DNA from: Nothopassalora personata
Taxonomy: Eukaryota > Ascomycota > Dothideomycetes > Mycosphaerellales > Mycosphaerellaceae
DNA length: 64,000 nt
Reading direction: 5' to 3'
Assembly (NCBI GenBank): GCA_033816765.1
Contig: CM066292.1
Span: 558,001 to 622,000, forward strand
Position numbers and translations under genes: made by a program. Below the pieces are notes generated by a model. It did no database searches. It saw nothing but the letters and a program-made list of their open reading frames with translations, and was not told the DNA's origin. Positions 1 to 64,000 of this stretch are shown here, piece by piece (positions within the stretch are counted from its first letter, which is position 1; every line of letters begins with the position of its first letter).

Positions 1-1543
<1,543 letters not shown>

Positions 1544-2007
1544 TGTTAGGTTTAGGATAACCTAATAATATTATAAGTTAAGAAGATAGGCTTAATTAGA
1601 TTTAGGCTCGGGCCGGTAAGACGCTAAGGAAGAGTATAAAAGTAGTAGTGTCCTAGTCTTATAAAGACTTAAGAAACAGTGTAGTAGAGATTAAATTACC
1701 GTATATTCTGAATAGTAATATTAAATAGTGAGTTAAACGCATTAGAATCATAAGGGTTTTTAGCGTTCCTAACTATAACGGAAATTATCCTTTAATCTAT
1801 CCTAATCTATTAATCTATTTCATAGATTATATAGAGTAATAGATTAGTTAATGTCTTACTCTAGTCTAATCTATTAATCTATTCTATAGATTATATAGAG
1901 TAATAGATTACTCTATAGTAGCCATGCCTATTTAGCTATAGTCGTATCTACTTAAGTATAGAGGCTCTAATTAGTCGCTAGGTATTAGCCTAATCTAATC
2001 CGTAATA
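1544..2007 (-). repeat. Gypsy A 3' LTR
   Basis: Aligns with 5544-6008 almost end to end, including the internal near-palindromic 'taatctattaatctatt' block. It lies after the integrase in the element's reading direction. The two copies differ at many sites, as expected after independent RIP. Confidence 0.85.
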
Positions 2008-3039
2008 CTATTATCGCCCTCTTAGTTTCACTTACTACGAGCTTAGCTTATAGTCTTACTACCTCGTCTTCTTACTTATTATTCTCGTTTATATCTCCTT
2101 AATATACTGAAGGCTCCTTCTTCTATAAGTACCTTCCGTTATCTTAAGTAAGCGGAAACTATGAACAATTTAAGAGAAATGATAATATAGTCTTATTCTA
2201 ACTATCGGGTATATTTGCGGGTATATAAGGTACACGTGTCATTAGGGTAGTATAATAAGTATATTTATCGTAATATTTGTTCTAATATAAAGGTATTACG
2301 TTCCGAGTTTCATTACCTAATTAGTAAAAAGAAGAAACTATAGCGGTAGATAAAGGAAGCCTACAAGGCTTAGAAGCGTACTCGCGAGGCCCTAAATATT
2401 GTACATATAAAGTAAGAACGGTTATATAGATAGATAGAGGTTATAGATTAGAGAGCTAACGAGACTATTACTGTAGAGTTAGGAACCCTATTAGAGCTAG
2501 AGTAGGAGGAGTCGGTAGACTTCTCCCTAGCTCCTAACACTTAGGAACTTCTAGTTGACTAAGGTTATAATATCTCCTCTAACTTCTAGTTATATAGTCC
2601 TCCTTCTCTTTAGGATTCCTTTAGCGCTAGAAGTACTCTATTAGAAGTAGCCGGTAGTTCTTAAGGTTCTTTCTCGTTCCTAGGTATTTTCTAATTTATC
2701 GTATCCTTTCTATTTAATAAGATATTGCTAACCTCTCTTATCTAGGATTTTGTTAACTTTAAATTCGTTTTCTAATTCTAGCTTAAGATAGTAGAAGCTT
2801 TCTTAGTATGGTGTTCTAGCGTCTATAGGTTATAACTTAGAGACATAGAAGACTAGATAGAATTTTACGTTAGGTAGTAGTTATAGGCGGTAGTTAACTA
2901 GTCCTATAACTTTATCGATAAAAATAGTCCTAACTTAACGTAATCTAGCTTCTTAGTCTATCTTCTTATTCTTAAGTTTTTAATAAGGAGATAGATCTTA
3001 TCCCCCTTCTTTAGTAGATGTACTATTTTTCTTACGTCT

Positions 3040-4385
3040 TACTATTATTAAGATAATTTTTATTATATATCTTTAATTACCTTACGTATTTCTTTATACA
3101 CTTCCTTAAGAGTATCCGCTGTTATAATTGCTCTTTTAGCTTATAGGTAGGATCTAGGTATTATAAATAGGTTAGGATCTATACTAAAGTTTGTATAAAA
3201 TAGTATTATTAGAGTTATCTCTAATTTAGAGTTATGTAGTACAATCTGCACTATTAGTAGTAGTAAAGCCTAGTTGTCTTATACGTAGTTAATATAATGT
3301 CGTAGGTATTGTTCTAACTTCTAGTTTATTCTCTTAGTCTATCCGTCTATCTCTAGAGAATATACTATTAATAGCTTATGTTTAATTCCGATTGTTCCTA
3401 TAAGCGTCCTCTAGTAGTTTAATATAAATAGCTTATCTCCATACGTTATAAATACTTAGGGGAATCCGTAGTATTAGATAAGTCTATTTATTACAAGGTA
3501 TCTAAGCTACTCTATATTATATATCTCTACTGTAGGAATAAAGTGTACGTATTTTGTAAGTCTATAAACTATAACTAATATTATATTGTATAGTTATTCC
3601 GTAACTTACTTCGTTAACGACGGGAGTTTTATAATAAAGTCTATTTCAACTTTGTCCTATAGTTTTAATAGTAGTGTTTTAAAATATAGGTAACTATACT
3701 TTACGTATGTCGCGGCTTTATTTCGTTAGTAGTGTAGGTATTGCTTAATATAGCGTAATATCTTTTAGCCTTATCTATAGAAATAGGAAGCTACGTTATA
3801 TTAGGTCTATTATCTTTAAAGTTCTAGGATGTCTATATATAGGTTTGTCGTAATGTTATCGTATACACTCTTTTTCTTAATCCTTAGGTACTTAGTTTTT
3901 TCCTTACGATATAGGGAATTGTTTATTCCTATTACCTAGTATCCGTATAGTATCATTAAATTTTCTTATGTGTATACTAAGACTTCTATTAGGGTTTATC
4001 TTTAGTATCTTATATTACACTAGTTTTTTCTCTCTATATAGTTGCTTCTTTAGCTTAGCGCGTTAGCGTAGCCATTCTCTCTTCCTAGAGTATATTTAAT
4101 CTCGAACTTATACTACTATAGTAGCTCCGACTAGCAGGCTTACCTTTAGGTAAGTTCTTTTATCGCCGTAAAGTACGTAAGATTCTTATAGTTAGAAAGA
4201 ATTATTAGCTTTAGTAAACCCTTAACATATACTCTCTAATACTATATTACGGTAATAATAGCTAGAAGCTCTTTAGGTATCTCTATCTATCGTATATTTA
4301 TGTTAAATACTCGCCTACTGCTATATTAGACGTACTAGTCTTAATATAAAGGCTTCTAGAACTATTTTAGGATTTGGACTTAATC
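3040..4385 (-). pseudogene. Gypsy A pol relic: RNase H and integrase
   Basis: Minus-strand translation shows the end of a Ty3/gypsy RNase H at about 4210-4060 ('YKNLTYFTAIKEL', 'KYTLGRENGYANALS'). The integrase follows from about 3900 to 3050, with 'DKVEIDFI', 'VYRLTKYVHFIPT', 'YYGFPKVFIT' and 'TKRINQKLEQYLRHYINY'. Many codons are stops that read as W or Q before RIP. In an active element this protein degrades the RNA of the hybrid and inserts cDNA. Here it is dead, and the upstream reverse transcriptase is deleted. Confidence 0.88.
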
Positions 4386-4599
4386 TCGTAGTTAACTCTC
4401 CGTATTATTATATTAACCTATAGTAGGTAGTTCTTATAACTATAGTATCCTCCTCGCCTTAGAATAGGTCTAGAAGGGGTATATTACTTCCGTTACTAAC
4501 TCCCTTCTCTACTCCTCGAGTATAGTTAGTATTACCTAGTAATCTAATACTACTCTTAAGTTTACTACTTTCTTATTATATTATTAAACTACTTACGGC

Positions 4600-5480
4600 G
4601 TACTTCATTCTTACTATAGCAATCTCTCGCTATAAAGCCTCCCTTACTATAGGTATAGTAGGTAATACTTCCTTTTAAACTCCTAGGCTTAAACTTACCC
4701 CTATTCCTAATCTTACGACCTTTCTTAGTAACGTTAAGCTCTATTAGCTATAGTCTATAGTATATTATATAAGTCTTAGGCTTATTATTATCGTAAGTAT
4801 TATTAAAGCCTATATTATTTCGATTATTATAGCCTAGTATAAATCTAGCTATTCGGGATACCTTAGAGTTATATTGTCGTTCTAGAGCTCTCTTATAGAG
4901 CTTATTGTTACGATCGATTATAACTCTAACTAGGTCGCCTAAGCTATAATCCTTCTAACTGTCCCTTATTAACTCGTCCTTAACTTACTCCTTTAGTCCT
5001 CTTCGATATATAAATTAAAGTACTTTACTATTCCAATCGGTAACTTACGTATAACTCTAGAATTTATTAGTATATTTAGCCGTAGACATCTTGTAACTTA
5101 AGTACTAGATAATATAAACGGTAGTAGTAATCTCGGTAGAGATCCTAAAGACGCTCTTTATAGTATACTTAAGATAATTATAAGACTTAAAAATTCTATC
5201 GGTCTTGTCTTCGTTTCTATCTAGGTACTTCCTAAGAAATAGTTCAACCTAATACTATACTCGTCCTTAAAGAAAGGTAGTTATAAAGATAGGCTTTAGG
5301 TTATTAGCTATTAGATTTAATATAAAGTACATGTCTAGCTAAGTAGCCTAAGTATTAAACTTGTCTCGATTGTTATAATATAAGTCTAGCTTACTAATCC
5401 TAAGGGTATTGTTACCTATATAAGTAGCTAAGGTATTAATAGTATTATTTACGGTCCAAGGTTATTAGGCTCTACTTACT
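4600..5480 (-). pseudogene. Gypsy A gag relic with zinc knuckle
   Basis: At about 4690-4605 the minus strand reads 'YYTYSKGGFIARDC', a CCHC knuckle (CxxCxxxGHxxxxC) in which two cysteines became tyrosine (tgt to tat) and the histidine is lost. The capsid part upstream is inferred from position and from its homology to 48546-48857, where the same Gag-region sequence recurs next to a telomere tract. Confidence 0.75.
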
Positions 5481-5543
5481 TTACTAACGGCGGGTATTCC
5501 CCGTTAACTCTATTAGTCTCCTATTATAGAGGGCGCTCAAAGC

Positions 5544-6008
5544 TATTTAGTTTAGTATAAACTAATAATATTATAAGTTAAGAACATAAGCTTAATCGGG
5601 CTTATTCTTAGGCTACTAAGACGTTAAGGGAGAGTAATAAATTAGTAGTATCCTAGTCTTATAAAGACTTAAGAAATAGTATAGTAGAGGTTAGGTTACG
5701 GTATATTCTAAATAGTAATATTATGTAGTAAGTTAAACGTATTAGAACTATAAGGGGTTTTAGCGTTCCTAAATACAAAGGAAATTGTACTTTAATCTAT
5801 TCTAATCTATTAATCTATTCTATAGAATATATAGAGTAATAGATTAGTTAATGTCGTACTCTAGTCTAATCTATTAAACTATTCTATAGATTATATAGAG
5901 TAGTAGATTACTCTATAGTAGCTATGCCGTATTTAGCCGTTATCCTATCTAATTAAGTATAGAGGCTCTAATTAGTTGCTAGATATTAGCTTAATCTAAT
6001 CCGTAATA
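5544..6008 (-). repeat. Gypsy A 5' LTR
   Basis: Partner of 1544-2007. In the element's minus-strand direction this is the promoter-bearing LTR. RIP has changed most CpA/TpG sites, so promoter function is unlikely. Confidence 0.85.
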
Positions 6009-6563
6009 AAGGGCTATATATCTATACTATACTCGGTCGCTAACTGTAGATACTATATCTCTTAGTCGGGTTAGGTAAGGTATAAACTACGGGACATTAC
6101 TCTTATAAGAGTTCCTATAGTTACCGGTTTACCCGAGGTTTAGGTTTTAAGTCTTAGCCGCTTAAGATAAATCGTATTTCGAGCCTTAGTAGAAGATAGA
6201 TTCCTATCTCTTACTAGCAAGCTAAGAGACTAGTTGTATAGGGAATTATATATTATAATCGGTCGCGGTTACATTTATAATATATAGGCGTTTTATACGC
6301 GCGGATAACTAGTGGTTTTAGAGTTAATATTACTTAGTAATTAATAATAAATGTTTATATTGCCTTACTATTATACGCCCCGGAAGCGGTACGTCCGGGA
6401 GGGAGTATAATTAATTATAAGGGGATTATAGAATAGACTCGGGTTACGTAACATTAGTAAAGAGTTATATACACGTACTATTCTCAGTCGCTAACCGTAG
6501 ATACTATACCTTTTAGTTCGGTTAGGTAAGGTATAAAGTAGGGGACGTCGCTCTTATAAGAGA
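6009..6563. repeat. Direct repeats flanking gypsy A
   Basis: About 105 bp at 6009-6115 ('cggtcgctaactgtagatac') recurs at 6455-6563 ('cagtcgctaaccgtagatac'). The sequence just left of gypsy A (about 1517-1540) matches 6438-6461. Removing gypsy A would therefore restore a second copy of the 6430-6563 repeat, which supports the insertion boundaries. No coding signal was seen. Confidence 0.65.
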
Positions 6564-6569
6564 ACTTTA

Positions 6570-6765
6570 AGGAAATATTATAATATATAGTATAGTATAC
6601 CTATAATCTCGTAATTATAGATAAACTAAATCTTACCTCCTTCTATAGACGGTTTACGCGTCGCTATATATACGTATACGCGTTACGTACGGTTTACTAA
6701 GCCGAGCCTAGTTATATGTTATATATAAGGGTTAGCTATAGACTACCCTTATAATTACCTCCCCT
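6570..6765 (-). repeat. Gypsy B 3' LTR (approximate)
   Basis: Shares 'agataaactaaatcttacct', a run of tatacg/cgcgttacgt motifs and 'ttatatataagg' with 25095-25283 in the same order. The ends are blurred by RIP. Confidence 0.65.
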
Positions 6766-7931
6766 TCTAGTAGGCGCTACTCTTAGCTCGCGGCTTTAGG
6801 AGGTTTCTATATAGTAGCTCTGTCTACTTCTCGCTAGTTCTAGTACTATACGGTTTACCTACGTATTACGTACGTAATATTATTAAGGTATAAGAGGTCG
6901 AAGCTAAAGTTACTAGGTCTAAGTAACTCGAGGGTTTAAAAAGTATATCCTTTTTCCCCTTTCCTTCTCTTACTCGTACTACGTTATTATAGCGTACCGT
7001 ACCTATACTACTACTATAGCTTCTAAGGAGGCTATCTAAGATTAACTATATTAAGAGACCTTAGTATATAACGTACTAGACCTACTACTACTATTATTAG
7101 TACTACTATAGGCGTCTAGCGCACTAAGCGTACTAGATACGCTTACGAAGCGTAGGTTTAGCGCGTTAGGGCTATAGATCCTAAAATCTTACTAGCGAAG
7201 CGAAGCGCCTTAATACTAATATTAAGATATACTTATACTACCTACTATACTTTATCCGTAGTAGGGTTTCTCTACGCTTACTACTTACGATACGCTTACT
7301 AACCGTATACTAGACGAGACTAATACGTATAATAGTATTACTACCGGGAAGTTATTAAAGAAGTATAGACGCTACCGTACTAGCCGCTATAAGTACAAGA
7401 GTAATAATAATATTACTATTACTACGCTAGTAGCTCGCCTACGCGTAGTACAAGTATAGCGTAATAAGTTTATTAAATAGCTTAGTAACCCTCCTACTAA
7501 GGAGGAATAGGAGGCTCTTAATAAGTAGCGTTACCTCTAAGCTAATATTAGGGAGTAGATTCTTAGTATAAGTACTACGTCTTACGTATACTCTACGCGC
7601 TCGCTACGTATACTATGCTATTGCTCCTTATAGAACTCGGCTAACCTCTTCCTAGGGTAGGAGATAATTTAATACCTATAAGAATAAGCGTCTTAGTAAG
7701 ATACGTGTACGCCCTACCGGCGCCGCTACTACTAGTTCCTCCTTTACCGCCGCTAATACGTCTATAGTCCTATATTAATAGTAGGACCGGGCCCTTAATG
7801 GACTCTTTAAGCTTAGTTATACTATAAGTAGCCTATATATTATATATATATCTTATACTAACTATACTTATAGTTCCTATAGGGTAAGAATATTAATACT
7901 ACGGCCGCTAATTAGGCCTTCTTGCTAGCTC

Positions 7932-8099
<168 letters not shown>

Positions 8100-8779
8100 G
8101 GTAAGCGTACGCGGCGCCTACTAGCTACTCGCTACGCGCCTATCTTTAGTCTATATTGCTCCTTCGGGTTACGCCCCTATAAAGGGTCTTACTTCAATTT
8201 TAATTCTTATTTATAGATATATAATCTTCCCTCTTCCCTTCTATATCTTATATCTCCTTCCGTAACGCCTCGTATTTAACTACTATATACGTAGTATTCG
8301 TTAGTTCTTATACCAGCCCCTAGCTATTATATTCCTCTAGCTAGCCCTTCTATTATACTAGGTACTATACTTTACTCTTATATCTACGCTTTTCTAGTAC
8401 TACCTCTACTTTATATTCCCTATCTTTATTAGCAAGAGGTATAATAATACCTCTATCCTTCTTACTACTCGTATACGGCTCGAGGAGGAATATATAGAAT
8501 ATATTATAGATTCTTAATCCTATTAGTAGTACTAGGCGGTACGCCTACGTACTAATAGCGTCGATAATACGATAAGGACTAACAAACTTCGAACCTATCT
8601 TCTTCTTTAGTAATACTACTAGTTTTGGGTTCTTTATAGATAATGGAACTATATTACCTACGTAATAGCTCCTAGCTTTATAAGTCTTATTATAGTAGCG
8701 GGCTTAGTTATCTACTATAGTCTTCTAGCGTCGCGTAAGTATAGCGGGTATTTCTTATATATGACTAATTAAGTCTAAC

Positions 8780-9340
8780 GCTACTATTACCTTCCCTTCC
8801 TAGATCTTACCTTAAGATCTCGTAGGGTATAGGGTAATTTGTAGTCTCTAACCGTACACTATGTCGAAGGGATTTATATATAGCGTAGGATAGACGCTAT
8901 TATTATACGCAAATTTAGTAATAGCTAGCTACTTAGCATTCTATCTAGATCTTGCTATAATAGTAGTAGCGGTATTACTCTAGGGTTTAGTTTGCCCTCT
9001 TAGTCTAACTATTAGTCTAAGTACAGAAGGCTATAGATAGCTTATACTTTACCTACGCCTCGAAGTAGAAGTTACTTTAGAACCGACTTATAAACATAGG
9101 CTCGCGGTTACTTACTATACCTAATAGGATACTATAGTACCTAACGAGTTTATCTTATAGAACCCTCGTAAGCTCCCTAGCTATATAGATTTTTCTTATA
9201 GGGATATATAAGTATATCTTATAGTAACGGTCGACGATTACTACGATTGTATTATATACGTATTTACTATGTATACTTAGCGGTAAGTCTATAATAAAAT
9301 TTATAGTACCCTCTTATAATAGACTATCTAGCCTAGATAA
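8780..9340 (-). pseudogene. Gypsy B integrase relic
   Basis: Minus-strand frames read 'NFIIDLPLS' near 9330, then a diverged core, then 'LAITKFAYNNSVYPTLYINP' near 8900-8840. This is the integrase catalytic-core pattern of Ty3/gypsy elements. Frames shift or stop repeatedly, so it is non-functional. The sequence between here and the (TAA)n array probably holds the integrase C terminus, which I could not resolve. Confidence 0.78.
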
Positions 9341-9899
9341 TAGTTATAACTCGCTATAGGGTCGATAGCGCCTCGCCTTTAAAGTTTAGTATATTCTATA
9401 GCTTTCTATATACTCTCTAATATCCTTACTAAGCAATTCCTACTAGTAGTTACGTTATAATAGCTCTTTAGTCTTTACCTTAATAAAGTGTCCTACGAGT
9501 ACATTATTGTAGTATATACGTAGTAGCTACGTCCTTACTACGTAGTCTTAGGCTACTATAATCGCGTTTCTATAATAGACTAACCCTTCTTTTATATACT
9601 AATCCTTATAGCCTCCTTTACTAGGCCCCGCCCTATATTATTATAGTATATATTTTTACTAGTAGCGATTAGGTTCCTTCTAGCTCGTAGGTTCTTACTA
9701 TAGCTACTATAACTATATTATCCTACATCCCTTTATAGGTAGTAGTTACGTGCCTTACTATAGGCGTATCCTCTCTAAGTAGGGATTCCTTCTAGAAAGA
9801 TAGCTTATTATTAATTAATTATTCTATTTACGTACTATATAACTCTAAGACTATATAACACGGGTAGGGTGCCCTAACATCTTCTAGTTAGTAGAGGAA

Positions 9900-11018
9900 A
9901 AGCCTTTTAGCAATAAAAACCTCTAAAAGTAAGTAGAGTTCCTTTCTCGTAATATTATAGAGGCCTTCTCGCCTTACGGGACCCGGCAGTTTTTCTATAC
10001 TCCTTTTACGCCGTAAAAGAAAGATAGCTTACTTTATAGGGTAGGACGTAAGTTTATGGTATACTACGGTACGCCTACGTAGTTACTACGCTACGATAGA
10101 GCGTTAACTAAGTTACTCTTCCCCGGCCTATATTCTACTATAAAGTTGAAAGACTATAGGAATGTAGTCTATTAAGCTTACCTCCTATTTAGCTACTTTG
10201 CTATTATAAACCCCTATAGATTTATATAGTTAATAAGTATCTAAAATGTATACGTTACGCCTTTAAGGTACGGTTACTAATACTTAAATATCTCTACTAC
10301 TACTAGTAGCTCCTAATCGTAAGTCTCGTACTTATACTTAGTAGGTATTATTATACGAGAATAGAAGGTAATTAGATACTACTTAGTACTAAATAGTTAT
10401 AAGATAATACCTGTAGTTGTAAAACCTAAGGCGTTCGTCTTAACTCGTATACGTAGCGTAAGATTAAAGTACCTTAGAACAGATACTCCTAGGAAACTAG
10501 CTTTTAGCTGTTAGAACGCTTACTCCTTGTAAGCGGACTATATAAGAAAGCCTTACTTCTTACTATTCTTAGATCCCTCTAATAGGTCTATTAGTAGCTA
10601 AGAGATTCTTAAATAACCTTTGTTAGAACGCCTATAGAAAGAAGTTATAGAATCATAGGAAGGATTAAACCTTATAGAAGGTCGTAGGCGTATGCTATTC
10701 CTCGATTATAGCTACCCTACTCCTATCTATCGATACGTATACGACGCTTATAATAAACCCTAGGAACCTAGTACTCGCCTAGAAGAAGCTATACTTCTTT
10801 AGGTTTACGAATAGGACGAACTTCTATAGCCTCTTAAGTACCGCGCGTACGGCTCGTATCTACTCCTTACGCGTCTCGCTATAGATAAGGATATTATCTA
10901 AATAGACTACATAGATATTATCTACTTACCTAGTAAGGGCCTTATTAATATACCCCTTAAAGGTAGCTAGTATATTAGTTAATTTAAAAGGTATTACTAA
11001 GTACTTATAGTAACTATA
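9900..11018 (-). pseudogene. Gypsy B reverse transcriptase (C-terminal part) and RNase H region
   Basis: Directly left of copia 1 the minus strand reads 'YSYYKYLVIPFKLTNILATF' and then 'VVYLDNILIYSETRKE'. The catalytic YLDD box has become YLDN (gac to aac, a RIP-type change). 'LFVNLKKYSFF' follows. RNase H is expected further down, but I did not find its catalytic motifs. The upstream half of this RT lies at 17744-18065, beyond copia 1. Confidence 0.85.
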
Positions 11019-11023
11019 TTACG

Positions 11024-11270
11024 TGTTAAGTTGAGACCTTACAGGATACGTAGTTAGCAGCGGAGTAGAGTAAGAGATTAATCTTCAACTGGCTAATAGC
11101 TACAGGGCATGTAGCAATATATTAGGAACCAATGTATTATTTGTGTTAAATGTCTATCTAAGCTAAAGGGGATAGAAGGTGTCTTCCGACAAGCTAAGTT
11201 ATTATAGATGCCTTAGGCTATTAGATTACAACCTAACTGTTAACTCCCCCTAAGATGCTACATCTTAACA
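11024..11270 (-). repeat. Copia 1 3' LTR
   Basis: 247 bp, TGTTAAG...CTTAACA. It differs from the right LTR at scattered, mostly G/A and C/T sites, such as 'agttgagacc' versus 'agttaagacc'. Confidence 0.93.
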
Positions 11271-11802
11271 CTCCTACTTATCTCACATAGGAGGTTATAG
11301 TCTGCTCTTCTCCTGTTAGTAGTATTTGGACCTCTATAACAGGTTAAGCTAGCTCACAAACCTAGAAGTGTGGACTAGTCTTTAGCTTTATAAACCTATC
11401 TGCAACTATCTTAGATGTTAGGGTGTACTTAATAGCAATAAGCCTTCTCTACTAAAGTTTCCTAACAGCATTGTAGGCAATGTTAATATGCTTTAACTTG
11501 TTATAAACATGTGCATCCTTCACTAGGGTGAGGGCAGCTTAGTTGTTACCTCTTAATTAGACTAGTCTTAAGCTTAATATAGTCTACTAGTTTCTAGTAA
11601 TCTTTAGTTAATAGGAATAGTCTCCTACTAACTCTAGACAGTCTATCTCCCTTAGCAGTGAAGCTAGGAATTAGGATTGCTTTGTATATGCATTTATAGC
11701 TATGTATTTAGCTTCTATTATAGATGTTGCTATAGACTTTTGCTTCTTGCTTATCTAGGAGACTAGTGCCCTATAGAGGAAGAAGACATACCTAAGGAAA
11801 GA

Positions 11803-12563
11803 TTGATTGATTATTCCATTAACGTGCTATTTGAGTCAAAGACTATGCAACACGGGTCTCGAGAACGAGACCAAAATTTGAGAGAAGGAGAAAAGCCCCG
11901 TCGTACCCCGGACGTAAAAACTCCTTAAAAGATGCGAGCAACGCTCGCTATTCGAACCGTAAATCGAATATATTGCGGCGTAGTACGCGCGTACCCGGTA
12001 GTCGTGTCTTGTCGAGAATTGCGGTTTGTCGCCTTGCCCCGGGCGAGACAAGTTTTGCGCCCGTGTCTCGTTCTTGTTTTAAAAAGCCAAGCCGGCCGTA
12101 CCCGTACGCACCGAGCAAAATCCCAAGAAACACCCGTTGCCTCTGTTTCAATCCAGTCGCGTTCTCCGGTCTCGAGTGTAGCTCCTCGGTCGCAGTGGCC
12201 TCGCTGTCGTCCCCCCCTCGGCCTCTCTTGGTTCCAGCCGTGCAGTATACGTGGTTTGCGCCCCTAAACGCCTCTCTTGGTTCCAGCCGGCAGTTTACGT
12301 GGTTTGCCGGGACGACAGGTAGACAGCGCCTTCGTTGTTCGAGCGACGTGTACGCTATGTACGTCGCTTTCCCTTCTCGCAGTTCCGGAGTTCTTGTTTG
12401 TAGATTTTGAGCGTATCTCGTTCGTTCGGTTCGTCCGACCTGTCTTTTCTTGTTTCGAGTCGAGTAGGCTTGTATTTTTCGAGAGAGAGAGTCTTAGTTT
12501 CTCTTCGTCGTAACGAAGATACTTACGTCGTCCGCCGCGTGAAGGCGCTCTCTATAGGACGAC
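11803..12563 (-). mobile_element. SINE-like non-LTR element, best-preserved copy
   Basis: 761 bp flanked by a perfect 14-bp duplication (tacctaaggaaaga at 11789-11802 and 12564-12577). Removing the insert and one duplicate restores the copia 1 RNase H frame, so the boundaries are firm. A 13-14 bp duplication is typical of target-primed (non-LTR) retrotransposition, not of LTR elements. On the minus strand it starts GTCGTCCTATAG and ends in a (AATC)n-like tail. It is GC-rich and unmutated, with two imperfect internal repeats of about 48 bp ('gcctctcttggttccagcc'). Short ORFs cover it, but none resembles a known protein. Related copies: 25470-26244, 27909-28630, 58589-59400, and a 5' end at 39740. 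Confidence 0.88.
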
Positions 12564-13429
12564 TACCTAAGGAAAGAGACTCTGTCTGCTTTGTCTATTG
12601 TATAATTAGAGTTATAGTATCTAACTAGGCATCCTTCTCTATACCTAGAGAAGACAAGGCTAAGATTAGGATATAACTATAGATATCTTGTAATCTTCTT
12701 TAAAGCCTTTATGTAGTAGGCGGATAGGTCACTTACAAATAAGCTTATCCTTCCTAGGGTAAAAGCAATGTCTAGCCTTATAATTGTTGCTAGCTATATC
12801 TATGTACTATTGATACTCTAGTACTCTGCCTTGTTACACCTCTTATCTATGTAGCTTAAAGGTTTAAGAGCCTTATAGCTGTCTATAGGTAAGTGTGTAG
12901 GTGCTGCCTTCTTATAGTTTATCCCTATCTTAGCAAGGTTGTCCCTAATAAAGTGTCCCTAGTCAAGTTTTAGGATTCCTCTCCTCCTGTCCCTTATAAC
13001 TCTTATACTAAGGATCTTTTTAGGTTTACTAAGATCTTTAATCTTAAAGACTTTACTAAGTTCTCTTTTAAACTAGAGAATATCTGTTAACTTTAGTGCA
13101 GCAATTAGAATGTTATCTATATATATAATAATTATAATCTCTTTTTCCTTGTAAATAAGTAGGTATAGATCCACCTCTAACTATATAAATCTAATCTCTC
13201 TAAGCTTTAACATATAGAGTTGATTCTAATCTCTAGCTGCTTACTTAAGTCTATACAAGCTTTTAAGGATCTTAAACACTATGTTTAGTAGAAGCTTAAC
13301 TCCTAGTAGTAGTAACATAAAGATGTCTTTATAGAGGGTGCTTTCTATAAACGCATTGTTCACATCTACTTAGTAAAGATAGAGATCCTTCTTGTACACA
13401 ATAGCTATAAACACCCTAAGGGTGTCCTG

Positions 13430-13760
13430 TGTTAGGAACCGCTGTTCGTTATCCCAACTGGGCTTGGATCTTTGCAGTGATGTCTCTGACTCGTTGAGAA
13501 GGTAGTGGTCCCAAACAGTATATGGTGTATACTTGAAATGAGTTGAGCACGAAGCTCCTATCTACTTGCAAAAGAGCGTCGTCTATATAGTGCCATGTCT
13601 TGGCGCGGTCTGTCCTGCTCTCTCGGTAGAGCACCAAGAGCGCTCTGCTATGAGTCACTCTGCTATGAGTCACACAAGAGCGCCCGCTCATTGGCAGCGC
13701 GTGTCCCTATTCCCAACGAATGAAGTTCTTCCACGTGCACGATCGTACCGGACCGTAACA
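13430..13760. mobile_element. Solo LTR of the gag-only element family
   Basis: 331 bp starting TGTTAGGAACC and ending CCGTAACA, flanked by TCCTG at 13425-13429 and 13761-13765. Both outer parts match the LTRs at 43009-43381 and 45090-45478. In place of the 8-bp minisatellite it carries a different variable block with 'ctctgctatgagtcac' twice. It is unmutated, so it entered copia 1 after most RIP there or was too short to be affected. It is the product of LTR-LTR recombination. Confidence 0.93.
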
Positions 13761-16700
13761 TCCTGTCTAACTATAGACGTAAATGTCTCTATAAAGTTAA
13801 TACTAAACTTCTATAAAAAGCCCCTTATAACTAGCCTAGCCTTCAACTTTTTAATAGCTCTACTAATGCTTCTTTTAACATTAAAGACCTATCTTAACGT
13901 AACTAAGTTTACTCCTTTTAGTAGAATAGCATTCTCCTAGGTGTTGTTGCTCTATAGAGCATCTAGCTCCTTCTAGATTGCTTCCTTCTAAAGGTGTCCC
14001 TATTTCTTGTTATTTATAGCATCCTTGTAGGACTTTGGAATTAGGATCTCTTGCTTATATATAATAACTTCTATAGTTGCTATAAAGGCTATCTCCTTAA
14101 CTTCTTCTAGGAATTTACTATCCTATAGTACTAAATTATCTACTAATTGCATAGCTATAAAGAAAGCTTAGTAGTAAGTAGCAAGGTTCTCTAAGAGGTC
14201 TATTGCTTCTCCTACTTTAGTAGCTAGTTTAGGTATAGGGACTATAGATCTTAGGGCTTTCTGTTTCTATTTATAGCCCTTAACATTATAGTTAGCCCTC
14301 CTCTTACTAAGGGATAATCTAAGAGTAGTCACTTGTGTCCTAGTGACATTCTTTTCCTAGAGATCTAGTGAGCTTATCTTAATTGGCTTATCGATTTTCT
14401 AAAATTCCCCTATATTCTTTAGAGGCTAGGGAAGTTGCATAAACAGCTTTCTTAGTTAGGCTATTACTAGGCTCTAAATGATTGAATAGTGAATAGGTTG
14501 CTCTAAGGATATGTCCTTCCTTAGCCTCCCTAAGGGTCTCCTAGCTGGTGCATTGCTTAATAGATTCAATTTTGTAACATTAAGATCTATATTACCTCTA
14601 GGTGGTCCTTAAAGAAGTCTGCATATATGTATTGTTTAATAGCTTTTATGTCTAGTTCCTAAAAGAGCTAGGCCTTAGCTGTGTTTTTAACGTATCTAAC
14701 AAACACTACTTCTTTGCCTCTATTTATTAGTTTATTACTTCTTGCCTATTAAGGCTATGATCTTGTGTCTATATAGACAATAGCTTTGCATCCCTAAACC
14801 TTTAAATGGTTAATAGTTGGCTTAATACTATTAAAGGCTTCATCTAGTAAAACCTTGAACCTATTATAGTCTAGACTATTTGGTAGTTTATTCCTTATGT
14901 AGGTTTAGGCTTCTAGTGCTTTAGGCTAGAATTTAATTGGCATCTTGGCCTCTTTAAGCATTGCCCTTATAGAGTCTTCTGAGGTTTGTATTAACCTCTT
15001 AACTAGTCTATTTTGGAGCGAGTTATATGCCTTAGTATGCTCTAGCCTAATTCCCAAATCCTTCTCCTACTACTTAACTAATATAATAAGTTCCCTTGTA
15101 TTGTTAAGGCTAACTGCTTTTAACTATGCTAATGATTTCCTCTCTGCCTTAATCTTCTAGTTCTAGAGAGCAACTAGAGCATCTTCTCTTTTCTTAAGAG
15201 GATAGGTCCACTTTTTTTAGAGAAGTTGTTAACAATCTTAAGCTAGTATTTGAACCCTAGCCTTTATGTTAGCAGTAGACTACATATGTTAATAGATATA
15301 AGGGCAAGTCTTTTAGGTCTTCTCTTAGTAACTTTGCCTTTGTACTTCTTTATCTTTGCTATTAAACACACTCTACACTAGTGGAAGCTATCCCTAGGAA
15401 TAGGAATAGGTTCTCTTAAGTCTGTTACCTTATGAAGATTCTAGAGCAAGTTCTTCCTAAAGTGTGCAAATCTTCTATACTAAAGCTGCTACTATTTTAG
15501 GTCAGTCTCTAATTTAGTAGTTATAAAGGCATTCTCCATTAGTAATGCACATAATAAGTGATATGCCCTTTCTTATAGTAGAGGAGAAATCTTATTAATG
15601 AATAGAACCCCCCTAAGGAGCCTTATCTAGACAACAGTTTAGCTAGAGGGGGATATAAGAGAAAATAAAGGAGGTTGGACACTAAACTGCCTACTAAACT
15701 GGTTCTAAGAAACTAGGGTTACCCCTAGCTTAGGTATAAGTAGAACATCTTCTAAAACAACTTTCCTACTAGATCTCCTACTTATCTCTATAGTCCTAAT
15801 ATAAGTAGCTAATAAATGCCCACCTCCTACTTTAATCTATTTCTTCTTTGTTAAGGGAGTTATAGATCTAAAGAGGCAGTTCTAGTTAGTTATATAGGAT
15901 AAAGCATAAGAATTAAGTAACTACTCTAATAAGGGGAACTTGCCTTAGACTTCTATAGTTAAGTGAGCCACTTCATTATACTTATTATTATTAGACATTG
16001 TCTTCTAGGATGAGTTGTATAAGTTAGGTAGCTCTTAGGTAGAGAAACCTTTCCTAGTCTTCCTTGTTTTGGAGGAAGGAGACTAGGCCTAGTTCTTCTA
16101 GAGTGATAGCATGTTAGAGCTAGGTTTCTTCACTATTTTCTTAAGTTCTTCTATAGAGGACTTCTCTCTTAGTGTTCTTCTTAAAGATAGTAGTAGAGAT
16201 CTTCTCTTCTTGACATGTGTTGCATTCTAGGAGGATAGTGCTTAGGAATGAGATCTAAGGACCTTCTTTGCCTTAGAGAGACTAGGGTAGTCCTTAATAA
16301 GATAGTCCTTCTTATAGAGAAGGCAGGAAAGTGATCTTACCTAACCTAAGGGCCTAACCTAGGTAGCTACTATACTATACTTAGCCTTAGAGGGATTCAA
16401 TCTAGCCTCTTAAGCCTTAAGGATCTTTAAGGTCCTTTTATAATCTATCTTTGGCTGAGCCATGATAGTATCCCTAGCTACATAGTAGTTAGGTAGCAGT
16501 GAGCTCAAAAGCTAGGTTATTCTTACATTAGCTTTCCTATAGTGCTAGCCCTCTAGGTTAACATTAGCAATCCTCCTTCTAAGAGACACTAGGTGTGCCT
16601 ATGTAGATCTAATAGTGAACTCTTTACTTATCTCAAAGTTCATAAACTGTTTTGTGAGCTTATGTGCATAGGTTGGTAACACCTAGCTATACTTGTTCTA

Positions 16701-17476
16701 GAGATACACCTATATCTTAGCAGCTTTTCTAGATTCGTAAGAGCCCTTAAGCTTAAATTCATCTTCTTCTGTAATCCTACTTAGGATACTAAAGATATAA
16801 GCTGCATTTTGTTTTGTCTATGTTGGTATATTAAGGATCTCTTTAATCTTAGTCTCTTCCTAGAGTCTTAGGTTCTTGCCCTTAATGTTGTTAAATAACA
16901 CTTCTAACAGGTCATTAATTGTAAAGAATGCTAACTGGCTCTCTATCTTGTATCTCTAAAGGTTGAACTATCTCTTCTAGTTGTCTCTCCTAAGAATTAG
17001 GATTTTAGTTCCCTTCTCTTCTCCTTTCTCTTAGTGTGAATCTATAATAAATTGAATGTAATAAAACAAGGTGTATATGCTTTAAGGTCGTGGCTTAGGT
17101 CCTGCTAAGGCTTTTAGTGTAGAATAGTAAGGTTCGTAGGTATAGATACTAAGGCCTGCTTAGTAGGGTAAAGAAAGAGCGGTGTAGTCTCGGAGCTAGG
17201 ACACAGGTCTGTCTCTCCTAGCAGAGTTCCAAATGACTTACTTAAAGTCCTTCTTAATAGTATCTCGATGCAGTTCTGCCTATAGAGTGTCTTTAAGGTA
17301 TTGGCTTATAGTAAGCCGTATAGAGTCCTTTTCTAGATTACCTATTACTTAGTATTAAACTAAGCTCCTTAATAGGACAGATGGGGTAGACTTCTGCTTC
17401 CTAGATGTTTTCTACTATAATAGCAAGGGATATAAGTAACCTATACTAATATAGGTTGCTCTTACTCCTGCACAAA

Positions 17477-17491
17477 CCCGGGCTTATAACC
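17477..17491 (-). other. Copia 1 primer-binding site
   Basis: The minus strand directly inside the right LTR reads ggttataagcccggg. This fits the complement of an initiator tRNA-Met anticodon-arm fragment (one RIP-type change, catAA to tatAA). Copia elements are known to prime with half tRNA-iMet. Confidence 0.7.
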
Positions 17492-17738
17492 TGTTAAGTT
17501 AAGACCTAACAGGATACGTAGTTAGCAGCGGAGTAGAGTAAGAGATCAATCTTCAACTAGCTAATAGCCACAGGGCATGCAGCAATATATTAGGAACTAA
17601 TGTGTTAATTGTGTTGGATGTCTATCTAAGCTAAAGGGGAGAGAAGGTGTCTTCCGACAAGCTGAGTCATTATGGATGCCTTAGGCTATTAGATCACAAC
17701 CTAACTGTTAACTCCCCCTAAGATACTACATCTTAACA
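17492..17738 (-). repeat. Copia 1 5' LTR
   Basis: 247 bp, the partner of 11024-11270, followed by TSD TTACG at 17739-17743. Confidence 0.93.
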
Positions 17739-17743
17739 TTACG

Positions 17744-18065
17744 TACGAAACGTAGTCTTCTACTCGTCTCCTCGCTTAATAGGAATACGATAGTAGGTAT
17801 CCTTTAGGTCGATCATAGTAAAGAGCCTTATACCCTATAGCCTATCTAATATGTCGCTAATTACGGGTAGTAGATATTAGTTCTTTACTATAATCTTATT
17901 TAGGCCCCTATAATCTATATAGAGCCTAAGAGTACTATTCTTCTTTAGTATAAATAGTATAGGCGTACCCGCCTTACTTATAGATTATGTAATCTACCCT
18001 TCTCTATTACTTACGTAAGATACTCTCTTAAAGTCTCTAGCTTAGATAAGGACTAGTGGTATAGC
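17744..18065 (-). pseudogene. Gypsy B reverse transcriptase, middle fragment
   Basis: Lies between the two copia insertions. The minus strand reads '[20 protein letters not shown]', '[10 protein letters not shown]' and 'LFTMIDLKDTYYRIPIKRGD'. These are the standard RT fingers/palm blocks of Ty3/gypsy. The frame continues leftwards at 11018 after copia 1 and rightwards at 23208 after copia 2. Confidence 0.9.
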
Positions 18066-18283
18066 TGTCACGATCCAAGCGTGCACCTGGGCAGTAGCCC
18101 AAAACAAGACTGAGTCAACGGTTGCCAAGACTCACGTGACTTTGATTAGTCACCGGCAAACTCTTCAATTCTCAAACATCTCAATTTTACATAGACACAT
18201 GCAATACACAACTCGCTTTTGTCACCTCCTTTCATATGAGCCTATACACCAATAATTACGCAGACAGCCGTCACAACGTGATA
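18066..18283 (+). repeat. Copia 2 5' LTR
   Basis: 218 bp; contains the promoter for the genomic RNA by family analogy. The end is set by the adjoining primer-binding site. Confidence 0.95.
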
Positions 18284-18300
18284 GTTATGAGCCCGACAAG
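18284..18300 (+). other. Copia 2 primer-binding site
   Basis: gttatgagcccgacaag directly follows the LTR. It fits the complement of the anticodon-arm half of initiator tRNA-Met (CAT anticodon visible in reverse), the same strategy as copia 1. Confidence 0.72.
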
Positions 18301-18401
18301 CACTCACTAACATTCGCTACACACACAGGAAGCAACGAGTGAGGAACAAGGGACCCAGGTACCCCCGGAGCAGAGTTTGCATCGTCACCAAAAACACACC
18401 A

Positions 18402-18487
18402 GACTACTGCACAGCAGTGCAGCGGTACGGTACAAAAAAAAACAGCACCAAAAGAAGGACTACTGCACAACAGTGCAGCGGTACGGT
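18402..18487 (+). repeat. Duplicated 30-bp hairpin motif in copia 2 leader
   Basis: Two 30-bp repeats, 18402-18431 and 18458-18487, differ at one base. Each holds the palindrome CTGCAC-(4 nt)-GTGCAG, a stem of at least 6 bp. They lie in the untranslated leader 78-163 nt before the ATG. By analogy with retroelement leaders they could serve RNA dimerisation or packaging; this is inference. Confidence 0.6.
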
Positions 18488-18564
18488 GCACCCCACGGAC
18501 CAGTGAACCTACAGGAACTTTCACTGGGCCCAATCACAATTAGCAAAGGTCACCATCAGCAGTC

Positions 18565-21500
18565 ATGGCCACTACCGAGACACCCGGCACAATCGCTGGA
18601 ACGCCATACGGCACAGTGGTACTCAAGAGTCATGACCAATGGGACAAATTCGATCGTCAGCTTGAGCTCTACGCAGAGTCTCTCAATGTCTGGAAGTATC
18701 TGGATCCTCACCAATACGTAACCGAGCCAACAGAGCCGGTCCACTTAACTTTTGAGGAAATCCAATCACAGTACACTTCAGCAGAGGCCACAACAGCAAA
18801 CAGAGAGCTCATCAAGTTACAGCAAACAGACGCAGACCGCAGGCAACGGATGTATGACATCTTTGCTACTGCCAGGTCCAAGCTCATCACCTACCTCATT
18901 CGAACAACAACAGAGCTAGGCCAAGAACTGATGCATGGGAAGACCACTCTCAGATCCAAGTACCAGGCCCTCAAAGACCAGTACGGCCCTGACGACCTCT
19001 TACGTAAGCGGCAGCTCACACTTGAGCTGTCCAGGCTACAAAAGGCCAGCGCTCGCAGGATCGACGACTGGTGCTCAGACTGGCTGGTACTTCAGACTAA
19101 GATGGTCAAGTGCAAACACGCAGAGTACGAGGATCTCAACAGACACTTCCTCCTCGCCATTCAAAGACAGGCCCCTGCCTACGGCGCCTCTCTGTACAAC
19201 GAGTGGAAGCGTGACAACATGAGCTTGCAAAAGCTCACTGAACGATACCTGGAGTGGATACGCGACACCGCTCCAGCGACAACCAACGGACGGTCAGTCT
19301 TCGCGACCCTGTCCGGAGAGCCCTCAGCAGAGGATGACGCGACGGCACCAGCAGAGGGTGCTGGTCAAAAAGAAGGTAACAACACTCGTGGCAGCAGCCG
19401 CAGTGAAAACAACACACGCGGCAGCAGCCGTAGTGAAAACAACAAGACCCGTGGCAACAACCACGCCGAAAGAAAGGACAAGCCCAGCGGCTGCTGGAAC
19501 ATCACCGGCGAGCCTCAAGACAAGTGTCACAAAAACCTCTACTCATGTGATGTGATTAACCCTAGCAAGCGCCCACCAGTTCACCAACGCACCGAGCAGT
19601 GGAAGAAATACTGGAAACACTTCATCAGCTACTGCGTAGGTGATGATGGTGAGCGACTGCTTCGAGTGCTAAATCGCAATGGACGCAAAGACGAAGAGCG
19701 TGACACGGCCATAGCCGAAACCGAAAGCAAAAGCGCAACAGATGCGTTTGCTGGCCTCACTGTCCTTTCGAGCTCAATCAGCAAATTGAGCGCCAACTTC
19801 AGTGATTGCTGGGTGTATGACAACTGTTCAGACACTCATGTGATCAACCACCATGACCAGCAAGGGGTTAACTTCGTTGCAGAGCGCCTCACCACCTCAC
19901 AGATCCAGGCTGGAACAACAAGCTTTCCAATCACGGCATTGGGGCGTGTTCACATGACAATTGGGGGCTATCCATTCACTTTGTTGGATGTAGCCTACTG
20001 CCCAGGTTTTCATGTGAATGTCATCTCCCATACCCGTATGGAAGCAGCCGGGCTCTGGTGGCACGGCCGCACCAATACCATGTGGCACAACGACACCAAG
20101 TTATTGGACCTGCACAGACCTACAGGTACAATTCCCTTCTTCAAGGTGGTAACACCACCACAATCACCCATTGTCTACCAGTGGCCCACAACCGATGGCC
20201 TGGTACTGCCTAAGGTGACTGAGAAGGTGCGCAATGCACACTTCATCAGCGCCATTGGCAGGGGTGATATCAACAACCAAACAGCAATGCAGCCTGACAG
20301 GGTGTGGGACCCAAGCAAGGACCGGGTTATGCGGGTGAAGGACGTACTCTTCGATGAGACCACGTTCTACGACCCATCTGTATTGACCGCCGGCTACACC
20401 ACTCCCATTGAAAACATAGCAACAGCAGAACCGGCTGAAGAGCCTGAACAATACTACGACCTGTATGTCGCTCACCACGAGCAAGACACAGCACAGGCCG
20501 AGGGGGTGGATCAACAGGCCCATCACCCTCGAAAACACCAATACCTCCTTGGACAAGAGCCACACTGGCCTGAACACCAAGGGGTAAAATTCAACCGACG
20601 TGGCAAAGGGAACAGCAGCAGCCTCAAAAGTGACAGCAGTTTCCAGCCATCTGATTGGCCATCAGCAAATGGTGCCGCAGCAGCGGCTGGTCCTCAAGAC
20701 CAGGCCAAATCAGCAACAATCTCACCGGCCAATGAGAAGCCAGAGAACTCTGACAACATTTCAGAGACACAAGACAAAGACACACAGTCAGAAACAGAAG
20801 CAGACACTGACTACTACAACACACTTGAACAGGAAATGATGGACGCACTCACCGACGAGGATCGTGAGGAGATCACGGGCAACGACGCTCACTCTCACTC
20901 TCACCAGCCGTACCCATTTACCTTCACACCACCAGACGCGCCAAACAACGCGCCCACACCACTCTTCCCTTTGGAGCCTGAGCTCTTCACTGAGGACTCG
21001 TCCATCAACAACAACAACAGCAACACCACGGCCTATGGCAAGAGGCAACGCACCGCCTACTTCCATCACTCTCTTCACAACATCATGGTCGCTAACGTGG
21101 TCATCAGCCAGATGAGGGGCATACGCCCAAGACCTCGTTACCCATATCACCACGAAATCCCTCGAACACGCGATTCGAGCCCACCACGACGCGTCAACAC
21201 CGCCGTCACCTCTATGCACCGCGATGACCTTCCCCCAGAACCTGCCAACTACCGAGCCGCCATGAAACACCGCTTCTCCCAACAGTGGACTGAGGCCATG
21301 GCCAAAGAATTCACCAAAGCAATCTCCACAGGCACGTTCAAATGGGTGACAGAAAAAGAGAAGGATCATGACGCTCAACAAGAGGAGGGACTTCAGCCAT
21401 CACTGCCGCTGAAGTGGGTGTACAAGTACAAACTGGATGAGAATGGAATGCTCAAGAGCTTCAAGGCACGGCTGTGCGCAAGAGGAGACCTGCAAGGCAC

Positions 21501-22908
21501 GCATTTGGACACATACGCCGCCACACCGCCAGCAAGCATGTTTCGCCTCTGCTGTGCTATGGCCGCGAGCTTCGACCTAGAAGCCGAGCAATTCGATGTG
21601 GTCAACGCCTTCTTGAACTCGGACTTGCCATACACCATGTATCTCCAGCCGCCACCAGGCATCAACAGGCCATCCGATGGACACGCACTGAAATTGGTCA
21701 AAGCCCTGTATGGATTGAAGGAGTCCCCTTTGCTGTGGTACAACTCCCTCACCGACACGCTGGCCTCCCTCGGACTGGAACCCCTCTCGGACTCCTCATG
21801 CATCTACCATGATAACAAGGTCATGTTCTTCTTCTATGTGGACGACCTGGTCATGCTCTATCACCGCAAGCACAAGACCCATGCTGCCAACATCAAGCAG
21901 CAGCTGCTTGCCAAGTATGAGATGCATGAGCTTGGCAACCTCACCTGGTTCCTTGGTATCAAAGTGACACGAGACCGGCAAAAGCGCCTGCTGTGGCTCT
22001 CTCAAGAAGACTACATTGAGAAGCTAGCCGCCAAATTCACCATATCCACTAGCGCACGCAAAACCTCCGTGCCAGTGGATCAACACCTTGACTGGACAGT
22101 CCCCAATGGCCACACACCAACCGCCATCGCGATCCTTGCGTATCAACAACGCATAGGATCCCTCAACTTCGCCGCCACGCACACGCGGCCTGACATCGCC
22201 TTTTCCTTGTCCATGCTGTCGCAATATCTGACCAAGCCGACTGAGACACATCTCAAGCTTGCTGATCAGTGCTTGCGATATCTGCTGGAGACCAAAACCC
22301 TTTGCCTTGTGTATGGCGCCAGTAAACACATCACCGGCCTACACAGTCACCCAGAACACCTGGGCAACAACCATGAGTTCTTTGGAGCCTCAGACGCCTC
22401 CTACGGTATGAACACCGATAGGACCAGCTCCACCGGATGGATCTTCATGTTGTTTGGGGGACCAGTGGATTACAAAGCATCCAAACAGGTCACTGTCACC
22501 AAGTCCTCAACAGAGGCTGAGCTACTAGGGCTATCACAAGCCGCCTCAGAGCTCATACAATGGGAGCGTGTTTTTGCTGAATTACACCTTCAGTTCAATC
22601 AACGCACCCACCTTTACTGCGATAACACGCAGACCATCCGCCTCGTCAACCAACAAGGGCAAAAGCTTGACACTAAGCTACGCCACGTTGACATCCACCA
22701 CCACTGGCTCCGACAGCGAGACCAGCGAGGAGATATCGAAATCAGGTATCTCAACACCAACGACATGCCAGCAGACGGGCTTACTAAGCTGCTTCCACCG
22801 CAAAAGCACAAGCACTTTGTAAAGCTCCTTAACATGGCTGAGGAAGGCGTAGACCCACGCTCCTCATTTTCCTCCACCAGCACCTCCCACACCACCCCTG
22901 GGGGGTGA
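18565..22908 (+). CDS. Copia 2 Gag-Pol polyprotein, 1447 aa
   Basis: A single uninterrupted frame. ATG at 18565 has G at -3 and G at +4. Domains: Gag helical region (about 40-240); Q/N/R-rich linker with a tandem 'GSSRSENN' repeat (about 277-300); a cysteine region 'CWNITGEPQDKCHKN' in place of a clear CCHC knuckle; protease-like 'WVYDNCSDTHVIN' (about 413), where the usual glycine after the D is cysteine; a GAG-pre-integrase-like stretch (about 490-530); then the integrase C-terminal/SH3-like part 'DRVMRVKDVLFDETTFYDP' (about 593). The HHCC and DDE core, normally some 250 residues, is not visible between these. RT is strong: 'KWVYKYKLDENG' (about 952), 'QFDVVNAFLNSDL', YVDD at 1091-1094. RNase H acidic residues sit at D1277, E1317 and D1353. 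RT and RNase H look intact; integration in cis is doubtful. Confidence 0.95.
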   Translation: MATTETPGTIAGTPYGTVVLKSHDQWDKFDRQLELYAESLNVWKYLDPHQYVTEPTEPVHLTFEEIQSQYTSAEATTANRELIKLQQTDADRRQRMYDIFATARSKLITYLIRTTTELGQELMHGKTTLRSKYQALKDQYGPDDLLRKRQLTLELSRLQKASARRIDDWCSDWLVLQTKMVKCKHAEYEDLNRHFLLAIQRQAPAYGASLYNEWKRDNMSLQKLTERYLEWIRDTAPATTNGRSVFATLSGEPSAEDDATAPAEGAGQKEGNNTRGSSRSENNTRGSSRSENNKTRGNNHAERKDKPSGCWNITGEPQDKCHKNLYSCDVINPSKRPPVHQRTEQWKKYWKHFISYCVGDDGERLLRVLNRNGRKDEERDTAIAETESKSATDAFAGLTVLSSSISKLSANFSDCWVYDNCSDTHVINHHDQQGVNFVAERLTTSQIQAGTTSFPITALGRVHMTIGGYPFTLLDVAYCPGFHVNVISHTRMEAAGLWWHGRTNTMWHNDTKLLDLHRPTGTIPFFKVVTPPQSPIVYQWPTTDGLVLPKVTEKVRNAHFISAIGRGDINNQTAMQPDRVWDPSKDRVMRVKDVLFDETTFYDPSVLTAGYTTPIENIATAEPAEEPEQYYDLYVAHHEQDTAQAEGVDQQAHHPRKHQYLLGQEPHWPEHQGVKFNRRGKGNSSSLKSDSSFQPSDWPSANGAAAAAGPQDQAKSATISPANEKPENSDNISETQDKDTQSETEADTDYYNTLEQEMMDALTDEDREEITGNDAHSHSHQPYPFTFTPPDAPNNAPTPLFPLEPELFTEDSSINNNNSNTTAYGKRQRTAYFHHSLHNIMVANVVISQMRGIRPRPRYPYHHEIPRTRDSSPPRRVNTAVTSMHRDDLPPEPANYRAAMKHRFSQQWTEAMAKEFTKAISTGTFKWVTEKEKDHDAQQEEGLQPSLPLKWVYKYKLDENGMLKSFKARLCARGDLQGTHLDTYAATPPASMFRLCCAMAASFDLEAEQFDVVNAFLNSDLPYTMYLQPPPGINRPSDGHALKLVKALYGLKESPLLWYNSLTDTLASLGLEPLSDSSCIYHDNKVMFFFYVDDLVMLYHRKHKTHAANIKQQLLAKYEMHELGNLTWFLGIKVTRDRQKRLLWLSQEDYIEKLAAKFTISTSARKTSVPVDQHLDWTVPNGHTPTAIAILAYQQRIGSLNFAATHTRPDIAFSLSMLSQYLTKPTETHLKLADQCLRYLLETKTLCLVYGASKHITGLHSHPEHLGNNHEFFGASDASYGMNTDRTSSTGWIFMLFGGPVDYKASKQVTVTKSSTEAELLGLSQAASELIQWERVFAELHLQFNQRTHLYCDNTQTIRLVNQQGQKLDTKLRHVDIHHHWLRQRDQRGDIEIRYLNTNDMPADGLTKLLPPQKHKHFVKLLNMAEEGVDPRSSFSSTSTSHTTPGG

Positions 22909-22984
22909 TATGGTCCTCAACAAGGGTGCACGCGATCACATGCGAATCAGCTCATTCACCTACAGCGCAAGAGCTGAGGGGGTG
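22909..22984 (+). other. Copia 2 3' untranslated region with polypurine tract
   Basis: aagagctgaggggg at 22969-22982 lies 2 bp before the 3' LTR. This is the expected position for the primer of plus-strand DNA synthesis. Confidence 0.75.
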
Positions 22985-23202
22985 TGTCACGATCCAAGCG
23001 TGCACCTGGGCAGCAGCCCAAAACAAGACTGAGTCAACGGTTGCCAAGACTCACGTGACTTTGATTAGTCACCGGCAAACTCTTCAATTCTCAAACATCT
23101 CAATTTTACATAGACACATGCAATACACAACTCGCTTTTGTCACCTCCTTTCATATGAGCCTATACACCAATAATTACGCAGACAGCCGTCACAACGTGA
23201 TA
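22985..23202 (+). repeat. Copia 2 3' LTR
   Basis: 218 bp, essentially identical to 18066-18283; followed by TSD ATAGC. Confidence 0.95.
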
Positions 23203-23207
23203 ATAGC

Positions 23208-25090
23208 GGCTTAAAGGGAGATTTCTTTCCTTCTATAAGATTAATTATATACTTAACTCCTTTAGGCATCTTACGCTCCGCCTACTTATTAGGTACGTAT
23301 AAATTTTAGAAGTCTATAAATTCTTTAGGCTACGAGGGGCCCTCTCCTTCGGATACTACTATAGTAATAACCCAAACACTTATCGTATAAACCTACTTTA
23401 AGCTCTTGAGATCCTTAAGGAACTCGCGTGCGTTACGCTACTAAGTTGTAGGCGTCTCTACATCGTAGTACTACTAGTTATCCTTATCGGCCTTTACTAT
23501 CCGATTACGATACCGCTAGGGCCTACCTAAAATTACTAACGGCCTACCTATAGGCGCTATATAGTAGATAGCGTTACTTACGCGCTCTACTCCTATATTG
23601 TTAGTAAGTCGTACGTAAGTTATATAGGCGCCGTAGTAATATCCTTAGTCCTACGCGTATAGCTCTAAACTTAGGAGCTTTATACTACTAATAGGTTATA
23701 TCTAGTACCGAAACATATACTTATATAATACTAAGCTTAGATCTACGCCGTTATCTAGGAGAAACGTAGCCTTATAAAAGCCTTTATACGTCTTAACTAC
23801 GCTTCGTAAGTAACGCGCTAGACTCGTATTAACTTACCTTAAGGGATTAATATAGGAACCTAGACTTAGAAGTAACCCTTACCTAGTTCTCTACCTTTTC
23901 CCTATTTACCCTTCTTAGTTAGAGCCTCTATAGTCTCTAGCCTACGGTCCGGACCGCTTACGCGTTACGGTCTTTCTATAGGTGTCTACTTTAGTACTCC
24001 GTCCTAATATAACCCTTCTTACTATAGCCGTAGTATTCTACCTTTAACTTCTAGCTAGTCCTAGATAAGGTACCGGCGTCTCCCTACTAACTCGTATCCG
24101 AGGCGCTCGATACTTAACTTAACTTCTACTACTTTAGGCAATTACCCCGTTTATATCTACTCTTAGCTTTATACTTATAATAGGTATAATACCCGTAGTT
24201 ATATCCTCTGCTACTACTTTAGCGCTTAGTATTCTCAATATACGAGACTAGGACTACTAGCTCTTCCCTAGTAGTAGTAGAGGTATTATAGTACCTAACG
24301 ATAGCGGACCGTAAGCGAGACGTAAGCTTTACTAGTAGGTACTATATATACTACACTTATAAGTAATTACCTAACTAGTCCTCTATAACATCTAACTTAG
24401 TTACGAATTAACGTACTATCTAGTTATCCTTCTATTTTACTACCTCGTACTCTAATATAACGTTAAGTACTCGGTTTATAGGATTACCGTATACGTTTCG
24501 ATAGAACTCCTTAAAGTCCTAGTATATATACCCTATAAGGTTAAAGACGCTATAATTAGCGTACTATTGCTTACTTACCTCTCCGCTAAGGTATATAACC
24601 CTATATAGGACCTTTAACTCGTCTGTTATATATATAGTACCTAAGAGGGTAAAGATAAGTAAGAGCTCCCTAAGGAATACCCTTACTTTCTTTATTAAGT
24701 CCCTCTTAAAAAGCGTCGGCTCTTTTAGGCGTAGTCGAATTATATATACTACGGCCGCGTCTCGTACTATACTATTATCGTTAGTAGCTATAGAGATAGA
24801 GGCGGGGGGTATAGTAGGGAAGTAATCTTCTCTAGACGGTCCTCCTATAGGCTCCGGAGGCAGGACGCTTATAGCGTATAAGATCGCTAACCGCTCAATC
24901 TCCTGCTATATCTCCTACTCTTTAATACTAGCCCTTAAGACTTTTCTTCTCGTAACTAAGGCCACGTAACGTACCTACTACTATACTCTAGAGCTTAGGA
25001 GAGGTGTAGGTAACTCGCCGTCGCGCGCGTCATAATCGGGCTCTATAGCGTATATAGATTATAATAAAGGGAAGATTTAGAACTATAAGG
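23208..25090 (-). pseudogene. Gypsy B gag/protease region and start of RT
   Basis: Next to copia 2 the minus strand reads 'PKEFIDF', 'MPKGVKYIINLIEGKKSPFK', the stretch that precedes the RT palm in Ty3/gypsy Pol. It joins 18065 in frame across the ATAGC duplication. Further right, to 25090, lies the expected place for protease and Gag. I could not read these domains because RIP has destroyed the frame. Confidence 0.75.
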
Positions 25091-25094
25091 ACTA

Positions 25095-25283
25095 TAAGGG
25101 GATATTATAATATATAGTATGCCTACGATCTTCTAATTGTAGATAAACTAAATCTTACCTTCTTCTATAGATACTATACGCGTTACTTAATATACGTATA
25201 CGCGTTACGTGTAGCTTACTAAGCCGGGCCTAGGCGTATATTATATATAAGGTTTAGCTATAGGCTACCTTTATACTATATCT
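25095..25283 (-). repeat. Gypsy B 5' LTR (approximate)
   Basis: Matches 6570-6765 in order and orientation (see that entry). It lies upstream of Gag in the minus-strand direction. Confidence 0.65.
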
Positions 25284-25469
25284 ATATTTCTTCTAAATAG
25301 TACTTTTAAGGAACTTCTTATATTTCTACTAGTAATTCTTAGGGATTAAGAATAACTATAGAAGCGTAACCTCTACTAAGTTGGGATTTACTATATTACT
25401 TAGGTTCTTATAATTACTTATTATAGTAGAGTTAGAATAGCCGAGATTATAAAGTAATTGGATTATATT

Positions 25470-26244
25470 ATTAATTAATTTATTAATTAATTGTTCTTCT
25501 ATTACCGTACTATATAAGTTAAAGATTATATAATACGGGTTATAGCCTATAAGTAAATTAGAAATAGAGAGAGAAAAGTCCCGTTACGCCCGGACGTAAA
25601 AACTCTTTAAAAGATTATAAGTAAAGCTTAGTATATTAGGTAGAGGGCGACTATTTTACTATAGTAGCGCGTTAGGTATACAATAGTCGTGTCTTATATC
25701 CTATATTACGGGTCATTACCTTACCCTAAGTATTAGATAAGTTTTACGTTATATCTTAAAAATAAAGAGATTTTAAAAATGCCGCGCTAGCTATACTAAT
25801 TATACGTACCGAGCGAGTAAAAATTCCTTAAAAGGGAGGACTATCTCTCTTAGCTCTAGTAGTAGTATACGTAGTTTATATTACCTCTCCTAGTTCTAGC
25901 CTAGCTATAGTAGTATACGTAGTTTATAAATACCTCTCTTAGTTCTAGCCTAGTAGTATACGTAGTTTATAGCCCCTCCTTTATATAGGATTCTCTCCTC
26001 TTGGTCGTTTAAGAATATAGGTAGTTAGGTCTTTGTTTCTTCTCTTCCTCCTATAAGGTAACTTACTTATTATTTTATTTCGTTTCGTTTTACGCGTCGT
26101 ACGTACGTCTAAACGTACGTACGTATAACGCGTTTAAAGAGGGTATCTTAAGGGGAAGGAAAGTAGAGACTTAGTTTCCCTTTATTATAATAAAGGTACT
26201 TACGTCGTCTACTACGTAAAGACGCTCTACTCTCTATAGATAAC
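25470..26244 (-). mobile_element. SINE-like element, RIPped copy
   Basis: Aligns with the whole 11803-12563 copy after RIP changes, from the taat-rich tail at 25470-25500 to 'cgctctactctctatagataac' at about 26244. It carries three internal repeat units ('cttagttctagcc...agtatacgtagtttat') instead of two. A target duplication could not be defined. Confidence 0.75.
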
Positions 26245-27895
26245 TATTATAGCGTCGAGGCCGGCCTATTCCGTCCGATAGAAACTCTAATAACGTTTTA
26301 ATAGATTATACTACTACTAAAGGATAATAGAAGGTTATTCTAAACTATAAAGTACAATAAGTTCTAAATATAGGTCTACTATACCGTGAATACTCTACTA
26401 GGGCTAACTAGTACTAATACTAGGGCGAGTCTCTACGTATTACTTAGTGAAGTAAATTAATCTAAACATTATATATCTAGGTTCTAAGCTATAGAAGATT
26501 AAGTTAGGCGGAGGGGGCTACGTAGCGGTTCCGTTATAGTAGGACTATCCAATTGAAACATTTAGGATATAGCAAGGTTCCCGCCTTTCCTAGAAATAGT
26601 ATACGGTAATCTAATACCTCTAGTTAGGGAAGGGTCGTTTATTACCTAGTAGTTTAGACTAAGTAAGCTTATAGTAAATTAGGTCTATATATAGTAGTAA
26701 TCTAAATTCCTTTAAGTAGTAGTTAAAGGTAATTCTAGAACTAAGTACCGCCTAGAGTAATAATATAATACCTTATACTATAAAAGGCAAACGGTTAAAG
26801 ATACTAGATACCTAATAGGTAAGTTAGTAAAATCCTTTATTATATAACGTTCATTTATTCTTTACGACCTAGTCTAGATCCCTAAAGACGTAATATAGTA
26901 ACCTATTAGGATTATAGATAGCCTCGGTAGCCTACTTACCCTTTCCCGCTATAGTAACTAGATACAGTTCTTTACCAAAGAGTCTATAGAGATACCTAAA
27001 AGAGAATTGTATTAATTATTCTATTAACTAATTATATATATTATACGGGAGGTCGTCTTCAAGTATAAAGTAAATGTTATTATTAAACTGCCGGAGGATA
27101 AGATAGTAAACTATTGCTAGAGTGCGCTTATATACCACTTTATACGCCTACTTCTATAAAACTTCTCCGTAGATATAGAAAGCCTAGGAAAGGTCGGTAT
27201 AGTTAGCGACATTTATATATATTTAGATAAATCAGGAGAGAAGTTTAGTATAGTTATAGATAACTATCGATTATTATCGTACTAGAAATACATAGGTAAC
27301 CTAGTCGTAAATACCTATAGTCTAGTAGAAGTTAAACTTAGTAATTATAAACAAGAGGCCCGTACTAATCTAAATTAGCCTAGTATTAGCGTTAACCTTC
27401 TTATAGAGCTATAACTTCCGCTATAAGGAATTGTTTACGGGTTATACAAATACTCTTAGCTACTTAACTATTATAATAATAAGACGGGCCTACTCTCGAG
27501 AAGGATCACTACTAACTATAAGCCTAATCTACTTAATCTAAGTATACTAGAAGTTTAGAATAAACTACTAAGACTTATAGAGCTCTCTTATCTATATTAA
27601 ATAGAGGGGAGTTAAGTTAGATATCTAGCTTATATTAGTTTAACACTTATACTATAGATTGTTCTCTTAGGAGGCGTATAGATCGTCTATAGTAAACTCT
27701 ATAGTTATATAGCCCTTAAACCGCGCTAGAGTAGCGTCCTCTACCGCAGGGAAGATCTTTATACGCATTATTACCGGACTCCTTAAAGCTCATAATAATA
27801 GTATCGTAGTCTACTATAGTACTACGAAATATACTAATTTATTCGTAATTCTCTTTACTCGTAGCTAGTAGTAGGAGATACTTAATAGTATAGGT
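26245..27895. other. RIPped DNA, nothing recognised
   Basis: About 1.65 kb between two SINE-like copies. TpA-rich, stops in all frames, no domain motif found on either strand. Confidence 0.6.
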
Positions 27896-27908
27896 AGATC
27901 TTATTATA

Positions 27909-28630
27909 TTAATTAGTTATTCTATTAACGTGCTATATAAGTCCAAGACTATATAATACGGGTTATAGCCTACGACTAATTGAAAAATGGAAAGAGAAAA
28001 GCCCCGTTGTAACCGGACGTAAAAACTCTTTAAAGGGTTATAAGTAAAGCTCGGTATTTGAGATAATAGTTCAATGTATTACTATAGTAGCCCGCCGCGT
28101 ACCTAGTAGCCGTATCTTATATCTTATATTACGGTTATTACCTTACCCTAGGTATTAGATAAGTTTTACGTTAAAGAAATTTTTAAAGTACTACGCTAGC
28201 TATACCTATCGTACGTACTAAACGAGTAAAAATTCTCTTAAAAGGAAGGGCTACCTCTCAGTTCTAGCTATTAGTGGTATATTTGGTTTATATTACCTCT
28301 CTTAGTTCTAGCCTAGCCCTAGTAGTATACGTAGTTTATAAATAGCTCTCGTAGTTCTAGCCTAGTAGTATATGAAGTTTATAGCTCCTCCTCTATATAG
28401 GATCTGCTCCTCTTAGTTATACTAGGATATAGTTAGTCGGTTCTTCTTATTTCTTCTTCCTTCTTTAAGGTAACTTGCTTAGTGTCTTATTTTACGCGTT
28501 GTACATACGTCCGTTACGTATTAAGAGGGTATCTTAAGAGGGAGGGAAGGAGGGAGAGACTTAGTTTCCCTTTATTATAATAAAGGTACTTACGTTATCC
28601 GCTACGTAGAGGCGCTCTTTATAGATAATA
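27909..28630 (-). mobile_element. SINE-like element, RIPped copy with 13-bp TSD
   Basis: 722 bp, co-oriented with the 25470 copy. Flanks agatcttattata (27896-27908) and agattttattata (28631-28643) match at 12 of 13 positions. It starts and ends at the same points as the unmutated copy, so the family has fixed ends and this is not a 5'-truncated LINE. Confidence 0.82.
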
Positions 28631-28643
28631 AGATTTTATTATA

Positions 28644-31098
28644 GTCTACGTAGCGCTCTACTATAGAGTACTATTATATATATACCTGCCCGGCATTACT
28701 AACGAGAGAGTCGGTTAGTAGTATTATAGTAAACTTTACTTAGTCTTGATATCTAGTAAGATTCTATATAGTTAGAACCCTTAATACTAGGGGCTTACGG
28801 CTAGTCTCAGTTATAAATAGGTTATATAGGGCCTATTTAATATAGTAATAGTAGAATAATAATATGTAGACTAGCTTAGTAGATAGATAGACTCTAGTTA
28901 CGATATTAATAATAAGACCGTTAATATAGTAGAGGTCGTAGATCTCTATATCTTTATCTCTATTAGCTATAGTATAGTAGTAAAACTACGATACTAATAC
29001 TACTCCTAATAACACTTTACTATAAAGAAAAGCTAAGAGTTTAGAAAAGTATATAGCTCTACGTCCGCTATCATAACAAGAATAATAGCTTTCTATAGAC
29101 TATAGTACGGTACAACTATATACTTAAGTATTACTCGTAAAGTACCGCCGTAGTTACCTATACGCCGAGCGTAGTTCTTAGTCTACTTAGTAGTAGTACA
29201 AAGGTATGTAGCGGTAGATATAGATAGAAAGTTAGTTACGATGCTACCTAGACCTATATATAGTAAGTAACTCTATCCTATACTAGCTTTAGCGAGAGCC
29301 CTATAATACGACTAAATAGTAGGCAGAAGGATCTAGTTAAGCTATTAATTAAGCTACTCTTTAGTTAAGTAAGTACTTAGGTTATAGATCTTTAGGACAT
29401 ATATATATAGAAGGGCGTTAGTACCTAGTATACGTATAAAGGGGATATATATAGCCTTATTAAGGTAAAGGAAGATATAGGAATCCAATTTAAGAAACCC
29501 TACTACGTCTTTTATATATTTACAATATAAGTCTAGGGATAGTTACTAGTTACTAGGTAGCTATTTAACTAAAGCTATACTCTTACGGGATTCCTTTAGT
29601 AAAGTTATCTACCTAAAGTATAAGTCCTAGTTAAATACTCGGATAGATATTAAAAAAGTGGATAGGTTATTTAATTAATAGATATAAACGGTACGTAGAT
29701 TACTAATAGTACTATGAGCCTAGTATATCCTACCCTCTATATTACGGAGTATACTTTTATATATAATTTCTATAGGAAAATACTCCCGGGTATAAGTATC
29801 TAGTAGTATAATAGGACCTCGTATATATACTTAAGGTCTAGTCTATAAGGTTAAAGATACGTATATAAGTAGTTTCCTTAGCTTTAAAGTTAAGGTTATA
29901 TGTTACAATATTATAGGTATATTAATATAGAGTATAGCCCTAGAGGTAGTACTTTGTCTAAATTACAATTATAGAGACGGTATTATGTTATTTAAGAGCG
30001 TTCTAGAAATGTATATAATAGTCCCCTAAATACTAAAGTATAGCTTCGTCCGTAATGTTATTATCTTGTCTAGAGTTTAAAGAGCACTAAGTATTAGGTC
30101 GCTTAATATACTCCTAACGTAGCTAGCTAGCATACTACTAGGCTAGAGTTAGACGAAGGCTGTTAAAAGGTATAGCTAGTTTATTAGGGGAGGTACTACG
30201 TTAGTAGTTAAGGTTAGGTGTCCTACAACGCTCGAGGGTATTAGGGTAGTACTCGAAGTTCTTAATAGAGATATCGATAAAGTATACTAAATGCTAGATG
30301 TCTTATATATCGTTATCCTTAAATGTAGTAAGAGTTAGCTCTAGGCTTGGTTACTATAGTATAAAGAGGTCCTTAGTTATTGTTACTATTAGAGCTAATA
30401 TTATTACCGTTATGTATTAGCTCGTTATCTTATTAGTACTGAGAATAATGAGTAGATTAATTAACGGTAGTTACGGGAACGTATAATCAAGAACTAAGGA
30501 GGGAAGGTAGGCTTAATATAGGTAAGTAATTAGGACTAGCCTAGTTCTAGGAATATGTTAGATTACGAGCCTACGTTAATAGTAAGGTATTTAAATTCCC
30601 TAGAGATCGTAATCTCTCTAGAGTAAGGTACCTTATTACTAGACTAAATCTAAGTACGTTCTATTATAGGAGGTTTATTGGATTAACCGTTACTTAGGTA
30701 TTTAGTATAAGCTACATTAGCTAAGAGTAAGAAAGGTCTAGCGGTTAGTTAAGAAGTAGTAGATATACTTTAGAGAGTGTTCTTAGTAGAAGTCTAATCT
30801 ATTAGAGAGTATAGTAGAGGGTATATTAGTTACTTATAACCGTTATAATTTACTTACCGCGTAGCTAATATTCCTATAATCGCTAAAGTTCTCGACGTTG
30901 TTATTACCTATATTTGCCTTAAAGTGAAGTTTAAAGAGTACCTACAGGTATATCTATAATCTCCTTAGAAGAGGACGACCTATAGTAACGTATTATAAAC
31001 GGAGGGTTATTATAAAATATAGTAGTAGTAAGTAAAGGAGAAGGGAGTATATAGCAAGTATGAATAAATTCAAATACTAACACTATTAAAAGGTAGGT
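28644..31098. other. RIPped DNA, nothing recognised
   Basis: TpA-saturated; no ORF of note and no identifiable domain. It may be one or more old transposons beyond recognition by eye. Confidence 0.6.
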
Positions 31099-31613
31099 TG
31101 TAGCGGAAGCTAGCCTTAGGATTTGTAGTATAGTCGTTATAAATAGTAGGTATAAGAGTAGTAAGTAGTAGTAAGAGTAGTAGAGCTTACTTCGTTACTT
31201 GTGCCTATCTAGAGGGCTAATCCTACTCTTATTTATATTTAATTATAGACTCCTAGAAGCTTCTATACTGTGTAATCTATTACGAAGGCGTAGATATTCT
31301 TAGAAGTGGATTTATAAGAAGTTATAACAAATTCTATTTGATTCTATAACTCAACATCTAGACTACCTAGAGCGTTCTAGATTTTAACATAGTTAAAAAC
31401 TAACACGTTCTAACAATGTTACGAGCCGCTAGTCCGGCCCTAGCCTATTATAGCTACAGTCGAGTTATTTATAGCGTTATAAACGAAAGTTCTAGTATTC
31501 TACTATCTTAGGATCGTAACTAAGATAGTAACTACTAAGAATAGTAGTTTATATTTACTCTATAGCTAAGAGCACTTTACTAAGTAGCTATGTAAAGCTT
31601 ATAAACTAATACA
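31099..31613 (+). repeat. Repeat R copy 1 (solo-LTR-like)
   Basis: About 515 bp starting tgtagcggaagctagcc and ending aaactaataca. The TG...CA ends suggest an LTR. Related copies: 33905-34490, 37809-38335, an inverted one at 38595-39098 and a partial one at 39255-39505. All carry RIP mutations. Confidence 0.7.
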
Positions 31614-32589
31614 CCCCCGTAAGTTTTATAAAGGTACTGCTTATTAAGGCAAAAGTGCTTATAAAGAGGGATTATACGGTAAAGAGTATACTCTTTTCTA
31701 AAATAGATAAATAGCCTATATTCAATACTTATATATAAAGTATAGTACGCTATAAGGTATAGGTACGCGCAATTTTAGAGAGCCTATAGGGTAAACTACC
31801 CCCCTAGTTAGATATATATATAATCCTTGAGCTAGGTAAAAGACCTCTTTTAACTATAGTAAAGCTCCGCTATAGTTACCTCTTATAGGTAAAAAGTTGT
31901 TCCTAAATATTTTAGGATTAAGGTACTTTCTACAGGGAATTCCTACCGTTTAGGTAACGTTACGCCTATAACTAATACCTTTTAGTGTTCCTAGCCCTAT
32001 AGGGTAGGTACCTACTTAGTATTATAAGATTATATACCGAAAAGTTAGTATATATCTAATTACTACTTTTATAAAGTAGTATATTTCAAACGGCCTATTA
32101 CGGGAAATATAACAACTCTATACCCTAATAAACTTAGAAACTTTTTAGGTATACTTAAGTAAAAGTCGCCTAAAATTTAGTTCATAGTTATAGGGTTAGC
32201 CGTTATGATATAATCGAATAATCTAAATTTAATAAATTTAATTTTCTCTAAAGCCGTCCCTCTAAAGAAATATAATCAAAGTACTAACTAATAAACATTA
32301 CCCCTAAATACATTCTAGGATTAAGGTCTATATATACCTCTATAACTAAGGGCGTTTTACGCTAATCAACGCCTTATAGAATACTTTACCTCATTAAAAA
32401 ACCTTTAATAAAGGAAAAAGAGTAGGAAGCTTTACATTAGCTAGCCTTATTAAAACCCCAACTTAGGGATTTTAGCCTAAGTAGGATAAAAAGAGTACTA
32501 GCCTAGAACTAGCTATTAGAAATTAAATTCCGTAGTCTCTTAAAATTTAGCAAATCTAGAGCTTTAGTTAAGATATCCGCTATTACTTA
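31614..32589. other. RIPped DNA before copia C, no gene seen
   Basis: Should contain the 3' end and LTR of the minus-strand copia C, but I could not find the matching second LTR. Confidence 0.5.
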
Positions 32590-33904
32590 TTTTATAGGAA
32601 TATACTCTAGACTTACAACTTTATCTTATACGTATCCTTGGACTGAGTAATATTTTATATTAATATGCTTAGTCTTAGCGTAGTACTGAGGATTATTAGC
32701 GAGTTCTATTACGGATTTAGAATCTATAAAGATAGAATTAGGGCCCGTCTCTATTCCTATTTTAAGGTATAGATCTCTAAGAAAGAGAAACTCTTTTATA
32801 GTCTCTTTTAGCGCTATATACTTAGCTTTGTAACTTAATAGCACGACCAATTTTTAAGGAATACTACGCTAACTTATAGGCGCTTTAGGTCCTAAGGGAA
32901 AAATATATCCCGTAGTACTTTTTCTAGTCGTAAAATTATCTTCTAATCAGTATCGCTATAGCCTTTTAATAGGGATAGCAATTATGCTTTATAGACTAGG
33001 TTTAGCTAGTAAGCCTTAGGATTATCTGAGTATTTCTAAATTCTATTAAGGGCTTTAAAATATAAGCCATTAGAATAAGAACCAAAATCAGCTACCTACT
33101 CTACGGCGTAGCTAATATCTAGCCTAGTTTTAATAGCTAGATATATTAAGGACCCTACTTTAGCTTAAAATAGCTAAGTATCTTCTAAACTAGCTTGTTC
33201 CGTATTTTTCTCTAGACGGAGGCCTTTTTCTATAGGGCTACTAACCGGATTTAGGCCTCTCTTATTGAATCTAGTAAGGATCTTATCTAAATACCCTTTT
33301 TAAGATAAGGTAATAGACTTATTTTTACGGTTATAAGTAACCTTAATCCCTAGATAATAATTAACGTCGCCTAGATTGCTTAATTGAAGCAACTTAGAGA
33401 GGTTATCCTTAAGTTCCCTTATTAGTCCTAAATTAGAACTAAATATAAGGATATTGTCTACGTAGTATATTATTATAATGCCTATATTAGCGTTTTTAAA
33501 CGCCGTCTTATCTTTACTAAAAGCAATAAAGCCTAGCTTTTATAATATAGACTTAAGGTATGAATACTATTATCTAGAGGCTTGTTTTAAGCCGTATAGT
33601 ATCGTATTTAAATAATAAACTCTTGGAGTATTATCCTTAAAACCTAAAGGCTACTCTACGTATAATTCTTTATCTATAGGGCTATTAGGGAACGCTAATT
33701 TAACGTCCTATTATTATATTTCGTAGTTATTAAAAGTCGTATAATAGAATAAAGAACGCTAAGTTTTAGGACGATAAGTAGTACTAAAAGTCTATCGTAA
33801 TTAACTCCAAATATTTATTTAAAGCCTTTCATAACCTACGAACTCTTATATTTTATAATATTACCTCTAGCGTTAGTTTTAGTCCTATATACCTATTAGA
33901 AGGT

Positions 33905-34490
33905 AGGTATAGAGCGGAAGTTAGCCCTAGGATAGTCGTAGTAAATGGTAGGTATAAGAGGTAGAAGAGTAGTAGGTAAGTAAATAGTAGGTATCAGAGG
34001 TATAAGAGTAGTAGGTATAGTAGTAAGAGTAGTAGAACTTGCTTCGTTGCTTATACCTATCTAGAGCGCTAATTCTACTCTTGTTTATATTTAATTATAG
34101 ACTTCTAGAACCTTCTATGCCACGTAATTTATTACGTAGGCATACGTAGATAAACGTAGGCATAGATATTCTTAGTAGTGGATTTGTAAGAAGTTATAGC
34201 TAGGGCACTCTATTTAATTCTATAACTCGACTTCTAGACCGCGTAGAGCGTTCTAGATTTCAACATACTTAGAAACTAGTACGTTCCAACTATGTTAGGA
34301 GCCACTAGTCCGGCCCTAGCCTATTACGGCTATAGTCGAGTTATTTATAGCGTTATAAGTGAAAGTTCTAGCATTCTACTATCTTAGGATTGTAATTAAG
34401 ATAGTAACTACTAAGAATAGTAGTCTTTATCCACTTTATAGCTAAGAGCATTTCGCTAAGTAGCTATTTAAAGCTTATAAACTAATAATA
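33905..34490 (+). repeat. Repeat R copy 2, inside copia C
   Basis: Longest copy (about 585 bp), with extra 'gtaggtataagag' units near its start. It interrupts the copia C RT/integrase region, so R was mobile after copia C inserted. Confidence 0.7.
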
Positions 34491-35640
34491 CCTACCATTC
34501 TTTAAGGGCTACGCAATCTTTAGGTAGATTAACTACTCGCTAAGTTTTAAGCTTCTTTAAGTTGTTAATTTTAGATTCTATTAACTCTAGCTATTTATTT
34601 TAATCAGGACTAATTATTGCGTCTTTATAGATAATATAATCAGCGATTTTTAGCTAGCTATAGTTAGCTAATAGCGCTAATTCGTCCTCTAATCTATCGT
34701 CTAGAAGTATTTCTAAAATAGAAGATAGATTACGTAAAGTTATAATTTTTTTACTATTACGATCGTTATTTAAGACTCTAGCTCTATTATTGCGCTATTA
34801 CGATCGTAAGTATTATTTATCTCTATAGATAACGGGTCTACGTCGTCGTTACTAAGGTTTAGTATAGTAGGACAATTAATAGTGTTGCCGTTTAGAGAGT
34901 TTTCGGACGAATTTATACTAAAGTCGTAGTTATTGAGGTTTATAGTAGGATTACGAGCCTCTACGCTAGCGCTAGTATAATCTCTAGCTCTATCTAAGCG
35001 TAGTCTTTAATTTTTTAGCTTATTAGGTTTCGTAGCTACTTTATTTTATTTACTAGAAGCATTATTATCCTTACTATAATTTAATTTATTATTTACCTTA
35101 AAATTGCTAACTATAGTAGGTTCTTTAGTTTTAGAACTATCTAAATATGTTCCTTCTAAGACCTTTGTGTCTCTAGCAAAGACAATATATTATAGATTAA
35201 GGTCGAGTAATTTATAATTACCGTAGTTAGTATAACCTAATAAAATAGCCTTATTAACGCGTGACTCTAGCTTTTTAGGGCTATGATAACGGTAATATAT
35301 AATAGAACTGAAGATTCTTCTATTAATAAGGTTAGGTTTAGTCCCGTACCTTAATTCGTAGGGTGTTTTAACCCCTAAACTAGCGTATAGAGTTCTATTA
35401 TAGATATTAACCACCGCTAAAACTACTTCCCCCTATAAAGAACGAGGTAAATTAGCCTCGTATAATATAGCGCGTACTTTAGATATTATAGTACGATTAT
35501 ACCTCTCTATAATAGCGTGTTGTTTAGGATAAAGTTTATAAACTATATATATTGCTCTTATGTAATAAGTCCTTGAATTCTTTAGATAAGAATTTTAAGG
35601 TATTATTAGATTTTAAGAAAAAAGCAATTAAAAGCATATA

Positions 35641-35787
35641 GACGTCCTTGCAACGTCCCCAAGTCCACGACATACTTGCCAGCCCGAGACTGCCTGGCTT
35701 CTAACGAGCACCGCCGTACTGATATGTGTGAGTGGCCCCATAGCCAATCGCTGCTTACCGCCTAGTGAATCCCAGCAGAGTCTAGTC
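35641..35787. other. Short unmutated island in RIPped copia C
   Basis: About 147 bp with normal CpA/TpG content between fully RIPped flanks, breaking the copia C integrase frame. GTCCTT occurs at both edges (35644-35649 and 35785-35790) and could be a 6-bp target duplication. No ORF, tRNA fold or known motif was recognised. RIP generally spares very short duplications, so a small non-autonomous insertion is plausible. Confidence 0.6.
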
Positions 35788-37808
35788 CTTTTAGCGCTAT
35801 TAGACGAAGAATTTTATAAACGTACTTTGAAGGCTTTAAAAGAACAAAACGTATTAGATTTACATTTAATAATATCCGCCTCTATATATCTAGATAATTA
35901 TTAATAAAGCTAATAAAATAACAATATCCGCGATTTATCCTAGGTTCTATAGGACCGTAAATATTAAGACTAACTTTATCTAGGAAGACTTCTACTTTCG
36001 TGCTCTTATAATATTTAATTTCTCAACTAGCTTTTACTTTACTACAAATTTCGTAATATAGGAGCCTAGAATTATATTTATATACCTTTACGCCCAATTT
36101 TTCTAAGGCGTTGGGATTAATATATCCTAGTCTTTTATACTAAATTATCGACTTGCTTCTACTAGATTAAATAGTATAGTACGTACTTTCCTCGTATTTT
36201 ATAGGGGGAAAGATAGCTATTTTATATAGTAATTTTTCCTTAATAGCTCTAGTTATAAGAGTATTAAGTTCGCTATATAGATTAATAACTCTATTCTTAC
36301 GACGGGCATAGTAGTTACGGGCATCAAATTACAATATACTTATAGGTGTTACGCCTATTTTAGGCGTATAGAGGCAATCCTTTAGAAGGACTACCTTATT
36401 TATATCTTTAAATTGTAATACAATATCGCTGCGCCTATAAGAGATTTATTTCCCGGCGTTACCCTACCGTAAAGTGGTTTTAATGTCTTTAAATGTCGTG
36501 AAGTAATCCCTATTTACTATAATATACCGGGAAGCGCCTAAATCTAGGGAAAAATTAGTAGATTCTATGCTTTTAGCGCTCTTGTTATTATTATTAGCGC
36601 TAAGAACGGCTATATCTTTACCGTTAGAGTCCTCTATATTAGAGGATAGTACCTCTATTGTACTATCCTCGTTAGAATTAGTAAATAAAGCGTCGCTATT
36701 CTCTTTAGTTCCTTATTTTTAGACTTATAATTATTATTCTTCTTAAAACGCCTATTTCTTAGATTTAGATACTTTTCAAAATATATAGATTTTTTGTATC
36801 CTTTTCTATTGTAGTAAGAAAACTTTTTCTTTAAATTAGTGTATTTAGTGCCCTTATATCTCGGCCTTTTAGGCCCGTTATACTTTCGAGGTTTACTCTT
36901 AGAATTACTTAGGAATAACGCGCTATCTTCTTTATCTTTAGCGCTATATCTTCTAGATTTGTCTAGAAGATTAATAATTAATTCTTCGAGAGTAAATGCC
37001 TCTATATTTACTCTTAGACTTTAACTTATAGAGGTAATAGAAGACTCGTATTTATCCGTTAGGGTATTTAAAGTCTAAGCTACAATAATTTACTTAGGTT
37101 GTTCTATACTCTTAGACTTTAAATTATTTTATAAACAGCAAATAGTAGTTAATATTTCTCTATTAATTTATTACTCTTAGAGAGCGTAGTATTAATTTAA
37201 ATAGCTCTCTTAAAAGTAAGAACGAGGAATTAAACCTTTTAGGACTATATAAATCCTCTAAGGCATTCTATGCTTTGAGGGCCGTATTCTTAGTTCATGT
37301 TTATGATAAAGGCCCGTCCTCAATAGATAACCTAATAACAGCGAGGAATTTTTACTTTATTTCTTCATTGTCCGTAATAGGTTCCTCTATAGCCTTAATA
37401 AGGCCTCCCTTAATAAGTACCGAGGCTTTAAATCTTAAAGCCTAAAATTAGTAATTAATTTAGCGTTTTAGACGCGTAATATTAAATGTCTTATTATTAG
37501 TAGATATTATCATTACGCTTTATTCTTCTAGTATCTATTGTTTCTACTATAATTAAGAATAAAAGCGCCCTTAGAAGGTAGAATAAGAGCGAGTTTTCAT
37601 TCCTTAAAACTGCCTTATCCTTTTTATAGAGAGATAGGTATAATACTTCAGCTACTTTCGTAGGGTCCCCCCTTAAGATCTCGCTCTTTTTCGTCCTAAG
37701 GTATTAGTATACAGATTACTAGTAGGTTCTCCTTAAGACTTTTATACTACTAGTAATACTAAAGCTTCTAATTACTTGTAATAGCGCTCCGTAGGGTATT
37801 AGAAGATA

Positions 37809-38335
37809 TGTTATAGAGCGGAAGCTAGCCTTATGATTTGTAGGATTATAGTAGTAAATAGTAGGTATAATAGTAGTAAGAGTAGTAATAGTAGGTAAGA
37901 TAGTAGTAACAGTAGTAGAACTTACTTCGTTACTTATACCTATCTAGAGGGCTAATTATACTCTTGTCTATATTTGATTATAGACTCTTAGAACCTTCTA
38001 TGCTGCGTAATCTATTACGGAGGCGTAGATATTCTTAGAAGTGGATATGTAAGAAGTTATAACTAGAGCATTCTATTTAATTCTATAACTTAACTTCTAG
38101 ATTGCCTAGAGCGTTCTAGATTTTAACTTAGTTAGAAACTAACATGTTCTAACTATGTTAGTCGCCGCTAGTCCGGCCCTAGCCTATTACGGCTATAGTC
38201 GAGTTGTTTAAAGCGTAATAAACGAAAGTTCTAGTGTTCTACTATCTTAGGATCGTTACTAAGATAGTAACTACTAAGAATAGTAGGCTGTAGTAGCTAA
38301 GAGTACTTTACTGAGTAGCTATATAAAGCTTATAA
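37809..38335 (+). repeat. Repeat R copy 3
   Basis: Starts tgttatagagcggaagctagcc and ends near 38335; same orientation as copies 1 and 2. It lies just beyond the gag end of copia C. Whether copies 1 and 3 are the two LTRs of copia C, or are solo LTRs, could not be decided. Confidence 0.68.
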
Positions 38336-38594
38336 ATAGTAGTAAGGGCCTATAGGTAAGGAGTAAGATTTAGACGGACTTATAAAATCCCTAAGCGCCC
38401 TTAGTATATAGACTCCTTTCTTCTAGGCTAGTACTCTCTTCATTCTATTTAGGTTCCAATGCCTACTTAGGTAACAGAAAAGCTTCGTACTATTATTTCT
38501 TTACAGAGGTCTTTTAATAAGATAAAGTACTTAACTAGCTTAATATAGCCTTTAGCTCTAGAGTTAACGGATAGGAACAGCTAGGCTTAGAAAT

Positions 38595-39098
38595 ATCAGT
38601 TTATAAGGTTTATATAGCTACTTAGTAAAGTCCTATTATCTATTAAGTAGAAAAAACCCGATATTTTTAGTAGTTACTATCTTAGTTAAAATTCTAATAT
38701 AGTATAATACTAGAACTTATATTTATAACACTATAAATAACTTAGTTATAGCCGTAATAGGACTTATAGCCTCTAATTAAATTAGAACTATTTATTCCCT
38801 AACTATTAAAAGATATAGAGGGCTCTAGGTAGTCTAGAAGTTAAGTTATAGAATAAAATGAATTGCTCTCGTTATAACTTCTTATAAATCTACGTATAGG
38901 AATATTCACGCCTACGTAATAGATTACGTAGCATAGAAGGTTCTAGGAGTCTTGAATAAATATAGGTAGCAGTAGAATAAGCTCTCTAGATTAATATTAG
39001 TAACTAAGTTGGTCTACTACTCTTCTAACTATTATACTAACTATTTTCTCCAATTTTCTATAGATTTGCTACGATTTCTAAGGCTAGCTTCTACTACA
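38595..39098 (-). repeat. Repeat R copy 4, inverted
   Basis: Reverse-complement match to copies 1-3 ('ggctagcttctactaca' at the right end equals the inverted start). With copy 3 it forms an imperfect inverted pair about 260 bp apart. Confidence 0.68.
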
Positions 39099-39254
39099 TA
39101 CCTACTTCTTAAAAAATAGGCATTGTTATAGTTAGAGGGTAGTAGACTTACTTAGTTCCTTATCTATAGCTATTATACTAATTCGACGCTTATTAATATT
39201 TTAACAATAGACGTCTAGGACCTTTACACTATAAAAGTCATTTTATAGGCGTAG

Positions 39255-39505
39255 TGATTATTAGAAGTAGATTTTTTAAAAGTTATGCCTAGAACATTCT
39301 ATTTTACTCTATAATTTAACTTCTAGACTACCTATAGCGGTCTAGATTTATATCTAGGTAGGAACTAACTACTTTTAGCTTAAATTCTATCTCCTAGACT
39401 AGCGCTAGCGTATTTTAGCTATAGTTAAGTTATTTATAGCGTTATTACTAAAGTTCTAGTACGATACTATCTTGCTAAGTAGCTATATAATGCTTAGACA
39501 CTAAT
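39255..39505 (+). repeat. Repeat R copy 5, partial
   Basis: Only the distal half is seen ('ttaacttctagactacctatagcggtctag' onward, given here as a region); strongly diverged. Confidence 0.55.
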
Positions 39506-39739
39506 AGATACTATTATTTCTACATCTTAGGGTTAACGCTACTAACTATAGAATCTAACAACCTTAGGTCGGGTTATTAGAACCCTATACAAATTCTAGC
39601 CGTGCGTAACCCTCGATATACGCTAGAGGGTCTCGTTATTAGCTCGAATTGTTAGCTTTTAATTAGAGCGGGGTTACCTCCGCGAACTTTATTCTCCGTC
39701 GTATTTACTATCGGCCGTCGTAAGTAGTCGGGCTACCGT

Positions 39740-39830
39740 CGTCCTACGGAGAGCGCCTTTACGCGGCAGACGATGTAATTACCTTCGTTACGACGAATAG
39801 AAACTAGGACTCTCCTTCTCAAAACCTTCT
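39740..39830 (+). repeat. 5' end of a SINE-like element, plus orientation
   Basis: 'gtcgtcctacggagagcgcc' and the following 70 bp match the 5' end of the 11803-12563 family in the opposite orientation. Downstream sequence to 40374 does not obviously match the rest, so this is a fragment or a divergent subfamily. Confidence 0.6.
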
Positions 39831-40374
39831 ACTCGAAATACGGACAACTCTCGAAAAGCGACGACTTTTTAAAAGCCTATAACGCGACGATTACGACCTT
39901 AGAAACACGATACGAAGAAGGAGAGAATAGAAGGGAGGAGAAGATAGGACACGCCCGGATATCTATTAACGAAGACCTCGAAACCGCTCGAAAGAAGAGG
40001 GAACGCAGCGGACTCTCTCTTCGGATAATAACGACCGTTCGAAGCGGGTACTCTCGCTATAAGCCTACGAGGAACCGATATCCTCGTACCTACGTACGAA
40101 GAAGGCGGTTATAGACTCTCTACGGAGGGGACGGGCTATTCGAGATACTACCTCTCTCTCCCTTAAATTCTACATTCGTACGACGGGTTATACAGCGTAG
40201 TAAGGTAAGAAACAGCTCTCGGTCGTAATCTTAAACGACCGTCCGCGGTCGCGCGGTCGCGCGTATATATTACTATATAACTTAGAATAGTCTAACTATA
40301 TACGTTCTTAGAGTTATCTAAGTTAGAGCACGTTTTTAGAGTAGTGTCCCTATAGTAGACATATACTATACTCG
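39831..40374. other. Moderately mutated DNA, nothing recognised
   Basis: Richer in CpG than its surroundings ('gcggtcgcgcggtcgcgcg' near 40245). No coding frame or known motif seen. Confidence 0.5.
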
Positions 40375-40861
40375 TCGAGTACTACCTAGGTAAAACTACG
40401 TCGCGGTCTCCTTATTTTAAGTAAAAAAACACGTCGCGGTCGCTTTTTCTTAAGCGAAAAATACATTGCCGTCGCTTTAGGTTAAGCGAAAATGCGACCG
40501 GGACCCTAGCGCTTATTTACTCGACGCGTACTCTAATAGATTATCTAATGTAGAAACTTAGTTTATATATATAGGTACGGTCCTATACCGTAACCGCTAC
40601 GATATACTTACTTACGAAAGTCGAGTACTACCTAGGTAAAACTACGTCGCGGTCTCCTTATTTAAAGTAAAAAAACACGTTACGGTCGCTTTTTCTTAAG
40701 CGAAAAACACGCCGCCGTCGCTTTAGGTTAAGCAAAAACGCGACCGGGACCCTAGCCCTTATTTACTCGATGTATACTCTAATAGATCGTCTAATGTAGA
40801 AACTTAGTTTATATATATGGGTACGGCTCTATAAGTACTACAATAGACTCGCTTACGACGT
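40375..40861. repeat. 246-bp tandem duplication upstream of the helicase relic
   Basis: 'tcgagtactacctaggtaaa' starts at 40375 and again at 40621, and the two units align throughout. A third, truncated start ('tcgagcactacc') lies at about 40862. Each unit holds repeated blocks of 'cgtcgcggtcgctttttctt' type. Typical of subtelomeric tandem repeats. Confidence 0.8.
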
Positions 40862-40899
40862 TCGAGCACTACCCCGCGTAGTATATCGTTCGATATAAG

Positions 40900-43008
40900 C
40901 GCTATATGTTTACCGTACCGCCGTATCTTATATAGCTATACCTTAATTCTTAGTATTCCGACCTCGACGTTAAATCTAGGGTAGCTATTACTACCGATAT
41001 ATACTCGATTATAAACCTTACTTAGACCCTAGATAATGTCTAATAGCCTTAGCTAAAGGACTATCGACTAATCGGGTTTAAGGTATTCCCTACATTAAAA
41101 TATACGAGTACGCTCCGTAGTAGTAAGTAATGCGGCACTATATTATAGACCCGCATTAAGATATAAGAGCATTATAAGCGTACGTATATATAGAAGAACC
41201 CCTAGGGTCGGGGTAGCGATAAGAGGCGTTAAACGAAGGATATACCGAACGCTCTATAGAAGTATATCCCTATAGTATAGTAGCTCTTCCGATGCGCCTA
41301 GTAGAAACGGTATACTAAAGTAGAGCGTAGTACGACCGAGGTCGTTTACGAAACCTCGACGCCTAGCTAGGACGACTTATTCTTTTCGTAGTAGAGTACT
41401 ACTACGTACTAGCTATTCGTAGCTATTCCGCGGATAGAGTCCCTCGTACCCGACTTCTTAGAGTATTAATCGACTACCGTACTATAGCTCTAGTAGCTCG
41501 GGATCGACTAGTACCTTAAGGGTATACCTAAATAGGATATCTACGCCGCCGTGTCGATGCCGAACGAGTAGGACGAGCCTATTCTCTAGACTATTACTAA
41601 AGCCCTCGGCGTAGCCCTTTGAGCTATATAGTAGTAGTATATTAATCCGAAGGAGATAGTACTTATACCGGTACGGTAGTAGAGCCTCTATTTATTTCGT
41701 TCGAATCGGTTTTAAGGTCCGACTAGCGCCTACGCCCGCCCGCTTATTTATAGGCCGAGTTACGCCGGCGACGTTAACGGGCTATATCGAGTACGCCTTA
41801 AGGGCGATCTATTACTTCGCCCGTGTCCTTATACTCCCTAACTAGTATAGCTTCGGGAGTATAGCCGATAGCTAGGGACCTCTTTCTATCGTCCGCGCTA
41901 CCAATAAGTAGGTTACTATATAGTATGCCCTAGTCGAGGCGGCCAAGTATACTACTATCGACGACCTCGGGGAGAATAGTATATTACGTCTACCGCTCCT
42001 ACGGCTCGCGTTATAGTTCTATATACTTCTCGTTACCGACGACTTTAGAATACGCCCGTTTACCTCTCCGCTCGTTAGCTTCTTATCTATGTTCGCTCTC
42101 CGTTATAGTACGGGTTCGTAGATAGAGCCCGGCGCCTTTAGCTACTACCTATCCTCTATAGTATTTACTACCTAGCTTAGGTTCCTCTAATAGTTACTAG
42201 ACCGTAAGCTCGAGACTAGGACCGACGCGTTAGTATATATTAAGTCGATATTTAAAGAGTACGTATAGGAAGCATAGACCGCGATTACTAAGATACTCCG
42301 CTAGCGCCTATACCTAAAGAAGGTAGCGCTAACTACAGTGTCCTCTAACGAGGTTACCTAGAATACTACCTAGGATACCTTACTCTACCGTAATACGCTA
42401 CTTAAGCTTAGTTATATATCCTCCCTTATCGCTTCTCTATTTACTCGCTATTAGTATCTCCTTACCTACGAGCTCCTTCTCGGCCTACCGTATATATCTC
42501 TCCGCCCGTAGGATATCGTCGACGACCCGAGTAATGTCCTAGGCGGTTAGTCTTTTATAAGCGCTCCCGCGAACGCGCCGACTCTCGATCCTACGCGCGT
42601 TTACCTCGTTTAGATCGCTCGTAGGAACCTAGAGGTCCGAAGGACCTTCTTTCATATACGAGAGTAGTAGTAGCGACCGAATATAGTAGCCGCCTACTAG
42701 TATTCTATATAGGCCTTCCTTCGCCTACTAGCCGTCCTTATCTATATAACTACCGGGTAGCCGCTCCGTAAAACCGAGTTCTTAGCGACTACGTAGTAGA
42801 ACTCGGAATAGTATCGATACCTCGTCGTCCGCGACGGTTAGGTAATATCCTATAGTACGTACCGGAAAGAGTAGAATATATAAGGTCGAGGGACTAATAC
42901 TATCTACGGCTATAGGCCCGCTATTAGCGTAATACTATTAAATTATATCGCGTACGTAGTACCGTTTACGAGCGTCCTCTATAGAGAGCCGCCCTCTCGC
43001 TTCCTATA
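40900..43008 (+). pseudogene. Telomere-linked helicase relic, N-terminal part
   Basis: A plus-strand frame reads a degenerate C2H2-like block at about 41060-41300 ('RIKI*EHYKRTY', 'KNP*GRGSDKRR'). This is the arrangement found at the N terminus of fungal telomere-linked RecQ helicases. RIP stops are frequent. It is cut at 43008 by the gag-only LTR element and resumes at 45484 after the CTATA duplication. The reading direction is toward the telomere, as usual for this family. Confidence 0.72.
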
Positions 43009-43381
43009 TGTTAGGAACCGCTGTACGTTATCACAACTCGGGCTTGGATCTTTGCAGGGATGTCTCAATCAGTTATGAAGGTAGTGGTTCCAAACAGTAT
43101 ATGGTGTATACTTAAAATGAGTTGAGCACGAGGCTCCTATCTACTCGTAAAGAAGCGTCGTCTATATAGTGCCATGCCTTGGCGTGCTGCTCGTCTGCTC
43201 GTCTGCTCGTCTGCTCGTCTGCTCGACTGCTCGTCTGCTCGTCTGCTCGTCTGCTCGACTGCTCGTCTGCTCGTCTGCTCGTCTGCTCGTCTGCTCGTCT
43301 GCTCGACTGCTCGTCTGCTCGTCTGCTCGTCTGCTCGTCCAATGAAGTCTTCTTATGCTGTTTCCGTTCCGAACCGTAACA
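43009..43381 (-). repeat. Gag-only element 3' LTR
   Basis: 373 bp; includes a TGCTCGTC minisatellite at 43188-43340 (about 19 units, some TGCTCGAC). A diverged solo copy lies at 13430-13760. Confidence 0.94.
43188..43340. repeat. 8-bp minisatellite in left LTR
   Basis: About 19 units of TGCTCGTC with TGCTCGAC variants. Long Leu/Val/Cys-Ser-Ala-Arg and Glu-Gln-Thr-Ser-Arg frames across it are repeat artefacts. Confidence 0.95.
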
Positions 43382-43478
43382 CCATCCCCCTCCTTAGGAT
43401 CGATGTCCCAGCGATCACGTGTTTCCTCTTACTAATAGTTCCCCGTTTCTCCAATTTCGTAGTCGCAACTTTGTCGCA

Positions 43479-44037
43479 ATGTCTTCCAGACCAGCCATCG
43501 ACAGAAAACGCCGAGTCGCTCGCATTCTTTCCAATCCCCTTGTTCTTTCTCAACCGTGCGATCACTGTTCCCACGTTGGTTCAAGCTGTGTCGTAATCGC
43601 CGATTATTCCCTCATGTCCTGTGTTAAGTGCACACGTCTGGGCAAACCCTGCGTTACCTCCTCCCTGCTTCGACTGGACAAGACCGTTGAAGATCTGTCG
43701 CAAAGGATCGAACAGGACGAGCAACAGGTCGAAGAGTTGCTTTCGAAGATCGAATCACTTCGCCAGCGCATCCGTCGCAACAAGGCGGTGCGAGAGCAGG
43801 CGAACCGAAAGGTTGAGGAGGATGAAGCCCACATGGCTGAGAACACCTCCTTCGACCCCAACGACCCGTCCCTCTCCGATTTCTCAGCCCTTGAAGCGGA
43901 TCTCGACAGGATAGGGGTCACTTCCCCTTTCTCGTGGCCGGATGGCCATCCCTCGTAAGTTGTGGAATCCACCTTTGCCGTTTTGTAGTATTGACTTCTT
44001 TTTCCCTAGGCCATCAAATCAAGAAGCCGCTGTTTGA
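43479..44037 (+). CDS. Zn2Cys6-like/coiled-coil protein encoded antisense in the LTR element
   Basis: Exon 1 43479-43954, intron 43955-44009 (GTAAGT...CTAG, 55 bp), exon 2 44010-44037; without splicing the frame stops at 43958. I chose the ATG at 43479; the frame extends upstream without another ATG. Near residue 26 six cysteines follow CX2CX6CX10CX2CX6C, the spacing of fungal Gal4-type Zn2Cys6 DNA-binding domains, although the usual lysine/arginine-rich loop is weak. A heptad-like segment of about 55 residues follows (LDKTVEDLSQRI..., VEELLSKIESLRQRI), as in dimerising Zn2Cys6 factors. The tail is acidic. It converges on gag, 27 bp away. DNA binding and any role in the element are inference; a captured host fragment is the alternative. 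Confidence 0.7.
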
Positions 44038-44064
44038 TGCCTTGCTGTCCTCAGGTTGTTTCTG

Positions 44065-45063
44065 CTAGGCAGATTTCGAGAAGAAGTTCTCGCATTCCTG
44101 GTATGTATTCTCTTCGCGAATCATTGCGTTGAACTCGCGGCTAACCATGTTCTTTTTCTTGCAGTTCCTTGCAAAATGGCCTTGCTCGCCACATACGTAG
44201 CAGGTGGAACCTTTGCTCTTCAGCCCCCTTCCTGTCCTACGTTCCGTTACGTCCAATTCCATTGGGTCTCCGTAACCATTAGGGTCCTGACTTCTGGCCT
44301 TGAAGCCCCCTCTTCCGCCCGCGGCGGGTCTCTGGTATCCAGGCTGTACGTGTCGGTCGTACCTCAACTCCTGGAGCCTTTCGTCGATCTCCTTTGCTGC
44401 CTTGATCATCGCCCCTAGCGTAACGACGCTGGCGTTTCGGGATAGTTCGGCTTTGACGTTGTCTTTCAGCCCGAGGTAGAACTGCGATCGCAAAGCTGCG
44501 TCGTTCCATTCCAGGTCGGCGGCATATCCTTGGAATTCTGAGGCGTACAGCGCTACAGAAGTAGTCTGTCGAAGTTGTCGGATATGTCGGTCGGCGTATA
44601 CCTCCTCATTTGGTATCCCGTATAGATCATCGAGTTTCGTCTCAAACTCGTCGTAGTCGTGGAAAATTTTTCGAGTTTCCGTTTTCGGTGTTTCTCCCTC
44701 GCCCTGGTTGTGTAGCCAGTCCTTGAGGTATGGTCGGAATCCTCTAGCTGCTTTTCCTCGTAGGAAGGATGCGGCGTACAAGACTTTAGAAGCCTCGCCT
44801 TGAAACTGGTGTGCGTTGAAGTGAAGGTACAACTGAACCTGCAGTTGAAAAGCCTCCAGTTTGTCCTTGGTCCCGTCGAACGTCTCCGGCGTAGACACCT
44901 TAGGTGCACGGTGGTGGTCCAATGGGTTCAGCATACCCATAGGAGTGTTGTTGTTCTTGCTGCTTCCTGTAATCGACATTTCGCTCATTCGTTCCGTGAT
45001 GCCAGTTGACTGTGGCTGTTGTCGTGACGGACTCCGGGTAGCGTCTCTCCCAGACATATGCAA
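44065..45063 (-). CDS. Gag protein of the gag-only LTR element, 332 aa
   Basis: Starts 26 bp inside the 5' LTR (ATG at 45063; a second ATG two codons later is also possible). Residues about 60-235 form a retrotransposon Gag (capsid-like) helical domain ('LEAFQLQVQLYLHFNAHQF', 'RQLRQTTSVALYASEFQGYA', 'FYLGLKDNVKAEL'). A Gly/Arg-rich linker follows, then a perfect CCHC zinc knuckle 'CYVCGEQGHFARNC' near residue 290. The protein would assemble the particle and bind the element RNA. No Pol follows. The open frame and normal codons suggest it may still be functional. Confidence 0.93.
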   Translation of the reverse strand: MHMSGRDATRSPSRQQPQSTGITERMSEMSITGSSKNNNTPMGMLNPLDHHRAPKVSTPETFDGTKDKLEAFQLQVQLYLHFNAHQFQGEASKVLYAASFLRGKAARGFRPYLKDWLHNQGEGETPKTETRKIFHDYDEFETKLDDLYGIPNEEVYADRHIRQLRQTTSVALYASEFQGYAADLEWNDAALRSQFYLGLKDNVKAELSRNASVVTLGAMIKAAKEIDERLQELRYDRHVQPGYQRPAAGGRGGFKARSQDPNGYGDPMELDVTERRTGRGLKSKGSTCYVCGEQGHFARNCKKKNMVSREFNAMIREENTYQECENFFSKSA

Positions 45064-45089
45064 AGGGCCCTGGTGGTGGTGCTCAAAGT

Positions 45090-45478
45090 TGTTAGGAACC
45101 GCTGTACGTTATCACAACTCGGGCTTGGATCTTTGCAGGGATGTCTCAATCAGTTATGAAGGTAGTGGTTCCAAACAGTATATGGTGTATACTTAAAATG
45201 AGTTGAGCACGAGGCTCCTATCTACTCGTAAAGAAGCGTCGTCTATATAGTGCCATGCCTTGGCGTGCTGCTCGTCTGCTCGTCTGCTCGTCTGCTCGTC
45301 TGCTCGTCTGCTCGTCTGCTCGACTGCTCGTCTGCTCGTCTGCTCGTCTGCTCGACTGCTCGTCTGCTCGTCTGCTCGTCTGCTCGTCTGCTCGTCTGCT
45401 CGACTGCTCGTCTGCTCGTCTGCTCGTCTGCTCGTCCAATGAAGTCTTCTTATGCTGTTTCCGTTCCGAACCGTAACA
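45090..45478 (-). repeat. Gag-only element 5' LTR
   Basis: 389 bp; two minisatellite units longer than the other LTR, otherwise the same. Confidence 0.94.
45269..45437. repeat. 8-bp minisatellite in right LTR
   Basis: About 21 units of TGCTCGTC/TGCTCGAC, two more than in the left LTR. Slippage or unequal exchange after insertion explains the difference. Confidence 0.95.
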
Positions 45479-45483
45479 CTATA

Positions 45484-47740
45484 GTAGAATCGGGGTAAAG
45501 TATAGCCTCTAAGTACGCTTAGCTAGCGGATAGAGGAGGCGTATACCCTAGCTCGCGTACCGCGGCTCTACGTATAGAATTAGCGATAGCTTACTATCGC
45601 TATTATAAAGACGAAATTCGCCTAGTATTACTAATATCTCTTCCTATAGTACGACGAGGTAGACGATAACGACGGTAACGGCGCCGACGAAGCTATTACC
45701 GTTATAACGAAGTAGCGTAACTATTCCCTCTACGTCTCGAACATCGCGTATACGAACGCGTACCGTAGCCCGGTAGGCGGGGCCTAGGACGCTCTTCTTT
45801 ATAATAGCCTATAGGTATCCTAGCTCTAGTAACGGTTCTAGTAGGTCGATAGTATCGCGTATTATTACGTAGGAGCTACCCCTACCGTATAGGACACTAT
45901 CGTCGACCGTCTAGAGCGTACGGGTCCTCGGTAGTAGATAGTCTACTCTCCCTAGATAATTATAACGTATACTCGCTAGCTCGTTAAGTCCGATTACTTC
46001 GAGTAGAAGTTAATCGAGTAGTAGAACGCCTTATCCTATATCGTCGAGGGTATACCCGAAGTAATCGTAGTCCTCCCTATAGGTAGCGGTAAGAGCCTAC
46101 TCTTTATACTCCTAGTAGCCTTCCCTAGGTACCGGTCTACTATCGTCGTACTACCTCTCGTCGCCCTCCGAGGCGATATAGTACGTTGCCTCTAAGAGGC
46201 GTCTATTCCCTTTATAGTCTAGGTACCTAGCGTTACCTAATACGCTTCGGTCGTACTCGTTAGTATAGAAGCGGCGGGTAGTACGGACTTCCTTTTATAC
46301 GCCTACGGGCTTAATAATCGCCTCCTCCTTAATGTATCGTTATTAACGAGTATTACCTTACTATTACTGCCCTTAACTACCGCCGCTAGGCCTTTACGAA
46401 ACTACGGGAGCTCCGTACGATTAATACGTAGTTCGTATATCTAAGCGCTACCCTACCTCCGTCTATAAGCGCCGTCTTTATATAGTAGAACTATATCCGC
46501 TATCCCGTCGTCGTTCGGGTACGGACGCGGCGACCTAATATTACGTACGCCTAGAAGCGTTAGGAGGAGCGGTAGCTAAACCGGGACGTTGCCTATCTCC
46601 TCTATATATTCGAGGAGGCCGGCTTCTTCTAGCTATACTACCGGATCGTCGTATATAGCTATATACGCGCCGCCGCCTACGACGTCGCCGTCGCCCTCGG
46701 TTACGGGCTCTATATAGCTAAGAGCGGTACGGTAGAAGAGAAGGAAGCCGTAGTCGCTACGTAGATCGCCGAGATAGGTTCGCAGTATCTCTCCTATACC
46801 TCCGTATTCGCCGAGGGGTTCGACTACCCCTACGTACGTCTTACTATCTATTATAGCTAACCTAGGTCGATAATCTTATTCGCTTAGTAGAGCGGTTGCG
46901 CTAGGCGGAACGGGTTGGAGGCTATATTAGTTATAATCCTACTGCCGGTAGATACGTCCTAGCCTTCTTCTAACGCCCTTCGGGCGTATAGAGATAAACA
47001 GGATGCCCTACTCCCCTTTACCGACGTAACCCTAGTCGAGCGGGCCGATCGCAAGTAGGCTACGCGGTTAGTATTGTCTCGTAAATGTCTCCGACTTACT
47101 ATCGGTACTATATACGATAGTAAGACTAGCGCTAAGTAGTATAGACCTAGCGAAGCGTAGTGTATAATGTGTTAATAGGGTCTAGACGTACCCGACGCCC
47201 CGGTCGTAGACCCGGCCCTCGACGAACCCGTCCCTCGGCCCTATCTATACGACACTACTACCGAACTATACACTAGTCGCGCGACCGCGTAAGGCGACCT
47301 AGACCGGTATACCGCCTACCTAGCCCGTCTTACCGGTATCTACGCGTACTACTAGCTACGCGCCGCCTCCGACTACGACTACCTATTCGATACGTACCCC
47401 TATAAGGGTACGGTAATCTAGATAGGCCGTACCGCGCGGTAGGCCGCGTCGCCGAAGCCGTAGATTGCGCTATATACCATATACTACAAATGTCTAAATC
47501 TATAGGCTATTTACGGCGTTAGCGTTCCCGGCTCGGCTATATATAGGAGGTCGTATACTAGGAAAGACATCGTCCTTCCCCTATATATTAGCGTGTTCGA
47601 GCGCGTAACCGGACCGCGGTAGATTTAGCGCCGTTTTAGTAGGCGATTCCCGCGGCTAGAGGATTACCTAGTATAGCTCGGGACCGAGGCTACATTCGGC
47701 GGTACGAGGAGTATCTAGGCTATAGTTGTAGCGGCACGGG
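45484..47740 (+). pseudogene. Telomere-linked RecQ-type helicase relic, helicase domains
   Basis: Plus-strand landmarks. Motif I/Walker A at about 46072-46110 ('VVLPIGSGKSLLFILL'), with the K and S intact. Motif Ia-like 'TIVVLPLVALRGDIVR'. Motif II at about 46338-46356, where an expected DECH-like box reads 'INEYYL'. Motif III 'FVYLSATLPPS' at about 46430. A C-terminal block 'YYKCLNLQAIYGVSVPGS' near 47490-47530. The frame shifts and stops often, mostly by RIP-type changes, so it is dead. Family members sit next to telomeres in many fungi and read outward, as here, about 1.7 kb from the array. Their role in telomere maintenance is proposed, not shown here. Confidence 0.85.
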
Positions 47741-48545
47741 CGTTAGATAAGTTTAGGAATGTTAATAGTACTAGTACGTAACCGGTAGCTAGTAATAGGT
47801 AACCGATCTATCGAATAGAATGTAACCCGACTTAGATAGATCTACCGTAACATCCCGATTAGTAGATTATTGTATATATTATTAGCATCTCTATACTATC
47901 TAACCCTAGTAACCCGTCTTAGATAGATCTAATAGACCCGCCCGATTTATAGATTACTATATCTTCCCTTTAGTAATATTATTCCCTCGAGATGTTAGAA
48001 CCCTCCCCTAGAATTCTTTGACCGCTTCCTAGCTTAATTATACTACTCCTTAAGAATAGCGTACTCTATAAGTAGTTACCTTTGCTATAGAAGAGTAAGC
48101 CGGTCCTTAAGCTCGGCGTGCCTACCTAGACGTTTAACGTCGGTCTCTTAAGACCTCTACCGGCGTTCTATAGACTTAAGCGGGTCTATAATACTTTCCT
48201 AGTTAACCCGTTACTACCTATGCTCCTTACCTATAACCTTAAGCTAATCGTACCCTACCGACATTTTATTATACGTAGTAGCTCGTTCCGTTTAACCTAA
48301 AAGCTCGATAGGCGTAAGAGCGGCAAACTCGACTACGCGGTTATACGGCACGAACTAGTACAGGTTATCGACTTATATATATAAGCTGTCGAAAACGATA
48401 AAGTAACATAACTACTACCCGCTCGAGAATAATATAACTTAGATCGTCTAGGTCGGACATATACGTATAGTAGTAACTAAGCGCTATAGCTACCCCTAAC
48501 TCGTATTAACATAGCTTATACTACTACCTACTCGAGACTAAAAGA
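47741..48545. other. RIPped DNA, nothing recognised
   Basis: Contains a short repeated motif ('cttagatagatcta' at about 47831 and 47923) but no coding relic I could identify. Confidence 0.55.
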
Positions 48546-48857
48546 CTTTATTAGTATCGTCTTTACTATTACTATCTAAGTACTTTCGTAGAAAGGGTTT
48601 AACCTAATACTATACCTATTCTCTTAAGAAAGTAGTAGTAAAGATAGGCTTAAAGTTCTTAGCTATAGAGTTAAATAAGAAGTATATATATATCTAAGTA
48701 ACCTAAGTGTCGAACTTGTCTTAGTTACTATAATAGAACTCTAGTTTACTAACATTAAGGAATTCGTTACCTCCGTAAGTAGCTAAGGCATTAACAGTAT
48801 TATTCGCGATCCGTAGTTAGGTACCTCTATCTACTTTACTAGAGGCGGGTGTTCCCC
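48546..48857 (-). pseudogene. Truncated gypsy gag-region fragment at the telomere tract
   Basis: Aligns with about 5190-5496 of gypsy A in the same orientation ('aacctaatactata', 'gtagctaaggcattaacagt', 'ggcgggtgttcccc'). Homology stops exactly where telomere repeats begin; gypsy A continues with gttaac. Confidence 0.8.
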
Positions 48858-48883
48858 TAGGGTTAGGGTTAGGGTTAGGGTTA
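48858..48883 (+). repeat. Short interstitial telomere tract
   Basis: About four TTAGGG units joined to the broken gypsy fragment, in the orientation of a right chromosome end. Confidence 0.95.
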
Positions 48884-49398
48884 AAGTGAATGAGTATACA
48901 CGTGCGAAGAGAGGATAACTGATGAGTACAAGAGTCCTACTACCCTGGTGCGTGGCACGACAGAGCAGTTTCGCCTTGAAGGCTCATCAGGGACTGGTTC
49001 TTGTTCTTATATATATACCACGCGCCAGAGGCCAGGTGTCAGCTTGGTCTGTGCGAATCAAAACATGGCTGGACCAATCATTTCGAATCGCATCATACCA
49101 CGCTGCGCTGACGTGCTGATACTTTCACTGGTGCGTGTCCAATGTGCATTGGTGCATGCAACCGACGGCGCTTACGGTCCAAGAAGATCCGTACTTTCCG
49201 CCCATCCACTTCTTGGCGGCACGTGACCTGAAGGCGACCTCCTCAGAGGGCAGCGATAGCATCATGTCAAGGGCGAGGTGGCGGGTGACTTCTTCAAGGG
49301 TAGGGGCCCGAGCCCTCCCACCTGTACAGGCGTGTCTTTCCAAAACCTCGCCACCGTTACTCGGTGGTCTGTCTCCATCCCAGGGAGAGCGCTGTCGG
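48884..49398. other. Unmutated 515-bp segment between two telomere tracts
   Basis: Normal CpA/TpG content, unlike everything for the preceding 3.4 kb. A TATA-like run (tatatatata) lies at 49008-49019. The longest non-repetitive frame reads leftwards from the array (about 49396 to 49125), including 'LEEVTRHLALDMMLSLPSEE', but I do not recognise it. It starts and ends directly at TTAGGG repeats, so it is either an insertion into telomere repeats or a piece captured during telomere repair. Confidence 0.8.
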
Positions 49399-49577
49399 TT
49401 AGGGTTAGGGTTAGGGTTAGGGTTAGGGTTAGGGTTAGGGTTAGGGTTAGGGTTAGGGTTAGGGTTAGGGTTAGGGTTAGGGTTAGGGTTAGGGTTAGGG
49501 TTAGGGTTAGGGTTAGGGTTAGGGTTAGGGTTAGGGTTAGGGTTAGGGTTAGGGTTAGGGTTAGGGTTAGGGTTAGG
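49399..49577 (+). repeat. Telomere array (TTAGGG)n, right end of left contig
   Basis: About 30 perfect units running into the gap. G-rich strand 5'-3' toward the gap, the orientation of a right chromosome end. Confidence 0.99.
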
Positions 49578-49677
49578 NNNNNNNNNNNNNNNNNNNNNNN
49601 NNNNNNNNNNNNNNNNNNNNNNNNNNNNNNNNNNNNNNNNNNNNNNNNNNNNNNNNNNNNNNNNNNNNNNNNNNNNN
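49578..49677. other. Assembly gap of exactly 100 N
   Basis: A conventional placeholder size, not a measured distance. The apparent proteins with X runs across it are artefacts. Confidence 0.99.
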
Positions 49678-49844
49678 CCTAACCCTAACCCTAACCCTAA
49701 CCCTAACCCTAACCCTAACCCTAACCCTAACCCTAACCCTAACCCTAACCCTAACCCTAACCCTAACCCTAACCCTAACCCTAACCCTAACCCTAACCCT
49801 AACCCTAACCCTAACCCTAACCCTAACCCTAACCCTAACCCTAA
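49678..49844 (-). repeat. Telomere array (CCCTAA)n, left end of right contig
   Basis: About 28 perfect units, oriented as a left chromosome end. The array joins transposon sequence with no spacer. Confidence 0.99.
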
Positions 49845-51595
49845 ACGAGGCCAAACTGACCTTAGCTGTCCAGGCCACGAAACGCGACGCGACAATCACG
49901 AATCGACTTGCTGCAAAGGTATACGACGCGTCTCGAACCACACTAGGGTATCGATTGAATGGACGACCTCCTCGGGGTGACTGCGAGCCCAATTCGAAGA
50001 AGCTTACAGAGCTAGAAGAGAGGGTGATACTTGAGTACATACTCGAGCTGGATCTTAGAGGTTTCCCGCCATCAAAGGCTAGCGTACGAGCAATGGCCGA
50101 TTCATTGCTACAAGAGAAGGGCCTCAAGCCCGCTGGTCTCAATTGGACAGACAGGTTCATTGGGCGGCATCGTGAGCTAAAGGTTCGCATGACACGTGGA
50201 TACGATCGTCAGCGAGCCCTAATGGAAGATCCAGACGTTATCGAGAAGTGGTTCTTGCTTGTGCGTAATATGAAGGAGAAGTATGGCATCCTCGACCAGG
50301 ACACCTACAACTTTGACGAGACAGGGTTTATGATGGGTGTTATTACGTCGCAGAGCGTCGTTACGGGTTCAGAAAGGCGTGGTGGAAAGAGGAAGGTCGT
50401 CCAACAGGGCAACAGAGAATGGGCAACAGTGATTGAGACCATCTGTGCAGACGGAACAGCGCTCCCACCCTACGTCATCCTTGCAGGCAAACAGCACATC
50501 AGTACCTGGTACCAAGACGGCAACTTGGGTCCAGACTGGACAATCGGGCTAACAGAGAACGGCTGGACCAACAATGAATTCGGTATACGGTGGCTGGAGC
50601 ATTTCCAGAAGCATACTGTAGCTCGTACGACTGGGGCATGGAGACTGCTCATTATCGATGGCCACGAGAGCCACAACTCGAAGGCATTCCAGAATCTGTG
50701 CAAGGAATACAAGATCTTGGCCCTATGTATGCCATCGCACGCCTCGCACTTACTCCAGCCATTGGATGTGGGTTGCTATTCGCCTTTGAAGAAGGCATAC
50801 GGTGCTCAGCTCTCGGGCTTGGCACGCCAGCGCATCACTCATATCGACAAAGTAGAGTTCCTACGCGCCTTCCGGGCTGCCCATGACGCTGTATTTAGAC
50901 AGGAGAACATCCTATCGAGCTTCAGAGGCGCTGGTTTGGTTCCATTCAATCCACAGGCAGTGATAGACAAGCTTGATGTTAAGCTACGTACGCCAACGCC
51001 TCCAGCTCCGGACTCTACCCCTTGGGAGTCGAAGACACCACGAACTGCAAAAGAATTCGACTCTCAATCGACACTAGTAACGAACAAAATGCGTGCCCGG
51101 GCAGGTTCATCGCCAAACTCGTTACAGGAAGGGGTGCATCAGCTTGTGAAAGGGAGTAGAGAGATAGCGCATCAGATGGCTCTTATGCGAAGCGAGATCA
51201 GTGAGCTACGCAAGTCTAACGAGGCCCTTACACAGCGGAAAGCACGAAAGCGCAAGTATATTCAGTCTAGAGGGTCTCTAACCTTCGATGAGGCGTCGCA
51301 ATTGATACCTCCAGAGGATACTAGGAGGCAGGAAGTAAGTAGAGAGTCGCTAGATGGTGTTCGGCCAGCACCAAGGCTACGACGCTGCAAGCGATGTGGC
51401 GAGTCGGGGCATAACGTACGCACCTGTCAAGTAGACTTGCTAGATAGCGAAGAATCTGAAGAGGAATTGTCCTCCTAGTAACGATTCTGTAGGATGTCGT
51501 CGTGTTAAGATACCGTCGCAATCAAAGTGGAAGTGGTACAGTTCTTGGCAAAAGTGGCCCGCTCGGTGGTGTGGCCCGCTCGGTGGTGAAGCACG
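49845..51595 (+). mobile_element. Fot1/pogo-type DNA transposon, left end lost at the telomere
   Basis: Contains a transposase gene truncated at its 5' end by the telomere array. At the right end 'gtggcccgctcggtggt' is repeated twice in tandem (about 51554-51587), followed by gaagcacgt and TA, then RIPped DNA. That fits a terminal inverted repeat and a TA target site, but the partner repeat is missing, so it cannot be proven. Unmutated. Confidence 0.85.
49847..51478 (+). CDS. Fot1-type DDE transposase, 5'-truncated
   Basis: The frame is open from the telomere junction. There is no in-frame ATG before the helix-turn-helix region; the first start-like codon (TTG) is at 49955. Numbering from 49955: upstream in frame a psq-type HTH remnant ('LAAKVYDASRTTLGYRLNGR'), then a second CENP-B-type HTH (about 15-80), then the DDE_1 core with D121 ('YNFDETGF'), D235 ('LLIIDGHESH') and D271 ('LLQPLDVGC'). 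This gives DD35D, the Fot1 signature. A coiled coil lies near 395-415 and a CCHC knuckle 'CKRCGESGHNVRTC' near 480. Only the first few residues appear to be missing, but without an ATG, promoter and left terminal repeat it should be inactive. The enzyme would cut and paste its element at TA sites in the nucleus. Confidence 0.92.
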   Translation, partial: EAKLTLAVQATKRDATITNRLAAKVYDASRTTLGYRLNGRPPRGDCEPNSKKLTELEERVILEYILELDLRGFPPSKASVRAMADSLLQEKGLKPAGLNWTDRFIGRHRELKVRMTRGYDRQRALMEDPDVIEKWFLLVRNMKEKYGILDQDTYNFDETGFMMGVITSQSVVTGSERRGGKRKVVQQGNREWATVIETICADGTALPPYVILAGKQHISTWYQDGNLGPDWTIGLTENGWTNNEFGIRWLEHFQKHTVARTTGAWRLLIIDGHESHNSKAFQNLCKEYKILALCMPSHASHLLQPLDVGCYSPLKKAYGAQLSGLARQRITHIDKVEFLRAFRAAHDAVFRQENILSSFRGAGLVPFNPQAVIDKLDVKLRTPTPPAPDSTPWESKTPRTAKEFDSQSTLVTNKMRARAGSSPNSLQEGVHQLVKGSREIAHQMALMRSEISELRKSNEALTQRKARKRKYIQSRGSLTFDEASQLIPPEDTRRQEVSRESLDGVRPAPRLRRCKRCGESGHNVRTCQVDLLDSEESEEELSS

Positions 51596-51597
51596 TT

Positions 51598-51984
51598 AAA
51601 TAAAATATTATATCTTCTATTTTAATACGTTTAGCTTAGTACTTTAAAGTTAGGACCTATATATACTTACTAAGAGTAGCTAGGTTAGGTTCTTATAGTA
51701 AAATAGGATTAATAATAGATGTCCCTATAAGTAGAATAGTAAGTGTCTATAATAGTCTCTAGTAGTATAGTATAGATCTACGTTATAAAGTTGTTATATA
51801 TACTATAGAAGCTATCCCCTTATCCCCCTTTATAGAGTACGGCTAACTTATCTATCTAATAGCTATTAATGTAAATGTTTAGGTCTTCTCTTTATAACGA
51901 GGGTAAAGATACCTCTAAGCCGCTATATCCCCCTACTTAATTAGGTTGCCTATATTCCTTAGCGCTAGGACTAACAATTCTATA
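51598..51984. other. RIPped DNA between transposon and gene island
   Basis: TpA-rich, no coding signal. The sharp changes in base use at about 51597 and about 51990 mark the edges. Confidence 0.65.
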
Positions 51985-52857
51985 CTAACCGTATTGTAAT
52001 CTACTTATGTCGACTAATGCTACTATGTCCTCCTCACCTATAGTCTCGTAGACGATCGGCGTCTCTTGCTGCGCGTAAAGGGCTTCGCCCTTAGTCGTCC
52101 GTACATACGTATAGTGCGACCTAGGCAGGGCTGGAATCGGGCGGGAGGCGCTGCCGCTGTCGAAGCGGCTGCGATATTCTTCGTGTGTAGTGTTGACCGA
52201 CTTGAGGCTCCTATCTTCCCGTTGAGGCTTAGACGTAGCACTGAGCGTCATGTTCGATCCGGAAGGCTCGGACTTGCTAATGGCGCTGCTTTGGTATGGT
52301 CGCTGCTGGTGCTTGTCCGGTCCGTGCTGGCCGCGGACCTGCTCTTTGGCGGCACATGTGTGCTTGTGCTGGGCCAACCGCCTCCTCTTGAAAGCCTTGA
52401 TGCTATGACGACAGGAAGTCTGCTCGGGATGGTGGTCATCTAAAGCCCTCCACTTCCTCTTGCGTCCTGCTAGCGACGTAGGACTGTGCTTAACAGCGTG
52501 CTGGTAGTGCTCATGCTCGTCCGGCAGCTGCGCTGGCGTATGTGGTGTTGAAAGTCTCGATGACCCGTCATCGGTCAGGTCGTCGATGTCGGATGCATCG
52601 CGATTGCGACCGAGCGTCGTGGCCGCCGAAGAGGCGGATGGCGGGCCATCGGCGGCGGCGGCGGTGATAATAGTGGGGGTGATTGGGGCCGTTCTGCTCG
52701 GAGCGAAACACTTTGGTTGGCGCAAAGGATCGTCTTCAGGCGTCTGCAAGAGAGTGTTAAGGAGGGCGCACACGTCGCGAAGCGTCTTGCTGGTTCGAAA
52801 GTCGGCCAGCGTCGTCGCATTCCGCGCCTCGACCTCGCTGGGCGACGCGAGAGACAT
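51985..52857 (-). CDS. Unknown basic, disordered-looking protein, 290 aa
   Basis: I chose the ATG at 52857 ('MSLASPSEVEARNA'). The frame runs 59 codons further upstream through a hexanucleotide repeat that gives Pro-Ser runs, which looks like promoter DNA. A short N-terminal helix-like stretch ('TLADFRTSKTLRDVCALLNTL', listed as a region) is followed by low-complexity Ser/Thr/Pro/Ala. A basic patch near 150-190 ('GRKRKW', 'KAFKRRRLAQHK') resembles a nuclear localisation signal. The ordered C terminus is 'YETIGEEDIVALVDISRLQYG'. No known domain was recognised. It is divergent from the FHA-kinase gene, 230 bp apart, so the two may share a promoter. The sequence is unmutated although RIPped DNA begins right after the stop. 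Confidence 0.72.
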   Translation of the reverse strand: MSLASPSEVEARNATTLADFRTSKTLRDVCALLNTLLQTPEDDPLRQPKCFAPSRTAPITPTIITAAAADGPPSASSAATTLGRNRDASDIDDLTDDGSSRLSTPHTPAQLPDEHEHYQHAVKHSPTSLAGRKRKWRALDDHHPEQTSCRHSIKAFKRRRLAQHKHTCAAKEQVRGQHGPDKHQQRPYQSSAISKSEPSGSNMTLSATSKPQREDRSLKSVNTTHEEYRSRFDSGSASRPIPALPRSHYTYVRTTKGEALYAQQETPIVYETIGEEDIVALVDISRLQYG

Positions 52858-52925
52858 TTGGGTGATTGAATTGTGTCTGCCGTCCTCTGCAGTGCGTGCG
52901 ATGTATTGTGTGGTTCTTGCTGACG

Positions 52926-52958
<33 letters not shown>

Positions 52959-53087
52959 GACGACCTTGTTTCTCCCCGCTTACGTCACGGCTGAGGGCCA
53001 CGTGATGTACATGTACCTGCACACAATGCGGCACGTCTCACCGCCATATCAACATCTACTTCCTATATTCCTATTCTACCCGCTACA
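52858..53087. promoter_or_regulatory. Divergent intergenic region
   Basis: 230 bp between two start codons on opposite strands, containing the GGTGAG array. A bidirectional promoter is inferred from layout; no specific factor site was identified. Confidence 0.5.
52925..52959 (+). repeat. (GGTGAG)n hexanucleotide array
   Basis: Five perfect units plus a partial one between the divergent genes. It resembles, but is not, the telomere repeat. Confidence 0.93.
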
Positions 53088-54909
53088 ATGCCGCGATCCC
53101 CATACGCAGCTCAACCTCTAAACCGTTCGTTTGCGTCCGACGACACTAATGTGTTGCAAGCAACCTGGACGTTCTGGCCGAATCCGCCCTCCGGTCATGA
53201 CTTCTGTCGCCTCATTCCCGACTCTGACGCCTCTAAAGCGGCCTTCCAGCAGCAGGTCAAACATCACCTAGAACGCAGAGAAAAAGGCAAGCTGTTGTTC
53301 TGCGATCGCTTCCTCCACTATGAGTACACTACACCCGAGCTGGCCTTTCCAGCGCCCATCGAGTACTCATCAGCGAGCGACTTGGGGGACGGTGCGGCAC
53401 CTGTCGCTATCCTTGACAAAGCTGCTCCTAACACTATCGTGCCCACCAGCCTGCCTCCTGCCACTGAGATGTCCGGTGACCCTTGCGTTACTGGGTACTA
53501 CCGCCTCAATATGGCATCACCTGCCCCCCAAAACCATGGTATTGGCTGGCGACTTGGCGCTGGTCGAAGTAGCGAACCGGGTATCGATATCGAGTTTCGT
53601 CTGGCATCTCGCAAGTCTGGCCAGGGCCTTCACGGTATTCACGGTCGTTTGAAACGCTCGTTGGCTTCCGGAGCGCTCCTGGCCATCTCCGACACTCATA
53701 GGATCCGCGTGGGCGATGACTGGCTCCAGGGAGTCTCGAATGCGCCAAGTGAGCGAACTTTGATGAATGGCTCGACGCTAGACATTGCTGGCTACCTATA
53801 CAGAGTCGAATACACTGACATTTCCCCGTCTCTTGATAGAAAGCAGCTAACTCAAGTAGCCGCTGATCTGGACGTGGCGGTTGGAGCAGTATTGCTTACG
53901 CCAACGCCTGCAAATGATGCCTCAGGCGTAGTCACCACCCGGGACTACATTATGCATCCAGCCTTTAGTAGCGGCGCTTCTGCCACAGTCTTCTATGCCG
54001 TCTCTCGGGAAAGCGGAGAAGTGTATGCCGCTAAGAAGGTGACTGCGCAGCATTCAGGTCATGTTCAAATGGTCAAGAAGGAAGTTGCACTTCTTAAAGA
54101 TCTGCAGCATGTAAGTCACGCCTCCAACATGTTACACCAGTAATTACAGCCCTTGTACTAACAGCATGATTCAGCCACATATCATCAAACTCGTCGACGT
54201 TTCATCGTCCGCCTTTGAACACCACGACTGCCCTTCAAGCGCAATATCGGAGCATCTAATGATGCTGCAACCCGCCCTTACCATGAACTTACTCCAGTAC
54301 AGCAAGCAGATCGTCGACGACTCTGGCGGCAGAATCGCGCGTGAGCAACGAACCCAGGCCAGCCTCCTACTTCTCTCCCAAATCGGACACGCCTGTGACT
54401 ACCTTCACAGACGGGGTGTAATGCACCGCGACATCAAGCCCGACAATATTGGTGTATCTATCAGATCTTCCAATGGCCTCGATTTCATCCTCCTAGATTT
54501 TGGTCACGCCACTAAGAAAGCCAGGAGCCAGGACCACTTGAAAGGTACGATGCGCTATCTCGCACCCGAAATCATGGACTTGAAGAACGGGAAGACAGTA
54601 ACACCGTACGACCACGCTGTGGATGTATGGGCCCTTGGTCTTTCTTCGCTCGAGCTTCTTCACGGCATACAGATTAGGGATGTCGCGCATGCGATGAATC
54701 TCGCGGTAGAGGTGCGAAGAAGTTCCCAGTCACGACCTAGTACTCGCGAACTTGGAGAGCACGACGATCTCGAGCGCTCTGCGTTGAGATTGCATGCGGA
54801 CATGTTACAGCAGGCTGTAACGAAGCGGATTAAGATAGATGTTGTTATTCAAAGGGCTAAACAAGGTCTAGATCTACTTCCGTTAGATGCGACTCCTCTT
54901 AGAACGTAG
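53088..54909 (+). CDS. FHA-like/serine-threonine protein kinase, 585 aa, one intron
   Basis: Exons 53088-54110 and 54175-54909. Residues about 138-244 look like a forkhead-associated (phosphothreonine-binding) domain ('WRLGAGRSSEPGIDIEF', 'GIHGRLKR', 'RTLMNGSTLDIAGYLYRVEY'), though the core is diverged. The kinase domain spans about 285-530: loop 'FSSGASATVF', lysine in 'YAAKK' (K316), helix-C glutamate E332, HRD at 425-427 with 'IKPDN', DFG at 449-451, APE at 471-473, and 'DHAVDVWALGL'. All catalytic residues are present, so it should be active. FHA plus kinase recalls Chk2/Rad53-type checkpoint kinases, but orthology is not claimed. The stop lies at the edge of RIPped DNA, so the original C terminus may have been longer. 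Confidence 0.9.
54111..54174 (+). other. Spliceosomal intron in the kinase gene
   Basis: 64 bp: donor GTAAGT, branch site TACTAAC at 54156-54162, acceptor TTCAG. Splicing joins 'KDLQH' to 'PHIIKL' in phase 0, restoring the classic kinase HPHIIKL block. Confidence 0.95.
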
Positions 54910-57900
54910 TATACCTAGACGACGTACGCTATACTACAAGTTATATTCTCGTCTACTATTACTATACTTATATAATCTACAACCTAAGTTATACTAGTTA
55001 GAAAGATTCCTACTATATTCTACGACTTAGGTAAGTACTTCGTTAACTATCTAAATATTATACGACGTACTCGAGACTATCCTACTATAATAGAGCGATT
55101 TAAGGTATTCTAGTATCTAGACGGAGAAGTATAATACGAGGTAAGTCTTAGCTTAAAGTAATCTTTTATTAAGTAAAATTTACCTACGGCTGTCTAGTCG
55201 TATTCTAAGATAGATACCTAAAGTAGTCTATTAGACTCGAGTCCTCCTCTTTTTAGACCTATATATCTCGTAGTAGCTTCGCACGGCGTAAGATTACTTT
55301 AATATTAACGCTCTAGGTCGCGTAGTTACTACTATTTGCTATTAACTTATTTATACTATAGCCTATGTTAGCGGTAGCTATGTTTACTAGTAACTCGAGT
55401 CGCGTTTAGGTTAGTCTTTCTTTATTATAGTGTCTCTTACCCCCTACTTCTTAGGTTCATTGTAATTGAAGCGGTAGTAAGGTTATTAACTATATAGAAG
55501 TACGTAAGCATATATAACTACTTAATAGGCAATATATGTATCTTACTTATTATGTCTATAAAGGTAGAAGAAAGGTAGCTATATATATCTAGTATACCGG
55601 TATAGACCTATAACCTACCTATTTACTTTAAGTTAATCTTTAGGGGAGGTAATAAGGTAGGGTACATAGCGCTATAATAAGTATTAGTACGACTAAACGA
55701 TTAGACTAGTATCTAGTATACTAAAATCTATACCCTAGGAGTAACGTATAAGTAGTAAACGCTCTACCTCAATACGAGCGAGTTATAAGCGGCTCCTATA
55801 TACCTTATAATACTACTACTTAACTAAACTCTAATATAGAGTTAAACGTATTAAGACCTAATAAATCGCCCTTTAACGTATACTATTAGGTACATTAATA
55901 GAGCGCGATTATTATTTTTAAAGTTACTCTATTTATAACCTTTACTAGTAACGCCCGCCGTATAGTACGACCTTAAAGCTTAATAAAGCTACGCTACGTA
56001 ACCGGTCGGCCCTTAGAGGTGTATATAATTATAATAGATAGGATCTTTTAGGCTACTTTAATACGACGATAACTTAAAGACCGTTTAATCTTATTTTTAC
56101 ATTAGAGATAATCTCAATACTACCCTATAAGGTTAATAAGAACGAGACACGCCTTTATAACCCCTATTAATCTACTTAAGGCGTCTCCGTACTAAACTCG
56201 GCTACTAGATAACTATCTATAGACTAGGACTTAACAATATTACTAAGCGAGCTATTAAGTTCAATTTACATTTATCTCTTATTATATATCTAGTTATTAT
56301 AAGACTAGTCTCTACTTACATCGTTAATAACCTAATACTACTCTTAGAGTACCTACTAATAACGGTTTAAATAGCCTCGTAGGATATCGGGACGCGTTAA
56401 GATTATCTTAATACTAGATACCTTTACGGGCTATACTATTAATAAGCTCGCCGCGCTTATTATTAAAGACACTTTCTTTAGCTAGTTCTCTAGATAGCCT
56501 ACCGTAAATAAACTATATAGCTTACCCTACTTATAATAGTTAGTCGCTCTTTAGGCTTAAGAAATATAGATACCTCGGGTAACGCTAAGCCTATATATAT
56601 ACTTAACGTATCCTTTCTATTCCGTAACTAGTAAAACCTATTAATATAGTAATATATAAACGTACTAACTATAAGGTACGAAATACGCTACCTTAGTTCT
56701 ACTATATCTAGCTACCTCTTCCCGTACATACTAGTAGATACGGTATAGCCTACTAGCTTAGATAGGTAACATTCATTAGGTAGAACTCTCCTAAGTAAGG
56801 CGAGGAAGGTCCGAAGATATAAAGATCTAAGTATCGGCGTCCTCTCGCTTCCTACTAGGCGTCTATATAATATAAATTACTTTCCAGATTAAATTTATAA
56901 CTTATATCTTATAATTAGCCTTCCGGACCCCCGTATACGTATATAGCGCTACTATAAGTATACTAATAGCCGTTAGCGGTTCTATTAAGTCTGTTGTTAA
57001 GGTCGCCGTATTAGTAGCTTAATACTACTCCTAACGTACGCTATCTTATACTTTGCCTAGGCTAACTATACCTAAGACGTCCTAGGTTAGTAGCTTTGCC
57101 TCCTCTACGATACTATCTTTTAATAGAACTTAATCTAGGAAGTATTATAAGCCGTAGTTATTATCTTCTTTCTAGTTATCCTTACCGCTACGGCGTAGTC
57201 CCCTCCGTATCTATCTTAGTATTCTATCTCGTAGCCGCGTAATTAAATATTACCGTAGCCTATACCTACTATAAACACTCTTTAGTAGGAACTAGTAAGA
57301 GCGCGTAGTAAATAGGGTATTAACGCTAGATTTAATATAGGGACCTATAAGTTAAGATAGGTTACTATCCCTCTAACAATAATATGCTCTAGAGCACCTT
57401 CGTTAGCTAGATAGCTACTAATATAGAATAAGAGCTACGTAGTTACTATATAGTAACTAGACTAGACTATCTTTAGACGGATCCTAGGTATAACTTATTT
57501 TTACTATCTATTACGCCGCTCTTTAGTGAATATATTTAACGACGAAGGTAATACTACTTAGCGAGACTAATAAGCATTATAAAGGCATCTTATAATCTAG
57601 TAGCCTTAGCTAGAAGATTACTATATAAGGGAACTATACTATTTAAGGAAGAACTCGATAATAACTTAAGCAGTTTAGGTAGACACGTAATAATCTTCTA
57701 TAAGCTTAAGTAGATTAAAATTCTATTCTTATAGACGGCGAGATAATAGGGAAGTAGAGTTAATTAAAACGTAGTAAATTGCTATTTGTAATCTTTTACC
57801 CCTTATTCTACATATATATATTACGTATCGAGTTATAATAAGCTAGATAGCTACAAACCCGTAAATATACTTATATAATGTAACCTATAGAATTACTTTC

Positions 57901-58575
57901 TACATCTTTACTATATTAAGCTTTAAGCTATTTAACATTACTAACGTCAATAATAATACGGGAAAGACTAGTGCTCCTTTAGGTATTAATACTAAATATA
58001 AATACCTTTTGAGTATTATAGTAGCGCTAGACGAGTAGCCGGCTCCCGTTCTTTATATAATAGGCGGCGCTAAGATAGTAGTCTTATAGTATCTAGAAAA
58101 GTAGGTACTAGTATATTATACTAACTTTAGTATTAGCCCTACTAAACTATCCTACGATAGTATAAAGAAGAGTTTAATTCCGCTCTTAAGTAAGAAGTCA
58201 GATCCGAGATAGAGTCTTATCTATACCGGAATAAGTAGTATAGTACTACTACGAGCTCTATTTAGTATATTAGGACTATAGCTCGAGAACATAAAATATA
58301 GTAACTATACCCTCTAGTATACCTCTTACTCTATTATAAGGAGTCTATAGTAAACATTTAGGAAAGCTCTCGACTTTAAAGGTAAGAATCTTTCTTTAAA
58401 AGGACCTAGTTAATCGCTTAGACTTTACTATCTCTACAGTATATCTTGAATATACCCCTAATTTCCTACACTTATAGAGATAGGCCGTAATTACTACCTC
58501 TAACCGTAGCGGCGCGGAATCTATTATATACCTTAAAGCCGAGTAAACGCTATATAGCGTTGTATACTAGATGTT
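54910..58575. other. RIPped DNA, nothing recognised
   Basis: About 3.7 kb, CpA/TpG-poor from shortly after the kinase stop. No domain relic identified on either strand. Confidence 0.6.
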
Positions 58576-58588
58576 TAACCTTAGCGTT

Positions 58589-59400
58589 CATTAATTAATA
58601 ATTATTCTATTAACCGGCTTTATAAGTCTAAGACTATATAATACGGGTTGTTACTAACGCCTAAATTTAAATATATAGAGAAAAGCCCCGCGTACCTAGA
58701 CGTAAAAATTCTTCGCAAGTAGGAATTTACGCGAGAAAGGTCGAATACATTACTATAGTAGTACGCTACGTCCCGGTAATCTTATTTTTTTTACGTTATC
58801 TCGTTACCCGGGATAGAATAACGAATTTACGCCCGTGTTTCTTATCCTTTACCGCGCCGGATAATCCCGTCTTAAGTACTCCAAGTTAAAATTAAGAGAG
58901 AGAGAGAGGTAGTACCTCGAATAGCCCGTACCTCTATTCTTCGACTATCTCGTAATAGGGCCCTAGGTTTTAGTTCCTCGTAGGCCCCTGGTACATAGAC
59001 CTCTTATAATTAACGTAGTTTATAGCCTCTCTTAGTTCTAGCTATACTAAGTAGTAGTTTACGCAGTTTACTACCTCTCTTAGTTTCTCTAAGTTTCCTA
59101 GGTACTTCGATAGCCGTCGTTATCTAGAGAGAGGGTCTGCTATATTCTCCCTCCTTTCGTACGGTATTGAGTATCTTCCTTAATAGGTATCCGGGCGTGT
59201 CCTTGCTTCTCCTCTCTTCTATTCTCTTCTTTATATCGTATGCTTTAAAATAGGCGTCGCTTATTAGGTATTTATTCTATTTTTCGACGAAAACGTCGCG
59301 TTTTAAGAGGGAGTTTTGAGAGGGAGAGTCTTAGTTTCTCTTTACCGTATCGAAGATACTTACGTCGTCTACCGCGTAAAGGCGCTCTTCGTAAGACGAC
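58589..59400 (-). mobile_element. SINE-like element, RIPped copy with 13-bp TSD
   Basis: 812 bp flanked by a perfect duplication taaccttagcgtt (58576-58588 and 59401-59413). It has the same ends and orientation as the 11803 copy, ending 'cgctcttcgtaagacgac'. It is the only copy seen on the right arm, so the family is shared by both contigs. Confidence 0.87.
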
Positions 59401-59413
59401 TAACCTTAGCGTT

Positions 59414-60559
59414 AACACCTAGTACTATAAGGGCTATACTAGGCTCTTAGTAGCGGTCTCTTCTACGCTAAACTAGTAAGTACTACTACTAACGTATAGA
59501 TACGATATTATATCTAGCGCTATTACTAAGCTATATTACTACTAGGCCCTAACAATTGACGAGCTCTAGTAACTCTATCGTAATAACGTACTAGGCTTTA
59601 AAGCTAGTAAGAACGTTAGATGTACGTCCCTAGATAAATAGAGTAACTATATAATTACTAGTCTATAGACTTACTAATAATATATAGACGCTACTATTAC
59701 TTAGTCTAATTTATATAACGTCTACGTAACGCTAAAGCTATTATATAATAGAGGCTTATAGGTCTCTAATCTATTATCGGTATAGTACCTAGCTATTACG
59801 TAGCTAATTAGTATAGGCTCGAAGTGTCCCTTTAAGGTTACGACGTAGCTCTACCGTAGTACCCTACTAGGCTTATAGCCTTTTAATAAAGTCGGCTATA
59901 ATACTACTATTATTAGTAGCGGATAGTACTATTCGTATATAAGTAATAACTTGCTAAATTTCCTATAAGTATTACTTTTTATCTACCTCGGCTATAATAG
60001 TATCTAATCCTTAATAGTATTCTATATTATCCTTCGAGCTAGGTAAGCTACCCGCTTCGCTCCCTTCCCTATCCCCTAGGGCTTTATCTAGGAGGATAGT
60101 ATTATAAATAGACTTTAAGTCTACGCTAAAAATGTTAATTTAGATAGTAAAGCGGTTACTATAATCCTTTAGGACGAGAATAACAACGCTAATATTACTA
60201 ATAGGCGTTTAATAATAGGTAGGTATAGTTAGCTAAAATAGTAGTCTAGGCGGAATAGAACGAGATATGCCTATTAGACTTAGCTATTACTACTCGAAGG
60301 TAGTAACATAATACGTAGGATTTAACTACGTAATAAGGATTACTAGTACGTTCTATAGCGTTTACTTATAGTTCTAGGACATTAGTCTCCGTAATTTATG
60401 TTATTTTGCGATATACGTATCTACGCGTTTCTCTACCTATCCTTTTTAATACTATAATATAGTAACACTACGTACTCCGCTTACGCCTATATTAGTAAAT
60501 AGGCGTCCTAAGACCTAATTAAGTTTATCGTTAAAGTCTTAGATTATTAGCGTATAGCG
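59414..60559. other. RIPped DNA, nothing recognised
   Basis: No coding relic read with confidence. It may include the left end of the Tc1/mariner element that follows. Confidence 0.55.
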
Positions 60560-61600
60560 TTATAGCGCGATACTAGCCTAAATCTACTATTACGAGAATA
60601 TCCCCGACTCGACTATCCGTACGGCAATTTCAAACTTCGTTAAAATAGGGACTACTATACCTAAATACCGTAGCGGCGTACTAAAGAAGCTATTAAGGCG
60701 TAATAAAAGGTATATCGTTAATACCGTACGGCGTAACCCTAAGTATACGTATAAATAGCTTAAAGAATAGACTAGTATTACTATATATAACCGGACACTA
60801 TTACGCCTTTTAGACGTATATAATATTAAGAATTAGAAGGTACTACGTAGGCCTAAACTTACCGAAAAACACCTAGTACTTTAACTTACATTCGCGTAGG
60901 AATACATTACCCTTACTATCTAAGATTAGATAAGATTTATCTTCTTAGATAAGTGCTCTATTAAGCAAGGAACCGGTAAAAGAAGGGAGTAGGTATTTTA
61001 TATACCCTATAAGAAGTAGGATTGCGATATAATCTAAATATATAAGAAAGGTAAGGGCGTGTCTATAATAGTATAGGCTAGTATCTACGAAGGCTATAAA
61101 CGTATAGACTTAGTAATTATAAGGCGTAACGAGACCTCTAAGCGTAATAGGTATTTAGCTAACTTATATATTAATATCCTTAAGGAAGGACTACTACTAA
61201 TCTATAAGGACGACTATATATTTATATAGACCAATGCCCCTATCTATCGTACGGAAATGGTAGTGAATTAGTTTACTATATACAGTATAGATATACTTAA
61301 GAAGTAGCTACCCTATAGCCCGAATCTTAACCCTATTAAGCACCTCTAGTTCTACCTTAAAGCGATAGTATACGAGGTGTTACCTTACTTCGATAGCATT
61401 AAGGGTAATAAGAATATACGAATAGAGCTTAAACGAGTATTACTAATAGTATAGGTAAGTATACTATCCGAGATAGTGCGTAGTTACTTTAAGAGTATAC
61501 CTAGACGGCTCTAGGTAGTAATTAACGTAGAGTACTAGTACATAAAGTACTAGCTAGATAGATTAGTACTAAAGTTATAGACACCCTTCTCTATAACCTA
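60560..61600 (+). pseudogene. RIPped Tc1/mariner transposase
   Basis: A plus-strand frame shows N-terminal helix-turn-helix debris, then 'FIFLDKCSIKQGTGKRRE' near 60930-60985 (the first catalytic D is followed by K instead of E), 'VSIIV*ASIYEGYKR' near 61065, 'IFI*TNAPIYRT' near 61215-61250 (second catalytic D altered) and 'YSPNLNPIKHL*FYLK' near 61311-61360 (third acidic position E to K). The changes are mainly G to A and C to T, as in RIP. Full length for the family (about 330 codons), but dead. Terminal repeats were not found. Confidence 0.88.
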
Positions 61601-64000
61601 CTAAATGAATTCTAAATACATTGAGTTACTATAAAAATACAGTGTAAGATATAAAGGCAAAAATAGGTTATAAGATTACTAAGAATCTAGCTAGCTTAGC
61701 AATTGCGGAGACTAATGTCTAGAGACTATACATTCTATATAATTCGATACTTACGCGTATATTTTAGCGTAAAGGGTATATAAGGGTACGCTTACTTACT
61801 TATAGATAGTAAGAATAATAATAAGAATAAGTAATTATAAGTCCGCTCGTTATTTACTTATATTTGCTATATAACTAACTAATAGTACCGGAGCGTAGAA
61901 AGAGTATAATATCTTATAGGTAGCTAGGTAGATAACCGTAAGCTATTAATTTCGTACTCCTTTATAGTAGCCGTCTATATAAATAGGATAGATCTCTAAG
62001 GTGTAGCTATTACTAGTCTTAGAATGTTAAATCTTATATAGGGTAGTCGCTAATATATAAGCCGGTATAATTTACATTTTAGTAATACTAAGCTTGATAG
62101 CGATAGAATAATAAGGTTAAGGAGTAAGGTACGACCTCTAGTTATATCCTAGGTAGAGATAGTATATACTACGAGTATATTACGGCCGGTCGCATTTTAT
62201 AATAGACCTTAGTCGGTCTATTAAGTATATCTTGACGTTATAGGATTACTACAATATTAAGGTAGGTATAATGTAGCCGTAGTAGGTAGTACCTAGCTAT
62301 ATAGTAGGCTCGACTAATATTATAAACCTACTCTAAGTCCGGAGATATTAAGAAATTAATATCTTCACGAAGGCGAACGTACTACTAAATACGTATAAGC
62401 TAGAGATACTAGGCCGGAGGCGGTTTATCTTCAGGGGAAATTAGTATCTTAAATTGCTCGCTTATATAGTAACTAGCTTTAAGCAAATTAGTAGCTAGAC
62501 CGCTAAAAATCTAGCGCTATTTAAGAGAATAATAGTTCTATTATCTCGTTAAGAGATCGGTATAGTAGTTACCCTCCCTCCGTAATCTAGCTACGTTAAT
62601 TGCTCCGGTTCCGCTCCTAGCGGCAAGTAGTTACGAGTAAAGACTTACTCTTTACGACTATATTTCTAAAGCCTATAACCTAGGCGTCGTACACGATAAT
62701 AGTATTCTAGAGACGTGTCTAGAACGCTCGTAGTAGGTCTTACTCGGTACTTAGCTTATAACTCTTATTATATAGTCCGCTTTCGAAAGCTTATAATAGG
62801 TATTAATAGGTAGCTAGCTCCTAATTCTTATAGTAAAGAAGGCTCTCGTACTTATTAGCTAAACTAATCTCTCCTCCTCGTACGGTCTCGAGGCGTTAAA
62901 TTTACGTAGCGAGATCCTCTATATAATAATAAGCCGCAAATAGCTACTTATTTCTATTAAGTACGACCTCAGTATATAGATGTTACATTCTTTATAAAAA
63001 GTCTCGTCATTATACTTTTATATATTAAGCGCCTTAGCTAGCTCTTGTCTTACTATTACTAGCTAGTCTATTTATCGAAGGGTATCTTCGTAGTCCTACG
63101 CTAGGGCTATAAACGTCCTTGTAGGTAGACTAGGTATAGAGTGGCTATAACTAGTGTGTACGGGGTCGATTTTAACTCGTAGCTTACTACTAATTCTAAT
63201 CTTTAAGAAGTATCGCTTACTAGGAGATACGTTACTAGAGTTTATAATACCCTATATAGAGGGAGTAGATAGACTAGTAGGGTAGAATTTAATAACTTCT
63301 TTATTATATTAAGATAGCGTAGTAAGGAGCTACCTATTTAAGACCCCTAGATCTTCCTAATAAGTAGGTATTATTCGTAACGTATAATGCTTATATCGAA
63401 TGTAGAAACCAAATCGTATTATATAAAGAAGTATCTACATTATTATACTAGCCGCCTAGTAGAGCGGCTCGTCCCTACGCGTCTAGCCGGACCTATTATA
63501 TTAAGCTTATTATTATTGTTATTAGTACTCTATTAGGCTAAAAGGCTATTAATAAAAGAGAGCTATATACTTAGCTAAATCCCTAACGTTTACTCCTAAA
63601 TCGTATTTACTATATTTTTAACGTATAGTATTAGCTAGCGTAATGTATTCTATACTCCTACTTTTTCCCTATAGAGACTTACCGGTAAGGCGCTCCTTAT
63701 TATCGGCCCGTAGCTTCTTTAAAGTACTTCCTCGAGCTATAACTAGTAAAGATTAGTAAATTAATTATACTCCTTGGGGATTCTAGCTAACTACGGCGAG
63801 TATATACCTAATAGACCTAATATATATAAGCCTCTATAGTACGTATATTATATCGTAAGGATTTTACCCTATCGAGGCCCTAGCTATAAGGCTATTAATG
63901 TACGCTATAGTAATTATAGGGACTATAGTTATCTTTATCTACGCCTAAAAGATAAAAGGTACCCTCGAACGTAATTTGCAATATAAAGAGCTCGAGTCTA
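61601..64000. other. RIPped DNA to window end, nothing recognised
   Basis: TpA-saturated, stops in all frames; no relic identified. Confidence 0.6.

Follow-up and report, generated by a model that had tools for sequence, protein, structure and literature searches.

Two telomere-capped chromosome ends joined across a 100-N spacer in a fungal genome assembly: a very probable scaffolding artefact between ends apparently rebuilt in mobile elements

Two telomere arrays facing each other inside a contig raise the question of whether two chromosomes have fused or whether two separate ends have been written side by side during assembly. The window, that is the whole stretch of 64,000 nucleotides that was analysed, corresponds to C6:558001-622000 of an assembly that comprises 40 contigs and 54,548,678 bases (positions given with a contig number refer to the assembly, the others to the window). 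On the plus strand, 30.2 TTAGGG units (100% match) at 49397-49577 form the terminal array of the left piece (C6:1-607577); they run into exactly 100 N at 49578-49677, the sole N run in the window and putatively the placeholder of a scaffolder, and are followed on the minus strand by 27.8 CCCTAA units (100% match) at 49678-49844, the terminal array of the right piece (C6:607678-1093924). A sequence-only reading had described this passage from TTAGGG through exactly 100 N to CCCTAA at 49399-49844, which is correct within 2 bases. It had also taken each array to be oriented as the end of its own chromosome, and indeed both G-rich strands run towards the gap, so that each array is the DNA end of its own side. 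The telomere-gap-telomere pattern appeared in 0 of 100 dinucleotide shuffles, and a chance origin is thereby ruled out. No subtelomere common to the two flanks was found, since they had no mutual match at E 1e-8 in a comparison of 31 chromosome ends (1.3-2.1 kb each).

The arrays of the whole assembly were listed using three patterns, a join pattern and reads of 500 bases at 17 contig starts or ends. This inventory is complete for arrays of at least four units and accounts for all 524 forward and 366 reverse pattern matches. It contains 33 long telomere arrays of 25-36 units, 14 of them at contig ends (the ends of C2, C4, C5, C6, C8 and C9 and the starts of C3, C4, C5, C8, C12, C13, C25 and C38) and 19 internal: six on C6, four on C7, two each on C1, C5 and C10 and one each on C2, C9 and C11. 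The array at C6:1625056, which one shortened unit splits into 4 + 29 units, was counted as one array of 33 units. An N run adjoins every one of the 19 internal arrays, with exactly 100 N at 18 of them, and no internal array of at least four units and of terminal length stands without a gap (0/19). Ten of the 19 belong to five telomere-100N-telomere joins, at C6:607578, C6:1093925, C6:1624956, C7:3895332 and C10:1629225. At the other nine telomere-bearing gaps (for example C5:4973793 and C1:556407) a telomere is seen on one side only; eight of them have non-telomeric sequence across the exact 100 N, and the ninth, on C11, was read on its near side. Of the 14 telomere-bearing gaps, 13 thus have a spacer of exactly 100 N, the exception being C11, where the array at C11:718473 runs into at least 1309 N, which may be a larger, sized gap or else sequence that was withheld. 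Internal arrays measure 27-36 units (mean 30.2, n=19) and contig-end arrays 25-36 units (mean 29.8, n=14); the lengths do not differ (Mann-Whitney p=0.96), suggesting that the internal arrays are real termini and not decaying relics.

These data bear directly on a true fusion. A real end-to-end fusion of chromosomes would be expected to leave arrays placed head to head, and its long inverted telomere core, being hard to assemble as a matter of general knowledge, might have been left unassembled and written as a gap. A continuous inverted telomere core was not seen at any of the five joins, each of which has 100 N between its arrays; such a core could hide in the gap. However, five joins and nine one-sided telomere gaps occur in a single assembly, 13 of these 14 with an identical spacer, and the one-sided gaps are left unexplained by end-to-end fusion. 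The arrays are moreover perfect and of the same length as those at contig ends, and C6 would have to be four fused chromosomes, three of whose four pieces bear a telomere at both ends. We therefore regard fusion as extremely improbable. The sequence-only reading had already judged it less likely than the work of a scaffolder merging two finished ends; both parts of that judgement are strengthened, the former by the one-sided gaps and the uniform spacer, the latter by five identical joins and by the N run at all internal arrays.

A placeholder that is uniform at the internal telomeres points to a scaffolder rather than to a set of natural fusions, and we consider it nearly certain, from the assembly sequence, that software put two separate chromosome ends together with a fixed 100-N spacer. 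A scaffolding program would have strung several finished or half-finished contigs into the pseudochromosome C6, with the left contig ending in its own telomere at C6:607577 and the right contig opening with its own telomere at C6:607678. The likeness to known misjoins of telomere-capped contigs is close, since the fixed-length N spacer, the inward-facing arrays and the repetition across the assembly all match and no important difference appears, except that 19 internal telomere arrays are many for one assembly. As for the type of program, 100 N is the default gap of RagTag. The 13 scaffolds C1-C13, each of at least 0.93 Mb, total 53.64 Mb, and the other 27 contigs together make up 0.90 Mb. The large scaffolds are out of size order, C5 and C6 being larger than C2-C4; without its three front pieces C6 would be reduced to 4.08 Mb, and C5 would measure 3.75 Mb if counted only as far as its first internal telomere, which is nearer to a descending order. 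Isolates of Fulvia fulva have 13 core chromosomes in common (PMC10823647). This agreement in number and the order of scaffold sizes suggest that the program was probably a reference-guided scaffolder.

At the gap at C5:3752945, a partial 4-coumarate-CoA ligase frame is 94% identical (301/320) to that of Fulvia fulva, the next named match being Lecanosticta acicola at 82%, so that the source fungus is, judged from this protein comparison, near F. fulva but probably a different species; going by the lineage of F. fulva, it would belong to Mycosphaerellaceae. Cut at its internal telomeres, C6 falls into at least four pieces. The first (C6:1-607577) has a telomere at its right end. The second (C6:607678-1093924, 486,247 bp) and the third (C6:1094025-1624955, 530,931 bp) each begin with a CCCTAA array, finish with a TTAGGG array and are bounded on both sides by 100-N gaps, and the same holds for a piece of C7 (C7:3243645-3895331, 651,687 bp). 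The fourth (C6:1625056-5701418, 4,076,363 bp) has telomeres at both ends. The pieces of 486, 531 and 652 kb are known from their edges (for the 486-kb piece, the ends and 701 bases), and inner gaps are possible; the 486-kb piece is a candidate free mini-chromosome. Cladosporium fulvum (Fulvia fulva) possesses accessory mini-chromosomes, such as Chr14 of 460 kb (PMC9453070). The three pieces would be comparable to these, with two telomeres each and in a related fungus, to judge by the piece edges in one genome. Two further observations concern the layout of the scaffolds. A 52-kb piece at C7:3191303-3243544 lies between two telomere-bearing gaps and has no array on its own two edges. The ends of C11 and C13 carry the same tandem repeat on opposite strands; the two may be one chromosome, or the repeat may be a common satellite.

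If the join is artificial, the ends themselves might also be partly so. In practice contig ends have been extended to the telomere with merged local assemblies (PMC9453070), and telomere patching or contig extension could likewise have added arrays here to contigs that do not truly end at those points; the fairly uniform lengths of 25-36 units would suit this. On the other hand, both the phase and the point of attachment vary among ends, and the place where the arrays are attached is not what would be expected from a software patch. We compared 31 of the 33 ends, leaving out the start of C4 and C5:4973613, and at 12 or more of the 31 the telomere sits partway through a repeat, another copy of which runs on past that point; 12 is a minimum, because the comparison drew on no references beyond the other ends and a single transposon copy. 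These junctions are the end of C4, C5:3752764, C6:607827, C6:1094188, C6:1625241, C7:3895595, the end of C8, the end of C9, C10:1629000, C10:1629325, C11:718258 and the start of C12. The numbers of bases that repeat and telomere have in common at the 12 junctions are 3, 0, 2, 6, 2, 2, 1, 1, 1, 1, 3 and 0, the value of 6 being due to a TTAGGG that is part of the repeat. The mean is 1.83 with at least one base at 10 of 12, against 0.72 and 5.1 of 12 for a null of random cut points and phases (P 0.010 for the mean and 0.005 for the count); it should be noted that C5:3752764 and the end of C9 are each other's reference and that three alignments are only 84-88% identical. This microhomology is above that of random joining, and we consider patching very unlikely, if less so than fusion. 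The join is almost certainly an artefact, to be cut, between ends that are themselves real and ordinary in kind.

Telomerase can be seeded by short complementarity, as a general mechanism, and the excess of microhomology fits healing of this kind, as far as junction sequences can tell. Each end in the window would then have been made by telomerase. De novo telomere formation has been described at chromosome breaks in kmt1 mutants of Zymoseptoria tritici (PMC6510446) and, in Magnaporthe oryzae, at truncated MoTeR elements (PMC7367193). As in both of these species, TTAGGG repeats appear to have been added to broken ends, many of them within repeats or close by, the difference being that here the process is deduced from a static assembly and not from observed events. 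Z. tritici belongs to the same family as the source fungus.

The right end of the join may be a case of such healing. Immediately inboard of its array, at 49845-51596 on the plus strand, lies a 5'-truncated DNA transposon of the pogo/Fot type, a group that we take to belong to the Tc1/mariner superfamily. It encodes the domains DDE_1 (PF03184, 6.5e-30) and HTH_Tnp_Tc5 (PF03221, a CENP-B/Tc5-type DNA-binding domain, 1.8e-09); the nearest protein to this transposase is 93% identical, and the matches that name an organism are at 40-54% among the 120 matches listed. The 3' end and its flanking TA are present, and the first 114 of 1866 bp, with the 5' terminal inverted repeat and the start codon, are absent, with the telomere in their place; the lost sequence and the telomere have two bases in common at the cut. 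Searching the assembly, we found at least 28 copies over the full query including that of the window (at least 27 others), and one partial copy. All 19 other copies that were read, out of the 27, span 1866 bp and are bordered by TA on both sides. In the single copy used for comparison, the inverted repeats agree fully over their first 70 bp; the window copy keeps the 3' one only. The scores of fifteen other copies fall within 4 bits of that of the window copy itself (2983 vs 2987), suggesting that the insertion, and hence the break, is young. We infer that the right end is a chromosome end healed inside a recently active transposon, to whose broken sequence telomerase would have added telomere repeats. 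About 2 kb from the right telomere, at 51985-54909, there is a GC-rich island (0.57 in the bin starting at 52001) with long frames. One of them, a protein kinase frame at 54.1-54.9 kb, has only distant matches, the best that names a fungus being Teratosphaeria destructans (47% identity over 47% of the query).

At the left end, a second, short interstitial tract of 4.3 units at 48858-48883 (plus strand), omitted from the sequence-only reading, starts where an AT-rich repeat breaks off, the other copy of this repeat being at 5214-5502 (78% identical); the tract is probably a former chromosome end. Between it and the terminal array, at 48884-49396 on the minus strand, lies an element of 513 bp (GC 0.55), so that the order from the terminal array inward is element, tract and AT-rich repeat. 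Three matches to the element occur in the assembly: that of the window (C6:606884-607396), a copy at C1:7119459-7119971 (98%) and one at C11:718055-718264 (99%) comprising the inner 210 bp only. All three lie at chromosome ends, flanked by a short tract on the inner side and by a long array on the outer; the inner tract has 4.3, 5 and about 1.5 units (the last on C11), and what lies inboard of it is different at each of the three ends. The outer side of the C11 copy is cut, with the telomere directly at the cut and one T in common, as seen in this one copy. Reading inward from the telomere, the minus strand holds an open frame of 90 residues (49125-49397). It gave no Pfam match at a maximum E of 10, with filters dropping most matches above 0.1, and in the genome it is matched by the window copy and the C1 copy only, the latter with a stop. 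No reverse-transcriptase domain was found in the element, and no autonomous partner in the assembly. At the left end, a break in an old repeat would have been healed by a telomere, followed by the addition of the 513-bp element and then by a new cap.

These features recall two telomere-targeted families. MoTeR elements of M. oryzae have their 5' end outward and are associated with interstitial telomeres, and one truncation was healed from a single T (PMC7367193), a case that the C11 end would resemble; FoTeR elements of Fusarium oxysporum carry 3-7 repeats at the 3' end, and truncated copies are commoner than full ones (PMC12857005). The 513-bp element is like both in occurring at chromosome ends only, with telomere repeats on both sides and few on the inner side, and in its outer-side truncation, seen in the C11 copy only. 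It differs from them in its size of only 513 bp, in having no reverse-transcriptase domain and in having no autonomous partner in this assembly. Since the reverse transcriptase is their defining feature, we do not count the element among the MoTeRs or FoTeRs. No MoTeR/FoTeR-like element in Dothideomycetes came up in our literature search or in a word search of the FoTeR paper (PMC12857005).

The element and its inner tract may instead have been spread by end-to-end recombination, i.e. break-induced copying primed by the tract, and not by transposition of its own. The two full copies end at the same outer boundary with 98% identity, which together with the missing reverse-transcriptase domain speaks for recombination; that the inboard sequences differ at the three ends and that the tract varies, as happens at targeted insertions, speaks against it, although tract-primed copying could mimic this. 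We give recombination slightly less than an even chance, about as likely as transposition. The wider picture would be one in which chromosome ends are renewed largely by telomerase healing in transposons, a MoTeR/FoTeR-like telomere-targeting element survives as short remnants in Dothideomycetes, the left end went through two rounds, and at least three telomere-to-telomere mini-chromosomes are hidden in the scaffolds. Taken jointly, these proposals are tentative and rather less likely than not.

Other elements were noted in the window. At 18066-23202 there is an intact-looking LTR retrotransposon of the Copia type, with a frame of 1454 residues containing RVT_2; its LTRs of 218 bp are 99.5% identical and the element is young. 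A short LTR element at 43009-45479 carries a minus-strand gag frame (Retrotrans_gag, zf-CCHC) and direct repeats of about 390 bp, 96% identical, each with 19-21 copies of the octamer CTGCTCGT; an LTR-like remnant is present at 13430-13623. The long AT-rich stretches of the window have a GC of about 0.31-0.37 per 2 kb and are RIP-like by appearance alone. Among RNA genes, no family reached the gathering score in the window and 5.8S rRNA had no match in the assembly. Elsewhere, at C5:1-1660, a long low-complexity purine/pyrimidine stretch lies inboard of the start telomere, in which this end differs from the others that were seen.

Any synteny, gene order or number of chromosomes taken from this assembly is wrong at no fewer than five telomere-gap-telomere joins on C6, C7 and C10, and probably at the nine other telomere-bearing gaps too. 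The 33 long arrays imply 17 chromosomes or more, whereas the scaffolds of at least 0.93 Mb number 13. Cutting at the internal telomeres yields candidate mini-chromosomes of 0.49-0.65 Mb. The flanks of the join, for their part, preserve a modest natural trace of the rebuilding of chromosome ends inside mobile elements.
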